The notes under the pieces are model-generated. The model was not told the origin of the DNA, made no database searches, and saw nothing but the letters and a program-made list of their open reading frames with translations. Of a stretch of DNA of 64,000 nucleotides, positions 1 through 64,000 are shown piece after piece. Each line of letters opens with the position of its first letter. The stretch's first letter is position 1. Where the stretch lies: contig NZ_JAMSLW010000003.1 of assembly GCF_024643285.1 (NCBI RefSeq), positions 124,001 through 188,000 of the forward strand. The letters are read 5' to 3'. A program made the translations under genes and the position numbers. Source of the DNA: Parapedobacter lycopersici. Lineage in GTDB: Bacteria > Bacteroidota > Bacteroidia > Sphingobacteriales > Sphingobacteriaceae.

Positions 1-212
1 TGCAAACTAGCAGGATAGGTGCTGGCTACGTCTACGCCGACAATATGGCTTTCCATTCCCAGTGCGACCAGTATTTCCGAAAGGGTTCCATTGGTAGAAA
101 CAATCTTTGCTGAATCAAGCCCTTGGCTTTCTCCCGTCGTTGGTGCATTGCAGGAACTGAATGCCATGCTGATGACCAGGGCAAAGCATCCGAATAGTAC
201 GTTGGTGTTCAT
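1..212 (-). CDS. hmuT: Heme ABC transporter substrate-binding lipoprotein, N-terminal part (window edge)
   Basis: The first 70 codons of a leftward gene are present; the rest lies beyond the window. The start is the ATG at 212-210. The N-terminus is a lipoprotein signal with lipobox AFSSC (Cys at about residue 21). It is followed by a segment with KIVSTNGTLSEILVALGME and a VGVDVASTYPA motif, the signature opening of BtuF/HmuT-type periplasmic binding proteins that carry heme or corrinoids to an inner-membrane ABC importer. It lies downstream of the TonB receptor and hmuY on the same strand, which favours heme as substrate. The HmuT identity is inference from family resemblance and neighbourhood; a cobalamin-binding protein is the main alternative. 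Confidence 0.75.
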   Translation of the reverse strand, partial: MNTNVLFGCFALVISMAFSSCNAPTTGESQGLDSAKIVSTNGTLSEILVALGMESHIVGVDVASTYPASL

Positions 213-254
213 GGATGGTAAGGTATGTGTTGTCAAGTTTGTAGTGAGGAGGCA

Positions 255-279
255 GGGTAACCCGATTACCGGGCTACCC
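255..279 (-). other. Intercistronic hairpin between hmuY and hmuT
   Basis: Ten-base arms GGGTAACCCG and CGGGCTACCC face each other with a 5-base loop and one G-U pair. No T-run follows on the transcribed strand, so it is more likely an mRNA stability or processing element than a terminator. It may set different levels for hmuY and hmuT. Confidence 0.45.
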
Positions 280-321
280 GACTGCGCTCCTGTGTGTTAT
301 CCGTTGCGGAAACGCTATGGT

Positions 322-1413
322 TTAGCCGCGTTTTACCAGGGTATATTCCAGTTCCGGGTAACCCCGTGTACCACCGTCTTCGGTAGTAAAGCTCGTAAAG
401 CGAAGCTTGTACACGTTTCCTGCCGGATCCTTAATCAGGTAAAAGCGATCTTTTTTCGTGCCCACAACAATGTTCGGAGAGGGTGAGGGGGTTACCCGCC
501 AATTCGATGCAATTACATTCCGCGAGTTGCTGAATGTGACACCACTTAAATCAGCCTCGGCGAAATCGGCATAAGTCGGTTTACCCGTACTTTCTCCATT
601 TTCATCTTCGAAAATGACTTCGGCTGCTGACACACCACCTAAATGATTAATGAAGATCAGGTCTGAAAATGCGTAGGGGATGTATACAGATGGTCCCATA
701 GCGGTATAATAGATGTTGTATCCCCAGATGAAATCCCAGTCGGCTTTCTTTGGCTCACCGTCTACCTGGCCCCCAGTAAATGAAACATGTTTAAAATGAT
801 AATCGCCGTCTTTTGCAATGCGCAGTGTTTCATAGTCAGTCGCATTCAGTTGTGCGTATTGCAGGGTATAGCCATTATCACCATCGCGCAGCACCCGTAT
901 TTTCCATACGTTATTTGCGTCTACTTCGCTCCCAAAAACCGTGTTTACCACATATACATTATTGTCCGCTTCGTTGGCAGCTATTTCTGCAATCACGGTA
1001 TGCTCAACACGGCCAGCGGTATCATCATAAAGTGCCATCTTGGAAGGCTCATAACCTGATGCCAGTTGTGAAATATCGAAAGTTGTTGCGTTTACTTCAG
1101 CAAGATCAGTAGTTCCTGCGTCCATGGCCGATGTACCGGTCGTCCCGTTCAGGATGACCCGAAATCCGGCTCCGGAGTAGAACCCCAGATTCCAGCCAGC
1201 ACGTTCCACGGAAGTTTGCTGTTCCGCACTGAGATCCACATATACAGAATTGACCGCCGAGCCGCCGCCTTCTCCGCCTTGTAGCGTAAGGGTGGTGCCG
1301 TCCGACGGTGGTGTTTCAGGGATCGGATCATTTCCGCGGGAGCACGCCGCTACCGCTATCGCAGCCATTGCACACAGGCCGACTGATTTAAGTGTGTTCA
1401 TTGTTGTTTTCAT
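322..1413 (-). CDS. hmuY: HmuY-family heme-binding lipoprotein
   Basis: This 363-residue protein opens with a lipoprotein signal (Cys at about residue 24, AVAACS), so it is expected on the outer membrane or cell surface. The body resembles the HmuY family: a beta-rich protein with the conserved stretch WNLGFYSGAGFRVILNG near residues 74-90 and a C-terminal VYKLRFTSF segment. HmuY captures heme and passes it to a partner TonB receptor. The partner receptor lies immediately upstream, 40 bases away, and a HmuT-like binding protein follows, so the three genes form one heme uptake operon. I did not identify the heme-ligating residues. Expression is probably iron controlled, but no Fur box is visible to me. 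Confidence 0.85.
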   Translation of the reverse strand: MKTTMNTLKSVGLCAMAAIAVAACSRGNDPIPETPPSDGTTLTLQGGEGGGSAVNSVYVDLSAEQQTSVERAGWNLGFYSGAGFRVILNGTTGTSAMDAGTTDLAEVNATTFDISQLASGYEPSKMALYDDTAGRVEHTVIAEIAANEADNNVYVVNTVFGSEVDANNVWKIRVLRDGDNGYTLQYAQLNATDYETLRIAKDGDYHFKHVSFTGGQVDGEPKKADWDFIWGYNIYYTAMGPSVYIPYAFSDLIFINHLGGVSAAEVIFEDENGESTGKPTYADFAEADLSGVTFSNSRNVIASNWRVTPSPSPNIVVGTKKDRFYLIKDPAGNVYKLRFTSFTTEDGGTRGYPELEYTLVKRG

Positions 1414-1453
1414 GCTTTTGTCTCGTTTTTAATCATGTATGAATGGATAGCTG

Positions 1454-3532
1454 TTAATTCGTGTTTTTTGACCACTGGAAATTGAGGCCGAGGAAAAACG
1501 ACCGGCCGTAACCCACGGGCAATGAACTGGTAGCGCCGCTGTGGGCACTGCCGTCACCCAGGGAAGAACTTTCTATCCGGGTAACATTAAAAAGGTTACG
1601 CACACCGCCAACCAGCGTCAGATAGTGGGTGATATTTTTGTTAATACTCACATCGGCATTGTGATAAGCAGCAACGGACGTACGATTAACGGTAACTTCG
1701 CCGTTGGACTGTGTCAAGGCTTCATAGCCGGGGCGATCGCCATTGTACTTGTAAAACAGGTTGATACCGGTTCCCCATTTGCGGATATAATACATGATGT
1801 TGCTATTCACTTCGGGCGACCACACCATCCCCGGAATGTTGGTTTCCGTGTCCGAAAGGCGGTTGTGGCGACCAATATAGGAAAAACCAATGCTGGCTTC
1901 CAGATTTTTCCAGTAAACGGAATTCTCAAACGTGGTGCCGACCGTGCGGAACCTGTCAATATTCACATACGTGTTCACCGCCGGATTGTCAGGAGCGACC
2001 CCAATATCGATGAGGTTGTTAAACCGATTATAGAAACCGCCCAGTGTGCTGGTGATGCGCCAATTGCCGAGCTCCGTGCCGTACCAGCTAACGTAGGCAT
2101 TGAAGCTGTTTGAATACTCGGCTTTCAGGTTCTCGTTACCCCGGATGGAATGGTTTGCATCAAAAAACGTGAAATACAATTCTCGTAGTGCAGGGGAACG
2201 GAATCCCCGTGCATATGCTGCACGGATATCAACAGATTCGCTGATCCGGAATCGGGTGTTGATGGACGGGATAACCGGTGGTGCGTCATATACAGAGTTC
2301 CGGATAAAACGTAGTCCGGGCCGGATATGGAGCCATGGGGTGGGTTTCAGTTCAGAGGAGATAAAAAGGGCGTAGTCCGCGATTATCGGCGTACCAGCGA
2401 TACGTTGGCCGCTGCCGGCATTACGGTTAATCTCAATGCCCGGCTGGAGGAACACCTTATCGGATATTTTATATTGCAGCGTGCCACGGAATACAAGGGA
2501 GGTGAACTGGGCTGTATCCTGTTCGCCTGCCCCCGTGGTCAGTGCCGATTCACCCGTACGGAAATTATACCGCATGGTCTTTGTACGGCGTTCATAGTCC
2601 TGATAGGAAACGGCACCTGAAAAACTGAGGCGGTCATTAATACCCCATTCGGTTTGCAGCATGTGGGTAAAGCGGGAGGTGAGGTAATTTTTGTCCACTG
2701 CCATCAGGTTCAGGTTATTTAACGCGCCCGGCATATAGATGTCCTCGTCCAGGAAGTTCAGCCGGTACCAGGTATTCACCTTCCGGTTGCGATAGCCAAG
2801 GGTACCGGATGCCAGCCACTGGTCTTTCGGATTCCAGTCGAGCAGACGCCCCTCACTGTTTCCCTGCCATCCACCAAAATTGTTCCGGCTGCCCGATACC
2901 TGCGCGAGCCATCCGCGATGCTGCCAGTCTACCGACAGGTTGCCATTATGGGTGCCCTCTTTCCGGAAAGCAGCGTATTCGTTGCCCGCACTTTCTTCCT
3001 GAATCCGTGCACCGATGACCAGATTGTTGTCTTTTGCCGCTTTTTTGGTTATGATGTTAATTACACCGGCCAGGGCATCCGTGCCATAAGTAACTGACAT
3101 CGGACCTTCAACCACCTCGATGCGTTCGATATTGTTTACGTCAATCTGGCTAAGGCTCTGCTTTGTTGCGCCCCTGTCAATAAGGGGTATGCCGTCTATC
3201 AATACCTTCACATTCTGTCCGGACATGCCCATCAGCTGAATATCTGACTCGCCCAGGGTGAGGTCGTTGGAAAACCGCATACCCAGCTGGGTGTTCAGGA
3301 TGTTCTCGACCGTAGTGGAAGCACGCAGGCGGATCTGTTCATTCGTGATGGTGCGCACGCGGTATACGGAATTTTTAACAGACTGTGGTTCGTATTGTCC
3401 CGTCACCACCACCTCGTCAAGGGGATTATTCTGCAAGGTGTCACCGGCGTATATCGTACGCATCTGCTGCGCGCTGATCGGCACTGCAAACAGGAGGCCA
3501 ACCGAAAAGGAAAGGAGTATCTGACGGGTCAT
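1454..3532 (-). CDS. hmuR: TonB-dependent heme receptor (HmuR-like)
   Basis: This 692-residue outer-membrane receptor has a Sec signal peptide (residues 1-21, ending SAQ), a TonB box region near NPLDEVVVTG (about residues 36-45), a plug domain with VLIDGIPLIDRG and ERIEVVEGPMSVTYGTDALAGVINIIT (about residues 55-165), and a 22-strand type barrel with the FRSPALRELYF motif typical of heme and siderophore receptors. The final residue is Asn after a C-terminal FFLGLNFQWS strand. It is the first gene of the leftward heme operon with hmuY. The substrate is inferred from HmuY next door; the sequence alone would also allow another metal complex. Confidence 0.85.
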   Translation of the reverse strand: MTRQILLSFSVGLLFAVPISAQQMRTIYAGDTLQNNPLDEVVVTGQYEPQSVKNSVYRVRTITNEQIRLRASTTVENILNTQLGMRFSNDLTLGESDIQLMGMSGQNVKVLIDGIPLIDRGATKQSLSQIDVNNIERIEVVEGPMSVTYGTDALAGVINIITKKAAKDNNLVIGARIQEESAGNEYAAFRKEGTHNGNLSVDWQHRGWLAQVSGSRNNFGGWQGNSEGRLLDWNPKDQWLASGTLGYRNRKVNTWYRLNFLDEDIYMPGALNNLNLMAVDKNYLTSRFTHMLQTEWGINDRLSFSGAVSYQDYERRTKTMRYNFRTGESALTTGAGEQDTAQFTSLVFRGTLQYKISDKVFLQPGIEINRNAGSGQRIAGTPIIADYALFISSELKPTPWLHIRPGLRFIRNSVYDAPPVIPSINTRFRISESVDIRAAYARGFRSPALRELYFTFFDANHSIRGNENLKAEYSNSFNAYVSWYGTELGNWRITSTLGGFYNRFNNLIDIGVAPDNPAVNTYVNIDRFRTVGTTFENSVYWKNLEASIGFSYIGRHNRLSDTETNIPGMVWSPEVNSNIMYYIRKWGTGINLFYKYNGDRPGYEALTQSNGEVTVNRTSVAAYHNADVSINKNITHYLTLVGGVRNLFNVTRIESSSLGDGSAHSGATSSLPVGYGRSFFLGLNFQWSKNTN

Positions 3533-3560
3533 TTATTTAGACTCTGTTTAAATAACTTGG

Positions 3561-3592
3561 CAAACATAATCGTTATTAAGATTAATTACAAA
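3561..3592 (-). promoter_or_regulatory. Promoter of the heme uptake operon
   Basis: Read on the minus strand, TTTG (3592-3589), a 20-base gap and TATGTTTG (3568-3561) match the Bacteroidota sigma-ABfr consensus TTTG-N(17-23)-TAnnTTTG exactly. Transcription should start near 3555, about 22 bases before the receptor ATG. Confidence 0.75.
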
Positions 3593-3634
3593 TTATATTG
3601 CAATAATTCTGTAACCATATCGTGATGATTTTCT

Positions 3635-3642
3635 TATTTTTG
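3635..3642 (+). promoter_or_regulatory. -7 element of cutC
   Basis: TATTTTTG matches TAnnTTTG and ends 22 bases before the cutC ATG. No good -33 element is visible at the expected distance, so the promoter is weaker evidence than the divergent one. Confidence 0.5.
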
Positions 3643-3664
3643 AACGTTCCGTACACTGTGTTAT

Positions 3665-4429
3665 ATGACACTTTATCAATTGGAAATATGTGCTAATAGC
3701 GTAACCTCCGCGCTGGCTGCCCAGGCAGGTGGCGCTACGCGGGTGGAGTTATGCCAGCACCTTGAGGTCGGTGGAATAACACCGTCGCACGGGCAGATCC
3801 AATTAGCCAAGCAGTTGCTCCGCATCGGTGTCCATGTGCTAATCCGGCCGCGGGCGGGCGACTTCCTGTATACGGATGTCGAGTTTGAAGAAATGAAAGC
3901 CGATATCGGGTATTGCCGGGCCACGGGATGCGCCGGTGTGGTCATCGGACTGCTCCGGTCCGACGGTTCGGTTGATGAAGAGCGCCTGCGGATATTGGTG
4001 AACTGCGCTTCACCGATGCAGGTGACATTCCATCGTGCTTTTGATCGTTGCCGTGATCCATTGGAGGCCCTGGAGGCCATTATCCGTTGTGGCTGTAACC
4101 GATTGCTCACTTCGGGCATGAAAAACACGGCATTGGAGGGTACGGCGCTAATCGGGGAATTGGTGAAACAAGCGGACGGGAGAGTGGAAATTATGCCGGG
4201 GTCGGGGATCGATGAAAATAATGTGCTGACGATTGCCAAGGCCACCGGAGCCCATTCATTCCATACTTCTGCAAGGGAGTCTGTACCTGGTACTGATTAT
4301 GCGCCTACCGGTATAATAAACATGGGGAGCGGGATCAGCGTGTCATCAAAACAAAAAATCCGCCTAATAGCGGATCTCCTGAATATAAATAATATTGAAA
4401 GCCCGAATGCACCGGACCCACGAAATTAA
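3665..4429 (+). CDS. cutC: CutC family protein
   Basis: This 254-residue TIM-barrel protein has the family's usual length and landmarks: LEICANSVTSALAAQAGGATRVELC at the N-terminus, VLIRPRAGDFLYTD near residues 58-72, VTFHRAFD near 120 and a C-terminal HTSARE motif. CutC was first linked to copper tolerance; its biochemical role is still uncertain, so the name describes family and not a proven function. It is a cytoplasmic, single-gene unit facing away from the heme operon, and it ends against the convergent small gene at 4437. Confidence 0.9.
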   Translation: MTLYQLEICANSVTSALAAQAGGATRVELCQHLEVGGITPSHGQIQLAKQLLRIGVHVLIRPRAGDFLYTDVEFEEMKADIGYCRATGCAGVVIGLLRSDGSVDEERLRILVNCASPMQVTFHRAFDRCRDPLEALEAIIRCGCNRLLTSGMKNTALEGTALIGELVKQADGRVEIMPGSGIDENNVLTIAKATGAHSFHTSARESVPGTDYAPTGIINMGSGISVSSKQKIRLIADLLNINNIESPNAPDPRN

Positions 4430-4436
4430 TCAGCGC

Positions 4437-4616
4437 TTATTTTTTTGACGCGGCCAATTTATCCAATACCGCATTGTTTTTCACAATCTGGCTGCCTGCG
4501 GGCATTTTTGAGCGGCTGCCCGCTTCGATGTTGCTGCCAAGTTTCAAAAACTGCACTTCGTTTTTTGCCACTACTTTATTTCTGCGGTCTTTTCTTTTTA
4601 AGCGTGTAACTCCCAT
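4437..4616 (-). CDS. Small basic conserved protein (59 aa)
   Basis: A 59-residue lysine- and arginine-rich protein beginning MGVTRLKRKDRRNKVVAKNE. I choose the ATG at 4616 because the frame upstream of it overlaps tRNA-Cys and translates as low-complexity tRNA sequence. The strong positive charge and small size suggest RNA or ribosome association, but I do not recognise a named family. It lies 30 bases downstream of tRNA-Cys on the same strand and may be cotranscribed with it. Confidence 0.65.
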   Translation of the reverse strand: MGVTRLKRKDRRNKVVAKNEVQFLKLGSNIEAGSRSKMPAGSQIVKNNAVLDKLAASKK

Positions 4617-4646
4617 TTTCTTATTTTTAAATTGTAAAAACAAACG

Positions 4647-4717
4647 AGGTCGGAAGCGGATTCGAACCGCTGTAAAAGGTTTTGCAGACCTCTGCCTAGC
4701 CACTCGGCCACCCGACC
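4647..4717 (-). tRNA. tRNA-Cys (GCA)
   Basis: On the minus strand the acceptor GGTCGGG pairs with TCCGACC, the anticodon loop is CTGCAAA with anticodon GCA, and the T arm is AGCGG-TTCGAAT-CCGCT. The discriminator is U, as expected for cysteine tRNAs. CCA is not encoded. Confidence 0.95.
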
Positions 4718-4995
4718 CTTTTCTAAAGGACTGCAAAGCTAAAATAAATTATTGATAATTAAAAGCCGCAACAACACCAATTCGTGTTTTAGGAGAAGAA
4801 TATGGAAATCCGCATGGCATATCGGTTTAGGCTGCCGTCCGAAAAACGATAGTGTATGGAAATTTATACACCAATAACACTTCGACATTTGTTTTTTAAC
4901 GTGTTTATAATCAATGGTTTTTGTATTTAGGGACGCTTATGGCGCATATCTTGCATCGATAACGGAAAAGGAGTATTGAGTAAAAAAAGAAAAGT

Positions 4996-5643
4996 ATGAA
5001 AAAGTTAATCTTATCAATAGCAATACTGGCGTTTTCAGTAAGCGTCTTTGCACAGGGCCAGCCAATGGGTTTTGGTATCAAAGCCGGCGTAAATTTTCCG
5101 AAGTACAATTTTTCCGGAAATGATAATTCGATTGAAACAGACGCCTCCACCAATTTTCATGTAACGGCATTTCTGGATGCACCGATTTTCACTGATTATC
5201 TCTATGTGCAACCAGGTATTTCGTTACAGGGTAAAGGGGCTAAGTTTGCGGAAGGCTCTTTCATGGGAGAGGACTATCGTGTAACGCAAAATACGATGTG
5301 GCTGGAAATCCCCGTAAACCTGGTTGCCAAAGCACCTACCGGGCAGATGGGACACCTCTTTGTGGGCGCCGGACCTTACGTAGGATTCGGGCTTTCGGGA
5401 AAGAATAAGGTGACAGGAGGTAATGGAGATGCCAGCGAAGTCGGCGATTTTAAATTTGGAAGCGAAAACGATCAGAAAGGGACGGATTTTGGTCTGAATT
5501 TCATCGGTGGTTACCAGTTCAACAACGGGCTGATTATTCACGGCGGTTATGGTCTTGGACTTACCGATATTGCCCCGGACGGCGTGGGTGACGTGAAACA
5601 GACCAACCGGGTATGGTCAGTTGGACTGGGATTTGCATTGTAA
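4996..5643 (+). CDS. PorT-type outer-membrane beta-barrel protein
   Basis: A 215-residue secreted protein with a Sec signal peptide (residues 1-19, VSVFAQ). The mature part alternates short beta strands, as in the outer-membrane barrel family common in Bacteroidota: GFGIKAGVNFP at the start, LYVQPGISLQGKGAKF, MWLEIPVNLVAKAP, GHLFVGAGPYVGFGLSGK and a terminal VWSVGLGFAL strand ending in Leu. An eight-strand barrel is likely. No ligand or role can be assigned. The 278 bases before it hold only a weak promoter-like pair (a TTTTTG and TATCTTGC at 4947-4954). A strong terminator follows at 5669, so it is a single-gene unit. Confidence 0.8.
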   Translation: MKKLILSIAILAFSVSVFAQGQPMGFGIKAGVNFPKYNFSGNDNSIETDASTNFHVTAFLDAPIFTDYLYVQPGISLQGKGAKFAEGSFMGEDYRVTQNTMWLEIPVNLVAKAPTGQMGHLFVGAGPYVGFGLSGKNKVTGGNGDASEVGDFKFGSENDQKGTDFGLNFIGGYQFNNGLIIHGGYGLGLTDIAPDGVGDVKQTNRVWSVGLGFAL

Positions 5644-5668
5644 CGAAGAGAAGAGTGATAAACAGTGA

Positions 5669-5696
5669 CCCCTGCCCATATGTGGCAGGGGTTTTT
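5669..5696 (+). terminator. Intrinsic terminator after the outer-membrane barrel gene
   Basis: Perfect 8-bp stem CCCCTGCC/GGCAGGGG with a 7-base loop, followed by TTTTT. Confidence 0.9.
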
Positions 5697-5731
5697 GTTT
5701 GGATCCGTAAATAGGCCGGATAATCGGAAAT

Positions 5732-5758
5732 AAAAAAGGCAACTCTTTTAGAGCTGCC
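5732..5758 (-). terminator. Intrinsic terminator after rpsJ
   Basis: On the minus strand GGCAGCTCT and AGAGTTGCC form a 9-bp stem (one G-U pair) followed by TTTTTT. It ends the str cluster right after rpsJ, so rplC and the rest of the S10 operon are not cotranscribed from here. Confidence 0.85.
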
Positions 5759-5796
5759 CTTTTTGGTTTTTTCAAGTATTGAAACCGTAAGATAGA

Positions 5797-6102
5797 TCAC
5801 ACTTTGATTTCCACTTCAACGCCACTGGGCAGTTCAAGTTTCATCAGTGCATCCACAGTTTTTGAATTGGAGCTGTAAATGTCCAATAACCTTTTGTAGG
5901 CACAGAGCTGAAATTGTTCACGCGCTTTTTTGTTCACGTGCGGTGAACGCAGAACGGTGTACACTTTTTTCTCGGTAGGCAAGGGGATAGGTCCGCTTAC
6001 CACAGCGCCCGTAGGTTTTACTGTTTTTACAATTTTCTCGGCAGACTTGTCTACCAGATTGTAATCGTACGATTTCAATTTGATTCTGATGCGTTGGCTC
6101 AT
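5797..6102 (-). CDS. rpsJ: 30S ribosomal protein S10
   Basis: The 101-residue protein begins [20 protein letters not shown] and has the S10 landmarks [28 protein letters not shown] and a C-terminal [12 protein letters not shown]10 is part of the small subunit head and of the NusB transcription antitermination complex. It is the last gene of the rpsL-rpsG-fusA-rpsJ set. A hairpin with a T-run sits in the 71-base gap after fusA, and a terminator follows rpsJ, so in this genome rpsJ is separated from the usual rplC partner. Confidence 0.97.
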
Positions 6103-6112
6103 GTTATTTATT

Positions 6113-6159
6113 TAAAAAAAGTGAAGGTTGCCTGTTAGAGCTATTTACAACAGGCAACC
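6113..6159 (-). terminator. Terminator-like hairpin between fusA and rpsJ
   Basis: Minus-strand arms GGTTGCCTGTT and AACAGGCAACC (6149-6159 and 6126-6136) form a perfect 11-bp stem, followed by TTCAC and seven T residues. It looks like an intrinsic terminator with a short spacer, implying partial termination or an mRNA end inside the operon. Confidence 0.65.
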
Positions 6160-6173
6160 GGATGATTATACGT

Positions 6174-8288
6174 TTACGCGTTTACTTTACCTTTTGCTTT
6201 TGCGATGACTTCATCCTGTACATTTCGCGGTGCCTCTGCATAGTGGTCAAATTCCATAGTAGAGGTAGCGCGCCCGGATGTAATCGTACGCAGTTGGGTT
6301 ACATATCCAAACATTTCTGAAAGCGGTACCAGGGCCTTAATCACCTGCGCACCGGCACGGGTATCCATGCCCTGCAGTTGACCGCGGCGACGGTTAAGGT
6401 CACCCATTACATCACCCATGTTTTCCTCGGGAGTAAGTACTTCAATTTTCATGATAGGCTCCAACAGGATGGGCTTACACTTTGGTAAAGCTTCACGATA
6501 AGCACTGCGTGCAGCAATTTCAAACGACAGTGAGTCGGAGTCGACCGCGTGGAAGGATCCGTCAATAAGACGTACTTTCAATGCGGTAAGCGGGAAGCCA
6601 GCCAGCACACCATTTGTCATGGAGCTTTCAAAGCCTTTTTGTACCGAAGGAATGTATTCTTTTGGTATAGCACCACCCACAATCTCATTGACAAACTGCA
6701 GTGGTGATTTGCTGACGTCATAGTCCTCGTCCACAGGGGATACAACGAATTGGATATCCGCAAATTTTCCACGTCCACCGGTTTGTTTCTTGTAAATCTC
6801 ACGGTGTTGGACAGTTCCGGTAATGGCTTCTTTGTACGCCACCTGAGGTGCACCTTGATTCACTTCCACCTTGAACTCACGTTTCAAACGGTCGATCAGA
6901 ATATCCAGGTGAAGCTCGCCCATTCCGGAAATAACGGTCTGGCCGGTCTCTTCATCCGTTTTTACGCGGAACGTAGGATCTTCCTCGGCCAATTTGCTTA
7001 AGCCCACACCCAATTTATCGACATCTGCCTGCGTTTTAGGCTCGATTGCCAATCCAATAACCGGCTCAGGGAAGTTCATGGATTCCAGCACAATCGGATG
7101 CTTTTCATCACAAAGTGTATCTCCGGTTTTAATGTCTTTAAAGCCTACAACTGCACCGATATCACCCGCACTGATGTTAGGGATCGGGTTCTGTTTATTG
7201 GCGTGCATTTGGAAAATCCGTGAAATACGTTCTTTGCTATCCGAACGGGTATTGTATACATACGATCCGGCGTCCAGGTTACCTGAATATACCCGGATAA
7301 AGCACAGACGGCCTACGAACGGATCGGTTGCAATTTTGAATGCCAGGGCAGCGAACGGCTCCTTTACATCCGGCTTACGCAACACTTCGGCGTCTGTACG
7401 CGGGTTGGTGCCCCGGATACCTTCCTGATCCAAAGGAGATGGAAGCAATTCCATAACGAAGTCAAGCATGGTCTGTACACCCTTGTTTTTGAAGGAAGAC
7501 CCGCATACCATTGGAACAATGGAGTTGTCTAACACTGCTTTACGCAGCGCATCCAGCACTTCACGTTCCGTGATGGAGTTGGGATCATCAAAGAATTTCT
7601 CCATCAATGATTCGTCATATCCTGCTACTGATTCCAGTAATTTTTCACGCCATTCGGCTACTTCATCGAGCATGTCTTCGGGGATAGGTACCTCGGTAAA
7701 GGTCATTCCCTTATCTTCTTCGTTCCACACGATACCACGGTTGTTGATCAAATCAACAACGCCTTTGAAGTTATCTTCAGCGCCAATGGGGAGTTGGAGC
7801 GGCACGGCTTCAGACCCCAGCATTTCCTTAACTTGCTTAACCACTTTAAGGAAATCCGCGCCGGAGCGGTCCATTTTATTTACGAAGCCTATCCGGGCAA
7901 CATTGTAGTTGTTGGCCAGACGCCAGTTTGTTTCGGATTGTGGCTCTACGCCGTCAACTGCCGAGAACAGAAATACCAGTCCATCCAGTACCCGTAACGA
8001 ACGGTTCACTTCAACGGTGAAGTCAACGTGTCCGGGGGTATCAATGATGTTCATATGGTATTTTTGACCCCGGTAATTCCAGTCTACCGTCACGGCGGCC
8101 GATGTAATCGTAATCCCGCGCTCCTGTTCCTGGGCCATCCAGTCGGTTGTTGCCGACCCTTCATGCGTTTCACCGAGCTTATGGTTTACGCCTGAGTAAA
8201 ACAAGATACGTTCCGTTGTCGTGGTCTTACCGGCATCGATGTGCGCGGCAATCCCGATGTTTCTTGTGTATTTTAAATCTCTTGACAT
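6174..8288 (-). CDS. fusA: Elongation factor G
   Basis: This 704-residue translation GTPase drives ribosomal translocation. Visible motifs are G1 [15 protein letters not shown] (residues 15-29), the [11 protein letters not shown] switch region, G3 DTPGHVDF and G4 NKMD. The C-terminal domains contain [11 protein letters not shown] and the late [18 protein letters not shown] segment. The length and motifs are those of the canonical housekeeping factor. It follows rpsG after a 138-base gap that contains a terminator-like hairpin, so it may also need its own promoter. Confidence 0.98.
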
Positions 8289-8350
8289 GGTATTAAATGA
8301 TTACCTGAGTGCATTGCCTGCATCGCAGGCGCTGTTTCAATTACTTGGCA

Positions 8351-8401
8351 AAAAAATACACCGATTTACCTGGGGTGTTGAGGTTCCATTTAAATCGGTG
8401 T
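8351..8401 (-). terminator. Terminator-like hairpin between rpsG and fusA
   Basis: Minus-strand arms ACACCGATTTA (8401-8391) and TAAATCGGTGT (8368-8358) form a perfect 11-bp stem with a 22-base loop, followed by ATTTTTTT. It lies just after rpsG and before fusA. Confidence 0.65.
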
Positions 8402-8426
8402 AATTCATGCTGCGTTTTTTGTTGTA

Positions 8427-8894
8427 TTAGAATCTGAAATGCGAAAACGCCTTGTTGGCTTCCGCCATCCGGTGTGTATCTTCCTTCTTTTTCACTGCGG
8501 CACCCTCACCTTTGGAAGCGGAAATGATCTCCGCAGCCAGTTTCTCATACATGGTTTTTTCGCCACGTTTACGGGCAAAGCTGATTAACCATTTCATGCC
8601 CAGTGCGATTTTGCGTTCCGGACGTACTTCCGTCGGCACCTGGAAGTTCGCTCCGCCCACGCGGCGTGATTTTACTTCTACGGCCGGCATTACATTATTC
8701 AATGCTTTTTTCCAGGTTTCCAAACCATTCTCATTGGTTTTCTGTTCAACCAAGTCCATGGATTTGTAAAAAATGGTATATGCAATAGATTTTTTGCCAT
8801 CTACCATCATGTTGTTTACAAAACGGGTTACCTGTGTATCATTAAACTTCGGATCCGGTAAAATGATTCTTTTCTTCGGTTTTGACTTTCTCAT
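8427..8894 (-). CDS. rpsG: 30S ribosomal protein S7
   Basis: This 155-residue S7 protein begins [19 protein letters not shown] and contains [36 protein letters not shown] and a C-terminal [16 protein letters not shown]7 nucleates assembly of the 16S rRNA 3' domain and contacts the E-site tRNA. It follows rpsL by 19 bases and shares its promoter. Confidence 0.98.
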
Positions 8895-8913
8895 CTTCTT
8901 ATCCTCCGCTTAG

Positions 8914-9300
8914 TTATTTCGCTTGTCCCGGTTTGGGACGTTTGGTTCCATATTTCGAACGGCGTTGGTTACGTCCCGCAACACCGGAAGTGTCCAGGGC
9001 ACCACGGATAATGTGGTAACGTACGCCGGGCAGGTCTTTTACACGTCCCCCGCGGATTAACACAATCGAGTGTTCCTGCAGGTTGTGCCCTTCACCCGGA
9101 ATGTATGCGTTTACCTCTTTACCATTGGTAAGGCGTACACGGGCTACTTTGCGCATGGCTGAGTTTGGTTTTTTAGGGGTAGTGGTGTACACGCGGGTGC
9201 ACACGCCTCTTCGCTGTGGACAGCTGTCCAACGCTGGAGACTTACTCTTGTCTTCCAGAGCTACTCTACCTTTTCTAACTAATTGTTGAATAGTAGGCAT
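8914..9300 (-). CDS. rpsL: 30S ribosomal protein S12
   Basis: The 128-residue S12 protein begins [12 protein letters not shown] and contains the decoding-centre loop [17 protein letters not shown] and [28 protein letters not shown]. The lysine in KKPNSA and the [11 protein letters not shown] loop look wild type, so no streptomycin-resistance substitution is visible at the usual positions. First gene of the str cluster, with a consensus promoter 50 bases upstream. Confidence 0.98.
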
Positions 9301-9349
9301 TTACAGTTTTTTAAATTTTGCTTTTATCCTAAACTTATTTTAAGGAGGG

Positions 9350-9380
9350 CAAAGGTAGTAAGTTTATTTTTGATTATCAA
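9350..9380 (-). promoter_or_regulatory. str operon promoter
   Basis: Minus-strand TTG (9380-9378), a 20-base gap and TACCTTTG (9357-9350) match the Bacteroidota consensus. Start expected near 9343, giving a leader of about 43 bases before rpsL. Confidence 0.8.
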
Positions 9381-9490
9381 GGTGTTTGATAAAAAAGAAT
9401 GGCTATTGCTGTTTGGCTGCGTTTTAGGCCTGTAATGATTTTAATTTCCGGACTAACCTGTATAACTTCCCTTCCGTGTTTTTAAGGATA

Positions 9491-9519
9491 AAAAAAACTC
9501 CTATCAGGCGACAGGAGTT
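9491..9519 (-). terminator. Terminator shielding the str promoter
   Basis: Minus-strand arms AACTCCTGTC and GATAGGAGTT (one mismatch) are followed by TTTTT. It would end leftward transcripts arriving from the GNAT gene. A weaker T-run (ATTTT) on the other side may give some bidirectional function. The sequence between it and the str promoter shows nothing further. Confidence 0.7.
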
Positions 9520-9763
9520 ATTTTCCCAAGGGACGGGAATTTTTATCTACCGCTGCAAAGGTATTCCGAAAGGGCAGCAATTGAAATACCCACTTTAGGG
9601 TATTTTTTTGGTAGGGTGACTTTTTGATTGCTTTGCAGTACGGCCGTTAATCTAACAGCTGCGGATGTGATGGGAAAGAGCCATTGCGTCTGCAAACCGG
9701 GAAGAACTGTCTGCTTTTGGATTTTACGGGAGTGGAACTAAAACCACGCAGAATTGCGAAGGC

Positions 9764-10090
9764 ATGGCGGCACACTGGCAGTCCGCCGGGGGCGAAATCG
9801 CAGAATTCATGAACAGACCCCCTAAGCTGGTCTGTTTGTGCAGTTTGGATTCCGTATCCTGGAATAACTCCACGCTGATAAACAAAAATGTAGCAGCGGA
9901 GCTAAATAAACGGAAAGCCGCCGAAACGGCGATAAGTATATTTTTGGCAGCGCCGATTTATCAGAAACATTGATCAGGGATGGTCTTTTTGATGAATACC
10001 GCATCTGCATTGCCCCTGTAATAGCCGGTCAGGGGAGGTGCCTGTTTCCGAAAGGACTGCCGGTTAAGGAATTTATCCCTGATTTCCTCC
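9764..10090 (+). pseudogene. Decayed DHFR/RibD C-terminal family gene
   Basis: Two adjacent frames together resemble the dihydrofolate-reductase-like family. Frame one gives EGMAAHWQSAGGEIAEFMN, then a SLDSVSWNNSTLI stretch. After a shift near 9935 the other frame gives KYIFGSADLSETLIRDGL and DEYRICIAPVIAGQG, the family's core strand and C-terminal motif. The N-terminal third is unrecognisable and no single frame is intact, so this is a pseudogene. The bases from 9600 to 9763 upstream hold only weak traces of the missing part. Confidence 0.7.
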
Positions 10091-10128
10091 CAACAACTGA
10101 TCACCGGTGGCCGGGTCCTGCGTTATCG

Positions 10129-10566
10129 TTAATTGTCAGTATATGGATTATTTCTTTTTATTTCCATAAACAATTCCGGGTTTTCCGACAGGTGAAACCC
10201 AAACTGCTCATAGAGCGAGTGCGCATCCAGCGTAGCCAAAAGCACCCTTCTTAACCCTTTTATCCATTCCAGGTCCATGATGTACTGCATGAGTGCCTTG
10301 GACAGCCCTTTTTTCCGGTACTCCTGCCGGATGTAGACATCGGCTAAGTAAGCGAAGGTAACATAGTCTGTGATCAGCCGGGCAAACCCTACCTGCACAT
10401 CACCGTCGAATACGCCCACGCAAAAAGAATTTTTTAATGAGGTTTCCACCGTTTCCACTGGAATGCCTTTTGCCCAGTAACTCTCCCGACTTAAAAAGTC
10501 GTGGATGGCCGCAATATCCATATTTGCTAATCCTGTTTTGAGTTGATACGTGCTCATAAAATTCAT
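10129..10566 (-). CDS. GNAT family N-acetyltransferase
   Basis: This 145-residue single-domain protein has the acetyl-CoA binding signature DVYIRQEYRKKGLSKALMQYI (about residues 94-114) and the C-terminal LYEQFGFHLSENP motif of the GNAT fold. The substrate is unknown. The true start may be MSTYQLKTG at residue 4. It lies just outside the prophage, between the tmRNA terminator and a decayed gene, so it belongs to the host. No good promoter is seen in the 139 bases before it. Confidence 0.8.
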   Translation of the reverse strand: MNFMSTYQLKTGLANMDIAAIHDFLSRESYWAKGIPVETVETSLKNSFCVGVFDGDVQVGFARLITDYVTFAYLADVYIRQEYRKKGLSKALMQYIMDLEWIKGLRRVLLATLDAHSLYEQFGFHLSENPELFMEIKRNNPYTDN

Positions 10567-10705
10567 TTTAGTACATCGCCCTTTTTTGTCGGTAGCGCTT
10601 CACAACGGTAGGTTGCCTCCGTCCGCTTCAGCACATAGCGCAAAGTAACGCAGAAACAAAATAGGGTTACCGATACAGTTTCTATGCTTTTACGGGTATA
10701 CAGCC

Positions 10706-10735
10706 GAAAAACAAAGCCCGGCGGTGGCCGGGCTT
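10706..10735 (-). terminator. Original tmRNA terminator, displaced by the prophage
   Basis: Minus-strand arms AAGCCCGGC and GCCGGGCTT (9 bp, 4-base loop) are followed by TGTTTTT. It lies 10 bases beyond the left copy of the tmRNA 3' end, where a tmRNA terminator is expected. In the lysogen it is about 41 kb from the tmRNA body. Confidence 0.85.
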
Positions 10736-10745
10736 CGTTGGTGCT

Positions 10746-10769
10746 GTGGAGTCGGAGGGATTCGAACCC
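10746..10769 (-). repeat. attachment core, left end (duplicated tmRNA 3' end)
   Basis: The 24 bases are identical to 52041-52064 and correspond to the T-stem and acceptor region of tmRNA (core begins GTGGAGTCGG and ends TTCGAACCC on the plus strand). The flanks differ immediately on both sides. Confidence 0.95.
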
Positions 10770-10819
10770 GTCCATTTATTTTTAATATGCCGCATGGTCA
10801 GTTTTTCGGCGTTTTTCAT
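10770..10819 (-). pseudogene. Displaced 5' end of the integrase gene
   Basis: Read on the minus strand from ATG 10819, the codons give MKNAEKLTMRHIKNKW and then run without a stop through the att core. If the ends are joined at the core, as in the excised phage, this frame continues exactly into the integrase frame (GSNPSDSTFKQ). A second in-frame ATG is at 10795. A TAG closes the frame five codons upstream of 10819. Thus the natural start of int in the phage circle is probably here, and integration separates it from the body at 52040 and below. The remaining bases to 10910 show no other feature. Confidence 0.7.
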
Positions 10820-10910
10820 GCTTAAACCTAACTAATTTTTATCGAAACAGTCAGCTGGTCGGTCAGTGTTTAAATACATAATGAAATGTAGTGGTGCTTT
10901 ATTATAAAAG

Positions 10911-11423
10911 CTAATCCTCCGCCTTTTGGTCTTTTTTCTTTTGAAATATAAAGGCACTGGCCAATGTCGCGGCAGGAACTATAATTGCTGCAAATCCCAA
11001 TAAATCATTTCCGTTTATCGCTAAATAAATTCCCCCGGTAATAAGCAATACACAGAGAATGAAGCCTAATATTTGTCCTGTTGATGATTGGTTTAATCCC
11101 CGCCTAACTATTTCTCGATGGTGGTCGTGACGAAAGGTTTGCTCTTTTTCCGCCATTCTCATGATCCTCTCTGCGCCATCTGGTATGATTTCTGAGTATT
11201 CTCGCAGGGTTTCTGCGTCCGGTAATGGTCCAGAGTGGGATTTGTAGCTTACAATAGTGGCTGTTGCTCTGATTATTGCCTGCTTCTTATTAGGGCTAAG
11301 GTCGGTAAATATGCTAGGATCTTGCTTCTTCAGAATCTTCTCTGCTTTGGATAATTCTCCTGAAGCGAATTTTGACGGGACATTTTTATTTCCGTCTTCA
11401 TTAGGCTGAAGTTTTTCAGACAT
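10911..11423 (-). CDS. DUF2335 membrane protein
   Basis: This 170-residue protein matches the DUF2335 type: a soluble N-terminal part, the conserved block GPLPDAETLREYSEIIPDGAERIMRMAEKEQ (about residues 65-95), a following HRxxH-like basic helix, and two C-terminal transmembrane segments (about 116-135 and 140-160) ending in a lysine-rich tail. The family function is unknown to me. It is the leftmost prophage gene, 3 bases after a small gene on the same strand. Its place between repressor and attachment site suggests expression in the lysogen, perhaps in superinfection exclusion or another host-altering role; that is inference. Confidence 0.75.
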   Translation of the reverse strand: MSEKLQPNEDGNKNVPSKFASGELSKAEKILKKQDPSIFTDLSPNKKQAIIRATATIVSYKSHSGPLPDAETLREYSEIIPDGAERIMRMAEKEQTFRHDHHREIVRRGLNQSSTGQILGFILCVLLITGGIYLAINGNDLLGFAAIIVPAATLASAFIFQKKKDQKAED

Positions 11424-11426
11424 ATC

Positions 11427-11651
11427 TTATAAGGCCTCTTCTTCTATTGCTTTATCTAAAGCATTATTGAAATCACTTCCAATTGAGCTCCAGTCCTTGG
11501 CCACTGAATCTTCATCATCTGTGTACAATGTTTCCCTAACAGAGTCATGCAAAACTGGGTTTACTACACCAAATAGTGAGGCTATACCAAATAAAATATT
11601 CTCCTTTGATTTTAACTTGATGGTGCAATAGTTGCCATTATCGCGCTTCAT
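11427..11651 (-). CDS. Small protein paired with DUF2335 gene
   Basis: A 74-residue acidic protein beginning MKRDNGNYCTIKLKSKENILFG, ending in IEEEAL. It has one weakly hydrophobic stretch (residues 20-35) but no clear transmembrane segment. It ends 3 bases before the DUF2335 gene, so the two are probably one operon. A TATATTTG -7 element lies 66 bases upstream. I do not recognise a family. Confidence 0.6.
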   Translation of the reverse strand: MKRDNGNYCTIKLKSKENILFGIASLFGVVNPVLHDSVRETLYTDDEDSVAKDWSSIGSDFNNALDKAIEEEAL

Positions 11652-11716
11652 GGCTCATTCTCCTTTCTATAATCAATGTAGAAAAAATTATTCCTATATA
11701 TGAAAATAAATTTATA

Positions 11717-11724
11717 CAAATATA
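11717..11724 (-). promoter_or_regulatory. -7 element for the DUF2335 operon
   Basis: Minus-strand TATATTTG is a full match to TAnnTTTG. A TTTG lies 16 bases upstream, slightly closer than usual, inside the palindrome at 11738-11751. Confidence 0.5.
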
Positions 11725-11737
11725 TAAAATTTTGTTG

Positions 11738-11777
11738 TATCAAATTTGATATAGCAAAATTGTTATCAATTATGATA
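11738..11777. promoter_or_regulatory. Tandem palindromes TATCA-N4-TGATA
   Basis: TATCA-AATT-TGATA (11738-11751) and TATCA-ATTA-TGATA (11764-11777) share identical arms and spacer length, with starts 26 bases apart. They lie upstream of and overlap the -33 region of the DUF2335 operon promoter, in a 177-base AT-rich gap. They look like operators for a dimeric repressor, distinct in sequence from the palindrome beside the S24 repressor gene. Confidence 0.55.
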
Positions 11778-11828
11778 AATATGTAACAAACCCTATGCCG
11801 GAAGGTTTAATCCCATAAATATCGGCTG

Positions 11829-12056
11829 CTATGTCCCTGAGTACCCGGATTGGTTATGCCCTTGTTGCAGGATAATCATGTTCAACGGCCGCAAACTTTT
11901 TGTTGTCTTTTGCTGTAAGTCCTGTGTTTCTCGTTGAGACTGTAAAGTTTGGTAAAGGTAATAGGCCGTGGCGGCCGTAACCCCGATCATAACCCAGTCT
12001 GATACCGTGCCCCAAACCTGAGCATTGAAATAAAAGTCTTTGGATAGAAAGCACAT
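11829..12056 (-). CDS. Small membrane protein (75 aa)
   Basis: A 75-residue protein with a single transmembrane helix at about residues 18-38 (DWVMIGVTAATAYYLYQTLQ), followed by a polar, Gln- and Thr-rich helix. This layout, with a DWVMIG start and a TLxSQ exit, is common in small proteins of Bacteroidota, which is why I prefer this frame to the overlapping one. It is 19 bases downstream of the next small membrane protein gene and likely in one unit with it. Function unknown. Confidence 0.55.
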   Translation of the reverse strand: MCFLSKDFYFNAQVWGTVSDWVMIGVTAATAYYLYQTLQSQRETQDLQQKTTKSLRPLNMIILQQGHNQSGYSGT

Positions 12057-12075
12057 GGTTTAGGCTAACTTTATT

Positions 12076-12393
12076 CTATTTATTCTTGTTGAACGGACGA
12101 TTAGCTGAATTCATTTCCCTTTCAAACGCTTGCTCTTCTGGGAACTTAAATTTATCAATCGGTACACCGGGATAATGTTTACTCATCCACTCAAGGTACT
12201 CATCATACATTTTATCGTTGTGAACCCTCATGCGGTGCTGGACAATATAGGGGTTGTCTGTCTTTTGGAGCCTGGCTTTCTTCGCCTCCAGTTTTTTAAT
12301 TACTGGGTTGAATAAAAAGTTAACAAGCTTAACCCACCCCCATATGAGGACGTATAGGATAGACCCGATTATTGGTATAAGTATTAACCACAT
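12076..12393 (-). CDS. Membrane-anchored hypothetical protein (105 aa)
   Basis: One N-terminal transmembrane helix (residues 2-28) is followed by a charged cytoplasmic domain rich in Lys, Arg and Glu. The gene lies 10 bases after 12404-12790 on the same strand. No family recognised. It is one of a set of leftward genes between the repressor and attL. Confidence 0.6.
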   Translation of the reverse strand: MWLILIPIIGSILYVLIWGWVKLVNFLFNPVIKKLEAKKARLQKTDNPYIVQHRMRVHNDKMYDEYLEWMSKHYPGVPIDKFKFPEEQAFEREMNSANRPFNKNK

Positions 12394-12403
12394 GTTGATT
12401 GTA

Positions 12404-12790
12404 TTATTCGTTTGCCTTTGTCGGAGGTATGGAGCTATTAATCATTTCAGAATCGACTGATTTTTTCATGAGCCAGTGATATACGCTTTGTTGTCCTGTG
12501 CTGACAACATACGCCTGAACGAATTCCCATCCCAGTGATCCCATGAAATTCATTGCATCAACCATTGAATTGAAAACTTTTGGTTTTCCTGTCGATTCGT
12601 CTATGAGACGTTTACTGTCGTTAAAATCGAATAGCTTGGACTCTTGACCATAATCAACTTCAACTGTTACTTTGGCACTAAGAAGTTTTTGCATGCCTAC
12701 CAACTCAGCGTAAATATACTGATTATCTTCTTTTTGTCCAAAACAAATAAGCGGCAATATAAAGGCGAGGATTGATAAAATAGATTTCAT
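12404..12790 (-). CDS. Secreted hypothetical protein (128 aa)
   Basis: I start at the ATG at 12790, which opens with a clean Sec signal peptide (MKSILSILAFILPLICFGQ). The mature part has YIYAELVGMQKLLSAKVTVEVDYGQ, then VDAMNFMGSLGWEFVQAYVV and HWLMKK. The GWEFVQAYVV type of motif occurs in small exported proteins of Bacteroidota of unknown role. An exported protein in a repressor-linked prophage cluster suggests lysogenic conversion of the cell envelope; this is inference. Confidence 0.65.
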   Translation of the reverse strand: MKSILSILAFILPLICFGQKEDNQYIYAELVGMQKLLSAKVTVEVDYGQESKLFDFNDSKRLIDESTGKPKVFNSMVDAMNFMGSLGWEFVQAYVVSTGQQSVYHWLMKKSVDSEMINSSIPPTKANE

Positions 12791-12818
12791 TTTAATCAGT
12801 TTTAGATTGTAAAATATA

Positions 12819-13142
12819 TCAAAATTTAATAGTTGCATTATTTCTATCGCCTATTGAGTATTGTTTTGTTCCTTTAGGCGTAGTAATCTGCACCCAGCCC
12901 TCTGGAGCAAACCCTCCAGCGCCAATACTGGATGATTTTACTGTCATTGAGCTTCCTTCGGGTACTTCAAACGTACCAAGCTCAAAGCCTTTTAATGTCC
13001 CGGCATTATTCCCATTAATTTCAATAGCTACTTGGACACTTGCCTCCACCTTAACAATAATAATGTCATCACCCGATTTCTCTTTGCAGGATATAATTGT
13101 TGTTATTAGGCCAGTAAATAATAAAAGTAAGATTTTTTTCAT
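12819..13142 (-). CDS. Putative lipoprotein (107 aa)
   Basis: The signal sequence ends at a lipobox-like IISCK (Cys at residue 19). The rest is a predicted beta-rich domain of about 85 residues containing VEASVQVAIEINGNNAGTLKG, ending TIKF. No family recognised. It is the first gene left of the repressor, after a small terminator-like hairpin. Together with the next gene it would add exported proteins to a lysogen. Confidence 0.65.
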   Translation of the reverse strand: MKKILLLLFTGLITTIISCKEKSGDDIIIVKVEASVQVAIEINGNNAGTLKGFELGTFEVPEGSSMTVKSSSIGAGGFAPEGWVQITTPKGTKQYSIGDRNNATIKF

Positions 13143-13167
13143 AATTTACATTTGTTTAAAAATTTTG

Positions 13168-13183
13168 TTTCGGATAGCCGAAA
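13168..13183 (-). terminator. Weak terminator after the repressor gene
   Basis: Minus-strand TTTCGG-CTAT-CCGAAA hairpin followed by CAAAATTTTT. It may separate repressor transcription from the lipoprotein gene. Confidence 0.5.
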
Positions 13184-13201
13184 TTATTCAAAACTTTTGA
13201 T

Positions 13202-13873
13202 TTATAGATGGTCAATCCTAGTCTTCCCCTTAATAATAAACATTGAAATTATTGATTCTTTACGGATAATAGTATCACCTCTGAAATTGGGATTCGACGC
13301 CCTCAAGACAATACAGCCTTCGTCAGACTCACAGGGATGAACAGTTTTAACGGTCCTTAAGTTGTTCTCTGAGGCATCAGTAACGATAAGGTACGCCTCG
13401 CCCCATAAGATGGTATTTCTATTTTGAACCTCCTTTACTGCTACTATTTCTCCGCCCGCGTATTTAGGGTACATGCTGTCTCCATAGATTCTAAAATAAG
13501 CCGTACAATCGTTGAACGGCTTAAAATCTATATAAAACGTTGGCGACTCTTGAATGTCGCTAAAACTCTCAACAATACTTCCTGTTACATCCATGTCGAA
13601 AAAAGGCACATGATCGCCGCTGAGTTGGATTTCATCGGATTTAAGCTCAAAGATTTCGCCTATTCCTTCTTCGAGCCAATCTATGTTGACCTTATATGCT
13701 TTTCTTAATTTTAAAATTATCTCAGGTGTTATATTTCTAGAGCCGCTTTCTACTTGTGAAATCTGACTTTGCTTCAAATCAGCGTTAACAGCAAAATCTT
13801 GCTGCTTCATTTTTAGCAATTCTCGAAGTTTTTTTACCCGCCAACTAACATTATCGTCCTGATATACAGACAT
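13202..13873 (-). CDS. Phage repressor: helix-turn-helix plus S24 peptidase-like domain
   Basis: This 223-residue protein has an N-terminal XRE-type HTH (residues 10-65; LRELLKMKQQDFAVNADLKQSQISQVESG) and a C-terminal S24/LexA-like domain with the serine site YGDSMYP (about residue 131) and a candidate lysine in RTVKTVHP. This is the cI-type layout in which RecA-stimulated autocleavage allows SOS induction; a clear Ala-Gly cleavage site is not obvious to me, and VTGS near residue 96 is a possible site. It is divergent from the early operon, with a perfect palindrome in between. It should maintain lysogeny. Confidence 0.88.
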   Translation of the reverse strand: MSVYQDDNVSWRVKKLRELLKMKQQDFAVNADLKQSQISQVESGSRNITPEIILKLRKAYKVNIDWLEEGIGEIFELKSDEIQLSGDHVPFFDMDVTGSIVESFSDIQESPTFYIDFKPFNDCTAYFRIYGDSMYPKYAGGEIVAVKEVQNRNTILWGEAYLIVTDASENNLRTVKTVHPCESDEGCIVLRASNPNFRGDTIIRKESIISMFIIKGKTRIDHL

Positions 13874-13908
13874 ATATAATTATAATATCACAAATGTTAT
13901 AATAATTC

Positions 13909-13939
13909 TTGTAAATATAACCTACGTTATATATCTTTG
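13909..13939 (+). promoter_or_regulatory. Early rightward promoter with embedded operator
   Basis: TTG (13909-13911), a 20-base gap and TATCTTTG (13932-13939) match the Bacteroidota consensus. A perfect palindrome TATAAC-CTAC-GTTATA (13916-13931) fills the spacer, so a bound repressor would block the promoter. A further GTTATA half-site is at 13896-13901, facing a TATAAT at 13881-13886. Confidence 0.75.
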
Positions 13940-13976
13940 TTCGTACAAATACAAAGGTAATACAAATCAATCAATT

Positions 13977-14237
13977 ATGTCTGAAATGCAAAATTTAGTC
14001 AATGTAAGCGCCTCTGAGATTGGATTCATAAAAGATCATTTCAAAAGGCACCGTGGCCTTGGTTCGCTCCTTCAGGCCACGGTGAACGAGCAATCAGATA
14101 AACCCTATAACAGGAGATCAATATGGGATCAGCTTAACTATCGCCCTGAAGGAAATGATGCAGTGGTTATCAACGAAGCCAGAAGATTATTGAAGGTTAC
14201 GATAGGGGTGGAGTTTGACCAGCTGGAAGAAGCGTAA
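13977..14237 (+). CDS. First early gene, hypothetical (86 aa)
   Basis: An 86-residue mainly helical protein (SEIGFIKDHFKRHRGLGSLLQ; VINEARRLLKVTIGVEF). The position directly behind the repressor-controlled promoter is where cro or cII-type regulators lie in lambda-like phages, but I see no definite HTH. It ends in a TAATG overlap with the next gene. Confidence 0.7.
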   Translation: MSEMQNLVNVSASEIGFIKDHFKRHRGLGSLLQATVNEQSDKPYNRRSIWDQLNYRPEGNDAVVINEARRLLKVTIGVEFDQLEEA

Positions 14238-14374
14238 TGAAAATAGCCTACATATCCCCTGAATTGCCCGAACGTGTGCGCATAAATGCATTAAAGGAAG
14301 TGGTGAGGGAATATTTTAAGGACAAAAACAAAAAAGCCTCCTGCGGGAACAGGAGACCTTCAAATAAATCTTAG
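14237..14374 (+). CDS. Small early protein (45 aa)
   Basis: A 45-codon frame starting at an ATG that overlaps the preceding stop (TAATG), reading MKIAYISPELPERVRINALK and a lysine-rich middle. The translational coupling and a codon pattern like that of its neighbours support it. The 3' third coincides with a hairpin that looks like a leftward terminator. Function unknown. Confidence 0.55.
   Translation: MKIAYISPELPERVRINALKEVVREYFKDKNKKASCGNRRPSNKS
14323..14355 (-). terminator. Leftward terminator-like hairpin at the start of the early operon
   Basis: Minus-strand CTCCTG-TTCCCG-CAGGAG stem followed by a T-rich run (TTTTTTGTTTTT). It would stop leftward, antisense transcription before it reaches the switch region. 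Confidence 0.5.
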
Positions 14375-14394
14375 AAACTCTAAAGCACAAAGTT

Positions 14395-14688
14395 ATGAAA
14401 AAATTCCAAGTAACAGATCCCCAGGGAAAAAATTGGAAATACGTCGATTACGAACGTGACACATACGGGATGACGGCAATATTTGAGTCGGACGATGAAT
14501 TCAATTATGTATACGTTCCTTTCATTGATCAGGAAGGAGAGACCATATCCGGATGGGAATACCCAGATCATGAACCTTATTCAATACAGCCAGGCGAAAC
14601 AGGTTTCGACTATAATGTTGCTGTAACTGAAGCGCTGGAAGAGGCAAAATTAATTTTGTCAGAAGGGAGGGTCGAACATGCTGCCTAA
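14395..14688 (+). CDS. Early hypothetical protein (97 aa)
   Basis: A 97-residue acidic protein rich in aromatic residues (KNWKYVDYERDTYGM; EFNYVYVPFIDQEGE; a C-terminal helix VTEALEEAKLILSEGR). Its stop region overlaps the next start by 11 bases. No family recognised. Confidence 0.65.
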   Translation: MKKFQVTDPQGKNWKYVDYERDTYGMTAIFESDDEFNYVYVPFIDQEGETISGWEYPDHEPYSIQPGETGFDYNVAVTEALEEAKLILSEGRVEHAA

Positions 14689-14914
14689 CCAAAAAACTAT
14701 GCTTGACATCGTGAAACTGGCATTCGAAATTAACAATGAATCAGATTACCGTGTGGCGTTTGAGACATTCAGAAATGTAGAGGGAATAGACGTATGGGTT
14801 TATCCCGAAGTCCGACCATCCTCTGAAGCTGTCCTGTTGAAATCATCAGATGTTTCGTTACTGGCAATACACTCTTTCCTGACAGGCCTAAAGAGTAAGG
14901 AGGTGGCGGCATGA
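14678..14914 (+). CDS. Early hypothetical protein (78 aa)
   Basis: A 78-residue alpha/beta protein (DIVKLAFEINNESDYRVAFETFRNVEGIDVWVYPE). Coupled to its neighbours: it overlaps the previous gene by 11 bases and the next by ATGA. No family recognised. Confidence 0.65.
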   Translation: MLPNQKTMLDIVKLAFEINNESDYRVAFETFRNVEGIDVWVYPEVRPSSEAVLLKSSDVSLLAIHSFLTGLKSKEVAA

Positions 14915-15060
14915 AAAATCAAAACCCAAAACAAACCGTAAAGTATTGGCAGGATATACTACTGCCTAAATATCTCCTGACCCCAGCAAGGAAAAATCCA
15001 CTTACAAGGTTAGCCGGAAATTCATTTGCAAGCGACATAAACAAAGGAGGCTCCAAATGA
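14911..15060 (+). CDS. Small early protein (49 aa)
   Basis: A 49-residue basic protein beginning MKNQNPKQTVKYWQDILLPKYLL. It is linked by ATGA overlaps at both ends (14911 and 15057), which is good evidence for translation despite its size. A short helix and a basic tail suggest a nucleic acid or protein binding peptide; function unknown. Confidence 0.65.
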   Translation: MKNQNPKQTVKYWQDILLPKYLLTPARKNPLTRLAGNSFASDINKGGSK

Positions 15061-15272
15061 TCAGCGTGACATCAAGATCTTATGTAACCGAAAACGGAAC
15101 GGTAATTTTTAAAGGCAGGCAACTACCGGTGGCTAAGAAACAGCAGAATTTAAAGTGTCAACAAATAAACGATGATACCACTCGATTATCCGTTAGGGAA
15201 TGCCTTTATAGCCTTGTTATTCTTGTGGTTTCGAGCGCAATAATGGCATGGATAATATCAATAGTTAATTAA
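15057..15272 (+). CDS. C-terminally anchored small membrane protein (71 aa)
   Basis: A polar N-terminal 48 residues is followed by a single C-terminal transmembrane helix (about 50-69, LYSLVILVVSSAIMAWIISI). ATGA overlap with the preceding gene. Function unknown. Confidence 0.65.
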   Translation: MISVTSRSYVTENGTVIFKGRQLPVAKKQQNLKCQQINDDTTRLSVRECLYSLVILVVSSAIMAWIISIVN

Positions 15273-15287
15273 ACAAATCTTAGAACA

Positions 15288-15713
15288 ATGAGTACAGAAG
15301 TAGCAAAAATTGAAAAAAGCAATGGTTTCTTGGTGGTTGACATAACCAAGCCATTGCCAAAGTTGTCGGAACTTGAATTACTCCCATTTGACTTAATGGC
15401 TGATTACTGGACGCCAGAAGAACCAGGTGAATCAAAGAGGTTGATCTTTATCGGTATTGAAGATAGGACTGTTCTTGATCAGGAATCCGGCAAGACCATT
15501 GATTTGGAATGCGCAAACTTTCTTGAAGAAGATGAGAATGGCAATATCAGAACCATCTCAAATGGTTCGAAAAGGCTTGTTGGTCTTCTTGAGAAAATGA
15601 AGCCGTATACCGCAATATACGTAAAGTTCCTTGGCAAGAAGAAAAATCGAACCAATTCATTTAAATCCGATAACTGGTCTGTAATCCCTTTCAGAAAAAC
15701 GGAAGACTATTAA
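15288..15713 (+). CDS. Hypothetical protein upstream of the exonuclease
   Basis: A 141-residue beta-rich protein (VDITKPLPKLSELELLPFDLMADYWTPEEPGESKR; PYTAIYVKFLGKKKNRTNSFKSDNWSV). It precedes the exonuclease gene by one base, the place where phage recombination modules carry an ssDNA-annealing or DNA-binding partner. The lysine-rich C-terminal strand pair could fit an OB fold. The partner role is inference from context; no annealing-protein motif was recognised. Confidence 0.65.
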   Translation: MSTEVAKIEKSNGFLVVDITKPLPKLSELELLPFDLMADYWTPEEPGESKRLIFIGIEDRTVLDQESGKTIDLECANFLEEDENGNIRTISNGSKRLVGLLEKMKPYTAIYVKFLGKKKNRTNSFKSDNWSVIPFRKTEDY

Positions 15714-15714
15714 C

Positions 15715-16872
15715 ATGGGACTTTTCGACAACATGGAGCTTGGGGATGAAATTAATCCCCTTGCTTACAACCCGGACGATTACCCTACAATTGACCAAGT
15801 TGTAGATGGTATACTATGCAACAATAATCCGATCGAAGTCGATTTAAGATCGTTGTCAGTAAACGGGAAGGTGGTCAGGGATAAAATGGATAAGTATCTA
15901 TCAAAAAAGGATCACATTCCAAGCTCGGCACTTAAAGAAGCATTAAGAAACCCCGCTTCATTTTATTTCTATATGCACGATCAGTCCAACTTTGAAGAGA
16001 AATCAAAGGATCATTTCGAGCTTGGAACATTTGCCCACATGGCTTTCCTGGAGCCCGATTTATTTGATAGGACAATCACGGAACCGAAATGTAATTTAAC
16101 TACCATTATAGGGGCCAACCAGCTGGTCGACTTTTGGGAAAAGACAATTATCGCCAAGTACACGTACGAAGGAGTGCAGGATCGTTATCTGAACACCGCG
16201 CTTGATATGACGGAAAAAGCTGGGCTGGATGTAAAGAAGCTGGATGGAATGAAATACTATGCCTCATGCTTGCGGGACTTATCGGGTTACACCGTGATAA
16301 AAGAGCAGCACAAAGCCATTATAGATGTAATCAAACGGCATTACTACAACTACGGCGGCGGCATTATTCCGAAATTACTCCATGGCGCCTGTTTTGAAAC
16401 TTCGTTCTACGGGAAAGACCCTGTAACCGGCCTCGGCACAAGGGTAAGGCCTGATGCCTTCCAGGTTAGCGAAAACATCGGATTTGACGCCGTAATATCT
16501 TTTAAAACAACACACGCCGAAGACCTTAATAAATTCATTTACGATTCCGCAAAATACAAGTACGAGGTGTCGGAGGGATATTATCAGGATGTAATGAGTC
16601 ACATTACGAGTAGACCCTTTAATACCACGATAATGATCGTTCTTCAGACTGTGCCGCCTTTTCTTCCAGCCGTATTGATGTGGTCGCCCGATGACCTTGT
16701 TAACGGAAAATACAAAGCCCGGCATGCGCTTGACACAATTAGAGAATGTATGGACAAAGGCCTATTTCCGGGGTTTGAGGCATTGGCGGAAAAAGACCAT
16801 TACGGCATCATTCAGATGCAACAGCCCGACTGGGCGCAGAAATTACTTCATCCAGTAGATATAGAGATATGA
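15715..16872 (+). CDS. PD-(D/E)XK exonuclease, RecE-like
   Basis: This 385-residue protein resembles the C-terminal nuclease of RecE/exonuclease VIII. Landmarks are FELGTFAHMAFLEPDLF (about 100-116), ACFETSFYGKD, GTRVRPDAF (about 243-251), ISFKTT (about 262-267) and a YQDVM motif (about 291). The first acidic residue is the D of RPD and the lysine is in SFK. The acidic residue usually found two positions before the lysine is a serine here, which is unusual. It probably processes double-strand ends for phage recombination. It overlaps the next gene by ATGA. Confidence 0.8.
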   Translation: MGLFDNMELGDEINPLAYNPDDYPTIDQVVDGILCNNNPIEVDLRSLSVNGKVVRDKMDKYLSKKDHIPSSALKEALRNPASFYFYMHDQSNFEEKSKDHFELGTFAHMAFLEPDLFDRTITEPKCNLTTIIGANQLVDFWEKTIIAKYTYEGVQDRYLNTALDMTEKAGLDVKKLDGMKYYASCLRDLSGYTVIKEQHKAIIDVIKRHYYNYGGGIIPKLLHGACFETSFYGKDPVTGLGTRVRPDAFQVSENIGFDAVISFKTTHAEDLNKFIYDSAKYKYEVSEGYYQDVMSHITSRPFNTTIMIVLQTVPPFLPAVLMWSPDDLVNGKYKARHALDTIRECMDKGLFPGFEALAEKDHYGIIQMQQPDWAQKLLHPVDIEI

Positions 16873-17075
16873 GCACCATTCAAAAAATACGCGAACATTT
16901 CTTAAAGGGAGGAAAAATTAGCGCTTGTGAAGCGGCAAGAAGGTTCCTAACTCCTGACCTACGAAAATACGTCAGCGACCTTCGGAATGCGAAAGAACCT
17001 AAAGACAGGATGGAAATACGGGACGAATGGAGGAAATCAAAGGACGGTAAACGATACAAAGTATACTTTTTATGA
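16869..17075 (+). CDS. Winged helix-turn-helix-like small protein (68 aa)
   Basis: A 68-residue basic protein with the pattern KIREHFLKGGKISACEAAR, RKYVSDLRNA and a beta hairpin at KDGKRYKVYFL. This looks like the short winged-helix proteins found beside recombination genes in phages of Bacteroidota. It likely binds DNA. Overlaps both neighbours by 4 bases. Confidence 0.65.
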   Translation: MSTIQKIREHFLKGGKISACEAARRFLTPDLRKYVSDLRNAKEPKDRMEIRDEWRKSKDGKRYKVYFL

Positions 17076-17386
17076 TGGAAAACGAACAATACATAACCAA
17101 CCCGGGGACCGGAAGCCTGTTCCCGACAAAGCAAAAGAAACAGCCGAACTCACCCGACTTCTATGGAGATATAGTTACTCCGGACGGAATGAAGCTCAAA
17201 GTTTCCGGATGGGTAAGAAAGGCTAAATCAGGACTTGAATACATAAGCCTTTCGGTTCGTGAAGATGAACCATATGTGGGAAATCCAACCGATATAATGT
17301 CAAAGGCACAAAGCGCCACTATTGTGTCAGATGAAGTAGAGGTAGCAGAGGTTGTGGACGAAAAGGATGACGACCTGCCATTTTAA
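17072..17386 (+). CDS. ssDNA-binding-like protein with SSB-type acidic tip
   Basis: A 104-residue protein with a central beta-rich domain (DFYGDIVTPDGMKLKVSGWVRKAKSG, YISLSVRED) resembling DUF736-like small proteins. It ends in DEKDDDLPF, which mimics the conserved C-terminal tip (DDDIPF) by which SSB recruits replication and repair enzymes. It lies just after the exonuclease. I infer a role as an SSB-like accessory of recombination or replication. Confidence 0.6.
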   Translation: MMENEQYITNPGTGSLFPTKQKKQPNSPDFYGDIVTPDGMKLKVSGWVRKAKSGLEYISLSVREDEPYVGNPTDIMSKAQSATIVSDEVEVAEVVDEKDDDLPF

Positions 17387-17559
17387 TGATTCTACTTAAT
17401 GACGTTTTCAGTCTGTCCTACAAAGATGGTAAAAAGCCACTGAAGTACGCTTCAAAAGGCCAAAAAGCGAAGCTTATATCCGATCACGGAAACGTACTGA
17501 TAGTCGAGGCAAACGGTTTAAAATTTCCAATAAACAGAAAAGATGTCAAAGCCAATTGA
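17386..17559 (+). CDS. Small early protein (57 aa)
   Basis: A 57-residue basic protein (MILLNDVFSLSYKDGKKPLK; KLISDHGNVLIVEANGLKFPIN) with a beta-rich SH3-like pattern. It starts in a TAATG overlap with the previous stop and overlaps the next gene by 17 bases. Function unknown. Confidence 0.6.
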   Translation: MILLNDVFSLSYKDGKKPLKYASKGQKAKLISDHGNVLIVEANGLKFPINRKDVKAN

Positions 17560-17788
17560 GAAATATAAAGATAATGCCAGGCGGAGCAAATACCTGTGTG
17601 AACTGATGGAGCAGTACATGGACCTTCTTTTCGTATACGAGCGTAATGGGAAGCTTGAGGCGTGCGATGTAGAAGCGAAGATCTGCGCGATTAAAATCGA
17701 ACTGGATGGAATTTGGGATGAGCAGATGGATCTGCTGGACAAGATCAAACCATTTGAGAATAGAATACTGGCAAAACTGATAGCATGA
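17543..17788 (+). CDS. Helical hypothetical protein (81 aa)
   Basis: An 81-residue all-helical protein with charged heptads (RSKYLCELMEQYMDLLFVYERNGKLEACDVEAK). ATGA overlap with the replication gene that follows. Function unknown. Confidence 0.6.
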   Translation: MSKPIEKYKDNARRSKYLCELMEQYMDLLFVYERNGKLEACDVEAKICAIKIELDGIWDEQMDLLDKIKPFENRILAKLIA

Positions 17789-18612
17789 ACGGGTACGATT
17801 TACATAGGCAATGGTTTGATTTCGCTTTTGCAAATCAGGGATTAGTCACTCCTACACACACTGCTATGTACGCATGGTTTGTGGAGCTTAACAACCGTAT
17901 GGGATGGGTTGATCAATTCAATTGTCCGGCTTCTCAGACAATGGCGGCAATAGGGGTTAAACATCACTCAACATACAAAAAAACATTCGATGATCTTGTT
18001 GAATTCGGTTTTGTAAAAGTTATTGAGGAGGCAAAAAATCAGTGGACTGCATGCGTGATTGCTTTGTCAAAAAATGACGAAGCACGTAGCGAGGCACTTG
18101 ACAAAGCAATAGCGAGGCACATGTCAGAGCAACCGCAGGGCACGTATCAAGGCACACCGCAGGGCACGTGCGATATAAATAAACCTTTAAACTTAGAAAC
18201 CTTAAAACCTTTAAACCTTAAAACAGAAGCGCGTAAAGAAGAAAATTTTGATGTGGTAGAAGATTCAAAAAAAAAAGAAAAAAATGTCGCGCCGAAAAAA
18301 GAAAAGCCGGGGGTCGAGGAATTCGTGGAATATGGTCTCGGGGTCGTGCCGGGACTTTCTCAGGGGAACACGGAGGGCTGGATGTTTACACTCAGATCAA
18401 AATTCAACGCTTGGTCAGAAAACGGATGGAAGGATGGATTCAACAAACCCATACGAAATTGGAAAACTAAGATTCAAAGCACAATACCCTATTTAAAACC
18501 CGCAAGCAATGCAGTCATTAACCAAACACGAGAGCAAAGAATTGCAACAGGTGATCCCATGGACAACCTTGCACAACAGATACTCAACAACGCCGGTAAG
18601 GTCTATTCATGA
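17785..18612 (+). CDS. Phage replication initiation protein (O-like)
   Basis: This 275-residue protein has an N-terminal winged-helix region (residues 1-95) with TPTHTAMYAWFVELNNRMGWVDQF, SQTMAAIGVKHHSTYKKTFDDLVEFGFV, as in phage replication initiators. A low-complexity linker (about 113-180) encodes PQGTYQGTPQGTC, then LNLETLKPLNLKT and a lysine-rich stretch. A conserved C-terminal part has FTLRSKFNAWSENGWKDGFNKPIRNWKTKI. The linker DNA carries repeats that look like an origin. The role as an initiator rests on this layout and the gene context; no enzymatic motif is present. Confidence 0.7.
   Translation: MNGYDLHRQWFDFAFANQGLVTPTHTAMYAWFVELNNRMGWVDQFNCPASQTMAAIGVKHHSTYKKTFDDLVEFGFVKVIEEAKNQWTACVIALSKNDEARSEALDKAIARHMSEQPQGTYQGTPQGTCDINKPLNLETLKPLNLKTEARKEENFDVVEDSKKKEKNVAPKKEKPGVEEFVEYGLGVVPGLSQGNTEGWMFTLRSKFNAWSENGWKDGFNKPIRNWKTKIQSTIPYLKPASNAVINQTREQRIATGDPMDNLAQQILNNAGKVYS
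18093..18224 (+). other. Candidate phage replication origin inside the initiator gene
   Basis: Five GGCAC boxes start at 18093, 18116, 18139, 18151 and 18163, that is at intervals of 23, 23, 12 and 12 bases. They include two copies of a 14-base repeat ACCGCAGGGCACGT (18132, 18156). Next comes an AT-rich block (18181-18224) with AAACCTTTAAAC repeated with a 24-base period. Iterons plus an AT-rich tract inside the initiator gene is the lambda ori plan. Coding low complexity is the alternative explanation. Confidence 0.5.
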
Positions 18613-19228
18613 TGTTATTAGATCCGGAATGCCTTCGGTGGCCGAGGTCTCGAAAGTATATGGGATTGAGGTTGCTCAATCGGTAGTTACGCTGGCGGTG
18701 TCAGATCTGATAAAATCCATAAACGTAGGTAAAACAATGGATGTGTCCCAAAAGGCACAGGCTGTTTCAATGCTTATTGAGTGCCATCCGTACATGACAC
18801 TCGCTGACGTGAAATTCTTCTCTTTTCGATTCAAAAGAGGTGATTTCGGAAAGCAATATGACCGGCTGGATACGCAGGTAATAATGCAGGCTGCTGAACA
18901 GTATTTTTCTGAAAAGAGCGAAGTAGTTGGTGAAATGTCCGCTAACACCCACTATCGTGCCAAGAAGACCGAGTACAATCAACCTTATCACCCCAGCGTC
19001 GTAGACGCGATAAAGAGAGCTGTTGGAGAAAAGAAAGTAGGGGAGGTTAAGCCGGTTGAAGAAAAGAAATTGGATATCGGCCAGGTTTGGATACGTCAAT
19101 TCAATAATCTTCATCGAAAATACGGAATAGAAACCGGAATACGGATGATTCAAATAGGCAGTGAAAAATTTGATATAACAGGATTCTTGAACCGAAAAGC
19201 CAGTAATTATGAAAAGATGGACAGATGA
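18509..19228 (+). CDS. Replication-associated phage protein (helicase-loader position)
   Basis: A 239-residue mainly helical protein. Recognisable stretches are PVRSIHDVIRSGMPSVAEVSKVYG (about 29-52), a SIDE-like helix SLLIECHPYMTLADVKFFSFRFKRGDFGK (about 88-118) and a C-terminal WIRQFNNLHRKYG. Proteins with this central pattern follow the initiator in phages of Bacteroidota and I infer a helicase-loader-like role. No Walker motif is present, so it is not a DnaC ATPase. The start at 18509 overlaps the initiator gene by 104 bases; a later ATG at 18629 is the alternative, but the N-terminal part looks protein-like. Confidence 0.6.
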   Translation: MQSLTKHESKELQQVIPWTTLHNRYSTTPVRSIHDVIRSGMPSVAEVSKVYGIEVAQSVVTLAVSDLIKSINVGKTMDVSQKAQAVSMLIECHPYMTLADVKFFSFRFKRGDFGKQYDRLDTQVIMQAAEQYFSEKSEVVGEMSANTHYRAKKTEYNQPYHPSVVDAIKRAVGEKKVGEVKPVEEKKLDIGQVWIRQFNNLHRKYGIETGIRMIQIGSEKFDITGFLNRKASNYEKMDR

Positions 19229-19517
19229 TGAAAAGCGATACATATCAATGCATCGAAACAAATCAACAAAAAAGCTAGCTGAAATATTTGGAGTATCAGA
19301 GAACTCCATTAAGACTTTGAGATCTAGGCTAGGGATAAAAAGAGTTAAGAGATTTCCAATTGATTCAAATATAAAAGAGATACTAAAGGAGGAAAAAGTT
19401 TGTGTGCCAGCAAAAGTCCCAGTTTGCGCACCAACAAAAGTAATAATGGTAAATGGCAGGCGAACTGAGATATGGGGTAAGCCGTCATTTATTCAAAAAC
19501 TGGAGGAAAGGAGATGA
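19209..19517 (+). CDS. Myb/SANT-like HTH protein (102 aa)
   Basis: The N-terminal 45 residues (KRWTDDEKRYISMHRNKSTKKLAEIFGVSENSIKT) form a SANT/Myb-like or homeodomain-like HTH that scans for DNA. The C-terminal half is basic with VIMVNGRRTEIWG. A role in early regulation or replication is likely. It overlaps its neighbours on both sides. Confidence 0.65.
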   Translation: MKRWTDDEKRYISMHRNKSTKKLAEIFGVSENSIKTLRSRLGIKRVKRFPIDSNIKEILKEEKVCVPAKVPVCAPTKVIMVNGRRTEIWGKPSFIQKLEERR

Positions 19518-19786
19518 GAAGATTAAGCAAAAAACGGGCAAAGCAATACCGGGATTATTCGAAGGTTCGGAAAGAATTTCTACTGGAGAACCCGTATTGC
19601 CAAGCCCGTATACCAGGCTGCATGCTTGAGGCAACCGACATCCATCACAAGAAAGGGAAAATCGAAGGGTTGCTTAATGATACTAGATACTTTCTTTCTG
19701 TATGCCGGTCATGCCATAATTATATAGAGGGGCATCCAATCGAGGCAAAGGAAAAGGGATTCAGTTTAAGCAGATTGGCTGTATGA
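19514..19786 (+). CDS. HNH-type nuclease-like protein (90 aa)
   Basis: A 90-residue protein with the layout Cx5C (CQARIPGC), DIHHKKGK, and VCRSCHNYIEGHP, the zinc-binding frame and histidine pair of small HNH nucleases. In phages such proteins occur among replication genes as Holliday-junction or recombination factors (NinG-like position). The histidine pair at about residues 43-44 would be catalytic. It is the last gene of the first early block before a leftward regulator. Confidence 0.7.
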   Translation: MRRLSKKRAKQYRDYSKVRKEFLLENPYCQARIPGCMLEATDIHHKKGKIEGLLNDTRYFLSVCRSCHNYIEGHPIEAKEKGFSLSRLAV

Positions 19787-19787
19787 C

Positions 19788-19931
19788 TTACTTAACCTTT
19801 TGCTTTTTCGCTTCATCCCTAACAAGGATCTCAATGATTGCTGCCTGGCTAACACCTTGTTTTTCAGACAGCTTCTTTAGCAAATCGTTGCATTCATCGG
19901 TAAGCCTAAAAGTATTTGATTTTTTTGCCAT
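19788..19931 (-). CDS. Ribbon-helix-helix DNA-binding protein (47 aa)
   Basis: A 47-residue CopG/Arc-like protein: strand KSNTFRLTDEC, helix NDLLKKLSEKQG and helix SQAAIIEILVRDEA, then a lysine tail. I choose the ATG at 19931 because the residues upstream of it come from the operator DNA. It is the only leftward gene inside the rightward early region. It faces a consensus rightward promoter covered by three alternating half-sites, the expected target of such a dimer. Confidence 0.75.
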   Translation of the reverse strand: MAKKSNTFRLTDECNDLLKKLSEKQGVSQAAIIEILVRDEAKKQKVK

Positions 19932-19937
19932 AAAATA

Positions 19938-19977
19938 TTTGGATTGTATTAACATTGTTAATACATTTGTATTAACA
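19938..19977 (+). promoter_or_regulatory. Second early promoter with triple operator
   Basis: TTTG (19938-19941), a 20-base gap and TACATTTG (19962-19969) are a full consensus rightward promoter. Overlapping it are three 10-base half-sites in alternating orientation: TGTATTAACA (19945-19954), TGTTAATACA (19956-19965), TGTATTAACA (19968-19977). Binding would cover both the spacer and the -7 element. It would drive the genes from 20052 onward. Confidence 0.7.
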
Positions 19978-19996
19978 ATTGACATACATTGTTAGG

Positions 19997-20004
19997 CAAA
20001 TATA
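19997..20004 (-). promoter_or_regulatory. -7 element for the ribbon-helix-helix gene
   Basis: Minus-strand TATATTTG matches TAnnTTTG. No clear -33 element upstream. The operator sites lie between it and the gene, which would allow autoregulation. Confidence 0.4.
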
Positions 20005-20051
20005 ATAATAATCTTGATTAGTAATTGAATAAATAAATAAACTCATACGCC

Positions 20052-20333
20052 ATGCCACCATTAGTCACCCTATTCACAGCCTTTGCAATTCTGGTTTGCC
20101 TGTTGGCGATCGCTGTCGCAATAAATGGATTCCGACCGATTGTATTCAGCACTAAAAAGAAAACGGTTTTAAAGAACCGGCTGCTTGCCGATCTGGAATC
20201 TAATATATCCGCTTTTATTGGATCTAATGTCTGCATCGAAACCGATTCCATGAGGGTATACGATTTAGGCAGACGCAGGTGCATCGGAGAGGTGAACGTA
20301 CTGCCGGACGGATTTGAATTTGAGATTAAATAA
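20052..20333 (+). CDS. Membrane-anchored hypothetical protein (93 aa)
   Basis: One N-terminal transmembrane helix (residues 4-26) and a basic linker lead into a small beta-rich domain (ETDSMRVYDLGRRRCIGEVNVLPDGFEFEIK). First gene behind the operator-controlled promoter at 19938. Function unknown. Confidence 0.6.
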   Translation: MPPLVTLFTAFAILVCLLAIAVAINGFRPIVFSTKKKTVLKNRLLADLESNISAFIGSNVCIETDSMRVYDLGRRRCIGEVNVLPDGFEFEIK

Positions 20334-20349
20334 AACCTTAAATAATACA

Positions 20350-20727
20350 ATGAAAAAACTACAAATCGACGAAGCCAAAGCAAAGACGCTTTATGCTTCA
20401 GCAAGTCCTGAAATCAAGGTAATCTTTGAGGAAACATTTGGCCGGAAGACCTTCTTCGGTAAGGTAACAGACCGTATTAAATCCTATGAGGATGCTTGTG
20501 AGGAACTGGGTGAAACACCTATTTATCTGTCGGCGTTTAATTTCCTTCCGGAGATTGATCGGAAATCACAGTTTGCTTTTCATCAGTTGACTATCATTGC
20601 GCGCGCCCTGAACGAGGGATGGGAGCCTGATTGGTCAGACTCAAATCAGTACAAATGGAATGTCTACCAACGTTACAAAACGGGCTCCGGCCTGTCGAAC
20701 CACGGCTACGATAACTGGAATACTTAA
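20350..20727 (+). CDS. Phage-associated hypothetical protein, apparently C-terminally shortened
   Basis: A 125-residue protein from the ATG at 20350 (MKKLQIDEAKAKTLYASASP), with a conserved block around AFHQLTIIARALNEGWEPDWSDSNQYKW. From memory, related phage proteins continue past the Gly/Ser/Asn-rich segment with a VGSRLCFKS-like tail. Here the frame stops after GYDNWNT, and an HNH nuclease gene begins 7 bases later. I infer that the tail was lost when the nuclease gene arrived. Function unknown. Confidence 0.6.
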   Translation: MKKLQIDEAKAKTLYASASPEIKVIFEETFGRKTFFGKVTDRIKSYEDACEELGETPIYLSAFNFLPEIDRKSQFAFHQLTIIARALNEGWEPDWSDSNQYKWNVYQRYKTGSGLSNHGYDNWNT

Positions 20728-20734
20728 AGATAAT

Positions 20735-21340
20735 ATGATGAAAAGAAAAAGAGAATATCACGGAGAATCAAAAACGGACTTGTATAGCCGTTGGTCGTCA
20801 ATGAGGTGCCGTGTATCTCCTAAATGGAAGTACAGGGATCATTATTACGACAGGGGCATAATAGTATGTGAAGAATGGGACAGCTTCTTGGCTTTCAAAG
20901 AATGGGCTTTGGAAAACGGTTACCGTAAGGATTTGGAGCTTGACAGAATAGATAACGACAAAGGGTATTCGCCTGACAACTGTCGTTTTGTGGATAGGTT
21001 GACCAACAATTCAAATCGATCAAATACCATCATGGTTCCGTATGAGGGTGAAATGGTTTCACTTACCATCATGTCGGAGAAATTAGGCCTGTCAAGGCGT
21101 GAATACAACACCATTCGTAGGCGTATAATGAACGGATGGGATGGAGAAAAAGCACTTAATACGCCTGTCACAAAGGGGAGATATGGTCATTCAGGCACTA
21201 TAAAAGTTGTCGACATGAATACAAATCGTGTTTACGATAGCTTGAAAGATGCGGCAATGGAGTTTGGTATAAGTCCGTCAAAGTTATCAGAAATGCTTAT
21301 CGGATCGAGAAACAATAGCACGTCACTTCAATACGCATAA
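20735..21340 (+). CDS. HNH homing-type endonuclease
   Basis: A 201-residue protein. The N-terminal half is an HNH nuclease of the homing type: LYSRWSSMRCRVSPKWKYRDHYYDRGI, then LELDRIDNDKGYSPDNCRFVDRLTN (about residues 65-95). The C-terminal half carries two DNA-binding repeats (SLTIMSEKLGLSRREYNTIRRRI; SLKDAAMEFGISPSKLSEML), the second like the NUMOD1/IENR1 modules of intron-encoded nucleases. The start ATG at 20735 is directly followed by another ATG. It is probably a selfish gene that inserted into the early operon. Confidence 0.8.
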   Translation: MMKRKREYHGESKTDLYSRWSSMRCRVSPKWKYRDHYYDRGIIVCEEWDSFLAFKEWALENGYRKDLELDRIDNDKGYSPDNCRFVDRLTNNSNRSNTIMVPYEGEMVSLTIMSEKLGLSRREYNTIRRRIMNGWDGEKALNTPVTKGRYGHSGTIKVVDMNTNRVYDSLKDAAMEFGISPSKLSEMLIGSRNNSTSLQYA

Positions 21341-21407
21341 GACAATAGTAAAGGAAAACGGATGGCTTGAGTTTACTTAATTATAACACCAGGCATAATT
21401 GATAATC

Positions 21408-21611
21408 ATGAAAAACTTAGTTACAACAGTCATAACCAAAATAGTCAACTGCCTGATGGCCGCGGGTCTTTTGATACTGCTGCTGGGCAATCTGTTCTTT
21501 CTGATTGAGATCGCTTCAGAAGCGATAAGGATACCCGATATAGTACAATGGTTTTCGGTGGTGGCAACCATTGCTCTTGTAGGTGTGATTTACAATAAAA
21601 TCGAGATATGA
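21408..21611 (+). CDS. Small membrane protein (67 aa)
   Basis: Two predicted transmembrane helices (about residues 12-34 and 42-62). It overlaps the following lipoprotein gene by ATGA (21608). I use the ATG at 21408. Function unknown. Confidence 0.6.
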   Translation: MKNLVTTVITKIVNCLMAAGLLILLLGNLFFLIEIASEAIRIPDIVQWFSVVATIALVGVIYNKIEI

Positions 21612-21994
21612 AAACAATCTTAATACTTATGGCAGCTCTGATAGTCTTTGCTGCCTGTTCGAAGGAGGAGCTTCCAAAACCTCAGATTATCACCTATGAA
21701 GCATGGTGCGACAATTGTTTCATCTTCCTGGAAGATGCTGCCGTCAACCGCACCAATGTGGAGGAATTGAAGGACTACAAGAAATTCAACGTATCCGGTT
21801 ACTTCCGCTACGAGTTTGAGAATACAAAGAACCTTGAAAAGGTCTTTGCGACCATCATTGTATCTGTTTTCTACCCATACGATCAGGATATAACCGTAAG
21901 GATCACGGACAGCAGGTCCGGCAATGTACGGGAGGAGTCCCATCGCGTAACCACGTCTGATAGGGATAGGATCTCAATCGAAATGGAGTTATAG
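21608..21994 (+). CDS. Putative lipoprotein (128 aa)
   Basis: A lipoprotein signal with lipobox VFAAC (Cys at residue 17). The mature domain is about 110 residues and beta-rich (YRYEFENTKNLEKVFATIIVSVFYP; VTSDRDRISIEMEL). A lipoprotein in an early phage operon is notable: it could alter the envelope early in infection, for example to block superinfection. That is inference. Confidence 0.7.
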   Translation: MKTILILMAALIVFAACSKEELPKPQIITYEAWCDNCFIFLEDAAVNRTNVEELKDYKKFNVSGYFRYEFENTKNLEKVFATIIVSVFYPYDQDITVRITDSRSGNVREESHRVTTSDRDRISIEMEL

Positions 21995-21996
21995 CG

Positions 21997-22200
21997 ATGA
22001 TTGTGAAAATGAAAAGCGGCAGGGAGGCGGTGATATGCCTTACTACACCATCCGGAATATACGGTTACTACGAGGATAGGAATGGGAATAACATTCCCAC
22101 CAGCTGGCAGCCGGACGGACAGTGGCTCAAATCGAACCCATCGTCAAGGGATCTTGACTTAACACAGGAATCAAACCCCGAACTAATAAAACAACAATGA
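21997..22200 (+). CDS. Hypothetical protein (67 aa)
   Basis: A small protein with a predicted beta hairpin pair (MIVKMKSGREAVICLTTPSGIYG; SWQPDGQW) and a polar tail. It overlaps the next gene by ATGA at 22197. Function unknown. Confidence 0.6.
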   Translation: MIVKMKSGREAVICLTTPSGIYGYYEDRNGNNIPTSWQPDGQWLKSNPSSRDLDLTQESNPELIKQQ

Positions 22201-22379
22201 AACTGATATTAATTTACCTGGTATTTCTGGCTGTTTGCATAACCTTCTTCACAACAGTGAGTGAGGATGATGAGCCGGTAGAAACGGAAACCTGGCAGGT
22301 AGCGGACACTGTCTTTGTCAGCAATGGAATAGACACATTAAGGTTGGACGTGAGTAAACTTAGGCAAGATGAAAACTAA
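22197..22379 (+). CDS. Small membrane-anchored protein (60 aa)
   Basis: One N-terminal transmembrane helix (residues 2-20) with an acidic external part (SEDDEPVETETWQVADTVFV). Overlaps the next gene by 11 bases. Function unknown. Confidence 0.55.
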   Translation: MKLILIYLVFLAVCITFFTTVSEDDEPVETETWQVADTVFVSNGIDTLRLDVSKLRQDEN

Positions 22380-22647
22380 CGGAAATGAACCGATAAACTT
22401 AGCAATGTGGCGACAAACATCTGACACTGAAAGCCGTATCGCCACCGAAAAAGACAAACAATTCGGCATGCATCTGCACGCAAGTTGCGGCTTAACAAAG
22501 CGCGAATACTTCGCTTCTATGGCAATGGGTGGAATATTGGCTGACGTGAGATCATTGAGCGACGCTTCTTTAAAGGCAGTCGTTGAATCATCGGTGTCAA
22601 TCGCTGATTTGTTGATTGAAGAACTGAATAAGGAGGAACAGCAATGA
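22369..22647 (+). CDS. Phage hypothetical protein (92 aa)
   Basis: A helical protein with GLTKREYFASMAMGGILADV and VSIADLLIEELNK, a pattern shared by small early proteins of many phages of Bacteroidota. Overlaps its downstream neighbour by ATGA. Function unknown. Confidence 0.65.
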   Translation: MKTNGNEPINLAMWRQTSDTESRIATEKDKQFGMHLHASCGLTKREYFASMAMGGILADVRSLSDASLKAVVESSVSIADLLIEELNKEEQQ

Positions 22648-22928
22648 AAACACTGCAACAAATACGCGACGAAGTTGCGAGGGAATATGAATTTGAAACC
22701 TGGGTAGATATGAGCAAGTATGCCCCACTGAGGTTCTCAGATGAAGTATCCCGCCGATACGCCACGGAAGTCGCCAAAGCTACTCTGGAAAGGGCGGCTG
22801 AGAATGCAAAGATAAATGCCAGTAAAGTGAGCGGTGCTGTCCGGATCAAATCATGGGCACTTGGTCACGGAATCAAACTCACTCCGTCTCGAGAATCCAT
22901 CCTTGAAACCCCAATAGAACTACTGTAA
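22644..22928 (+). CDS. Hypothetical protein (94 aa), paralogue of 27151-27399
   Basis: The N-terminus MKTLQQIRDEVAREYEFETW and the later VAKATLERAAENA match the pattern of the gene at 27151 (MKTLQQIKDDLAKDQGYNDW; VAKETLKNAFDRV), so the two are paralogues. Short helical protein of unknown function. It overlaps the methyltransferase gene by one base (TAATG). Confidence 0.6.
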   Translation: MKTLQQIRDEVAREYEFETWVDMSKYAPLRFSDEVSRRYATEVAKATLERAAENAKINASKVSGAVRIKSWALGHGIKLTPSRESILETPIELL

Positions 22929-23674
22929 TGGAAAATAAACTAACAATAGTTGAAAACCGAGATTGCATCGAAGCAATGAAGGAGTTTCCAGATGGGTACT
23001 TCGAACTGGCAATAGTTGACCCGCCGTATGGTATTGGGCTTGACATGGTCACTAAGGTCAACTCAAATGCAAGAAATAAAAAGAATAACGGCACAGTCGT
23101 TAAACACAAGGAAAAAGACTGGAATAACGCCATTCCAGATACTGAATATTTCACTGAGCTGTACAGGGTCTCAAAGCACCAAATTATTTGGGGGTGTAAT
23201 TACTATGGTTCGCAAATAAAGTCTTGCGGACGAATTGTACACAACAAGTTGATGACCATCAAAGGCACTGCATTTAAATGGTCAGAAGCCGATATAGCAA
23301 GTTGCTCGATATTCAATCGAATCGTCATGTTTGATTATCAATGGCAGGGCAACAAACAGGGCGGTACTATCAATTGGACAAACACTGGTCCTGACGCCAG
23401 AATACATCCTACACAAAAGCCGATAGCGCTTTATAAATACTGCTTAGGGTTCGCTAAACCAGGAGATAAAATACTTGATACACATCTCGGTAGCGGCAGC
23501 AGCCGTATAGCCGCCTACGAAATGGGGTTTGACTTTTGGGGGTACGAGCTTGATACTGAATATTTCGCAGCTCAGGAAGAACGCTTCCAACGGCACATCA
23601 AGCAGGGACAGCTATTCATGCCACAACAACAATACGGACAACAAATATCACTACTGGATAATCAGGCGCAATAA
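22928..23674 (+). CDS. DNA adenine or N4-cytosine methyltransferase
   Basis: This 248-residue amino-methyltransferase has catalytic motif IV DPPYGIG (about residues 31-37) and motif I LDTHLGSGSS near residue 180, so it has the beta-class order (motif IV before motif I). HPTQKP lies between them. It likely modifies phage DNA to escape host restriction. The target cannot be read from sequence. No cognate restriction gene is present. The last codons overlap a tRNA-like element. Confidence 0.88.
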   Translation: MENKLTIVENRDCIEAMKEFPDGYFELAIVDPPYGIGLDMVTKVNSNARNKKNNGTVVKHKEKDWNNAIPDTEYFTELYRVSKHQIIWGCNYYGSQIKSCGRIVHNKLMTIKGTAFKWSEADIASCSIFNRIVMFDYQWQGNKQGGTINWTNTGPDARIHPTQKPIALYKYCLGFAKPGDKILDTHLGSGSSRIAAYEMGFDFWGYELDTEYFAAQEERFQRHIKQGQLFMPQQQYGQQISLLDNQAQ

Positions 23675-23698
23675 GGGGTTCGATTCCCCTTTTATCCA
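23655..23698 (+). other. tRNA-like minihelix (acceptor plus T arm)
   Basis: GGATAA (23656-23661) can pair with TTATCC (23692-23697). Inside is AGGGG-TTCGATT-CCCCT, a perfect tRNA T arm with the GGTTCGATTCC box, followed by an A where a discriminator would be. Only about 12 bases stand where the D and anticodon arms would be. It spans the stop codon of the methyltransferase gene. It is a minimal tRNA mimic, a tRNA remnant, or a weak terminator hairpin. Confidence 0.5.
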
Positions 23699-23719
23699 CT
23701 AACCTTTAACAAAAAAAGA

Positions 23720-24046
23720 ATGAACAAAACAATACAACTACGCACCAACCCAAAAGACTGGGGACGGATTAAAGACCGGATCAAACGGCCGCACGAGGCG
23801 CGCCAGCTTACACTGGATCTTCCGGTTTGCCCACTTACCCTACATAACCTTGACGACACTACTCGATTCATGGTACACCGTTATTCGCTTGACCCGGATT
23901 TTATGTCGGTTAGGACGAGTGAAGTTATTGCGGTTCACAACCTGGTAATCGTTGGCGGGAAAGTGTTGAAGGTGGTCAGGGTTGATCCGGTGAGCCCCGG
24001 TTGTGTAGAAATAAAAACATTGAAGTTTGGGAGGTATCAGAAATGA
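23720..24046 (+). CDS. Hypothetical protein (108 aa) between methyltransferase genes
   Basis: A 108-residue protein with a basic N-terminus (NPKDWGRIKDRIKRPHEARQL) and a beta-rich C-terminal half (VIAVHNLVIVGGKVLKVVRVDPVSPG). It overlaps the C5 methyltransferase start by 4 bases. Function unknown. Confidence 0.6.
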   Translation: MNKTIQLRTNPKDWGRIKDRIKRPHEARQLTLDLPVCPLTLHNLDDTTRFMVHRYSLDPDFMSVRTSEVIAVHNLVIVGGKVLKVVRVDPVSPGCVEIKTLKFGRYQK

Positions 24047-25041
24047 CGCACGGTAGCTTATTCAGCGGGATAGGCGGGTTTGATTATGCATCCCAGCTTA
24101 TGGGATGGGAGAACTCCTTTCATTGCGAGATAAATCCATTCGGACGTCACGTATTAAATTATTATTGGCCACAAGCAACAAGTTATGATGACATCACAAA
24201 GACAGATTTCTCTATTTGGAGAGGACGAATTGATGTCCTCACGGGAGGATTTCCTTGCCAGCCATTCAGCCTCGCTGGAAAGCGGAAAGGCAAGGAAGAT
24301 GACCGTTATCTCTGGCCGGAGATGCTCCGAGCTATTGACGAAATCAGACCCCGTTGGGTGTGTGGTGAAAACGTTGCTGGAATCGGCAGCATGGTACAAC
24401 CCGAGGCTAACCGCGCTACGGTGGAAAGTACAGCCGATTTCTTCGGAGAGGAAGACAGTCAGATTATCACTGAATACCAGGAATACGTTGTCGAGACAGT
24501 CTGTAACGATCTTGAACGTATCGGATATTCCGTCCAACCGGTTATTATTCCGGCTTGTGCCATCGGTGCTCCGCACAGAAGGGATAGGATCTGGTTTATT
24601 GCTAACGCCGAGCGTAACAATGATATCCGAACGATCACCGGAAGCCATGGAGCGACGCAAAGCGTGGAGGGCATCAACCGGACTAAAAACCGTCCCGCCG
24701 GGAAATCTTGCAGAACAGATAGCGGGGATGATTACAGGCACAGATCGATCGAACATGTTACCTACACCAGCGACACGGGACTACAAGGGGGCGCGCACAT
24801 CGGAAGCATTGAAAGCTTCCGGAAGGAGCGGGGCGAACTCATTGCCGGACACTTTTGCCCAGACTGGCAAAACTTCCCAACTCAACCCCCGGTTTGTGAT
24901 GGAAATGATGGGCTTCCCTCCGAACTGGACGGAATCACCTTTTCTAAGTGGAGAAATGAATCAATAAAGGCACTCGGCAACGCAATAGTTCCGCAAGTGG
25001 CATTGGAGATTTTCAAAGCAATACAAGAATACGAATCATGA
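24043..25041 (+). CDS. DNA cytosine-5 methyltransferase
   Basis: A 332-residue enzyme from the ATG at 24043. Motif I is SLFSGIGGFDYA (residues 5-16), the catalytic cysteine is in GFPCQPFSLAG (motif IV), ENV is in WVCGENVAGI (motif VI), HRRDRIWFIANAE is motif VIII and ALGNAIVPQVA is motif X. The region between motifs VIII and X, where the target recognition domain lies, is about 110 residues and low in recognisable structure. That part, and most of the gene, is also read in a second frame by another predicted protein (24185-24967). It likely protects phage DNA from restriction. Confidence 0.9.
   Translation: MTHGSLFSGIGGFDYASQLMGWENSFHCEINPFGRHVLNYYWPQATSYDDITKTDFSIWRGRIDVLTGGFPCQPFSLAGKRKGKEDDRYLWPEMLRAIDEIRPRWVCGENVAGIGSMVQPEANRATVESTADFFGEEDSQIITEYQEYVVETVCNDLERIGYSVQPVIIPACAIGAPHRRDRIWFIANAERNNDIRTITGSHGATQSVEGINRTKNRPAGKSCRTDSGDDYRHRSIEHVTYTSDTGLQGGAHIGSIESFRKERGELIAGHFCPDWQNFPTQPPVCDGNDGLPSELDGITFSKWRNESIKALGNAIVPQVALEIFKAIQEYES
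24185..24967 (+). CDS. Nested protein in a second frame of the C5 methyltransferase gene
   Basis: A 260-codon ATG-started frame lies wholly inside the methyltransferase gene, shifted by one base. It is not random-looking: ISLFGEDELMSS, SGRRCSELL, GCVVKTLLESAAWY, LTALRWKVQ, LLFRLVPSVLRTEGIGSG, LPTPATRDYKGAR and LNPRFVMEMMGFPPNWTE follow the order of a protein type I recall from phages and mobile elements, usually next to C5 methyltransferase genes. Its function is unknown to me. The length and the ordered motifs make chance unlikely. Whether it is translated from its own start is not shown by the sequence; no strong ribosome site is visible. Confidence 0.65.
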   Translation: MMTSQRQISLFGEDELMSSREDFLASHSASLESGKARKMTVISGRRCSELLTKSDPVGCVVKTLLESAAWYNPRLTALRWKVQPISSERKTVRLSLNTRNTLSRQSVTILNVSDIPSNRLLFRLVPSVLRTEGIGSGLLLTPSVTMISERSPEAMERRKAWRASTGLKTVPPGNLAEQIAGMITGTDRSNMLPTPATRDYKGARTSEALKASGRSGANSLPDTFAQTGKTSQLNPRFVMEMMGFPPNWTESPFLSGEMNQ

Positions 25042-25223
25042 CCAAAGCATTAGACGAAACAGCAGGGAGCCGGAGGATGAAGTTAGGCAAAACGAGTTTG
25101 GACCCCGCCTCGCCTAACTGTCCAATTCAATGTTCAAGTGTGATAGTTTGCCGCCTTTGTCTAAACGGCTGCTTTAGTTTTGATATTCTAAAACAACAAG
25201 GTGAGGTTTCCAACCCTATATAG
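25038..25223 (+). CDS. Cysteine-rich small protein (61 aa)
   Basis: The start overlaps the methyltransferase stop by ATGA. It contains six cysteines in CPIQCSSVIVCRLCLNGC, which could bind zinc. The N-terminal part is basic. The family is unknown, and the frame could be non-coding. Confidence 0.4.
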   Translation: MTKALDETAGSRRMKLGKTSLDPASPNCPIQCSSVIVCRLCLNGCFSFDILKQQGEVSNPI

Positions 25224-25258
25224 TATCAGATCGAACAAAACAAACATAATAAATTAAT

Positions 25259-25504
25259 ATGAAACTCCACGACTTAACAGTAGGCCAGCGCTTCACAGCC
25301 AAGATTTTCGGACGCACAACCATGTGCGAGGTGGTCAGAACCGGAATTGAGGATGATGGTCGCGGAGAAACCGAATTGATGCGTATATGGGATAAGGATG
25401 GCGACCAACCTACCCGTCATTACAAACCCATGGAAAGTACGTTCGTCGTTGAGCTTGCTTGGTTCACACACGTAAATCATAAAGTAGAAAGGGTATTGAT
25501 ATGA
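25259..25504 (+). CDS. Hypothetical protein (81 aa) with KLxxLxxGQRF N-terminus
   Basis: MKLHDLTVGQRFTAKIFG is paralogous to the start of 25798-26175 (MKLYELSIGQRFTFVGKY), suggesting duplication. A small beta-barrel-like domain is likely. ATGA overlap with the next gene. Function unknown. Confidence 0.6.
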   Translation: MKLHDLTVGQRFTAKIFGRTTMCEVVRTGIEDDGRGETELMRIWDKDGDQPTRHYKPMESTFVVELAWFTHVNHKVERVLI

Positions 25505-25791
25505 AGTTCAAAGAAGACGATTTGGTGATGCTTCGACTGCCAAACGATGCAGATTTTGAAGGTAGGCAGCCGCATTACAATACTTGGTTTCGAGTGATGT
25601 TTATTGACAATGACGGCAGCTTCATTGGGGTGGTTGAGAAAACGGATAAAGAATTTCGGATGTATGAAATTGGTCAGCATATTATGCTTGACGCTGCGAA
25701 AGTACAGCGAATTTACAATAGAGGCGACCAATTCTGCTATTCTGACGGCGTTACCGTATGTAATTGCAGTTCACTTTGCAGGAATAAATAA
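25501..25791 (+). CDS. Hypothetical protein (96 aa)
   Basis: A 96-residue protein with DDLVMLRLPNDADFEGRQP and a C-terminal cysteine group (QFCYSDGVTVCNCSSLC). Coupled to the previous gene by ATGA. Function unknown. Confidence 0.55.
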   Translation: MKFKEDDLVMLRLPNDADFEGRQPHYNTWFRVMFIDNDGSFIGVVEKTDKEFRMYEIGQHIMLDAAKVQRIYNRGDQFCYSDGVTVCNCSSLCRNK

Positions 25792-25797
25792 TTTGAT

Positions 25798-26175
25798 ATG
25801 AAGTTGTATGAACTTTCTATTGGCCAGCGCTTCACCTTCGTCGGGAAATATAGGGGGAGGATATTCGAGGTGATCGTAAGGCAGCAACACCTGATCATCT
25901 ATCAGGATACTGCTACCGGCGAGAAAAAGCATACCTGGAGCAACCGGGTGATGTTCCGTTCGGATGTGTGGATTGAAAGCAACGAAAAGGCTTTTGCCTT
26001 GAACGATGACGAGATCCGGATGATAATCTCCGCGCTGTACACGGCTTACCTGGAATCATCGGACGAGAACGAGCGGAGCAGGATTAATCAACTGAATTTG
26101 AAACTAACAGGCCATCCGGGTAGAATCGTGGATGTGCCGGAGGATGTTAACCCTTCCCCTAATGTAGGGGAGTAA
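25798..26175 (+). CDS. Hypothetical protein (125 aa), paralogue of 25259 at its N-terminus
   Basis: Shares the KLxxLxxGQRFT start with 25259-25504, then has a helical middle (DDEIRMIISALYTAYLESSDENERS) and a proline-rich end. Function unknown. Confidence 0.6.
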   Translation: MKLYELSIGQRFTFVGKYRGRIFEVIVRQQHLIIYQDTATGEKKHTWSNRVMFRSDVWIESNEKAFALNDDEIRMIISALYTAYLESSDENERSRINQLNLKLTGHPGRIVDVPEDVNPSPNVGE

Positions 26176-26186
26176 ATTGAAAAAGT

Positions 26187-26453
26187 ATGACCAACAAAAC
26201 CAAAGCAGCCATAGAGGAAGCTGCAAGAAACATTACACTCGACGTTTACGGGCATACGGATGATACTGCCCATTTCTATATGCGTGGAATTGTGCGCGGA
26301 TGCACAGAAGTTGCCAATGACCCGGATAAATACGGATTGGGCCATAAGCCATTTAGAATCCAAGAAGTTCGTGAACTGGTAAATCAAATGCTATCCGAAG
26401 AAATCAGCTTTAGCAGGTTCGTGGAGTTAATCAATGAAGGAGGTACGAAATGA
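26187..26453 (+). CDS. Hypothetical protein (88 aa)
   Basis: A small helical protein (KAAIEEAARNITLDVYGH; FYMRGIVRGCTEVANDPDKYGL). The pattern of an FxxG...A..I helix followed by NPxxWGL or DPDKYGL recurs in the gene at 26818, indicating related or duplicated genes. ATGA overlap with the next gene. Confidence 0.6.
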   Translation: MTNKTKAAIEEAARNITLDVYGHTDDTAHFYMRGIVRGCTEVANDPDKYGLGHKPFRIQEVRELVNQMLSEEISFSRFVELINEGGTK

Positions 26454-26821
26454 GCAATAAACTACCAACAACGAAAGAACTAATCGATGAAAACCTCGGG
26501 GGATTAGAGCTCATCATGGATGGTGAGATGTGGAACTTTTACTCTGACGTGATCCGTCAATGCATCGAATCCCACACAGCAGCCCACACCGCTGCGTTGC
26601 AAGAAAGGGTGAAGGAATTGGAGAACGAAATGAGCCGGGAAATAGATCTTCTTCACACGGGAGTCCACGAATTAATCACCAATGCCCGCATAGGTCTCAC
26701 CAAAATATTAATCGGTTTCGATAAACATGAGGCTGCGGATAGGTTGCTATATGACTTGGATGTCAAACAGGGTAAATTAATGGACGCGATTATCAATAAA
26801 ACCAAAAACACATCGAAATGA
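26450..26821 (+). CDS. Coiled-coil hypothetical protein (123 aa)
   Basis: An N-terminal 40 residues is followed by a coiled coil (LQERVKELENEMSREIDLL, about residues 45-65) and further helices. ATGA overlaps at both ends. Function unknown. Confidence 0.6.
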   Translation: MSNKLPTTKELIDENLGGLELIMDGEMWNFYSDVIRQCIESHTAAHTAALQERVKELENEMSREIDLLHTGVHELITNARIGLTKILIGFDKHEAADRLLYDLDVKQGKLMDAIINKTKNTSK

Positions 26822-27120
26822 ATCAGGAAATCAAATTGAATCTGGATAAAGCAGCAGAAAAGCTTACCAGTAACGTACACTTGAAAGCCGGTTTTGTACA
26901 TGGTGCCCAAACCATCCTCGAAAATCCGGGGGAGTGGGGGTTGGTAAATGCTAAATGGAAAGAAGATGCTATCTATAACGCAGACACTGGCGTTGAAATA
27001 GCTGCTGAACGAGATAAATACCGAGAGGCTTTGGAGAAGCTGTTAAAGGAAGATATGTGCAGCTACGCAGGAGATAGATTAATCAAAGAAGCACTTAAAC
27101 AGGAGGTAAACAATGACTGA
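26818..27120 (+). CDS. Hypothetical protein (100 aa), related to 26187
   Basis: LDKAAEKLTSNVHLKAGFVHGAQTILENPGEWGL resembles the 26187 product. The C-terminal half has a charged helix (AAERDKYREALEKLLKED). Function unknown. Confidence 0.6.
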   Translation: MNQEIKLNLDKAAEKLTSNVHLKAGFVHGAQTILENPGEWGLVNAKWKEDAIYNADTGVEIAAERDKYREALEKLLKEDMCSYAGDRLIKEALKQEVNND

Positions 27121-27150
27121 TAAACAATCAATACTTAATCTGAAAGTGAT

Positions 27151-27399
27151 ATGAAAACTTTACAACAAATCAAAGATGACCTTGCAAAAGATCAGGGCTA
27201 TAACGACTGGAACAATATGATAGGTAGAGTAATCGACTATTTACAGATTGAAGCTGTAGCCGAATGGCTGGCTAAATCAGTTGCCAAAGAAACGCTTAAA
27301 AACGCATTTGATAGAGTTGAAAAGCACCAAAAAGATATTCAAAATCCAGACCCTATACTTCTTGGTGCGCTCATTGATAAAAATAACATTCCGTCATGA
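27151..27399 (+). CDS. Hypothetical protein (82 aa), paralogue of 22644-22928
   Basis: Shares the MKTLQQI start and the VAKETL helix with the 22644 product. ATGA overlap with the next gene. The 30 bases before it hold only a 13-codon frame that I do not call. Confidence 0.6.
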   Translation: MKTLQQIKDDLAKDQGYNDWNNMIGRVIDYLQIEAVAEWLAKSVAKETLKNAFDRVEKHQKDIQNPDPILLGALIDKNNIPS

Positions 27400-27890
27400 A
27401 ACACTTCCCAATACTATCCGGCTCCGCCTATGTGGTGGAGTTGCCGGAAACACAATGGCCATACAGAGACCTTAATTATAAAATAAGAGCAGAACTCGGT
27501 AAGCCATTGGCTGGAAAAATGTTGGTTAGGGGTTCAAATTCGTTATGGCAAGAGGTCGATCTCCCCACCGGATACTGGCGCATCGTAGGCATGTTGAGTG
27601 AGGTGGCGGAGGAGCAGGCGGCGGGATTGGTGGACAGCAAGGAAACAGAAGGAGCATGGCCTTTCGCTGATGTGTTTACGATGGATTACATATCGGGCAG
27701 CTATACATTATCAACCGCCCTCGAATCCCTCGAAAGCGCGATACAGGTTGCTGGTTGGTATTTTGAGAACCCCGTAAAAATACACACATGGGCGAGTGAA
27801 AACGCGGATGATTACAGAAAACAATGGGAAGAAGGCAAGAAACGCGTCCTGTCCCGTGAGCGATGTGTTATTTTGCAGAAGGTAAATTAA
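27396..27890 (+). CDS. Hypothetical protein (164 aa)
   Basis: A 164-residue protein (LPTGYWRIVGMLSEVAEEQAAGLVD; AWPFADVFTMDYISGSYTLSTALESLESAIQVAGW). It resembles small phage proteins of unknown role that often lie at the ends of early operons. The C-terminal ENADDYRKQWEEGKKR is helical. Confidence 0.65.
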   Translation: MKHFPILSGSAYVVELPETQWPYRDLNYKIRAELGKPLAGKMLVRGSNSLWQEVDLPTGYWRIVGMLSEVAEEQAAGLVDSKETEGAWPFADVFTMDYISGSYTLSTALESLESAIQVAGWYFENPVKIHTWASENADDYRKQWEEGKKRVLSRERCVILQKVN

Positions 27891-27896
27891 CTTAAT

Positions 27897-28148
27897 ATGG
27901 AACTATTTATAAAATTCACCGATTCGTCCGAATCATTTACTAATGGGGTAGAGTTCGGAAGGCTGCTTAATAAGATGGAGCGGGGTGATGAAAACGTGTC
28001 TAATAATGGGTTCCCGTGTCACATAGAAAACATGGAAGTATTAGAATCAGCATGCCTCGCTTATGGATATATACCGGTATGGGGAAAGGATCACTACGGC
28101 GAATGGGTTGATTTTATGGGAATAAAGAAGGTTGCAGGAGATAACTAG
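27897..28148 (+). CDS. Hypothetical protein (83 aa), last early gene
   Basis: A small acidic protein (MELFIKFTDSSESFTNGVEFGRLL; ESACLAYGYIPVWGKDHYGEWVDF). Followed by the early terminator. Function unknown. Confidence 0.6.
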   Translation: MELFIKFTDSSESFTNGVEFGRLLNKMERGDENVSNNGFPCHIENMEVLESACLAYGYIPVWGKDHYGEWVDFMGIKKVAGDN

Positions 28149-28199
28149 TATCACTATATTCGTATACGCTTTAGGTTTAGCCACTCCTAAAAGTGGCGG

Positions 28200-28231
28200 T
28201 AGCCCCTTACTACGGTGAGGGGCTATTTTTT
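28200..28231 (+). terminator. Early operon terminator
   Basis: TAGCCCCT and AGGGGCTA form an 8-bp stem with a 10-base loop, followed by TTTTTT. It separates the rightward early region from the leftward genes. Confidence 0.85.
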
Positions 28232-28467
28232 ATGTATTCATCCGGGTCAACTTCCGGATAGTGCCGGGCAAGAAAATCAACAACGTCTCTTCTCGCATAG
28301 GCGCCGAAACCTATTTTTGTTTCCTCGTGCATCCTCTTGACGAGGTAGGCAAGCACCGGATCTGTTTCAATTGTACACGGCTCTTTTTTGAATTTAGTGC
28401 GCTTTGGTCGTATTTTTCTATTTAACCAGTGATCAACCATACTAACAAAGTTAGCGATCAAATCCAT
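28210..28467 (-). CDS. Leftward hypothetical protein (85 aa)
   Basis: A basic protein (MDLIANFVSMVDHWLNRKIRPKR; ETKIGFGAYARRDVVDFLARHYPEVDPDEY). Its stop lies in the loop of the early terminator, so the two converge tightly. The codon pattern and a helical C-terminal half support a real gene; function unknown. Confidence 0.5.
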   Translation of the reverse strand: MDLIANFVSMVDHWLNRKIRPKRTKFKKEPCTIETDPVLAYLVKRMHEETKIGFGAYARRDVVDFLARHYPEVDPDEYIKNSPSP

Positions 28468-28524
28468 ACAACTCCAAATAATTCGTGTTCGGGGAGAAAG
28501 AAGCGAAGCTGATATGGTCAGAGG

Positions 28525-28812
28525 TTAACAGATATTGGGAACGGAAGTCGGATCCGAATCGCCCGTTGGATTAAAACCGTGCGGTATGATTACGGTGCCA
28601 ATCATGTCTCTTTCTGGCAGTTTTAGCGCCTCCGAAATAATCATCTCCTTCACCACGCCGGCGGCGACACCGTATTTATAATTTTCCCAATCACCTATTT
28701 TCTTCGGAGTCAATATTGCTTTTTCATTCGGCAACCCGAGGTCAGATTCTAAAACCCAATATCCAGCTTTGCTGAGGCGACGGAGCAGGTCATGTGTTAA
28801 TTTTGCTTTCAT
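28525..28812 (-). CDS. Leftward hypothetical protein (95 aa)
   Basis: From the ATG at 28812 the protein reads MKAKLTHDLLRRLSKAGYWVLESD, then KIGDWENYKYGVAAGVVKEMIISEALK. The upstream extension of the frame lacks protein-like character. Possibly a small regulator expressed apart from the late operon; no family recognised. Confidence 0.5.
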   Translation of the reverse strand: MKAKLTHDLLRRLSKAGYWVLESDLGLPNEKAILTPKKIGDWENYKYGVAAGVVKEMIISEALKLPERDMIGTVIIPHGFNPTGDSDPTSVPNIC

Positions 28813-28902
28813 ATAATGAAGACACCTAAATGTATATATTTGTTTGTGCAATTTTGGAAAATCACTAAAGAGGACGCACTCTGTTAAAAATGCGGCCTCA
28901 GA

Positions 28903-29148
28903 ATGTTTTTGGGATATCAATTTCAGGTGAAATCAAATATAAATGTTTTGACCCCTCAAGAATTAAAAGACGAACTGGCTGGGATGAATTTACCCGCCAC
29001 ATTTAAACTGTCCGCGTGGGAGAATATCGTGGATGTTAAGGGCTTCCTTGACACGTCGTTCGATATTGTTAAGGCTTGGCCGAGGGGCCTGGACAGTTGT
29101 CCGGCATGGGAGAGGTTATTGAGGTTTCACCAGGCGATCAAATCGTAG
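28903..29148 (+). CDS. DUF6965-like small protein (81 aa)
   Basis: The core LTPQELKDELAGMNLPATFKLSAWENIVDVKGFLDTSF and a C-terminal CPAWERLLRFHQAI follow a family of small phage proteins of Bacteroidota (DUF6965-like as I recall). It is a lone rightward gene after the early terminator and overlaps the end of the leftward late operon by 22 bases. A GTG at 28927 is an alternative start. Function unknown. Confidence 0.6.
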   Translation: MFLGYQFQVKSNINVLTPQELKDELAGMNLPATFKLSAWENIVDVKGFLDTSFDIVKAWPRGLDSCPAWERLLRFHQAIKS

Positions 29149-29891
29149 CTTCCCCGAAACGCCGGATACCACCGATGGCCGTCCCAAAGATATGCTCCCT
29201 GCAAACCTATCCGTCCGGCCTGTATCCGGGCACCTCCGCCGAGGCCAGCGCCGATTCGTGGGTGATAATCGCCTATGGCCTGTATCGATATTTTCAATTT
29301 ATCCTGTGGCGACTCAACACGAAAGTGCTTTAATCCCATTATTGTGGCATTTGGATCATTTGGCCAAAACCTACCATATGTTCTCCGCCTAGAAAACAAG
29401 TTTTTACGCTCGTTATACCACATCCAGTTAAGCTCCATGTTATAGGTGCTATTCAATGTAGCCGGTTTGCCTCCTAATGGCTTAATTACGTCCACTGTCA
29501 ACCAATCATCCTTATAGTAGAATGATGTGTCAGTTTCAGCCATAACTTTGTTTAGCCGCTTAATTTCGGCTGTTGCTTGCGTGTAGATTTCCAGCACGCG
29601 ATTCTTGGCACCGCGTTCTTCATTCAGCAGCCTTAGAACGCTATCTATCATTCCGGCGCTATCGGTAGACAATGCAAGGCCAGCCTGTGTTAATGCCCGC
29701 TTGGTTTCCTCAAATATCGTATGTTCAAGCCCCTTTTTGTCCACTTGGGACGAAACCCGCTCCGCTTCCAGTTTAACATTCTCTTTTGCCTGCCTTTCTA
29801 TGGGAGATTCTTCTTCCGGTGGATGCTGTAGAATCCACCAAGCAAGCGCCGCAATAATAGCAAGCAGTATAAATATCAATACGTTTTTCAT
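29127..29891 (-). CDS. Membrane-anchored coiled-coil protein, lysis region
   Basis: A 254-residue protein with one N-terminal transmembrane helix (residues 2-20), a long coiled coil (about 30-115) and a C-terminal beta-rich part with GAGLGGGARIQAGRIGLQGAYLW. As the last late gene behind holin- and endolysin-like genes it fits a spanin-type or envelope-disrupting role; some phages of Bacteroidota carry such proteins under a DUF6808-like name. The role is inference. Confidence 0.6.
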   Translation of the reverse strand: MKNVLIFILLAIIAALAWWILQHPPEEESPIERQAKENVKLEAERVSSQVDKKGLEHTIFEETKRALTQAGLALSTDSAGMIDSVLRLLNEERGAKNRVLEIYTQATAEIKRLNKVMAETDTSFYYKDDWLTVDVIKPLGGKPATLNSTYNMELNWMWYNERKNLFSRRRTYGRFWPNDPNATIMGLKHFRVESPQDKLKISIQAIGDYHPRIGAGLGGGARIQAGRIGLQGAYLWDGHRWYPAFRGSYDLIAW

Positions 29892-30172
29892 TGAAACCCT
29901 CCTTTCGTGGCCAAACTATCAGATAGTAATTTTATCTGTCCATCTTTGGTCATTATTGTGGTTGTGTACTTGTCAATCTGAGCCTCCAATTGGGTAACCC
30001 GAGCCCAAAGTCTATCCACCTGTTCCATACAGTCGCTGTTGCGATCATCCGTGGTATCGAATAGTTTATTTATGAACGTAGTGAGCAGTGCCGTCACAAT
30101 CATCACCAATACAGCCAGTGGCCACTTGGTTATTGTTCTTGCTGTCTTTTCGCTGTATATCGGATTATCCAT
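29888..30172 (-). CDS. Small membrane protein in the lysis cassette (94 aa)
   Basis: One transmembrane helix (about residues 18-38) followed by a coiled coil (MEQVDRLWARVTQLEAQIDK). ATGA overlap with the next gene. Could be a holin or a spanin partner. Confidence 0.55.
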   Translation of the reverse strand: MDNPIYSEKTARTITKWPLAVLVMIVTALLTTFINKLFDTTDDRNSDCMEQVDRLWARVTQLEAQIDKYTTTIMTKDGQIKLLSDSLATKGGFQ

Positions 30173-30191
30173 TTGGTAGATGTTTAGATTG

Positions 30192-30755
30192 TCACTTGCT
30201 CCATTTCTCGTAAGCTTTACGCAACGACACGTCGTATGGTTCCCGTCCCCATTTTTTAGCCATTTTCTTATATGATGCGCCGTTGTAAATGGTAGCCACC
30301 GTATGCCAGTCCTTTGTCACCAATGCGCGGTAAAGCCGATCGTCAGTTTTGATGAATCTGACTAACGCCAGTACTTGTTGGTATTCTCCACGCTTGAAGT
30401 CGTCCCACATTTCGCCCACAGACTTATATCCGAGGCGATAGAAGTGGAATCCCATAATCTGCGGCATTCCGATTGACGTTGACATCATTGCGCTTTCAGG
30501 GCTGATTTTCCACGCGTCATTGAATGCTATCCATTCCTCGGCCTGCCGCTCCACGCCATTTGCCGACCATTTCCCGGACGGGGCATATGGTTCGTGCCGT
30601 TTGAACCATGACGGCTCGAACTGGATGATAATCTTTCCCGTTGCGGGATCGAACCCGCTTCCTGATGACTCCACATCAATGAACGCCTTTAATTGTGCGA
30701 AGGTAAGTCCGTTATTCCGGGCGATTTCCTTTATCTGCTGATCTGATATTTTCAT
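30192..30755 (-). CDS. Endolysin: N-acetylmuramidase
   Basis: A 187-residue lysozyme-like enzyme of the DUF3380 N-acetylmuramidase type. The catalytic glutamate is likely in FIDVESSGSGFD (about residue 28). Other landmarks are IQFEPSWFKRH, SIGMPQIMGFHFYRLGY (about 103-119), LVRFIKTD and YNGASYKKMA. No signal peptide or anchor is present, so release needs a holin. The start at 30755 is chosen because it overlaps the stop of the small membrane gene upstream (ATGA). Confidence 0.88.
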   Translation of the reverse strand: MKISDQQIKEIARNNGLTFAQLKAFIDVESSGSGFDPATGKIIIQFEPSWFKRHEPYAPSGKWSANGVERQAEEWIAFNDAWKISPESAMMSTSIGMPQIMGFHFYRLGYKSVGEMWDDFKRGEYQQVLALVRFIKTDDRLYRALVTKDWHTVATIYNGASYKKMAKKWGREPYDVSLRKAYEKWSK

Positions 30756-30856
30756 GACGAACATTTTATTACGAGCGCCCAAAACCCGATGCAGAGCAAC
30801 ACTATCGCGTACAATGCCACCGAATTCCAATTGATTTTACTTTTCCGACAAGTCAT
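30752..30856 (-). CDS. Very small membrane protein (34 aa), lysis cassette
   Basis: A 34-codon frame starts inside the end of the preceding holin-like gene and ends in an ATGA overlap with the endolysin start. It reads MTCRKSKINWNSVALYAIVL and continues as a single transmembrane helix to residue 30. The tight coupling and amphipathic basic start suggest a real gene, perhaps a holin or antiholin. Confidence 0.55.
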   Translation of the reverse strand: MTCRKSKINWNSVALYAIVLLCIGFWALVIKCSS

Positions 30857-31067
30857 GATCAGTAGTTGTGGCTTTTGCAAGCAGTGTCATAACAAACCCA
30901 GCGGTGGCCAGATATCCGGCTACTGTATTCATCCATGCCGGGATAGCGATGGTTTCCGGCGCGGACAATAACCCTACGCTGATAGCTGTCAACGCCCCGC
31001 CAAACCAAGCGGCTTTTTTCCAAAATTTCGGTGTTTCCGAAAGGAAACGTTTCAGTAGTGTTTTCAT
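30837..31067 (-). CDS. Holin-like protein (76 aa)
   Basis: A basic N-terminus (KTLLKRFLSETPKFWKKA) is followed by two hydrophobic segments (about residues 20-38 and 45-64), a type II holin-like layout. It lies directly upstream of the endolysin cassette. Confidence 0.65.
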   Translation of the reverse strand: MKTLLKRFLSETPKFWKKAAWFGGALTAISVGLLSAPETIAIPAWMNTVAGYLATAGFVMTLLAKATTTDHDLSEK

Positions 31068-31069
31068 AA

Positions 31070-33400
31070 TTATTCTTCTTTATTTTCCAATGCTTCTATC
31101 CGTGCGGTTAAGGCCTGCAACAGTGCTTCCAGTTCGGCGTTTTTTTGTTCCAGCAACGAAACTTTGGCGATTAACACCTGTGATTCGTCAACTGACAATT
31201 TACCGGTGTCCTCGTTTTTACGGACGGCATTTGGTAGGTATTCTTCCACCTCTTGCGCATAATACCTTACATGGATAAGGCTATCCCTGCCGTCTTTCCA
31301 AGTGAATGCCCGGGCAGGGATATTACCTACACCACTGTAATCATATTCTGCATCATTTTTAAGGGTGCTGTCGGAAGTGTTGGTATATGCACCATTCGCA
31401 TCCACACCGCCTTCCCATAAACGCATCTGAACCCCGGTATCACTAAAAGTTCTTATTATGACAGCAGCATCCCCATTCACATTCCTACCCTCTATTGCCG
31501 GACCCGGCCAACTATTGGTGGAACTTCTGTATATTAAAAAGCTATATTCGTTGTTGGCCGATGATGGTCGTGGGATAGCTGTTTGATTTCCGAACTTTAC
31601 GTAATTGCCCGTAAAAACAGGGGTTCCAGCAGTTATAGCATACCGACCATCCAATTGGCTATTTGTTCTTACCTGTGTTGCGGCCATACCTGAAACTGCG
31701 AACCCCGCCCCATCCACATAACCTTTAGTAGCGACATGATTAGAGGATGTAGGCGTCCAACTCGAATTAACCGAGGCCCCCCCATCGGCTAAGGTAAGCT
31801 GTATATTTGCTCCGCCGCCGCCATACCCCCGAATTGTAAAAGATGGTGTGCCCGATGGATTTGTACTTTGGATATACTGACCACTTCCATTACCGGCAAT
31901 CATAAGAGTGTTTGGCACTGCGGTTGGTGCAGTAGTTAACCCCACCCACCTGTGTGCCCCAACCCAACCTTTTACCCCTGAAATATCAGATTGATTAGAA
32001 TAATTATCTACAAAATTGTTTTTAACGTAATTTTCCGTAGCTATTCGCTGCCAATTGGTAGCTCCTCCGGAAGCTGAAAAAAACCTAAAAACGGGCACAA
32101 AGGAGTCATCAAGCGAACCATAGGGGTATGCCCATTGCATGCCTCCCGACCCACTGAAAAATTTCTTTGAATTAATATGGTGTAGGTTTGAAGGACTGAT
32201 TGCTAATAATTGTGGCCAATCCTCGGATGTATTAGCAAAAGCAAAAGCTTCCGTTCTGGTGCTAACCAAGGATAAATTATCTGCTTCGGTCAAAGCTGTG
32301 TAAGTCGGCGTTTCGCCATATGGTAAGCCTTCAAACCCCCAACTTGGATCTGAAAAAACTTGGTAATCGGAAACCCTGATTTGGTTAAATCCTTTTACTC
32401 CTTTTATCATTTGATTCACGCTATCCAATCTTACTCTATTAGCTAGTTCGCTAACAATTTGCTCGTGACCCATGTGATAGTATTTTCGTAAGGCCTGTGA
32501 TGGGGTTAGAATATCGGCCTGCGAATTATCGACGTATGATTTCAGATGGTTTGTGATGGCGGTTAACTTAGCCTGCGGAATAGTTGTGGATGGATATGTG
32601 TGGGCGTAGAACACCATAAATCCACCCGCTTCTATGCAGGCATCAATTGCAGAAATAACGTCTGATTCTGAAGACGATTCAATACTAACCCTCCATAGCC
32701 CCCTCAACTCCTGATCAAAGGTATGGTAGCTGTTATCTTCGTTTGGTGGGTTCACCACACCAAAGAAAGTAGTAAATCCGTACTGATAATAATCTTTCAG
32801 GATTTCAACAAAATCCGGTTTCATCTGGCTGAAAGGCGTAACCCAACCGGTTGTATTAAACCCCCATTTTCGTAGCGAATCCAAGGACCCCCTCATGTCA
32901 TTCCGAGCCTGAGTAGGCGATAGTGTTGTAGAATTATCAAACCTAACGTGTGATTTGGAATGGCTTAGTATCTCATACCCCTTTCTCTGATAACCTAAAT
33001 ATCTTGTTTTATCACTTTCCGTTACATTATTAGTTATCAATGCAAAACCGACTCTCCATCCAATAGAGTCAAATTTACTGACCACATTAGCATCAGAAGC
33101 CAGCCCGTCATCGAATATAAATGCAAATGTTGCTTTCCTTTTTTCACCCTGAACGATTGGATAATCGAAAGATATTATACTATCCACCTGATGCTTGGTA
33201 TAACCCAAAGCAAGCAGACTGTCTGTGTATTTTAATGGAGTTATATAGGTGTAGCTTCCGGTCCGCCCAACCATTATTTTTCCATCCGGAACGGCGATAG
33301 GCGTTCCGTAGGGCTTGCTTCCGCTTGGGGGGTTAGTTACAGTCTGTCCTACAGCCATTATGCTGCATAATGAAAGTAGAAAGGTTATTAAGTGTTTCAT
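31070..33400 (-). CDS. Tail fibre with polysaccharide deacetylase domain and S74 chaperone
   Basis: A 776-residue protein from the ATG at 33400, which overlaps the upstream stop by ATGA. It opens with a Sec-type signal peptide (MKHLITFLLSLCSIMAVGQ). A NodB-like polysaccharide deacetylase domain follows (about residues 90-310): FAFIFDDG (metal-binding Asp pair), SHSKSH (His pair) and a C-terminal GGFMVFYAHTYPS. After a beta-rich, glycine-rich shaft comes a C-terminal peptidase S74 intramolecular chaperone (about 675-776) with SDSTLKND, where Ser and Lys would mediate self-cleavage, and a terminal coiled coil. It probably binds and modifies a surface glycan of the host. Confidence 0.85.
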   Translation of the reverse strand: MKHLITFLLSLCSIMAVGQTVTNPPSGSKPYGTPIAVPDGKIMVGRTGSYTYITPLKYTDSLLALGYTKHQVDSIISFDYPIVQGEKRKATFAFIFDDGLASDANVVSKFDSIGWRVGFALITNNVTESDKTRYLGYQRKGYEILSHSKSHVRFDNSTTLSPTQARNDMRGSLDSLRKWGFNTTGWVTPFSQMKPDFVEILKDYYQYGFTTFFGVVNPPNEDNSYHTFDQELRGLWRVSIESSSESDVISAIDACIEAGGFMVFYAHTYPSTTIPQAKLTAITNHLKSYVDNSQADILTPSQALRKYYHMGHEQIVSELANRVRLDSVNQMIKGVKGFNQIRVSDYQVFSDPSWGFEGLPYGETPTYTALTEADNLSLVSTRTEAFAFANTSEDWPQLLAISPSNLHHINSKKFFSGSGGMQWAYPYGSLDDSFVPVFRFFSASGGATNWQRIATENYVKNNFVDNYSNQSDISGVKGWVGAHRWVGLTTAPTAVPNTLMIAGNGSGQYIQSTNPSGTPSFTIRGYGGGGANIQLTLADGGASVNSSWTPTSSNHVATKGYVDGAGFAVSGMAATQVRTNSQLDGRYAITAGTPVFTGNYVKFGNQTAIPRPSSANNEYSFLIYRSSTNSWPGPAIEGRNVNGDAAVIIRTFSDTGVQMRLWEGGVDANGAYTNTSDSTLKNDAEYDYSGVGNIPARAFTWKDGRDSLIHVRYYAQEVEEYLPNAVRKNEDTGKLSVDESQVLIAKVSLLEQKNAELEALLQALTARIEALENKEE

Positions 33401-33738
33401 ACTATATCTAAAGAAGTACGCGTCCATTTACCGGTATCAAGTTTTGTCCACATCATCATGTTTGTTTCGGAGTAGACTATGTCGCCTACCTTGGCAGATG
33501 GATAAGCCGTGTCGATTTGTGCCGATGTGGTATTGAATCCGAAGGAATTCCTTAACGTAGCAGTCACGCCTCCGCCGATCGAACACGCCAAATCGCCAAT
33601 TCGTTTAAGTGCTACGGCCAAATTCTGACCAATCAATCCAGGAAGACAGCTGACTGACTGACCGTCATAATTGATGTCTGAAGCATTTCCGCCGCCATCG
33701 GATGTGTTGCACAAACAGGGGTTTAGAGTGTTTCTCAT
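33397..33738 (-). CDS. Hypothetical virion protein (113 aa)
   Basis: A glycine/serine-rich protein beginning MRNTLNPCLCNTSDGGGNASD, with a short hydrophobic helix and a C-terminal VGDIVYSETNMMMWTKLDTGKWTRT. It is coupled to the tail fibre by ATGA and may help connect or assemble it. Function unknown. Confidence 0.6.
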   Translation of the reverse strand: MRNTLNPCLCNTSDGGGNASDINYDGQSVSCLPGLIGQNLAVALKRIGDLACSIGGGVTATLRNSFGFNTTSAQIDTAYPSAKVGDIVYSETNMMMWTKLDTGKWTRTSLDIV

Positions 33739-33804
33739 TTCATTTTAATTAAAAACGGTCGGTACCCTGCTTGGATGCCGACCGCTGATAATCGGCCAAA
33801 TATT

Positions 33805-34116
33805 TTACGCCCCAGCTTCCCACGAAATCACGCCATCAGTAGCCGTCAATACGAACGTCCCCGAGTCTGGCGGGGCTGGAATAGCCAACGCGTTAACATT
33901 GGCGGCGACCCACGACTTAAGGGCAGCGAAGTTGGCGAACGGATTTCCTGCGCCATCTACAGTGTTGCGGATGTTCAGGTACGGGGTGATTGGATACAGC
34001 GGGTCTTTCGAATAGAACCGAAACCCTTCGTTTATTTCCTGTGCGTACACGTCACTTTTTAGGTACGCTTTGCCGCCGATTATTACGCGGACTCCATCTG
34101 TTGTTAAACTTGTCAT
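33805..34116 (-). CDS. Hypothetical virion protein (103 aa)
   Basis: From the ATG at 34116 (ATGA overlap with the preceding stop), MTSLTTDGVRVIIGGKAYLKS, with PITPYLNIRNTVDGAGNPFANFAALKSWVAANV. A small structural or fibre accessory protein; not recognised. The 66 bases before the next gene downstream hold an imperfect hairpin only. Confidence 0.6.
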   Translation of the reverse strand: MTSLTTDGVRVIIGGKAYLKSDVYAQEINEGFRFYSKDPLYPITPYLNIRNTVDGAGNPFANFAALKSWVAANVNALAIPAPPDSGTFVLTATDGVISWEAGA

Positions 34117-34748
34117 TTTGATATGTTTTTGAAATTTACACCTCTGTTTTGCCTTGTCTTTCCCTGACAATTCTTGCATGTACACGAGCACCCACAGTCG
34201 CATATACACGACGCGAATGGATCGATATCCTTCAACGTACACAGATAGTCTTTGGTCATCTCCCAATAATATTCCGCGCTGTTTCGGTTCTTTTTGTCGA
34301 TATTCCTAAGCTCATTGAGTGGAGCCGGGAGACTGTCCTGATTTGCTTTCTGAACCACTCCGGCCGGCGTATCTTGATACCCATGCCCGTAGATATAAGC
34401 GCCATAAGCGTAATGGACAAGCATCCTTTTGACGCCAAAGTGGCGTTTGGTTGTTCCGTCGCAAGCCTGATACGTGCCACCGCAGAATATGTTTTCAATG
34501 ATTGCAAGTTGATCCGCCGTATATCCGCAATCGTCGCAATCCTCACCGCCTGCGCTCAAGCAATCACCGTAATCCTTCCAGCAACTTATCATGTTGTACA
34601 AGCACTGACCCAGCTTAGGTAGAAGCGATAAGTTTTGCTGCTCCCTGATATAAACACATAGCTGATCCCAGTCGCAATGTTTTGCAACCTGTCCAACGCA
34701 ATCAAAGTCGAACCTATCAATCAGTAATGGTTCTAGTTCGCAACTCAT
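34113..34748 (-). CDS. Cysteine-rich virion protein (connector position)
   Basis: A 211-residue protein with 19 cysteines. The N-terminal helical part (RFDFDCVGQVAKHCDWDQLCVYIREQ) resembles the DUF6712-type phage proteins found next to portal genes, and the C-terminus has a cluster CICDCGCSCTCKNC, likely metal binding. It overlaps the portal-like gene by 32 bases. A head-tail connector role is inferred from position. Confidence 0.6.
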   Translation of the reverse strand: MSCELEPLLIDRFDFDCVGQVAKHCDWDQLCVYIREQQNLSLLPKLGQCLYNMISCWKDYGDCLSAGGEDCDDCGYTADQLAIIENIFCGGTYQACDGTTKRHFGVKRMLVHYAYGAYIYGHGYQDTPAGVVQKANQDSLPAPLNELRNIDKKNRNSAEYYWEMTKDYLCTLKDIDPFASCICDCGCSCTCKNCQGKTRQNRGVNFKNISK

Positions 34749-35880
34749 TTTCCCCTAGTTCTTTAATCGTGAAATCCCCTTCATAGAAATTGTCCATCAT
34801 ATAGGCGACACTTTCTCTGATAAACAGCGTCTCTTTATTATAATATCTTATTGCCTCCTTGAAGGCTTCCCCTGACGATCCGAAAAAACTATCTTCGGGA
34901 TCAATCAAAATTTTCGGAATAGACAGATAAGACTTTCGGATATTATTTGCTATACTTTCTTCATCCTTTTCAAATCTCTTGGAATCATATGTTCCTTTCA
35001 GTTCGATGGTTTTAATAAGGTTATCAAGCTCCGCTACATCTTCTTTAGGCTTGAAAACAAATACCGACGAACTGTTTTCAGCTCCTAGCCACCCCCTTAT
35101 CGCTTCGTCGAACTCTTCCTGGGTTTCTTCATCCAATCCATTTGGGATAATCATGGTCTTGTTCAGAAACCCGCTCCGAAGATTTGTGTTCCGGTACAGA
35201 CTTATCCGGTACTCGTTATCCGCGTCGTTGTATGCTGGGTGCACCCATGCATATGGATAAACCTCGGTAGGGTCTAGGCTCAGAAAGAACACCTGCCCAC
35301 GGTAAGACCTTATTAGCCCCTCTACACTCTCATCTTTTCGATCTTTTGCATCTTTTGTCCGTTGGTCGTTAATAATATCAATATCCTTGTTGAACGGATA
35401 GAACCATCGACACTTAGTGTCCCCTCTGTCGAATTTCTTCTCACCAGGCCAATCGTGATAGTATATTTTGCCGGGATGGTCGGTTGAATCCTCTTTTGAT
35501 ATACGGCATTTTTTGTAATCCAGCACATCGAGGTAATTTACCTCTCCATCCATGTCATAGTTGACGTGAACAAACGCACCCCGATGGGTTTTCAATGAAT
35601 GAGCAAGCAGTTGAAGAAAGTCGTATCCTCTCAATCGTTTTTGCCTATTGAATATCTGTTCATTAAGTGAGGTGTCGACGAAGCCCTGGCCAACAATGAA
35701 CGACTTTAGTTTGTTGGAGGCGGCAAAAGCGGTAACGGAATTACGTTCAACCAACTCAACCCTGTTTGGATAGAGGTTGTCTGAGTCGTTCTTGTAAATA
35801 TCCTTTTGGCCGCTGGCCTTAACCTCCCTGTTGAACAGTTCGACAATGGAGGCTACGAATTTTCCTACCTTGTCCTTCAT
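34717..35880 (-). CDS. Portal-like protein
   Basis: A 387-residue protein: LYPNRVELVERNSVTAFAASNKLKSFIVGQGF near the N-terminus, a central region with KKCRISKED and LSLDPTEVYPYAWVHP, and a C-terminal helical crown region with NIRKSYLSIPKILIDP and GSSGEAFKEAIRYYNKETLF. The arrangement fits phage portals of Bacteroidota. It forms the ring through which DNA enters the head. It is in the late operon beside the capsid genes, though far from terminase. Confidence 0.65.
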   Translation of the reverse strand: MKDKVGKFVASIVELFNREVKASGQKDIYKNDSDNLYPNRVELVERNSVTAFAASNKLKSFIVGQGFVDTSLNEQIFNRQKRLRGYDFLQLLAHSLKTHRGAFVHVNYDMDGEVNYLDVLDYKKCRISKEDSTDHPGKIYYHDWPGEKKFDRGDTKCRWFYPFNKDIDIINDQRTKDAKDRKDESVEGLIRSYRGQVFFLSLDPTEVYPYAWVHPAYNDADNEYRISLYRNTNLRSGFLNKTMIIPNGLDEETQEEFDEAIRGWLGAENSSSVFVFKPKEDVAELDNLIKTIELKGTYDSKRFEKDEESIANNIRKSYLSIPKILIDPEDSFFGSSGEAFKEAIRYYNKETLFIRESVAYMMDNFYEGDFTIKELGENELRTRTITD

Positions 35881-36407
35881 TATTCATTGGTTTCAGGTAT
35901 TTGCTCTGGATCTTCTAATTTTTTATCATCTTGCTTATTATGTTGGTCGATGACTTTTTCTTCAGAAGATGCTTTCAAAATATCAGCCCTTTTTGCTTTA
36001 GACTTTTTTGGTTTGTCCTCAACCTCGACAGAAGGCAATTTCTTAAACTGACCGGCCCGTTTTTTTCGCTTATCAGCATCAGATGGATATTTTACCCATT
36101 CCTCCCAATCTTCGTTGGAACTATTTTTATCCAAAACACGCCCCTTAAAGTACACTCGGTAATTAGGGTCGTTAAGATCGTATGTTTTTTTGCTTGGCAT
36201 TCTGTTCTCCTCCTGTTGTGGTAAATAGTGCTTTCGCCATGTAGCGAAGTGTTTTGAAAAGCTGCAACCGAAGCATCCCGAGGGCAATTTCCCGCCAGGG
36301 AACACTTGCGCGGCATCTTCGGTTGCGTACTTCTTGAATAAGGCAAATAATGATTTGTCCTTCCTTACCTTGCTTGGCTCCAGTGCTGCTAATTTCTCAC
36401 GGATCAT
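35880..36407 (-). CDS. Hypothetical virion or morphogenesis protein (175 aa)
   Basis: A folded-looking N-terminal half (REKLAALEPSKVRKDKSLFALFKKYATEDAAQVFPGG, with a CFGC motif) and a highly charged, disordered C-terminal half (KKSKAKRADILKASSEEK). It overlaps the portal gene by one base (TAATG). Function unknown. Confidence 0.55.
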   Translation of the reverse strand: MIREKLAALEPSKVRKDKSLFALFKKYATEDAAQVFPGGKLPSGCFGCSFSKHFATWRKHYLPQQEENRMPSKKTYDLNDPNYRVYFKGRVLDKNSSNEDWEEWVKYPSDADKRKKRAGQFKKLPSVEVEDKPKKSKAKRADILKASSEEKVIDQHNKQDDKKLEDPEQIPETNE

Positions 36408-37012
36408 AAGCTGTCAAAGAACGCTTTCGTAGTGTCGTAATCAGTCATCAATAGTACCAAGGGAGGATATGGCTCTAAATCAGGGTCAATGCTAGATAAT
36501 GGGATTACTAAATTTCCATTGTTCTCGTTGTGATCGAACGTGCCATCTGCCAGCTTTAAACCCTGGTCCCAGCCATAAACTAAAAATGCATCTACCCCAG
36601 CGGCCCCTTTGAACTTCTGTTCGATAATAGCAATCACTTCGGCACCCTCACTAAGGGCCTTGAGATTACAAATCGATAGTTGAGTAAGTGCTCCGGTAAA
36701 AAGATTAACGGTGTGTGTATAGTTTATGCCAAAGTCACCATTAGACCACGGGAACGCCGCGTTTAACAGGCGCTTGCCTGGAATACCCTCAATAGTAACA
36801 GCATTAAGATCAGCCGGATCTTCCCCTGAGTATGCAGTAATAACGTGACTGCAAGCGGAAGGGGTAAGAGATCTATTGACAGTCCAATCAGACAAAGTTA
36901 TATCACAACGGTTGATTAATTTTACCCGTTGTTCTATCCCGCTTATCCCTTTTGAGTCACAACTGTGCAGACTGTCATTAACAACCTTTGCACATATATT
37001 TTCACATGCCAT
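36404..37012 (-). CDS. Hypothetical virion protein (202 aa)
   Basis: A beta-rich protein with VKLINRCDITLSDWTVNRSL, NAAFPWSNGDFGINYTHTVNLFTGALTQLSICNLKALSEG and VYGWDQGLKL. It lies directly downstream of the capsid gene and could be a capsid accessory or tail-tube-like subunit. ATGA overlap with the next gene. Confidence 0.55.
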   Translation of the reverse strand: MACENICAKVVNDSLHSCDSKGISGIEQRVKLINRCDITLSDWTVNRSLTPSACSHVITAYSGEDPADLNAVTIEGIPGKRLLNAAFPWSNGDFGINYTHTVNLFTGALTQLSICNLKALSEGAEVIAIIEQKFKGAAGVDAFLVYGWDQGLKLADGTFDHNENNGNLVIPLSSIDPDLEPYPPLVLLMTDYDTTKAFFDSL

Positions 37013-37023
37013 TTTAACCTCCT

Positions 37024-38094
37024 TTAATAAGCGATTGCAAAATCTTCGTCAACTACTACTTTTGCGTCCAGACTGGTACCAACATCGATAAGGATTTCTT
37101 TGTCCTTTCGCTCATACCACATATCGAACGACCGGAACGCATCCATATCGCAGGTACCTATAGGCTTGTTGCCTCGATACGTCAACAGTGCGCGGTGCGG
37201 ATTGTCGTAGTTGGTTGCACCGGTGGTTTGTTGCTGCCACTTAATTACCGATTGCCATTCGTTTCGGATGTTAATAGGAATACCCAAATAATTGAGATTA
37301 GCAATTGCGTAACGGGACTCTGTAACACCATCAGTTTGCGAGAAGCAGCAGTTTACCTCTTTGTTGGTCTGCAACCACTGTAAGTAGTTGTATGCCAGCT
37401 CAGGGGTTAGGTCGAAGTGAATACCGGGAGCCGACAGCAATTGAGTGTTGTTGATTGCCGCCCAATCGTACATTGCTTTTAGGGCTTGGTAAGCACGATC
37501 ATCTGCCAAATCCATTTGGTCTACGATGGTTGCCTCAGCGTTTTCAGGGATAGTATACCGGAATGCGCCACCGGCGGTGATGATTGCTTCGTACTGTTTA
37601 AACAGACCGTCTACACCTGCGTAATCCGGGTTCGTGTCTTCCGAGTCATCGAAATAGCCGATACGCCACATGGACGCGTTTTGGTTGCGGCTGACAAGCT
37701 CTACAAGGAACTGGATGAACGCATCCTCCATGTTGTCGAAGTCTTTGCATTTCATATTCCAAAACTTGCGGAAGTCGCAGGAAAGATTTTCTTTACAGAT
37801 TACGATACGGCAATCGTAATCAATGGGTGACCACTTCTTCACGGATGATGTGGTTGACACGTCACACACGTTGGTCTGACAATTGCCTTGTGATACTTTC
37901 AGGAAGCCGTAATCCGGAGCCGCGTCTATGATTGGTATTAACTGGCCATTTCGGATTTCGGTCATTACTTCGTGGTGGTTCGCAAAATTTTCATCCTCAA
38001 CATACCGCTTGAAAATCGCGTTGTTAATGTTTGCTTTGTCGGCCGAGCAGAGGTCGTTCACCTCATCAAGAATGCCGTCTATAACTATTGCCAT
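37024..38094 (-). CDS. Major capsid protein (likely)
   Basis: A 356-residue protein immediately after the protease/scaffold gene. It has an N-terminal helix, a Cys-containing core (SQGNCQTNVCDV; VICKENLSCDFRKFWN), and a C-terminal YERKDKEILIDVGTSLDAKVVVDEDFAIAY of the kind seen in HK97-fold capsids, which end in a strand after a short charged turn. Position and length support the call. No pairwise similarity can be checked here. Confidence 0.7.
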   Translation of the reverse strand: MAIVIDGILDEVNDLCSADKANINNAIFKRYVEDENFANHHEVMTEIRNGQLIPIIDAAPDYGFLKVSQGNCQTNVCDVSTTSSVKKWSPIDYDCRIVICKENLSCDFRKFWNMKCKDFDNMEDAFIQFLVELVSRNQNASMWRIGYFDDSEDTNPDYAGVDGLFKQYEAIITAGGAFRYTIPENAEATIVDQMDLADDRAYQALKAMYDWAAINNTQLLSAPGIHFDLTPELAYNYLQWLQTNKEVNCCFSQTDGVTESRYAIANLNYLGIPINIRNEWQSVIKWQQQTTGATNYDNPHRALLTYRGNKPIGTCDMDAFRSFDMWYERKDKEILIDVGTSLDAKVVVDEDFAIAY

Positions 38095-38113
38095 TTCTTT
38101 ATGATTTTAATTG

Positions 38114-39199
38114 TTAAACCTTCAGTTTTGAAGCCGCTCCGGACAATCCGACTTTTTTGTCCTTGTTTTTGGGCGACTTGTCCTTATCGTCTTTGTCGTC
38201 CACAACTACCTCGGATACCAATCCATTCAGTTTGTTCCATTTGGAATCGTATTCCTTCTGTTTGGCTTGGATAACTTTGATTTCTTCGGATTGCGCATTG
38301 AGTGTCGCTTCGTTCGCTTCCAGCTTAGACTTCAATTCAGCATTCTCTTGTCGCAATGCCTCGATTTCGTCGTCGCTGTCATCTTCTTTCTCGATGATTT
38401 CGGTCAACTCTCCGGATACAAATACATACACGGTTGCGTCAGCTAGTGTATAACGGCCTTCGGCAGGCTTCCCGTCAATTGTGGCCTTATCACCAACCTT
38501 AGGTGACTGGCCATCCTCCAAATCAGGAAAAAAAAGAACCTCATTGGTAGAGGTGAATACCTCAACGTTCTTTGCTTCGCTTGCGAAAATCTCTTTGAGT
38601 TTCGCAAGGATGCTTTTCTCGTCTTTTTTCATGCTATTTTTAGTTTTGAATTTTTCAAGAGCCACAGGACGCAGCACTTCTTCTATTTCAGTTGCAAATC
38701 GGATATTTAAGGCTTCTTCGGGGGTAATGAATGTTTCTTCCTCCATTAACGCCCGCGCTTCTTCGTATGTCAGGTTAGTGTGTTCAGAGTAGAATTTTGC
38801 TATGCGCTCGTTGACTTTCTCCAGTTCGACCGAAATCCGCTTAAAATCATTTGCATCTCCCTCTTGGTAGGTCCATGCGTTGTGTACGAACGGCTCAATA
38901 TACTTTGAAACGATTCGAGTATCTCCAGCAAGGAATACAACTGTAGCGATAGATGAGCATCGGCCGTCAGCACGGGTCACTATCGCAGCTTTATTATCCC
39001 TTGCGTATCGTCTAAGAGCGGCATAAATGGCAAAACCCTCTTCGACATCACCCCCCATGGAGTTAATGCCGACTTCCACATCTTTACCTTTAGCCTCGGC
39101 AAGTTGGGTCTCGACGTAGGTAAGGTTGCAGAATCCATTCTCTACAACCCATCCGTCTTGGTACGGTACAATTTCGCCATATATGCGTACTTTATGCAT
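38114..39199 (-). CDS. ClpP-like prohead protease fused to a scaffold
   Basis: A 361-residue protein. Residues 1-180 are a ClpP/S49-like protease: INSMGGDVEEGFAIYAAL, catalytic Ser in DGRCSSIATVVFLAG (about 82) and His in EPFVHNAW (about 106). Residues 190-361 are acidic, then a long coiled coil (EIEALRQENAELKSKLEANEATL), then a lysine-rich tail that resembles a scaffold. A Met at codon 190 (ATG at 38632) could start the scaffold alone, as in lambda C/Nu3. It precedes the capsid gene. Confidence 0.82.
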   Translation of the reverse strand: MHKVRIYGEIVPYQDGWVVENGFCNLTYVETQLAEAKGKDVEVGINSMGGDVEEGFAIYAALRRYARDNKAAIVTRADGRCSSIATVVFLAGDTRIVSKYIEPFVHNAWTYQEGDANDFKRISVELEKVNERIAKFYSEHTNLTYEEARALMEEETFITPEEALNIRFATEIEEVLRPVALEKFKTKNSMKKDEKSILAKLKEIFASEAKNVEVFTSTNEVLFFPDLEDGQSPKVGDKATIDGKPAEGRYTLADATVYVFVSGELTEIIEKEDDSDDEIEALRQENAELKSKLEANEATLNAQSEEIKVIQAKQKEYDSKWNKLNGLVSEVVVDDKDDKDKSPKNKDKKVGLSGAASKLKV

Positions 39200-39305
39200 A
39201 CGGTAAAGTTATCCCGTAAGCATTTTTTATTATGCCAGTACTTTTGACAATAGAAAATAACTAATATTTAGGTTGTTACGCTTGTTTTGCGGTTATTATT
39301 GAACA

Positions 39306-39548
39306 TTAAACTTTAGACTCCATCACCCTAACGGCCTCTCTTACGGTATTTACGCTTACTCTCATTGCGTCTGAGGTAAAGTAGTATCTATCCATTCTGC
39401 ATTTCATATTGGTCGTTGTTGAGTATACGCAGTAGATACGATAATAGTTGAGATAGGAGGCCGGAACGGCCCCGATTTTCACCATTGACTTGAACACGTC
39501 TATGTTCTTCTCGATATAGTTTGCTGCTACCATTTTCCCAACTTGCAT
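39306..39548 (-). CDS. Hypothetical protein (80 aa), late operon
   Basis: From the ATG at 39548 a small basic protein (MQVGKMVAANYIEKNIDVFKSM; SYLNYYRIYCVYSTTTNMKCRMDRYYFTSDAMRVSVNTV). The C-terminal part resembles an HTH (TSDAMRVSVNTVREAVRVM). It may be a transcription regulator hidden in the late operon. It overlaps the previous gene by 22 bases. Confidence 0.55.
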   Translation of the reverse strand: MQVGKMVAANYIEKNIDVFKSMVKIGAVPASYLNYYRIYCVYSTTTNMKCRMDRYYFTSDAMRVSVNTVREAVRVMESKV

Positions 39549-39808
39549 TTTTTCCGATTTTGTCTCAACAGATACGGAAGTGCGCACCCGCATGCTTCGC
39601 AATACCTTTTACTTATAACTTCGATATCATCATTTACCGCCAATTCATCTATTGGCTCCGGCTGGTTCATATCGCATCCGGCACATATTTTAGCTCGATC
39701 ATGGGCTACGCCGTCCATGCTTCCGGTTGCCTTACAAATGACTCCCTCTACAATACCAGCCGCGTTGATGTTAGCTAGTTTCTTTTTTATGCTATCCAAC
39801 TTACTCAT
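39527..39808 (-). CDS. Zinc-ribbon-like protein (93 aa)
   Basis: Contains KICAGCDM and RYCEACGCALPYLLR, two CxxC pairs spaced as in a zinc ribbon, after a short helical N-terminus. It starts in a TAATG overlap with the tape measure stop. Role unknown; it may act in assembly or late regulation. Confidence 0.6.
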   Translation of the reverse strand: MSKLDSIKKKLANINAAGIVEGVICKATGSMDGVAHDRAKICAGCDMNQPEPIDELAVNDDIEVISKRYCEACGCALPYLLRQNRKKCKLGKW

Positions 39809-42636
39809 TATACCGATGCTAATGTTTGTATGTATCTTTCCGAGCTAAGATCTACTATTCCTTGTTGTGTTCCTGACGCAGATCCGGATTGTGCGCCTTC
39901 CCGTACTGCTTCGCTAATGGTCTCGACAAATATTGCGTCCATCCGATTGTTGATGATATTCTGCACGCTTGTAATATTGGAAGACCCAATCACTCCGCCG
40001 GTTGCAAACCCCGGTACTCCAGCTATCTTTAAAGCACCAATTCCGATAGCCCGTTGCTGGTTCTCATTGAGAACAACCTCGCCTTTCCTGGCGGTTATCA
40101 ACACGTTGTCTCCGTTGGATCTGTTGATCGGCACACCCCCTTTAACTATACCGCCAGTAGCAAATGGCGGAACGGCATTTATAGCAACTACCGTTTGTTC
40201 GGGGGTTGCTGTGTTTGCTGAATTTGGTATAGACGGTTTCTGTACATTAGCACCTATGCCGACTATCTTTGCCACAGATGAAAGTCCGCTTACAATAGTT
40301 GCCCCAGCAGCAATGAAGCTTGCTGGCGGGGGGAGTGTTGCTAGCGCTCTTGTTGCACCCTGGTATGTGTTCATTGTTGCTTGGGCAATAGCAACAGCCT
40401 TACCAAGTAAGGTCTCCTGACCTAAAATTTGTGATACTGCTGATAATAATTGAATCTTGCTGTCCAAAATTGCCGAATCACGATCTTGCGCAAGTAACGT
40501 TTGAGCGTTTGCCGCCTGTTGATTGATGTTTAATATAGCCTGCTCCAGCATAGCTTCATCAGTATATTTCTGTCGGGCTGCTACTATGTCCCGTTCGCGC
40601 TGCTGTTCTATTTGCTTAGATTGGATATCAAAAACAGACGCCCCCATTTCCTCCATAGCGAGGAGTTGCGCCTCAAAATCTAGCTCTCTTTGTTCCGCCT
40701 GTGTCGCTTTCAGATCCTGTGTTAAAGCCTGTATGTTCTTCTCGGAGTCCAGACGTATTTTTCTAACAGCGTCCTGGTATTCCTCCTCGGTTATCAACCC
40801 TTCGGATAGCCTAATGTATTCATACGATGCCCGGGCTTCACGAATCTCTTCCTCTTGCTGTTTGAGAGAATTGAAGCGTTCTTCGGTAACCGCCCTGTTT
40901 ATGCTTCGTTCTATTTCGACCCTATTTTCAGTATTCGCCAATTCCCGTCGAGCTGCCTCCACAGCCACATTGGCCTGACTGATGGCTAATTCATTTTGTA
41001 TTTTCAGTATTTCGGCCTCGTATTTCTTTTGTGATATTAATTTTGAATCGAGCTCCTGTTGAAGTATATCTTTTTTTCGTTCGCTGATGTCTGTTTCAAG
41101 CCTAAGCTCTTCTTCTAATGACTTTGCTCTAACGCTCTGTTGGGCAACAAAAAGATCCAATTCTTCATTCATAGAATCAATTCTTTTTTGTGCAGCATCT
41201 ATTGCTTGCTGCGCTGCGTCCTTTTGTAGTTGGACTCTGTTCGTAAGTTGTTCAGATTGTTGGCCGGTGATTCTCTCTTCTATATCTAAAATTCGCTCCA
41301 TCGCCTCAGCCTGGGCGTTTAAATTTTTCTCATTTTCGCCATCATAAGCCAACCTTAAATTAGCAACAGCTAACGCCTGAAGCGCTATTTGTTTCTCGGC
41401 GGCCAACTGTTCCTTTAGTACTTCTCCTAATCTTTCATTAGCGGTTATTCTTTCATTAACAGACAGGTTTTCGTCATCCCTTGTTTGCCTTAACCTCTCT
41501 GCTTGTCTTTGGTACTCCAGTTGGGTAGCGTTCGCCTTTCTTTGTTCAACTGCCAATTTTGCCTCAGCCTCAGAAAGTGCCTGAGCCTCCTTTGACGCTC
41601 TTATCATTTCCTGAGAAAACCTTTTAACATTATTTGCAGCGTTGTCGAATCCCAGAGCGGCTAATCCGTTTGAAATTGCGCTAAGAGTGCTTAACGCAAC
41701 ATCTCCCAACTTATTAAACGCAGTGATTAGAGTGTCCAATATAAACTCGCCAAGAGGGTATAAATATTTTAAAACTCGGTTTATAACCCCACCGATAGAA
41801 CTAAATGCCCTGCTTAACTTATTTGTTGCCGCCTCACTACTTTGCAGATAAGCAACTAAAGAACCAATGGCAACTACTATAGCAAGAATTCCAGTGGATA
41901 TAATGGCTAGCCTAAGCAGTTTAAACGAATTGGTTGTTATATTTGCAGCCGCTGCTAACAATTTTTGGGAAGCGGTCATTTCCTCAGTCGCCTTTGTAGC
42001 ATTTCTGAAACCGTTGTAAATATTAGTTATCTCCGTATTGAATTGATTAAATATGGGGGTAAACGACTGGAACACAACTTGAACATTTGAAGCTATCCCA
42101 GATGATTGTCCCATTACTTGGTTCATCAAGCCTGTTTCTTTAATAGCTTCTTTTATGGCGTTAGTATATCCACCGATGCTCATCTGCTCCTTTTCACGTT
42201 CACTGACATTTTCTTTTATTAAAGTGGTGTTTGCGTCTAGTTGATCATTTATTAGCTTTAATTGCCGCTGACCTTCTTCGGTTGCAATATTTACATTATT
42301 TCTAGTTTTTAACAGGTCGCTGTTTTGTTTACGCAAATCATTTATTGTCTTTACCTCCCGTTGCATAATTGAATCGAGCTGCTGCTGCAAGGGAATTGTT
42401 TTCCCGGTCGCCGAATTAATCTCACCGAGAACCTTAATCTGAGAGTTGTATTCTTTGTTAAGTTCCTTAAGAGATACTGCGTTATTAATGAAAGCTTCGG
42501 AAGACGTTTTGCCGGCTTTCGTCATTTCCTTCATTTCCTCTTTTATCTCGTCAATGCGCTGCTTGACGGATATAGTATCCTTTATCAGTGAATCGACATC
42601 AATGTCGAATGAAGCTAAATTTATTTTCTCTGCCAT
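39808..42636 (-). CDS. Tail tape measure protein
   Basis: A 942-residue protein with extended coiled coils (about residues 10-150 and 370-690), hydrophobic segments in the middle (IISTGILAIVVAIGSLVAYLQ, about 246-265; GEFILDTLITAFNKLGDVALS) and a glycine-rich C-terminal region (GGIVKGGVPINRSNGDNVLITARKGEVVLNENQQRAIGIG), which is a common C-terminal motif of tape measures. Length would set the tail length. It implies a long tail. Confidence 0.85.
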   Translation of the reverse strand: MAEKINLASFDIDVDSLIKDTISVKQRIDEIKEEMKEMTKAGKTSSEAFINNAVSLKELNKEYNSQIKVLGEINSATGKTIPLQQQLDSIMQREVKTINDLRKQNSDLLKTRNNVNIATEEGQRQLKLINDQLDANTTLIKENVSEREKEQMSIGGYTNAIKEAIKETGLMNQVMGQSSGIASNVQVVFQSFTPIFNQFNTEITNIYNGFRNATKATEEMTASQKLLAAAANITTNSFKLLRLAIISTGILAIVVAIGSLVAYLQSSEAATNKLSRAFSSIGGVINRVLKYLYPLGEFILDTLITAFNKLGDVALSTLSAISNGLAALGFDNAANNVKRFSQEMIRASKEAQALSEAEAKLAVEQRKANATQLEYQRQAERLRQTRDDENLSVNERITANERLGEVLKEQLAAEKQIALQALAVANLRLAYDGENEKNLNAQAEAMERILDIEERITGQQSEQLTNRVQLQKDAAQQAIDAAQKRIDSMNEELDLFVAQQSVRAKSLEEELRLETDISERKKDILQQELDSKLISQKKYEAEILKIQNELAISQANVAVEAARRELANTENRVEIERSINRAVTEERFNSLKQQEEEIREARASYEYIRLSEGLITEEEYQDAVRKIRLDSEKNIQALTQDLKATQAEQRELDFEAQLLAMEEMGASVFDIQSKQIEQQRERDIVAARQKYTDEAMLEQAILNINQQAANAQTLLAQDRDSAILDSKIQLLSAVSQILGQETLLGKAVAIAQATMNTYQGATRALATLPPPASFIAAGATIVSGLSSVAKIVGIGANVQKPSIPNSANTATPEQTVVAINAVPPFATGGIVKGGVPINRSNGDNVLITARKGEVVLNENQQRAIGIGALKIAGVPGFATGGVIGSSNITSVQNIINNRMDAIFVETISEAVREGAQSGSASGTQQGIVDLSSERYIQTLASV

Positions 42637-42640
42637 GGCG

Positions 42641-45600
42641 TTATGCTGGTATTTTCCCCTGTAAATCGCACCCTTTTGAAACTAAACTATTATAAGCGGG
42701 CAAGGAGGCCGGTGTAGGCTGTATACCCATAGGAGGGTTGGCATCGTAATGAAGCACCCCCCCTGAAGTGATGTTGCTATCCATCTGTTGGATAACGGCA
42801 TCAATTATTGACGGATCGCCGGTATCGGCAGTAAATGCGCATTCTCCGCACCTTAGATCAGTGAGTTGACTATTGTTGGAAACGTTAAATCCGGGTAGGT
42901 TTGGATTCTTGGTACAGTCAAGCGCCTCCAGTTGGGTTAAATTAAAGATGTTAAGCGACAGTAAGTTATTCTCCGCAATCTGTATAGCCTTCAAGCCCGT
43001 ATTGTTGTCCAGCGACACCCCGGTTAAATTGTTTGCTGAAGCATACATAGTATTCAATTGTGTTAAGCCTGATGTATCAAGCGATGATAAATTGTTGGAC
43101 GATACGTCAACTACCTCAAGCAGCGTGTTGCTTAATAAACTTATGCTATTCAAATAATTGCTGTTTATATCAAGCCTGGTTAGTGCCGGGCAATCACCAA
43201 GATCAATAGACCCGATTGAATTATTGTTGAGTCTGATCCAAACCAATTGTGATTTACCTGTGAAGTTAACATACGATAAATCATTATCTGCTGCCAAACA
43301 CCACTTAATGTTATCATTCTCGGAAATAGAAAGGCTGGATATATCATTGTTGTCAATCTCCAAAAATTCCAGCAAAGGGTTTTGGCTTAAATTGATAGAA
43401 GATAAATTGTTGCTGGAAGCATTAAGATTTATAAGGTCGGGGAGTGAATCAACTACCAACTCATTAAGCGAATTCTGAGACACGTTCAATATCTCAATCA
43501 ACGGATTCGATGATACATCTACTTCAGAAATTAAGTTGTCCGAAAGATCCACATTTTTAAGTTCCGATAGCTTGCTTAGACCAACCTCTGTTATTTGCTT
43601 GCCTGGCGCAGAAAGAATGTGAGCAGAGCCGTAAGATCCAACTACGAAGATTTCCACGCTACCGATCGATGACGAAAGATCGAGCTGCTTTGTTGAATTA
43701 GTAGAAAGATCCGTGCTGCTTATTGTCTCACTGCCAATCCTTGCCTCAACTATAACGGGAGCTGTTGTTGCCAATTCAAATTCAAAATTTGCATCGGTTG
43801 ACTGTGTCGTGAATATTTTTACCCCCCTGACATACTGCACTGACTCGTTTATCTTGATAAACTCTCCTCTTGCAATTTCACCTTTTTTAAATTGAAGCTT
43901 ATTTAACATGTAGAACGCACCTTCCTGTTCAAAATAGTATAGCTTCTTTAATGAGAGTTGATTAATGTCGACAGGCGATAAACGAAGATTAATCCTATGT
44001 ACCCTAGTAAAGTCTAACATTTTGTATAAGTCCTTGTAGTATGGGTTTTCTGAAAAAGGTAAGTTTTCATAATCTACTACGTGAGTAGTTTCCGAGTTGG
44101 CTTCGATTGCCCCACCCATACTGCCACTTCCTATTCGGTACGATAGGTTTATAGCCTTGACCCTGGCAAAGAAATTTCTGTTTTGAACCTTATATTCGTT
44201 GGGCGTCTCCGAATTAGACCTTTCAAATGTTGGAAATTCGGTTGCCAAGATGAACGATTCATCCCTTGTTCTAAATCTGGCCGTCGATTCAACAGGAGCA
44301 AAGAAATTACTTTGTATAATTGTTCTTTCAACGGGTAAATTTGGATTTGATACAGCTATGTTTTTGTCATAGTAATCAGCATCATCTTCGGTATATTTAT
44401 GGCGCATCCAGTTGTTCTGGTTGTATCCCAAACTATACTCTTCATCCGTCCTGCCAGCGAACCTACTAGACCAATCAACAATTTCTATTGAATTTATAAT
44501 GTTTCCAATCCTTACAAAATCTATATGGCCATTGTCAACGAAAGACAAAAGCCCATACCTCCACATAATTTCTTTTATAAAGGCCTTAAGCTGCAATCCG
44601 AATACTTTCTTCTTTGTTTCGTCATCCGAAGATACTTTTTGGATGCTAATCGATAGGTCAAATAATTGTACCACAACAAATGCCGATGGCTTATCCTCCA
44701 CGCGCAACAAGATAAAATCTATGAAATCACCGGCAACTAAGCTAATATATCGCTTATCAGAGTATCCATCTTGTGCGTTTTGTAGGCTCGTTATTAAGGC
44801 AATCTCGTTTCCATTTCTTGTAATCGAAAGCAGTATTGAATCTCTTTGGGCTGTTACGAAATAATCCCCCCACGCATGGAATTGTGTGATATCAATTTCA
44901 TAAACCCCATCATGTTCACACCTAAGTTGCCAATTATCATTAAGGGGAAGAAAGTTAATTTCTCCGTAACTAATATTGGTCCAGGGCTGATACCCAGATA
45001 TTGGGGTGTCAGCCGGCACAAATTGCCCCCATGACGTTTTTTGTAAAGAAATGGAGTGGATTTTGGACCCAGACCTAATGAAGCTGTCGTATGGGAACGT
45101 TACCCAAAGTTGTTGGAAGTCAGATGAATTATAGAAGTCACCTGAAAATGTGAACATTGGAAACGATTCAAATATCTTATCCCATAAATATTTGGCCGTT
45201 ACCAATGGGGCCATAGAATCGATATTTACTATTACGTTCCCGCCGCCTACTGTGTAATGTGGTGTACCCCCAAAATTTGCAAATCCGTATGTATAAAAAC
45301 CGCCGTATGGATACAGTATTAGACCTGAAATTTTATTAGATACCACATCCAGTGATTTATCATGCATTATTTCACTTATGTCGATATCTGAAAACCTGGT
45401 CTCACCAATCTGTGTAAAGAAATCGAACGATCCGGAAATTACTGTAACATTGTAATAAAGGTTATCCGTTCTCATGAATACTAAAACCCCATTAGGCATA
45501 ATTGGGACGTATTCATCCATCAGTGTCACATTGTTTATTCTATATGGTGCCCCGCTTCTGTCACCAGGCACACCAAGGCCCTCGAAAAACTCAACAATAT

Positions 45601-45742
45601 CAGAAGTTCTCGGTATCTTGAATGTACTCGTGTAGGTTGACTTACTGAGACTGATCTCAGCGATATCCCCCACCTGAAAGTTGTAATTGATCGGCTCATC
45701 CAAATCGATTATCCTGTCCTGTATGACCAACTGTGCACTCAT
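42641..45742 (-). CDS. Large tail protein with leucine-rich repeats
   Basis: A 1033-residue protein. The N-terminal 700 residues begin with MSAQLVIQDRIIDLDEPINYNFQVGDIAEIS and look like a tail-tip/baseplate protein of phages of Bacteroidota (SKSTYTSTFKIPRTSDIVEFFEGLG). Residues of about 714-965 are roughly 12 leucine-rich repeats of about 21 residues with an LxxLxVSxN pattern (LKNVDLSDNLISEVDVSSNPLIEIL-like units), ending in a cap with LRCGECAF. LRR surfaces bind ligands, so the repeats may bind the host surface. Gene lies between the tail tip gene and the tape measure. Confidence 0.8.
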   Translation of the reverse strand: MSAQLVIQDRIIDLDEPINYNFQVGDIAEISLSKSTYTSTFKIPRTSDIVEFFEGLGVPGDRSGAPYRINNVTLMDEYVPIMPNGVLVFMRTDNLYYNVTVISGSFDFFTQIGETRFSDIDISEIMHDKSLDVVSNKISGLILYPYGGFYTYGFANFGGTPHYTVGGGNVIVNIDSMAPLVTAKYLWDKIFESFPMFTFSGDFYNSSDFQQLWVTFPYDSFIRSGSKIHSISLQKTSWGQFVPADTPISGYQPWTNISYGEINFLPLNDNWQLRCEHDGVYEIDITQFHAWGDYFVTAQRDSILLSITRNGNEIALITSLQNAQDGYSDKRYISLVAGDFIDFILLRVEDKPSAFVVVQLFDLSISIQKVSSDDETKKKVFGLQLKAFIKEIMWRYGLLSFVDNGHIDFVRIGNIINSIEIVDWSSRFAGRTDEEYSLGYNQNNWMRHKYTEDDADYYDKNIAVSNPNLPVERTIIQSNFFAPVESTARFRTRDESFILATEFPTFERSNSETPNEYKVQNRNFFARVKAINLSYRIGSGSMGGAIEANSETTHVVDYENLPFSENPYYKDLYKMLDFTRVHRINLRLSPVDINQLSLKKLYYFEQEGAFYMLNKLQFKKGEIARGEFIKINESVQYVRGVKIFTTQSTDANFEFELATTAPVIVEARIGSETISSTDLSTNSTKQLDLSSSIGSVEIFVVGSYGSAHILSAPGKQITEVGLSKLSELKNVDLSDNLISEVDVSSNPLIEILNVSQNSLNELVVDSLPDLINLNASSNNLSSINLSQNPLLEFLEIDNNDISSLSISENDNIKWCLAADNDLSYVNFTGKSQLVWIRLNNNSIGSIDLGDCPALTRLDINSNYLNSISLLSNTLLEVVDVSSNNLSSLDTSGLTQLNTMYASANNLTGVSLDNNTGLKAIQIAENNLLSLNIFNLTQLEALDCTKNPNLPGFNVSNNSQLTDLRCGECAFTADTGDPSIIDAVIQQMDSNITSGGVLHYDANPPMGIQPTPASLPAYNSLVSKGCDLQGKIPA

Positions 45743-46653
45743 ATACTTTTCTGTGTAAAAACAATGGGCATATTGAATTCCATTGTGAATTCAGCACAGT
45801 TGTTTTTGGTGTTTCGCTCAAATTTGGGATTGTCCTGAATAATTTTTATCCAGTCTTCAGGTTTAGCTTCGTCAGACCCAACCTCCCATAATGGGCTAAG
45901 CATGTAAACTTCTGGGCTTCCGACAAGCGTTTTAAGTTGATCCCAATACGGTGCCGGGATCTTATCCCTAACTTCTATCGTTTCTTTGGTGTCGAATCCC
46001 ACCGTGTCCTCATTGGATGTGCGGTTTGGATCAAATACGTTTCTAGGTGTCCGGAATATTTCTTCCCCTTCACGAGCTATCGTTGCAAAATTGGGAAACA
46101 GCCAATAGGAGTAATATCCCTTTGCATTTAGCCATTTCAGATAAACGCCCTTACAGCACGATTCGTCGAAATCAACGCACCCGCAGATATCGAGATCCGG
46201 ATCTTCATCGGGTATAACTAAGACCCTGTCATCCCATCCACCAATAGGCGCGCTGAACGGGTAGCATTTCCAAATTTTAATACAGCAGTCATCATCATAA
46301 GTCGACAGTGAATAACTATTCAATGCACAATGGACGAATTTTCTTGTAGCAGCCTCCTCTTCTCCAGAACCATCTACAAATGCTACCTCCATTGTCTTTA
46401 CATATTCTTGAGCATAAATGGTTGCTACATCGGTATATGTGTGCTGTTCCCCAAATGGAGTCAAGAACTGACGAACCCACGCCGATAGATCAATTTTGTA
46501 TATGCCTCCAATCGGGTAAAACACCGGAGGAGATTCTATCAAATCAATACCGCCAACTCTGATCTGAAGAAACAGAAAAGGGGAGGGGTTGGTAACCTCA
46601 ACCGGTATGGGATTGTGCGCACAGTAGTAGTCGCCTTCGAGTCCAGCAATCAT
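45739..46653 (-). CDS. Tail-tip hypothetical protein (304 aa)
   Basis: A beta-rich protein with GLEGDYYCAHNPIPVEV, a cysteine cluster (DICGCVDFDESCCKGVYLKW) and NGKGYYSYWLF-like strand (LNAKGYYSYWLFPNFA). ATGA overlap with both neighbours. A distal tail role is likely from position only. Confidence 0.6.
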   Translation of the reverse strand: MIAGLEGDYYCAHNPIPVEVTNPSPFLFLQIRVGGIDLIESPPVFYPIGGIYKIDLSAWVRQFLTPFGEQHTYTDVATIYAQEYVKTMEVAFVDGSGEEEAATRKFVHCALNSYSLSTYDDDCCIKIWKCYPFSAPIGGWDDRVLVIPDEDPDLDICGCVDFDESCCKGVYLKWLNAKGYYSYWLFPNFATIAREGEEIFRTPRNVFDPNRTSNEDTVGFDTKETIEVRDKIPAPYWDQLKTLVGSPEVYMLSPLWEVGSDEAKPEDWIKIIQDNPKFERNTKNNCAEFTMEFNMPIVFTQKSI

Positions 46654-46757
46654 AAGTCCTCAGATATTTTATCAATAAATTCTACAACCAATTTACCTGT
46701 GTACAGCATAGCAACTAACAATAAGTCCGAAATGAGTAATGCGGACACATCAATCAT
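46650..46757 (-). CDS. Very small membrane protein (35 aa)
   Basis: A 35-codon frame (MIDVSALLISDLLLVAMLYT, then GKLVVEFIDKISEDL) is linked to both neighbours by ATGA overlaps. It has one short transmembrane-like helix. Double coupling makes translation likely. Function unknown. Confidence 0.6.
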   Translation of the reverse strand: MIDVSALLISDLLLVAMLYTGKLVVEFIDKISEDL

Positions 46758-47215
46758 GCTGCTAATTCTTTTAATGATCTTGTTAGTTCATCAGCCACGG
46801 TCATTGTTAAATATGCTCCGATCTGATAAAAAAAGGTTTCAACCACCTTTGGGTCTTCAAATACTTCGAGCAAATCACTTCCGCCCTTTTGATGCCATGT
46901 CGTACCCTCCGATGCTATTTTGTTGGCGACTGCAAACGCCATGCTCGTTGCCTCTTTACCGGATACTCCAAATTTGGCTTTTGCCCATCGCTCCAACGGA
47001 GCTATCGGAGGCCGGTTTCCAGGTCCACGGCCAAACACCAATTGTTCGGTATAGTGCGCCCCCCATATCTCCCCGGAATTATGGCCGGCTCTCGCCTCTA
47101 AGCTGCTGATCCATTCTCCAGTCGCCTCCATGCCAAGCTCACGATGCCTTTCAATCAAAACATCTATCGCTTTATTTAGCGCATCCATTACAATCGATTC
47201 GGGGATGTCATACAT
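46754..47215 (-). CDS. Tail completion protein (HK97 gp10-like)
   Basis: A 153-residue protein with EATGEWISSLEARAGHNSGEIWGAHYTEQLVFGRGPGNRPPIAPLERWAKAKFGV, a pattern of phage virion morphogenesis / head-tail joining proteins, and a C-terminal helix VADELTRSLKEL. ATGA coupling to the next small gene. Confidence 0.65.
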   Translation of the reverse strand: MYDIPESIVMDALNKAIDVLIERHRELGMEATGEWISSLEARAGHNSGEIWGAHYTEQLVFGRGPGNRPPIAPLERWAKAKFGVSGKEATSMAFAVANKIASEGTTWHQKGGSDLLEVFEDPKVVETFFYQIGAYLTMTVADELTRSLKELAA

Positions 47216-47271
47216 TACTTAGTGTATTTTAAACTTTTTAAAAACATCGTTTATTGAGCCGTTTAACCAGG

Positions 47272-47532
47272 TTAGTAATCGCCCTTAGTGTATTTGTTTG
47301 GTGGTTTCAACGGATTTCGCATCATAGGCATACCATAGTCATCATTAAACGACGATTCCCAAAATCCGTTTACGAATACCCCTACAATCAACTTGCATAA
47401 AACCATAAATGACCACGATCCCAAGCATTCAGGTGTCATTTCCGCACCAAATTCCTTATAGCACCAAACAGCCCATGCCAAGTAACCCAATGTGACCACT
47501 AATGCGAATCCTGTTTTAAATATTGTTTTCAT
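47272..47532 (-). CDS. Membrane protein (86 aa) in the late operon
   Basis: From ATG 47532 two hydrophobic segments (about residues 5-24 and 42-60) and a polar C-terminal tail. ATGA overlap with 47529. Unusual among virion genes; could be an envelope protein for late infection. Confidence 0.6.
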   Translation of the reverse strand: MKTIFKTGFALVVTLGYLAWAVWCYKEFGAEMTPECLGSWSFMVLCKLIVGVFVNGFWESSFNDDYGMPMMRNPLKPPNKYTKGDY

Positions 47533-48038
47533 GACAACCATTCTCTAAACGTTCCTGTTATCAACGCCCCGTCTAAATTCAAATCCTGATAATTCAACTT
47601 CTGCCTAAGTTGCCAGCTGATCACCTCCACTGTTGTTTCACCTTTACAGTTTTCAATATCACATAAGTCAAGCTCAAAACAGCTGCACCCAAAGCAATCG
47701 AATATATGTTTGATGTACTTCTCGTACTTTCCTTCGCTGGCCGGATGATCGAGGTTCTCGTTGTAGTATTGAATATCAATCCGGGACGGAATACCGGCGA
47801 ACAACTGAACCGTCCAATCGCAGTACCTCTTGGTCACGAATTCGTTTCTGATCTCATAGCCTGCCCTGAGCTGTAAATCAAGCATTGCCACGTACACGCA
47901 ACACTCCTGTCCATCTCGCAATTTCACGGAATTGAAGTAGTCTGACCTGCCCGAAGGCACAAACACCCAGCAGAGTCCGCATTTAGCCTCATCATTTAAC
48001 TTGCCAATCTCTTTGTTTATCGCGTATACTATATTCAT
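47529..48038 (-). CDS. Hypothetical late protein (169 aa)
   Basis: A cysteine-containing protein (KCGLCWVFVPSGRSDYF; IFDCFGCSCFELDLCDIENCKG). Virion-related by position. Overlaps the previous gene by one base. Not recognised. Confidence 0.6.
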   Translation of the reverse strand: MNIVYAINKEIGKLNDEAKCGLCWVFVPSGRSDYFNSVKLRDGQECCVYVAMLDLQLRAGYEIRNEFVTKRYCDWTVQLFAGIPSRIDIQYYNENLDHPASEGKYEKYIKHIFDCFGCSCFELDLCDIENCKGETTVEVISWQLRQKLNYQDLNLDGALITGTFREWLS

Positions 48039-48553
48039 TACTTATTCTTAGTTTTCCATTGCATAATCCTGTCGTACTCTTTCTGCACCTCTTTATTTAT
48101 TTTATCTATCATTAACCTAGTCCATAATTTATTGTAAGGCAACTCGCTTATTTCATCCCAGTCACGGGGATCACTACTAATTGAATAGTACACCGTCATC
48201 ACTCCAAATGGGTTCAACTTTTCAATTCCGGCCGACATCAAATCCGGATCGGGATCACTTTTCAACTGATCTTCCAGCTTTCCGATCTTATCAGCTTCAT
48301 TTTTCAGATGCTTCAATAAGGAAAGGAAGCCTTTCCCTGGCATTTCCATTAACTCTTCTTCTGTACACTTAAGCACTTTAGCTGCTATCCCAGAAACCGT
48401 ACCGTCGCTCACAAAGTCTATTACATCACAGTATCTCCACGTAGTTATCTCTGGCACTTTTATCCCCCCGTAACTATCGCTCGGTCGCACATGCTTTAAC
48501 AGTACGTTGAATTCCGAAACTTCGACCCCCTTAATTAGATCTTTTACGCGCAT
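48038..48553 (-). CDS. Hypothetical late protein (171 aa)
   Basis: Mostly helical (KVLKCTEEELMEMPGKGFLSLLKHLKNEADKIGKL; LPYNKLWTRLMIDKINKEVQKEYDR). Its place before the tail genes is where tail assembly chaperones lie, but there is no frameshift site evident. Function unknown. Confidence 0.6.
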   Translation of the reverse strand: MRVKDLIKGVEVSEFNVLLKHVRPSDSYGGIKVPEITTWRYCDVIDFVSDGTVSGIAAKVLKCTEEELMEMPGKGFLSLLKHLKNEADKIGKLEDQLKSDPDPDLMSAGIEKLNPFGVMTVYYSISSDPRDWDEISELPYNKLWTRLMIDKINKEVQKEYDRIMQWKTKNK

Positions 48554-48707
48554 ACTTAATTGTTGCGATCACTAATACCGTTAATGAAAACAATGCTACC
48601 GCCTCAATCGGAAGAAACACTATTAACCAATTATGGTAAACTAAACCAAAAATCTTTACCGCTATTAACGCGGCCTGAATAATCAATATGACGTATAATA
48701 ATTTCAT
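48531..48707 (-). CDS. Small membrane protein (58 aa) after terminase
   Basis: From ATG 48707 (TAATG overlap with the terminase stop) the protein has two transmembrane helices (about 2-22 and 28-50) and a basic C-terminus. Function unknown. Confidence 0.55.
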   Translation of the reverse strand: MKLLYVILIIQAALIAVKIFGLVYHNWLIVFLPIEAVALFSLTVLVIATIKYARKRSN

Positions 48708-49924
48708 TAGTAACTGAATGATGCTTTGACTTTTCTTTGAACCGTAACCCCCGTAACGAAATACCCTAACGACTCGTTTATGTGGTCGTATCCGGTTGTT
48801 TTGTCTGGTTCTCCGTTGGCGTTGTAGGCTTGGTTTTCCAAAGCCTCGGTAAGCGTAGGGCATCGGCTAGTGTTTATGAATAATGTTCCGTTCATGAACG
48901 CTGAATTAACCGCATTAACCCGGTCGCGCACAAATGGGTTCTTTGCTCCAACGCGCAATTTAAACCCGTGCTGCTTCAATATGTCGTGGTCAGACTTCCC
49001 AGATGTCTTGCGTGAGCCCCCGGCCGCGTCGGGATAAACCACTATCTGATTGTTAGGGTACCGTTCCCGGATGATGCCACACATCTCAAAAGTATCGTAT
49101 GCTTTCACAACCTCGTCTACTACATGATTGGTGCCCGCCTGCGATACGATGATAGTGGCGTGCATATTCGTTACGTTGAAGTCCATACCGATATGAAGCA
49201 CATCCCGGTCGTCGGCTTCTCGATCCGTGTGATTTTCAAACCGGTTGAATGAGCGGTAAACAGTACCGGAAGTTAGGTTAACGAATTTACCATCAAGATA
49301 CGCATCCAGCTGCTCGGGTGAATACACATCTTGCAACGTCTTCATGTACTCGCTTGGAAGTGTAGTGTTATCTTTTGTTTTCCCGTTTATGATTACCCGA
49401 TCCGGTGATTTATCCTTTACGAAAAACCGGTATGCCCATTTAAATCCTTCCGGCGTGCCAACAACATCTGTTTTATTAATATCGCCATTCGGTAGCTTCA
49501 ACCGGTTACGGGCGATAATCTTTGCAAATACGTCCGTCATCTTATCCGTTGGCAGGATGTCTGTCTCGTCAATAAGCGAATACCCAACCTCATACCCCAC
49601 GATTGATTCAGGGTTATCCATGCTTCGAAGATAAATCATTCCGAACGGCGTGGTAATGTCCTTGTCGGTCCGGTTGATGGTGTACTGAATGCCGAACCTT
49701 GTTAATTGCTCAGCAAATTTCGGGAAAGCAATATCTTTGATCAGTCCGTAAGTGGGTAAATAGTAAGCGACTGGTATTTGATTGTATTCTATTTTTTTTA
49801 AGCAGGTTTTAAGCACACCAGCGAATGACTTTCCAGATCCGTACCCACCGATCAGGCCGGTGTGTTTGGCTTCAGAAAACAGAAAATCTTCCTGGTGTTT
49901 GAATACCTCAACCTGCGTTGTCAT
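48707..49924 (-). CDS. Terminase large subunit
   Basis: A 405-residue packaging motor. Walker A is GGYGSGKSF (about residues 26-34), Walker B is YSLIDETD (about 112-119), and the nuclease domain has HIGMDFNVTN (about 244) and VVYPDAAGG (about 297) plus a later acidic residue. Together they pump and cut DNA during packaging. It overlaps the small subunit gene by ATGA. Confidence 0.93.
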   Translation of the reverse strand: MTTQVEVFKHQEDFLFSEAKHTGLIGGYGSGKSFAGVLKTCLKKIEYNQIPVAYYLPTYGLIKDIAFPKFAEQLTRFGIQYTINRTDKDITTPFGMIYLRSMDNPESIVGYEVGYSLIDETDILPTDKMTDVFAKIIARNRLKLPNGDINKTDVVGTPEGFKWAYRFFVKDKSPDRVIINGKTKDNTTLPSEYMKTLQDVYSPEQLDAYLDGKFVNLTSGTVYRSFNRFENHTDREADDRDVLHIGMDFNVTNMHATIIVSQAGTNHVVDEVVKAYDTFEMCGIIRERYPNNQIVVYPDAAGGSRKTSGKSDHDILKQHGFKLRVGAKNPFVRDRVNAVNSAFMNGTLFINTSRCPTLTEALENQAYNANGEPDKTTGYDHINESLGYFVTGVTVQRKVKASFSY

Positions 49925-50343
49925 TTCTTTCTTATTATTTCAACCTTAATTCCGTCCCCGACATTGGTTTGCTCTAACTTGTCTGTTAGTCCATTCAGCC
50001 GCTGTGTGATCGATGGATTGTAAATACCGGCCATCCCACCCTCAATCTGATCTGATCTGATTTCGGTGCGTATGCGTGAACAGATAGTCAAAAATTCTTC
50101 GTATGCGCCGCCTGTGTTTGCAAAATAATTTTGCAAGCCAATTGGCATATCAGGATTATACGCAACGAAGCTCTCAAACCCTTCCATAGTCAGGGCGCGC
50201 GGTTTCTGTCTCATAACACGGTCAGCATCCTTTCCTACGTAGTCTTCGATAAGTATAGGATTGTTCTTGGCCCATTCTTTGTATTCTTCGAATAGGGACC
50301 AAAGTATTTCCGGGGATTTGATAAGAAGCGGTCTGCCAGCCAT
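49921..50343 (-). CDS. Terminase small subunit
   Basis: A 140-residue DNA-binding protein beginning MAGRPLLIKSPEILWSLFEEYKEWAKNN, with LTMEGFESFVAYN and a C-terminal LTDKLEQTNVGDG. It selects the packaging site. First gene of the late operon; only a partial -7-like TATATTGA is visible upstream, so late transcription may need a phage activator. Confidence 0.82.
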   Translation of the reverse strand: MAGRPLLIKSPEILWSLFEEYKEWAKNNPILIEDYVGKDADRVMRQKPRALTMEGFESFVAYNPDMPIGLQNYFANTGGAYEEFLTICSRIRTEIRSDQIEGGMAGIYNPSITQRLNGLTDKLEQTNVGDGIKVEIIRKK

Positions 50344-50380
50344 ATTGAAATCTGAAACTTTTTATACTTTCAATATAAGT

Positions 50381-50412
50381 TTTGACAACCAAAGAAGAAA
50401 CTATTACATTTG
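50381..50412 (+). promoter_or_regulatory. Promoter of the DUF2513-like gene
   Basis: TTTG (50381-50384), a 20-base gap and TACATTTG (50405-50412) match the consensus exactly, 17 bases before the ATG at 50430. Confidence 0.75.
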
Positions 50413-50429
50413 AATAAAGCCTAATCTGT

Positions 50430-50795
50430 ATGAAAAGAGACATGGATCTTATTAGAAGCATCTTATTGGATGCTGAAGAGAATGCCGTCGATGAAACCGA
50501 CTTCTACATGCCAGAAATACCTGAATACTCAGAAGACCAAATAAGTTATCATAATGGATTATTATATGATTCCGGCCTGATTAATGCGTATCGAACAGCG
50601 AATAAGACAAACGGAGTAAGGTATTATGTTAGGCGCCTTACCTGGCAGGGCCATGAGTTTCTGGATTCCGCAAGAAATGAAAACGTTTGGAATAAGGCTA
50701 AAGAGACGGCTAAGAGTAAGGGTCTCGATCTTGGGCTCGATGTCATGAAAGAGTTACTTGTCTCAATTACAAGATCAATGCTGTTTGGAAGTTAA
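50430..50795 (+). CDS. DUF2513-family protein
   Basis: A 121-residue protein with MKRDMDLIRSILLDAEEN, HNGLLYDSGLI and RLTWQGHEFLDSARNENVWNKAKE, the standard DUF2513 layout. The fold suggests a winged-helix-like domain, but the function is not known. It has its own consensus promoter and runs opposite to integrase and the late operon, overlapping the end of int by 4 bases. It looks like an independently expressed accessory gene of the lysogen. Confidence 0.8.
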   Translation: MKRDMDLIRSILLDAEENAVDETDFYMPEIPEYSEDQISYHNGLLYDSGLINAYRTANKTNGVRYYVRRLTWQGHEFLDSARNENVWNKAKETAKSKGLDLGLDVMKELLVSITRSMLFGS

Positions 50796-52072
50796 AACTT
50801 CCTGCCCTTATTAAACTCGTGGCCTTGTGTATTAATGCCTAAATCCCGCAAGTAAATCATTGTGGTCGCTAAATCTCTATGACGCATTAGCTTCATAATT
50901 TTGTACAGGTCTTCGCCGTCTTCGCCCAGGTGAACGGCACGGGTATGCTTATAGCAATAAATACCGTCCCGGATGGATAGACTAAGTTCGCTTTTGTATT
51001 TACGAAACTTTCGAGCAAAGAAGTCTTCACCAACGGTGTAGGGGGCACCAATTACGAACTTCTTGATGGACAGGGATCGCTTGTCTTCGAGTTTCCCGAA
51101 TACATAGTGATCAGCAGGCATCTTATCAATTCCCAGTTCATATAATAATTCCAAGAATTCGGGATAAATGGGTATAAATTCCGTTCTCCTGTTCTTAGCA
51201 GTTCCTGAATCGATCTTTAACGTTTTCGTTTTGAAGTTAAAATCACCAGCTTTTATAAATCTTGCCTCAGCTTCATTTCGTAATGTCGCATAGTAGACAA
51301 ACGAACAGAAATAATAAAGTAGGTGATCCCCATTTTCGAGCATAAGCTCCTTGAGCCGTTTAAACTCGTAGTCATTGAACGCTTTGTTCCCTGGACGGTC
51401 AACTCGCTTTCTTTTTAACGATTTGGTTGGAACCCTGGGAACGATGTCATCAAAGTTCTCGTGGTAGTAATTGAAAAAGGTTGTAATGTCGTTTAGGTAG
51501 TGGTTGTAGGTCTTGCCGCTCCAGTTTCGCTCTGATTTATGTGACTCAAGAAAATTCGTAACGATTGTCTTGGTTATCTGCGACAACGGTAGCGATCCGT
51601 AGTGGTTTTTGATAAGCCATGTCTTAAACAGGTTAAGTTCGGTCTCATACTTCTTCTTCGTCCGGGGCCGGACATCAAGTTTATTCAGGTATTCGTGGAT
51701 TAAAAATGATACCGGTCTACCGGCGTCAACGATCTCTGTTTCCTGCTCATCGAATGGCGACCAACCTTCTTTGAGAAGTTCCTTTATTGCGACAACCAGG
51801 TCACGTCCATACGATCGCTTAGCTGTCTTAGTATCATAATCAGAAAAACCCTTGAAAAACTTGAACCGGACGAATGCGCCTGTTTGCGGATGACGATACT
51901 TGAACCAAACAAACCAATCCCCGGTAGGGGATGGTGGTTCGTAAAGTTTTGGCCATTTCCATTTTGTTCTCACCTGACTGTTTTCGTCTGCGTTTTGGTC
52001 AGTTTGGTTTTGTAACTTATTAAAAATAAGCTGCTTAAAAGTGGAGTCGGAGGGATTCGAACCCTCGTCCAA
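50792..52072 (-). CDS. int: Tyrosine integrase
   Basis: A 426-residue recombinase if started at TTG 52072. The arm/core-binding part spans about residues 50-200. The catalytic domain has an Arg in TLRNEAEARF, the HTR box in YKHTRAVHL, a His in LMRHRD and the nucleophile Tyr in TTMIYLRDLG. No ATG start exists in the prophage frame: the first residues (DEGSNPSDST) are encoded by tmRNA and the att core, with TTG 52072 or GTG 51970 as the only good starts. On joining the ends the frame opens into an ATG at 10819 or 10795. It acts at the tmRNA 3' end. Confidence 0.9.
   Translation of the reverse strand: MDEGSNPSDSTFKQLIFNKLQNQTDQNADENSQVRTKWKWPKLYEPPSPTGDWFVWFKYRHPQTGAFVRFKFFKGFSDYDTKTAKRSYGRDLVVAIKELLKEGWSPFDEQETEIVDAGRPVSFLIHEYLNKLDVRPRTKKKYETELNLFKTWLIKNHYGSLPLSQITKTIVTNFLESHKSERNWSGKTYNHYLNDITTFFNYYHENFDDIVPRVPTKSLKRKRVDRPGNKAFNDYEFKRLKELMLENGDHLLYYFCSFVYYATLRNEAEARFIKAGDFNFKTKTLKIDSGTAKNRRTEFIPIYPEFLELLYELGIDKMPADHYVFGKLEDKRSLSIKKFVIGAPYTVGEDFFARKFRKYKSELSLSIRDGIYCYKHTRAVHLGEDGEDLYKIMKLMRHRDLATTMIYLRDLGINTQGHEFNKGRKF
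52041..52064 (-). repeat. attachment core, right end (in tmRNA)
   Basis: The 24 bases identical to 10746-10769. On this side the core belongs to the intact tmRNA gene, so tmRNA is preserved by the integration. Confidence 0.95.
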
Positions 52073-52407
52073 ACATGGTACAGTGTACGCTTTCTACATG
52101 CTTAGCTTCCGTTTGATTGTCGGGAAAGGGAAGGCCGGATGCTTGCCTGTACCGTTTTCCTTAGTTGCTGTTTCTCATCGGCCCGTCGCAACGCCAGACC
52201 AACCAGCTCCGTGGTTCGATGCCCCGGTTGCCTACGCTACGGAACCAAGCGCGGGCGGGACAAAAGCTAAACTAATTCTGAATTAGGCAGCTAAGGCGTA
52301 GTTATTTTCGCCATTTAAAAGTGTGAAAGTTAGGATTAAAGCGCCATACTCACAACGCGCTGCATGCTTACATAACTGGCTCCATCCTGTCAATTCCGGT
52401 CGACCCC
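52042..52407 (-). ncRNA. ssrA: tmRNA
   Basis: The 5' end GGGGTCG pairs with the 3' CGACTCC and the T arm is GAGGG-TTCGAAT-CCCTC. The messenger part at 52312-52283 encodes GENNYALAA then TAA, a tag typical of Bacteroidota. It rescues stalled ribosomes. CCA is not encoded. The prophage sits just past the 3' end, leaving the mature RNA intact. Confidence 0.95.
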
Positions 52408-52426
52408 ATGTTATGGAAACTGATTA

Positions 52427-52457
52427 CAAAAATACACAAATTTATTAGCAAATCAAA
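52427..52457 (-). promoter_or_regulatory. tmRNA promoter
   Basis: Minus-strand TTTG (52457-52454), a 19-base gap and TATTTTTG (52434-52427) match the consensus. The start would be about 15 bases before the mature 5' end, consistent with RNase P trimming. Confidence 0.8.
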
Positions 52458-52554
52458 TACATGCGGCCCCTGGAGTGTGCTTCAGCGTATTTGATATGAC
52501 TGTGCAGCCGGCAGTCGATTTACCCAGCATTAATGAGGGACCGATGCGGTATTG

Positions 52555-52594
52555 ACAGGGGGTTAACAGAGATTTACCTATGTCAACCCCCTGT
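52555..52594 (-). terminator. Hairpin after hisD
   Basis: Arms ACAGGGGGTT and AACCCCCTGT form a perfect 10-bp stem with a 20-base loop, 60 bases after hisD. No T-run follows on the minus strand, so it may need a factor or protect the 3' end. The region to 52426 holds nothing else but the tmRNA promoter. Confidence 0.5.
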
Positions 52595-52653
52595 TTACTT
52601 CTGTTAATTTCCGAAGTATCTTATACCAAAACCGGACGCCTTATCTGCATGGA

Positions 52654-53946
52654 TCAGGGGTTGCGCAGCCGCACCGATACCGCATTTTTATGCGCCTGCA
52701 ATCCCTCCAGTTCGGCAAGTACTTCAACGGTAGGGCCAATGTTTTCCAGGCCTGCCGCATCGATGCGCTGAAAAGTGATTTTTTTGACAAAAGAATCAAC
52801 CGATACGCCAGAATAGGAACGGGCATACCCGCTTGTAGGCAGCGTATGATTGGTACCCGAGGCATAATCCCCGGCGCTTTCGGGTGTCAGGTGTCCGAGG
52901 AAAACAGAGCCCGCATTGGTGATTTTCCGGATCAGCGGCTGCCAATCGTCCACTTCAATAATCAGGTGTTCAGGCGCGTAGTGGTTGCTGAATGTCATTG
53001 CTTCTTCCATGTCATCGCAGATCAGCGCGTAGGAATTGGCCAGCGCCTTTTTAGCAATATCAGCCCGCGGTAACTGCTGCAGCTGATCCTGCAATGCATC
53101 CTGCACCTGTTCCACCAGTGTTTGGTCGGTGCTGACTAGTATGGCCTGGCTGTCCGGGCCGTGTTCGGCCTGGGCCAGCAGGTCGGCCGCCACGTAGCCG
53201 GGGTTGCTGCTGCTGTCGGCCACAACCAATACTTCTGAGGGGCCTGCGGGCATATCGATGCTTACATGGCTCATGCCCTGTACCAGGTTTTTAGCCATGG
53301 TAACGTATTGGTTGCCCGGCCCGAAAATCTTATCTACCTTCGGTATGCTGGCAGTGCCGTACGCCATGGCCGCGACAGCCTGGGCGCCTCCGGCAAGGTA
53401 CACCCGATCTATTTTGAGCAGCTGCAGGCAATAGGCCAGATAGCCGTTGATTTTTCCGTCGGCCTGCGGGGGCGAACAGACGACAATTTCTTTACAACCG
53501 GCAATCCGGGCCGGAATACCCAGCATAAGTAAGGTGCTGGGTAATACCGCCGAGCCTCCGGGGATATACAACCCCACTTTCTCGATTGGCCGTGGTTCCC
53601 GCCAGCAGGTTACACCGGGCATCGTTTCGACCGTCCGTTCCTTTTTGAGCTGGACCGAGTGGAACCGGTGGATATTGGCGAAGGCGATTTCCAGTGCCCG
53701 TTGCTGTGTACGTCCGATGGAGGCAGCGCTGGTAGCAATCGCTTCCGCGTCGAGCACCAGGGACGTCAGCGTAACACCGTCGAAACGTGCAGCGTATGCC
53801 CGCAGGGCATCATCACCGCGACCGCGCACTTCAGCAATGATCTGGCGGACCGATTCTTCAATGTCCCGATTGGGGTCCGCATTGCGGGTAACCAGCTGTT
53901 CGAGTAACTCCCCGTGCAGTTGGCGGTAACGATAGGTAGTCAGCAT
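52654..53946 (-). CDS. hisD: Histidinol dehydrogenase
   Basis: A 430-residue enzyme for the last two steps of histidine synthesis. Landmarks are YIPGGSAVLPSTLLMLGIPA (about 128-147), KIFGPGNQYVTMAKNLV, DMPAGPSEVLVVAD, LLAQAEHGPDSQA (zinc/catalytic segment), NHYAPEHLIIE and the C-terminal GTNHTLPTSGYARSYSGVSVDSF. It lies 9 bases downstream of hisG and is the last gene of the unit; hisC and hisB, its usual neighbours in Bacteroidota, are not here. Confidence 0.97.
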   Translation of the reverse strand: MLTTYRYRQLHGELLEQLVTRNADPNRDIEESVRQIIAEVRGRGDDALRAYAARFDGVTLTSLVLDAEAIATSAASIGRTQQRALEIAFANIHRFHSVQLKKERTVETMPGVTCWREPRPIEKVGLYIPGGSAVLPSTLLMLGIPARIAGCKEIVVCSPPQADGKINGYLAYCLQLLKIDRVYLAGGAQAVAAMAYGTASIPKVDKIFGPGNQYVTMAKNLVQGMSHVSIDMPAGPSEVLVVADSSSNPGYVAADLLAQAEHGPDSQAILVSTDQTLVEQVQDALQDQLQQLPRADIAKKALANSYALICDDMEEAMTFSNHYAPEHLIIEVDDWQPLIRKITNAGSVFLGHLTPESAGDYASGTNHTLPTSGYARSYSGVSVDSFVKKITFQRIDAAGLENIGPTVEVLAELEGLQAHKNAVSVRLRNP

Positions 53947-53955
53947 GGTACTTCG

Positions 53956-54807
53956 TTAAATAATAATCTTTTCCACCGGCATGACGATGATGCCTTGTGC
54001 ACCGGCCGCTTTAAGCTTATTGATCTTATCCCAGAAATCCTGTTCTGCAATAGCCGTATGTACAGCAACCCAGTTTTCTTCGGCAAGCGGCACCACCGTT
54101 GGGCTTTTTACGCCGGGTAACAGCCGGATAATCGCATCCAGGTTATCGCGTTCCACATTAAGCACCACATATTTGGTTTCCTGCGCCCGTAATACCGATT
54201 GGATACGCTGCATAAGCTCCAGTACGATCGGGTCATTTGCAATGCCTGCCCGTCCGATGAGAATGGCCTCTGACGACAGCACGTCGGCAAACGGCTTGAG
54301 CCCGTTGCTGCGCAGCGTACCTCCGGTGGACACGATGTCGCAGATGGCATCGCTAAGGCCCAGGCCGGGTGATATTTCCACGGATCCGGAAATGGTCCGG
54401 ATATCGGCATGGATTCCATTGCTGTCGAGGAATTTTTTCAGGATAACCGGGTAGGAAGTAGCAATTGCCTTGCCTTCCAGGTCGCGCAGCTCCTGTGCAT
54501 TGCTTTGGTTAGGGATTGCGATCTTGAGCGTGCAGCGGCCAAAGCCCAGCCGTTGCAGGTAAGTGACATCCGCTTCCGTTTCATTAATCACGTTTTCGCC
54601 GACAATGCCCAGGTCCGCGATACCATCCTGTACATATTCGGGTATGTCGTCGTCGCGGAGAAACAGAATTTCAAGCGCAAAGTTGGCGACCGTGGTCATC
54701 AACGAACTTTTATAATTTTCAAAGCTAAGGCCGCAGTTTTTTAGCAGTTGTACTGATTTTTCATTAAGCCTTCCCGATTTCTGGATGGCAATTTTCAGGT
54801 TTTTCAT
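53956..54807 (-). CDS. hisG: ATP phosphoribosyltransferase, long form
   Basis: The 283-residue enzyme commits ATP and PRPP to histidine synthesis. It has IAIQKSGRLNEKSVQLLKNCGL at the N-terminus, IADLGIVGENVI, the PRPP site DAICDIVSTGGTLRSNGL (about 162-179) and a C-terminal regulatory domain (about 210-283) with LLPGVKSPTVVPLAEENWVAVHT, which in long-form HisG binds histidine for feedback inhibition. The 5' leader has a histidine-rich reading frame. Confidence 0.96.
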   Translation of the reverse strand: MKNLKIAIQKSGRLNEKSVQLLKNCGLSFENYKSSLMTTVANFALEILFLRDDDIPEYVQDGIADLGIVGENVINETEADVTYLQRLGFGRCTLKIAIPNQSNAQELRDLEGKAIATSYPVILKKFLDSNGIHADIRTISGSVEISPGLGLSDAICDIVSTGGTLRSNGLKPFADVLSSEAILIGRAGIANDPIVLELMQRIQSVLRAQETKYVVLNVERDNLDAIIRLLPGVKSPTVVPLAEENWVAVHTAIAEQDFWDKINKLKAAGAQGIIVMPVEKIII

Positions 54808-55186
54808 TCGTATAATTTTGTCTTTTATGGCAATGAGCCCGGTATGGATTGTTTTTCACTTGTTAGTCATTTCCAACGGTATTCAGGCAAGTTCCTGCCG
54901 CAGCTTGAAAGGGTGACGGAATGGATCACCCGCTGCGTCGTTCATGGCCTTTGGTGAATGGAACAATTCATGCAGATTTCATGTAAGCGTAAATGTGTTA
55001 GGGACGATGAACCGATTGCCTTTCGGCAGCGGTTCAATGAATTCAATTTATTAATCAACATCAGGGTTAAGTGCTTCACGTAGAAACATACATATCACAT
55101 ATCGCCACAAGGGCGGTGATGAAAATGGATGTGGTGAACCAAAGCAACCTGCATGTTCTCTATTAATAAATGAATAGTAATGAAGT
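54808..55186 (-). promoter_or_regulatory. his operon leader RNA (putative attenuator)
   Basis: A leader of about 380 bases lies between the promoter at 55193-55224 and hisG. It holds a histidine-rich peptide gene (55095-55154) and strong hairpins: TGAACCG-CGGTTCA with an inner TGCC-GAAA-GGCA (55008-55036), and GGGTGA-TCACCC (54911-54931), followed by TTT. This is the plan of ribosome-mediated attenuation. The alternative pairing needed for control is not worked out here. Confidence 0.6.
55095..55154 (-). CDS. his leader peptide
   Basis: A 19-residue peptide MQVALVHHIHFHHRPCGDM with five histidines in seven positions (HHIHFHH). It starts 32 bases after the predicted transcription start, with AGAGA before the ATG. 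Ribosome stalling at the His codons would report histidyl-tRNA shortage. Confidence 0.75.
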   Translation of the reverse strand: MQVALVHHIHFHHRPCGDM

Positions 55187-55192
55187 TGGGGA

Positions 55193-55224
55193 CAAATATA
55201 TAAGGTAAATGGAGACAATCCAAA
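55193..55224 (-). promoter_or_regulatory. his operon promoter
   Basis: Minus-strand TTTG (55224-55221), a 20-base gap and TATATTTG (55200-55193), a full consensus. Confidence 0.8.
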
Positions 55225-55233
55225 TTACGCGGG

Positions 55234-55262
55234 TTGTAATTCGGCAAAAAACTGTATTTTGG
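55234..55262 (+). promoter_or_regulatory. Promoter of the glycogen operon
   Basis: TTG (55234-55236), an 18-base gap and TATTTTGG (55255-55262) give a near-consensus promoter 21 bases before the GH31 gene. Confidence 0.55.
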
Positions 55263-55283
55263 CCTTAACTAAGAGGAGTATTT

Positions 55284-57758
55284 ATGGCAAAGGATTTTAC
55301 GAAACAGCAAGGCGAAGACCCAACAGATCAAAATGATGCAGGGCAATCTGCGGCAGTGCTGGATGAAGGGGTGCACCACGTCAATAACCCGGTGCTGGAC
55401 CTGCCGGAGATTACAAAGGATTACCTGGGGCCGGTAACTGGTCATTATCAGGAAAACAACAACTACTATTTTACGGATGGCGCTGCCTATGTGGAAGTAA
55501 AGGTGGTGAGCGATGAGATTATCCGGGTGCGGCTGGCACCACGGGGGCAGTTCCTGGAGGATTTTTCATACGCCGTTCCTGCGGCCGACCAGCACGTGTC
55601 GGTTTATCATGTTGAGGAAGACCAGGAGGCATACCGGGTAAAGACCAACACGGTGACCTGTGTGGTCCGGAAGTCCGATTTTCTGATTGCATTTGAAGAC
55701 CGGCAGGGTGAGGTGTTTAATCAGGACCACGCACCGATGCACTGGGAGGAAAATCCCGATTTCGGAGGATATTATGTATATTGTACCAAAACCGCTACGG
55801 CGGAGGAAGCGTTTTACGGCCTGGGGGATAAACCTACCCACCTGAACCTGCGCGGCGGAAGGTTTGTAAACTGGAATTCCGACACTTATTCCTTCCAGTT
55901 CAAACAGGACCCGCTTTACCGGAGCATTCCTTTTTATATCGGCCTCAACCAGGGCAATGCCTATGGTATTTTCTTTGATAATACGTTTAAAACCTATTTT
56001 GATTTCGCTGCGGAAGCGCAGGATCGGACCAGCTTTTGGTCGGAGGGCGGTGAATTGCAGTACTATTACATCCACGGTCCGCAGATGATGGATGTGGTAA
56101 AACGCTATCACAGCATTACCGGCACCCATTACCTGCCACCCCTCTGGGCATTGGGCTATCACCAGTGCCGCTGGAGCTATTATCCGGAGAGCCGGGTCCG
56201 CGACCTGGCAAAAAACTTCCGGGAGCGGAAAATTCCCTGTGATGCCATTTACCTGGATATCGATTACATGGATGGCTACCGCTGTTTTACCTGGAATAAG
56301 CATTATTTCCCCGACCCTAAAAAAATGATTAAAGCGCTGGCCGACGACGGCTTCCGGACAGTGGTGATGATTGATCCCGGGATTAAGGTGGATGAAAATT
56401 ACTGGGTGTTCCGGGAGGGAAAGAAAAACCGCTATTTCTGTCGCCGTGGCGATGATTATTTTATGGAAGGTTACGTGTGGCCCGGACGCTGCCAGTTTCC
56501 GGATTTTACCAACCCTAAGGTACGCGAGTGGTGGGGCGGACTCTACCGCGAGCTGGTGGAAGCCGGTGTGGCGGGCGTATGGAACGATATGAATGAACCG
56601 GCGATATTCGGTCGGGGAACGTTCCCTAACGACGTGCGCCACCAGTACGATGGCTACCGGGGTTCGCACCGGAAGGCGCATAACATCTATGGCATGCAGA
56701 TGGTGCGCGCCACGTATGAGGGCCTAAAGAAACTGTCCCAGAACAAACGGCCATTTACCATCACCCGGGCGGCTTATGCCGGCGCGCAGCGCTATGCTTC
56801 GGTGTGGACCGGTGATAACGTGGCTACCTGGGAACACCTGCGGCTCGGTGTGCTGCAGCTGCAGCGCTTATCCGTATCGGGTATGCCTTTCTGCGGTACC
56901 GATATCGGAGGTTTCAGCGGTGAACCTGATGCCGAGCTGTTTACCCGGTGGATTCAATTTGGTGTGTTTTCGCCGTTTATGCGTGCCCATTCGGCCGGCG
57001 ACACTGCTGAACGGGAACCGTGGAGTTTCGGGCCGGAGCACGAAGCGCTTAACCGGAAATTCATCGAGCTCCGCTATCAGCTGCTGCCTTATATTTATTC
57101 CGTTTTTTGGGAACATACGCAATATGGCTTCCCTATCCTGCGTCCGGTAACGATGCTGGAGCAGCGGGTCAGCAGTAACATTTACCGCGAGGAGGAATTT
57201 TGTTTTGGCGATAAAATCCTGGTTTCACCGGTGTTGAATCCGGCACAGGCGAGTAAAACAGTATACCTGCCCGAAGGCAATTGGTACTACTACTGGAACA
57301 ATGCCGTTTTTGAGGGCGGCCGGGAGCATGAAGTGGCTACGCCGTTGGATGAAATGCCCATGTTCGTTAAAGCGGGTACGGTCATGCCGCAATACCCGGT
57401 GATGCAATATGTACATGAAAAACCCATCACCTCACTTTCCCTGCTGGTATATCATGTATCCGGTGAAATTAATTCGTATCTTTATGAAGACCATGGCGAC
57501 ACGTTTGCTTATGAGCAGCGGGTTTATCTTGAAAAGCAATTTACGGTAAAAGGAACAGACAGCACACTTCGGATCAGCCAGTCGACGGATGGATTATACG
57601 TCGAGAAATATGAAGACTATACATTGCAACTGATTGGATTGCCATTTCCCGTGAAGCAGGTACTTGTGGACGATCGTCCCGTGTCGTTTGAGCAAAGTGC
57701 AGACGGCACCTGCCTGGTAAACGCGGCAAAAGACTTTAAGAAGATGATGGTCAGTTAA
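55284..57758 (+). CDS. Alpha-glucosidase, glycoside hydrolase family 31
   Basis: An 824-residue enzyme without a signal peptide, so cytoplasmic. The N-terminal beta domain spans about residues 40-260 (EEAFYGLGDKPTHLNLRG). The GH31 barrel has the nucleophile Asp in GVWNDMNEPAIF (about residue 435), WTGDNVATWEHL and the acid/base region GTDIGGFSGEPDAELFTRWIQFGVFSPFMRAHS. It hydrolyses alpha-glucosidic links at non-reducing ends. It leads an operon with glgB, glgA and glgC, which suggests a role in glycogen or maltodextrin turnover. Confidence 0.93.
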   Translation: MAKDFTKQQGEDPTDQNDAGQSAAVLDEGVHHVNNPVLDLPEITKDYLGPVTGHYQENNNYYFTDGAAYVEVKVVSDEIIRVRLAPRGQFLEDFSYAVPAADQHVSVYHVEEDQEAYRVKTNTVTCVVRKSDFLIAFEDRQGEVFNQDHAPMHWEENPDFGGYYVYCTKTATAEEAFYGLGDKPTHLNLRGGRFVNWNSDTYSFQFKQDPLYRSIPFYIGLNQGNAYGIFFDNTFKTYFDFAAEAQDRTSFWSEGGELQYYYIHGPQMMDVVKRYHSITGTHYLPPLWALGYHQCRWSYYPESRVRDLAKNFRERKIPCDAIYLDIDYMDGYRCFTWNKHYFPDPKKMIKALADDGFRTVVMIDPGIKVDENYWVFREGKKNRYFCRRGDDYFMEGYVWPGRCQFPDFTNPKVREWWGGLYRELVEAGVAGVWNDMNEPAIFGRGTFPNDVRHQYDGYRGSHRKAHNIYGMQMVRATYEGLKKLSQNKRPFTITRAAYAGAQRYASVWTGDNVATWEHLRLGVLQLQRLSVSGMPFCGTDIGGFSGEPDAELFTRWIQFGVFSPFMRAHSAGDTAEREPWSFGPEHEALNRKFIELRYQLLPYIYSVFWEHTQYGFPILRPVTMLEQRVSSNIYREEEFCFGDKILVSPVLNPAQASKTVYLPEGNWYYYWNNAVFEGGREHEVATPLDEMPMFVKAGTVMPQYPVMQYVHEKPITSLSLLVYHVSGEINSYLYEDHGDTFAYEQRVYLEKQFTVKGTDSTLRISQSTDGLYVEKYEDYTLQLIGLPFPVKQVLVDDRPVSFEQSADGTCLVNAAKDFKKMMVS

Positions 57759-57805
57759 CCTATTTAAATTGTTCACCGGATTTTGAATCCGTTTAACTGT
57801 TGTTT

Positions 57806-59713
57806 ATGTCGGTAGCAGTTTATTCGTTATTCACGGATTTTGATGTCAGTCTTTTCCGTGCTGGAAAACATTATCGGCTTTACGAAAAGTTCGGTTCCCA
57901 TGTGCTTTCACTTAACGGACGCCAGGGTACCTACTTCGCGGTGTGGGCCCCTAATGGGGAGACGGTTTCGGTAGTGGGCAGCTTTAACGGCTGGAATCCC
58001 AATGCCCATCCGCTCAACGTCAGGTGGGACGGCTCGGGTATATGGGAAGGTTTTATCCCCGACGTCGGTCTCGGCGACCTGTACAAATACCACATCCGGG
58101 CATATCATGGAGCTGTTTCGGAAAAGGCCGATCCCTATGCGTTGCAGAGTGAAATCCCGCCGCGTACCGCTTCCGTCGTTTCCACCACCTGGTATACATG
58201 GACGGATGAAGCATGGATGCAGGAACGCCATCAATATAACGGGCTTAATCGACCGATATCGGTGTATGAAATGCACCTTGGCTCCTGGATGCGCGATCCG
58301 GAAAACCCGGCGGGACTGCTGGGTTACCGGGATGTGGCCGAAAAGCTGATCCCCTATATTAAGGAAACCGGCTTTACCCATGTCGAACTGCTTCCGGTGA
58401 TGGAACATCCCTATTATCCGTCATGGGGCTACCAGACTACAGGTTATTTTGCGGCATCGTCCCGATACGGTACCCCGCAGGATCTGATGTACCTGATTGA
58501 GCAGCTGCATCTGAATGGTATCGGCGTGCTGCTCGACTGGGTACCCTCACATTTTCCGGGCGATGCGCACGGACTGTATCAGTTCGACGGTACGCACCTG
58601 TATGAACATGCCGACCCGAAGGAGGGGTATCACCCCGACTGGGGTTCCTATATCTTTAACTACGGACGAAACGAGGTGCGGTCGTTCCTGATCAGCAATG
58701 CAATATTCTGGCTGGAAAGGTACCACGCCGATGGCCTGCGTGTGGATGCTGTGGCTTCCATGCTCTACCGTGATTATTCGCGCAAGGAAGGCGAATGGAT
58801 TCCCAATATCCATGGGGGACGGGAAAACCTGGAAGCCATCGGCTTCCTGAAAGAACTGAATGAAACGATATACGGCCATTTTCCAGATGTGCAGACGATC
58901 GCTGAGGAATCGACTTCATGGCCTGGAGTAAGCCGCCCCGTCTACAGTGGCGGGCTGGGCTTCGGCATGAAATGGATGATGGGGTGGATGCACGATAGCC
59001 TCACGTATTTCGGCCACGATCCGCTGTACCGTCAGCACCATCACGCACAGCTTACGTTCAGCATGCTGTATGCTTTTCATGAGAATTTTATGCTGCCGAT
59101 ATCCCACGATGAAGTGGTGCACGGGAAGCGGTCAATGATCTATAAGATGCCGGGTGATGAATGGCAGAAATTTGCCAACCTGCGGGCATTTTACCTGTAC
59201 ATGTTTACCCATCCGGGTACGAAGCTGCTGTTTATGGGATGCGAATTCGGACAGACGGCCGAATGGAACCATAACCAGTCGCTCGATTGGCATCTGCTAC
59301 AGTATGAGCCCCACCGCGGTGTTTTTGAGTTTATCAAATCGCTGAACCATCTTTACCGCACGGAGCAGGCACTTTATGAACACAGTTTCAGTCCGGACGG
59401 ATTTGAGTGGATAGAGGGAGGCGATTCATCCAATTCCGTGCTGGCGTATACCCGGAAAGGATATCAACCCGAGGCAGAACTGTTGATTATATTGAACCTG
59501 ACCCCGGTAGTGCGTTATTTTTACCGATGCGGCCTGCCCGCCCCCGGTGAATGGGAGGTGCTGCTGAATACCGATGATCCCCGCTACTTTGGTAGCGGCA
59601 TCGAACTGGAAGCGGTCGTTGCGGAAGCGGTCGGCTGGATGGGCAAACCGTGGTCCGCTAACCTGACGCTGCCGCCACTGGGCGGACTCATTCTTAAAAG
59701 GAAAAATACGTGA
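57806..59713 (+). CDS. glgB: 1,4-alpha-glucan branching enzyme
   Basis: A 635-residue GH13 enzyme from ATG 57806. It has the CBM48 N-terminal domain (GTYFAVWAPNGETVSVVGSFNGWNP), then the catalytic barrel with GVLLDWVPSHFP, GLRVDAVASMLYRDYSR (nucleophile Asp), TIAEESTSWPG (acid Glu) and PISHDEVVHGK. It forms alpha-1,6 branches in glycogen. Its stop overlaps the glgA start (GTGA). Confidence 0.96.
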   Translation: MSVAVYSLFTDFDVSLFRAGKHYRLYEKFGSHVLSLNGRQGTYFAVWAPNGETVSVVGSFNGWNPNAHPLNVRWDGSGIWEGFIPDVGLGDLYKYHIRAYHGAVSEKADPYALQSEIPPRTASVVSTTWYTWTDEAWMQERHQYNGLNRPISVYEMHLGSWMRDPENPAGLLGYRDVAEKLIPYIKETGFTHVELLPVMEHPYYPSWGYQTTGYFAASSRYGTPQDLMYLIEQLHLNGIGVLLDWVPSHFPGDAHGLYQFDGTHLYEHADPKEGYHPDWGSYIFNYGRNEVRSFLISNAIFWLERYHADGLRVDAVASMLYRDYSRKEGEWIPNIHGGRENLEAIGFLKELNETIYGHFPDVQTIAEESTSWPGVSRPVYSGGLGFGMKWMMGWMHDSLTYFGHDPLYRQHHHAQLTFSMLYAFHENFMLPISHDEVVHGKRSMIYKMPGDEWQKFANLRAFYLYMFTHPGTKLLFMGCEFGQTAEWNHNQSLDWHLLQYEPHRGVFEFIKSLNHLYRTEQALYEHSFSPDGFEWIEGGDSSNSVLAYTRKGYQPEAELLIILNLTPVVRYFYRCGLPAPGEWEVLLNTDDPRYFGSGIELEAVVAEAVGWMGKPWSANLTLPPLGGLILKRKNT

Positions 59714-61167
59714 AACAAACGCAACATATCGCCATACGTCGGAAAAGACCGCATGTGATTCACCTGAGTGCCGAATGCTATCCCGTAGCTAAGGTTGGCG
59801 GGCTGGGTGATGTTGTTGGCGCGTTACCCAAATACCTGCAGCAACAGGGGTTCGAAGCCTGGGTTGTCATGCCCTGGTACAATAAACCGTTTGTTGATAC
59901 CCATGATTTTGATCTGGTATATCGGGGAAACATCCGCCAGGGCTCCCGGCCGTTGCCGGTTGAAGTGTATCGTGAGCAGCATGATACGCTCGGATTCGGG
60001 CTGTTTCTGGTGAAAATTCCAGGCCTGCTCGACCGCGATGACGTCTATGGTTATGCAGATGAGAGCGAGCAGTTTATGGCATTCCAGCACGGATTTCTGC
60101 AATGGATTGCAGACGAGGGTATCCAACCCGACGTCATCCATTGCCATGATCATCATGCCGGGCTTGTTCCGTTTCTCATGTATCATTGCGAACAATTTTC
60201 CGCACTGAAGGAGATTCCCACGGTGGGTACGGTCCATAACGGGGAGTATCAGGGATGGATGGGCTGGAATAAGGCCATTCTGCTGCCGTCGTTTGACACC
60301 TGGAAATGGGGTCTCCTTGATTGGGATGGTATGATTAACCCCCTGGCTGCGTTGATTAAATGCTGCTGGGTGTATACCGCGGTATCCGAAGGCTACCTCC
60401 GCCAATTGGCCGAGCAATCGAACGGATTGGAACAGTTATTTAAACTGGAGCAGCAGAAAGGCATAGGCATTGTTAATGGCATTGATGCCACATTATGGGA
60501 CCCGTCCGCTGATTTGATGCTATACCGTAACTACGGCACTGCCGACGCGCAATCGGGGAAAAAGGCAAATAAAGTATCCTTATGCCGGACATTTGGCCTG
60601 GATGCTTCGATGCCGCTGCTCGCTTATATCGGTCGTTTTGCAGGAGAGAAGGGCGCGGATTTGCTACCGCCGTTAATTGATCAGGTACTCGCGGACATGG
60701 ATGATGGCTTGTCGGTCGTTGTGCTGGGATCGGGTGATCCAGCTGTGGAGACGGCGATGCGGCACCTGGGCGAAAAACACAGTGGCCGGCTTGGTGTCTA
60801 CATTGGATACCAGGAACAGCTGGCCCACCAGATTTATGCCGCATCCGATTTCCTGATCATGCCGTCGCGCATTGAACCCTGCGGGCTGAATCAGTTGTAT
60901 GCCATGCGTTACGGCACCGTCCCGGTCGTACGGAGCACGGGTGGATTGCGCGATACTGTTCCTGATATCGATACCGAGGCGGGATACGGGATCACATTTC
61001 AACAGGCCGGTATTGAAGATGCGGCGACGGCCATCGGCCGGGCATTACGCTTATACCAGAATAAGAAGCAGCTGCAGCAGCTGCGCAAACGGATCATGGG
61101 ACTTGATTTTTCATGGGCCCGGTCAACGGCTAAATATATCCAGATTTATGAACAGTTAATGCACTAA
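59710..61167 (+). CDS. glgA: Glycogen synthase (GT5)
   Basis: A 485-residue ADP-glucose-dependent synthase with a GTG start overlapping glgB. The N-terminal VIHLSAECYPVAKVGGLGDVVGALPKYL has the KVGGL ADP-glucose loop, and the C-terminal half has YIGRFAGEKGADLL and SRIEPCGLNQLYAMRYGTVPVVRSTGGLRDTV. It extends alpha-1,4-glucan using the product of GlgC. Confidence 0.95.
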   Translation: MKQTQHIAIRRKRPHVIHLSAECYPVAKVGGLGDVVGALPKYLQQQGFEAWVVMPWYNKPFVDTHDFDLVYRGNIRQGSRPLPVEVYREQHDTLGFGLFLVKIPGLLDRDDVYGYADESEQFMAFQHGFLQWIADEGIQPDVIHCHDHHAGLVPFLMYHCEQFSALKEIPTVGTVHNGEYQGWMGWNKAILLPSFDTWKWGLLDWDGMINPLAALIKCCWVYTAVSEGYLRQLAEQSNGLEQLFKLEQQKGIGIVNGIDATLWDPSADLMLYRNYGTADAQSGKKANKVSLCRTFGLDASMPLLAYIGRFAGEKGADLLPPLIDQVLADMDDGLSVVVLGSGDPAVETAMRHLGEKHSGRLGVYIGYQEQLAHQIYAASDFLIMPSRIEPCGLNQLYAMRYGTVPVVRSTGGLRDTVPDIDTEAGYGITFQQAGIEDAATAIGRALRLYQNKKQLQQLRKRIMGLDFSWARSTAKYIQIYEQLMH

Positions 61168-61169
61168 CG

Positions 61170-62438
61170 ATGACACACAGCGTAATCTCCGTAGTATTAG
61201 GGGGGGGCAAAGGTACACGGCTGTACCCGCTTACCCACCAACGTTCCAAACCGGCTGTTCCTATTGCAGGTAAATACCGTTTGGTGGATATCCCGATTTC
61301 CAACTGCCTGAATTCAGGCTACAACCGGATCTTTGTGCTCACGCAGTACAATTCGGCGTCGTTGAATGCCCATATTAAAAACACGTATAATTTCAGTGTA
61401 TTCAGCAAAGGATTTGTGGATATCCTTGCTGCAGAACAGACACATGAAGGTGAAAAATGGTATCAGGGAACGGCGGACGCAGTGCGCCATATGCAGCGAT
61501 ACCTCGCGCACCACGATTATGAACACCTGCTTATCCTCTCGGGTGACCAGCTGTACCAGATCGATTTTCAGGCGATGATCAATCAGCATATTGAAGCCGG
61601 TGCGGAGATCTCTATTGCCACGATTCCGGTAAATGCAAAGGATGCGACTTCCTTCGGTATCCTCAAGTCCGATGACGAGGGAAACATCACGGCCTTCACG
61701 GAAAAGCCAACGGCGGACCGACTGCCCGGATGGGAGTCTGAAGTGAGTGATGACATGAAGGACATCGACCGGGTATACCTCGCATCCATGGGGATTTACG
61801 TGTTTAACAAGGGGGTGTTGTCGGAGATGCTCGCCGAACATCAGGGAATGGATTTTGGCAAGGAATTGATCCCGGATTCGATCGGCAGGTATAAAGTTCA
61901 TAGTTATGAATACAGGGGTTACTGGACCGATATCGGGACGATCGAGTCATTTTTTGAAGCCAACATCGGCCTCACGGATGATATTCCGAAATTCAACCTT
62001 TTTGATAAGCATACCATTTTCACGCGCGGTCGTATGCTGCCCCCGTCGAAAGTTTCGGGCACACTGCTGGACCGTGTCCTGATTGCGGATGGCTGTATCG
62101 TAGCGGCCGAACGGATTGAGCGGTCGGTTATCGGCATCCGGTCGCGGATCGGCAAAGGCACGGTAATCAAAACCGCCTACATGATGGGGTGCGATTTTTA
62201 CCAGACACTGGAAGAAATTGCGCATGATCAGGAACGGGGGATTCCCCTGGCGGGGGTAGGCGAAAACTGCTATATCGAAAATGCGATATTGGATAAGAAC
62301 TGCGCGATCGGCGACAACGTACGGATCAACGGTGGAAATCACCTGGAAGACGGCGACTTCGATACCTATGCGGTGTATGATGGCGTGGTGATCGTAAAAA
62401 AACGCGCGGTATTGCCAACAGGCACGGTAATCGGGTAG
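61170..62438 (+). CDS. glgC: Glucose-1-phosphate adenylyltransferase
   Basis: A 422-residue enzyme making ADP-glucose. It shows VVLGGGKGTRLYPLTHQRSKPAVPIAGKYRLVDIPISNCLNSG at the N-terminus, GTADAVRHM, LILSGDQLYQIDF, TEKP and a C-terminal left-handed beta helix. Two bases after glgA. It is the committed and normally allosteric step of glycogen synthesis. Confidence 0.96.
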   Translation: MTHSVISVVLGGGKGTRLYPLTHQRSKPAVPIAGKYRLVDIPISNCLNSGYNRIFVLTQYNSASLNAHIKNTYNFSVFSKGFVDILAAEQTHEGEKWYQGTADAVRHMQRYLAHHDYEHLLILSGDQLYQIDFQAMINQHIEAGAEISIATIPVNAKDATSFGILKSDDEGNITAFTEKPTADRLPGWESEVSDDMKDIDRVYLASMGIYVFNKGVLSEMLAEHQGMDFGKELIPDSIGRYKVHSYEYRGYWTDIGTIESFFEANIGLTDDIPKFNLFDKHTIFTRGRMLPPSKVSGTLLDRVLIADGCIVAAERIERSVIGIRSRIGKGTVIKTAYMMGCDFYQTLEEIAHDQERGIPLAGVGENCYIENAILDKNCAIGDNVRINGGNHLEDGDFDTYAVYDGVVIVKKRAVLPTGTVIG

Positions 62439-62473
62439 GCCGAAGGGCGTTTCGTATCCCGCGCACAGACTTG

Positions 62474-62481
62474 TATCTTTG
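62474..62481 (+). promoter_or_regulatory. mnmE -7 element, leaderless layout
   Basis: TATCTTTG, a full TAnnTTTG match, ends only 4 bases before the mnmE ATG at 62486. A TTTC lies 20 bases upstream as a near -33. The transcript would begin at or next to the start codon. Confidence 0.6.
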
Positions 62482-62485
62482 TGCC

Positions 62486-63865
62486 ATGTCAGTAACAGCC
62501 AGCACCGCTCAGGAAGATACCATTGTGGCATTGGCAACCGCTTTAGGTAGCGGCGCCATTGGTGTAATCCGCCTTTCGGGACCCGCTGCAATAGCCATTG
62601 CAGGGAGCGTATTCAAGGGTAAAGACTTAACGAAACAAGCCTCGCATACGATTCACTTCGGTACCATCCGGGAGGGAGATGAAGTGCTGGATGAGGTGCT
62701 GGTATCGCTGTTCGTGGCGCCGCATTCCTATACGAAAGAACATGTGGTCGAAATCTCGGTCCACAATTCTGCATACATTATCGGCCGGATTATCCAGCTG
62801 CTGACCCGCAAAGGGGCCCGTGCGGCCAAGCCCGGGGAATTTACACTACGCGCTTTTCTCAACGGAGGAATGGACCTTTCGCAGGCGGAGGCGGTAGCCG
62901 ACCTGATTGCCTCAAATTCGGCAGCCTCCCATCAGATCGCTATGCAGCAGATGCGTGGCGGGTTTTCCAACCAACTGAAGCAACTGCGGGAGCAGCTCAT
63001 CCATTTCGCGTCGCTGATCGAACTTGAACTAGATTTCTCGGAAGAAGACGTGGAGTTTGCCAACCGCGAACAACTTCGGACGCTGCTGCTGGACATTAGT
63101 GCAGTAATCCGTCGGCTGATTGCATCTTTTGCACAGGGTAACGTGCTGAAAAATGGCGTTCCCGTGGTTATTGCCGGCAAACCCAATGTAGGCAAATCTA
63201 CGCTACTCAATGCACTGCTTAACGAAGAGCGGGCGATCGTTTCGGATATCGCGGGGACTACCCGGGATACCATTGAGGATGAAATTAACATCGAAGGCAT
63301 CCGATTCCGGTTTATTGACACGGCGGGAATCCGGGATACCAAGGACGCCATTGAAGCACAGGGCGTGGAGCGCACCCGCGAAAAGATGCGGCAGGCACGG
63401 CTCATTGTGTATATGGCAGATCCGCAACAGGACGATATTGATGAGATCCGAAGCCAGCAACAGGAGGTAGCACAGCTGGATGTACCTTTTGTAACGGTGG
63501 TTAATAAAACTGACCTGTTGCGTCCGGCGCATGTTTCGGAACTGCAGGCACTCGGCGCTGTCTTTATTTCTGCTAAGCATAAAACCGGAGTGGAGGAGTT
63601 AAAGGAGGAACTCCTGCGCAAGGTGAACCTGCATCAACTCAATACCGACGATGTGCTGGTCACCAATATCCGGCACGTAGAGGCATTGCAAAAGACCCTG
63701 GAGTCATTGGAAAAAGTAATCGACGGTATAGATCATCCCATTACATCGGATTTTCTGGCCATGGATATCCGGCAGGCGCTGCATCACCTGGGTGAGATTA
63801 CGGGCAGTGTTTCCACGGATGATTTATTGGAGAATATTTTCAGTAAGTTTTGTATCGGGAAGTAA
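62486..63865 (+). CDS. mnmE: tRNA modification GTPase
   Basis: A 459-residue enzyme which with MnmG modifies wobble uridine 34 of certain tRNAs. The N-terminal tetrahydrofolate-binding domain has IVALATALGSGAIGVIRLSGP. The helical part has LELDFSEEDVEF, and the G domain has GKPNVGKSTLLNALL (about 222-236), DIAGTTRDT, DTAGIRDT and NKTDLL. The C-terminus is FCIGK, with the conserved Cys. I prefer ATG 62486 because it begins the conserved region and is followed by normal coding. Confidence 0.97.
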   Translation: MSVTASTAQEDTIVALATALGSGAIGVIRLSGPAAIAIAGSVFKGKDLTKQASHTIHFGTIREGDEVLDEVLVSLFVAPHSYTKEHVVEISVHNSAYIIGRIIQLLTRKGARAAKPGEFTLRAFLNGGMDLSQAEAVADLIASNSAASHQIAMQQMRGGFSNQLKQLREQLIHFASLIELELDFSEEDVEFANREQLRTLLLDISAVIRRLIASFAQGNVLKNGVPVVIAGKPNVGKSTLLNALLNEERAIVSDIAGTTRDTIEDEINIEGIRFRFIDTAGIRDTKDAIEAQGVERTREKMRQARLIVYMADPQQDDIDEIRSQQQEVAQLDVPFVTVVNKTDLLRPAHVSELQALGAVFISAKHKTGVEELKEELLRKVNLHQLNTDDVLVTNIRHVEALQKTLESLEKVIDGIDHPITSDFLAMDIRQALHHLGEITGSVSTDDLLENIFSKFCIGK

Positions 63866-63923
63866 ACATTGTTCCGTCCGAAAGAAATGGACATGTTTAC
63901 GATGTACTCTTGTATGCTCCACC

Positions 63924-63942
63924 ATCGTCGTCAGACGACGAT
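63924..63942. other. Perfect hairpin near the window end
   Basis: ATCGTCGT and ACGACGAT flank a 3-base loop. No T-run follows either way. Leftward, the frame ending at the TGA at 63933-63931 could be the end of a gene beyond the window (…NQVIMPYDFQRIVV), but a rightward frame is open as well, so no gene is called in 63866-64000. Confidence 0.4.
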
Positions 63943-64000
63943 ACGCTGGAAGTCATATGGCATAATAACCTGGTTAAGGGAGCCACGCCATAGCGCTTGT

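Follow-up and report, generated by a model that had tools for sequence, protein, structure and literature searches.

Where does an integrase gene begin when the phage attachment site lies within its reading frame? The question is raised by a prophage of Parapedobacter lycopersici, contained in a 64,000-nucleotide stretch of contig NZ_JAMSLW010000003.1 (positions 124,001 to 188,000 of the forward strand), hereafter the window. The prophage (10746-52064) is bounded by two copies of a 24-bp core, contains terminase and packaging genes (48707-50343) and resides in a tmRNA gene. The window contains this core, GTGGAGTCGGAGGGATTCGAACCC, at two positions only, 10746 and 52041. The proximal copy (52041-52064, minus strand) forms the 3' end of the tmRNA gene (ssrA, 52041-52407, minus strand, tag GENNYALAA), as detected by ARAGORN, and the distal copy (10746-10769, minus strand) is an exact repeat of it. 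Directly downstream of the tmRNA gene and on the same strand lies the phage-side part of a tyrosine integrase frame (50792-52040), comprising int and a right arm (51974-52040) that is open in the int frame from the core to an internal start. The integrase matched the Pfam family Phage_integrase (PF00589) at residues 254-409, with 28.8 bits against a cutoff of 27.1. Beside the distal core, an inverted repeat followed by a T-run was observed (10710-10739, minus strand, arms 10710-10722 and 10727-10739), which is probably the native tmRNA terminator, moved 41 kb from its gene by the prophage. The region 10500-11500 of the window gave no Rfam match.

The integrase frame across attP in the window

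The initial annotation of this DNA held that attP lies inside the reading frame of int and that integration parts int from its upstream start codon. Joining of the prophage ends in silico bore this out. The minus-strand ATG at 10819 opens MKNAEKLTMRHIKNKW, which enters the core in the frame of int as had been described, and no stop codon follows until that of int. The joined product of 440 aa reads MKNAEKLTMRHIKNKW-TGSNPSDST-FKQLIFNKL... and receives from the left arm (10770-10819, minus strand) the ATG, 15 further codons and 2 nt, which continue the int frame in the circular phage; a second possible left-arm ATG is located at 10795. In the prophage the first 16 codons (10770-10819) and the remainder (50792-52040) are 41 kb apart, int being split into an N-terminal and a C-terminal part, and ATG 10819 is left at the far prophage end. 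The frame of int then enters the tmRNA gene and extends up to TTG 52072 (426 aa), a TAG being the eighth codon above this TTG. Both the position of the TAG and the additional 14 or so residues of the fused protein (440 versus 426 aa) agree with the annotation.

The fused frame at computed attP sites of related elements

Of 400 genomes searched within the same order, 77 contained matches. A pattern search for second cores in 12 genomes located them for ten tmRNA elements, including that of the window; G051 and G279 had no second core, and the two cores of G369 were on different contigs. Among 14 further elements, for which 19 to 80 kb of sequence downstream of int was covered, ten had distal cores (15-28 bp), and G034, G362, G047 and G364 had no usable one. 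The sample does not include the stretches of G155 (second element), G237 and G302, and for G301, with two candidate distal cores, one was counted. The resulting 20 attP sites represent the top of the similarity list, not a random sample, and group into 9 clusters at 45% identity and 5 at 35%. Across the 9 clusters the integrases, from Bacteroidota prophages and islands, target tmRNA, tRNA-Ser, tRNA-Ala, tRNA-Leu and tRNA-His genes.

In 17 of the 20 elements the int frame can be read without a stop from a left-arm ATG across the core and the right arm, compared with 1/40 for the other two frames. When GTG and TTG were also allowed, the int frame was open through both arms in 19/20 elements against 3/40 control frames; the comparison with related prophages suggested in the annotation thus came out in favor of a retained fused frame. 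For the left arm alone, ATG-opened int frames numbered 18/20 (control frames 3/40), the expectation from dinucleotide shuffling (400 each, 150 nt) being 3.2/20; the associated P of about 3e-13 assumes independent elements, and those analyzed here fall into clusters and are not independent. The left-arm start codon (ATG, else GTG/TTG) is situated 12 to 41 codons before the core, and left arms without ATG occur in the clade of the window in G081 (GTG) and G002 (TTG). All three frames of the core are used (SNPS, RIPPAP, FESL), each with a left arm in matching phase. An offset beside the core of G048 gives this element another phase than its sister elements have, and its left arm follows suit. One element, G301, contains a stop in the right arm, which speaks against the fused frame being used.

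Chance opening of the fused frame is rejected on the basis of the control frames and the shuffles, not of the window alone. There, the shuffle probability of an ATG-opened left arm in the int frame is only 0.22, hence the case rests on the relatives. The layout with attP inside int is real and common to several integrase clusters, and is therefore older than this phage.

Uncut attP sites in phage genomes and viral contigs

The loci of 9 of the 18 Riemerella records found were examined. In all nine phage genomes an Int ORF of 438 aa starts at an ATG 24 nt ahead of TCCCTCTCTCTCCGC and runs through this motif, so that the fused frame, which the annotation proposed to look for in related phages, is indeed present uncut. 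Over their first 120 nt the nine loci fall into three different versions. Eight of the nine records are annotated, and seven of these begin Int at the left-arm ATG; an Int annotated to start well inside, which had been named as evidence against the proposal, was encountered in RAP44 only, with an inner TTG. The motif TCCCTCTCTCTCCGC is part of a 19-bp repeat reported to flank a RAP44-like island. According to the accessible sections of that report, this repeat, TCCCTCTCTCTCCGCAAAA, adjoins a tRNA gene, the island undergoes spontaneous excision and circularization, and a plasmid with the RAP44-like int and attP integrated and showed no excision (PMC9745183). Given this reported excision, the Int of the lysogen is active there and not simply switched off.

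Six loci were obtained from viral contigs. Phage sequence on both sides of the core was found in L065 only; L033-L035 and L064 begin at a contig edge, and L066 is a weak, partial match. In L065 the frame is open across a core that appears tRNA-like, the same 22-mer occurring in 48/99 genomes of the class. The only start codon is a TTG about 9 codons before the core, which counts against a left-arm start at ATG. Two small genes (L065, 9048-9876) directly precede core and int on the same strand and have no Pfam match at E 0.01.

The phage collection yielded no free phage of the clade of the window (27.6% identity at best, among the best 20 of 40 matches), and a plasmid search for this clade returned three weak records only. 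Further viral scans gave one contig cut at a prophage end and were otherwise blank, and a class-wide genome search added one distant relative (G607). Searches of the phage collection with other integrases retrieved mainly the same Riemerella and Porphyromonas records; the integrase record of Polaribacter phage Leef_1 is short. Inspection by eye of a stretch before int revealed no RNA-gene-like core in a Porphyromonas phage record and in a record of a gut phage, one of each. A Riemerella-type integrase is also present in OQ791282.1, deposited as Shigella phage Henu10. Since coordinates and match figures are identical to those of Riemerella phage PT15, this record seems to be mislabelled or mixed.

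Conservation of the left-arm codons

Poor conservation of the left-arm codons had likewise been listed as an observation that would weaken the proposal. In the clade of the window this is partly what is found: the left-arm peptides are unlike one another, but the frame is kept. For the tRNA-Ala core, 49 loci were collected, of which 22 are tRNA genes and 27 are not. Nineteen of these 27 have a left arm that an ATG opens in the int frame; it comprises exactly 23 codons in 16, 22 in two and 26, counted from the first ATG, in L200. Three conserved groups of left-arm peptides were distinguished (MKNQKPLSEHQKRSLSNAI-, MRKVKPLSEYQKGIYGEIL- and MTDKKPLLEHQKQRLELA-), which have the motif K-P-L-x-E-x-Q-K in common. 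Pairwise pN/pS was 0.54 (6 sequences, after one of other length was dropped), 0.20 (6) and 0.34 (4), two of the 19 left arms being ungrouped. These values point to the tRNA-Ala left arms being coding, albeit in small numbers. An MGA-KK- peptide recurs in the left arms of G247, G273 and G369.

The remaining loci are of several kinds. L169 and L192 are tRNA remnants, and both left arm and int are absent from L175, L191 and L199. In L194 and L202 the sequence ahead of core and int corresponds to no tRNA and to no known left arm, and the frame does not stay open. L190 (G059) has a tRNA-Ala-type left arm immediately ahead of core and int; a shift of one base puts this arm out of frame, and a stop interrupts the int match. 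On account of L190, L194 and L202, we have slightly less confidence in the reading of attP as part of the int coding sequence. The side-by-side arrangement of left arm, core and int in the chromosome at L190 is that expected of a tandem array or of unintegrated DNA. A single region on contig C1 of G301 contains three tRNA-Ala-type cores, at 178132, 234911 and 244756 (L155, L167 and L177). The left-arm codons are intact at two of these cores, and the arrangement is suggestive of tandem or nested elements.

The start of Int in the lysogen

An internal GTG had been placed at 51970; the in-frame GTG is in fact at 51973-51971 (minus strand). It is the probable start codon of the Int produced in the lysogen, which would comprise 393 aa. 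In the close clade, including the window, the codon at this position is GTG in seven loci and TTG in two, thus a start codon in 9/9, and distant relatives often have an in-frame ATG near the same position (seen, not counted). Owing to this conservation the prophage can probably still make a shorter Int, and the start used in the lysogen need not lie in the tmRNA gene. Consequently, of the earlier claim that integration swaps the N-terminus of Int for tmRNA sequence, the loss of the ATG stands, and the start within tmRNA is not required.

To follow the frame at the proximal prophage ends, 51 loci were given, of which 50 were matched and 10 had no RNA gene nearby, leaving 40 usable. Through the 3' end of the RNA gene the int frame is open in 37/40 loci, and the other frames in 26/80. 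The exceptions are L010 (truncated int), L021 (the G301 element with the right-arm stop) and L029. In the truncated element G051/L010 the frame stops before the GTG, which counts against the use of the upstream frame.

Hairpins in the right arm

The initial 78 nt downstream of the RNA gene contain a predicted hairpin of -14 kcal/mol or lower in 35/40 loci and in 0/160 mononucleotide shuffles. Hairpins of -12 kcal/mol or better numbered 36, with a U-run in 16 and none in 20 by the test used. They fall within the fused frame and mostly upstream of the presumed internal start codon, which in L012 and L015, as judged by eye, is itself covered by the best hairpin. The right arm of the window itself has no significant hairpin (z -0.9). 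The hairpin is therefore not supported as a feature of the window and belongs to other loci, and its lack here counts against an attenuator as a general requirement. A plain role of the right-arm hairpin would be to substitute for the RNA-gene terminator displaced by the prophage. Its position also suggests a putative attenuator that is lifted by translation from the left arm.

Terminator-like hairpins immediately after the restored tRNA or tmRNA end, read in the int frame, were noted in L009, L017, L023, L025, L026, L027, L032, L074, L135, L136, L138, L139 and L143. The hairpin of L025 reads KQPISGCFA in this frame.

Genes and motifs flanking the arms

In the circular phage, genes on the strand of int precede the left arm. 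For the window these are a CI/LexA-like repressor gene (13202-13873, minus strand, HTH_3 and Peptidase_S24), which is the first of the leftward genes 5' of int, several small genes, and a gene for a DUF2335 membrane protein (10911-11423, minus strand, PF10097), which is the last gene 5' of the left arm and reads toward int. This gene order would fit the possible co-expression of repressor and Int on the circle that the annotation put forward. The repressor-like ORF is 2.4 kb away from the core, attP thus not being inside the repressor gene. The gene adjoining the left arm in several relatives appears, by eye, to encode a short HTH regulator with a coiled-coil end; G089 and G301 have other neighboring genes at this place. 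The left arms (300 nt) were scanned for the motif pair TTG-N19-23-TAnnTTTG, which was found in 0/20, a result of little power given that only 0.1 was expected by shuffling. TAnnTTTG alone occurred 4 times, with 1.9 expected. As judged from the left arms without the motif pair, in a test of low power, int is probably read from upstream in the circle.

Both arms contain GTCAG/CTGAC motifs. In the left arm of the window these are located at 10797, 10850 and 10862 (10797-10866), a density of 3 in 131 nt compared with a window mean of 0.30 per 200 nt, and may be arm-type binding sites; in the right arm they are found at 51974 and 51998 (51974-52002). CTGAC-type repeats are present in both arms of the window (10770-10900 and 51960-52040) and in the arms of G366, G081, G281, G048 and G002. 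They are probably recombinase arm sites, with Int or Xis as candidate binders.

A model for Int synthesis and its alternatives

Taken on the sequence comparisons, we consider it likely that the 5' coding part of int contains attP, with a long Int encoded by the circle and a short Int by the prophage. In the joined, circular form int is a single ORF, running from ATG 10819 in the left arm via the tmRNA-derived core and the right arm into the recombinase (440 aa). From the mRNA of the genes 5' of the left arm, the circle would make the long Int, and synthesis of this form on the circle is likely. Integration recombines inside the ORF and leaves the first 16 codons 41 kb away. In the prophage, int would be positioned behind the tmRNA gene, without the left-arm start codon or the upstream operon, and read-through RNA would be translated from GTG 51973 into a shorter Int, probably at a lower level. 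Form and amount of Int would hence be tied to the circular state, high in establishment and lower or altered once the phage is integrated. As the part left behind keeps the recognised domains and a start codon of its own, excision would stay possible in the proposed model.

More tentatively, the integration state may be read by translation itself. In this view, many integrase genes of Bacteroidota that target tRNA or tmRNA genes would have attP together with a terminator-like hairpin in their 5' coding part. Ribosomes starting in the left arm would cross core and hairpin, and int would be made; in the chromosome the RNA in front of int would be an untranslated tRNA or tmRNA, the hairpin would fold and int would be turned down. 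If true, bacteria would have a self-disrupting integrase of a reversible kind, with one stretch of DNA acting at once as attachment site, end of the host RNA, terminator and coding sequence. A related reading assigns the upstream frame to the passage of ribosomes and not to the peptide: the right-arm hairpin would stop tRNA or tmRNA transcripts in the lysogen, and translation of the left arm on the circle would prevent its folding. We regard this as possible but doubtful. It would account for the frequency of strong hairpins (35/40 loci versus 0/160 shuffles), for their position inside the fused frame and mostly before the likely internal start, and for L010, in which another frame crosses the end of the RNA gene and, by eye, ends in a TGA overlapping the GTG. 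However, no significant hairpin is present in the right arm of the window (z -0.9), a U-run is missing by the test used from 20 of the 36 hairpins at or below -12 kcal/mol, and the best hairpins of L012 and L015 extend across the presumed internal start. In addition, the hairpins could be recombinase sites or plain terminators, and the peptide conservation in the tRNA-Ala elements suggests that the residues matter too.

Three further explanations were considered. Int might start at GTG 51973 in both states, the upstream frame being a leftover or an unimportant leader. In line with this are the start codon at that position in 9/9 loci, the poor conservation of the left-arm peptide in the clade of the window, the lack of an ATG in L065 and the frames broken upstream of the internal start in G051, G301 and G059. 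A leftover would however hardly be kept in 19/20 elements against 3/40 control frames, with the phase matched in all three core frames, nor be held at exactly 23 codons in 16 of 19 tRNA-Ala arms with pN/pS below 1, and we consider this explanation unlikely. A start of the lysogen Int at TTG 52072 within the tmRNA gene, with tmRNA-encoded residues as N-terminus, is very improbable. The frame is open to this TTG, but the conserved internal GTG/TTG lies 33 codons downstream and disfavors it. Moreover, mature tmRNA is processed at its 3' end, and this would cut the TTG off from int. Least credible is that the open frame reflects chance, or a side effect of DNA constraints on the arm sites together with stop-poor T-arm sequence. 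The core is stop-free in all three readings seen, the arms carry repeated CTGAC motifs and the shuffle probability for the window alone is 0.22, all of which would fit; the control frames of the same arms are nevertheless rarely open with a start codon (3/40), and the phases match across all core frames. The embedding of attP in the coding part of int thus remains our preferred reading.

Comparison with known systems

The nearest described systems are archaeal, namely the SSV-type integrases and the attP-spanning genes of pleolipoviruses. Passages of a 2021 review describe SSV-type (type I, 'suicidal') tyrosine integrases of archaea, such as those of SSV1, pTN3 and pT26-2, and state that self-disrupting integrases are exclusively archaeal (PMC8371274). 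Going by these passages, an att site inside the int gene and a gene split by integration are shared with the elements studied here. The likeness considered is one of gene layout, SSV being archaeal and the present elements belonging to Bacteroidota. As to the inactivity of the separated parts on their own, which characterizes the SSV type, the part remaining in the prophage retains its domains and a start codon, and a RAP44-like island is reported to excise. In contrast to the SSV type, the part cut off here measures about 12-41 codons and lies upstream of the recognised domains, the prophage keeps the whole catalytic part and a conserved start codon, and the target is a tmRNA gene, or in the relatives a tRNA gene. 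In the pleolipovirus SNJ2, the accessible text of two reports describes orf26 as a coding sequence that spans attP, being intact in the circular genome alone and divided upon integration (PMC7911831; PMC13107129). Judged from that text, it resembles the present case in a coding sequence completed by circularization, which also joins operons; there, however, the split gene is a separate one downstream of int, whereas here it is int itself.

In mycobacteriophages such as BPs, integration-dependent immunity is based on an attP within the repressor gene, the 3' end of which is cut off. Here too, attP lies inside a reading frame and integration alters the protein made, but the gene is int and the 5' end is cut. 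On the circle of ICEclc, the joined ends place intB13, by way of Pcirc, behind another upstream region. The circle thus gives int a different upstream region than the chromosome, as in the present elements, but in ICEclc a promoter is swapped and the protein is unchanged, while here the Int protein would change. Pcirc is described as an outward promoter in the available portion of the source (PMC9286271).

The literature searched, which left out most subscription papers so that an earlier report is possible, yielded no description of an attP inside a bacterial int frame. Occurrence of the same layout in 9 Bacteroidota integrase clusters suggests a common solution, not an oddity. It offers phages a simple means of making Int synthesis depend on the circular state, and start codons assigned to Int in prophages may not be correct for the phage. 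The elements could also serve as a test bed for how an element that cuts its own integrase gene gets excised again.

The same features can be recognized in phage RAP44 and the RAP44-like 50K island, with a tyrosine integrase at a tRNA gene and the core of the 19-bp repeat inside the int ORF. The accessible sections of the island paper make no mention of the core being inside the ORF, and the int primer used there begins at the internal TTG (PMC9745183). For another island of Riemerella, the 10K island, the 53-bp att repeat given in the accessible part of the report ends in a hairpin-like sequence followed by TTTT (PMC6764341), and its duplicated core seems to carry a terminator.
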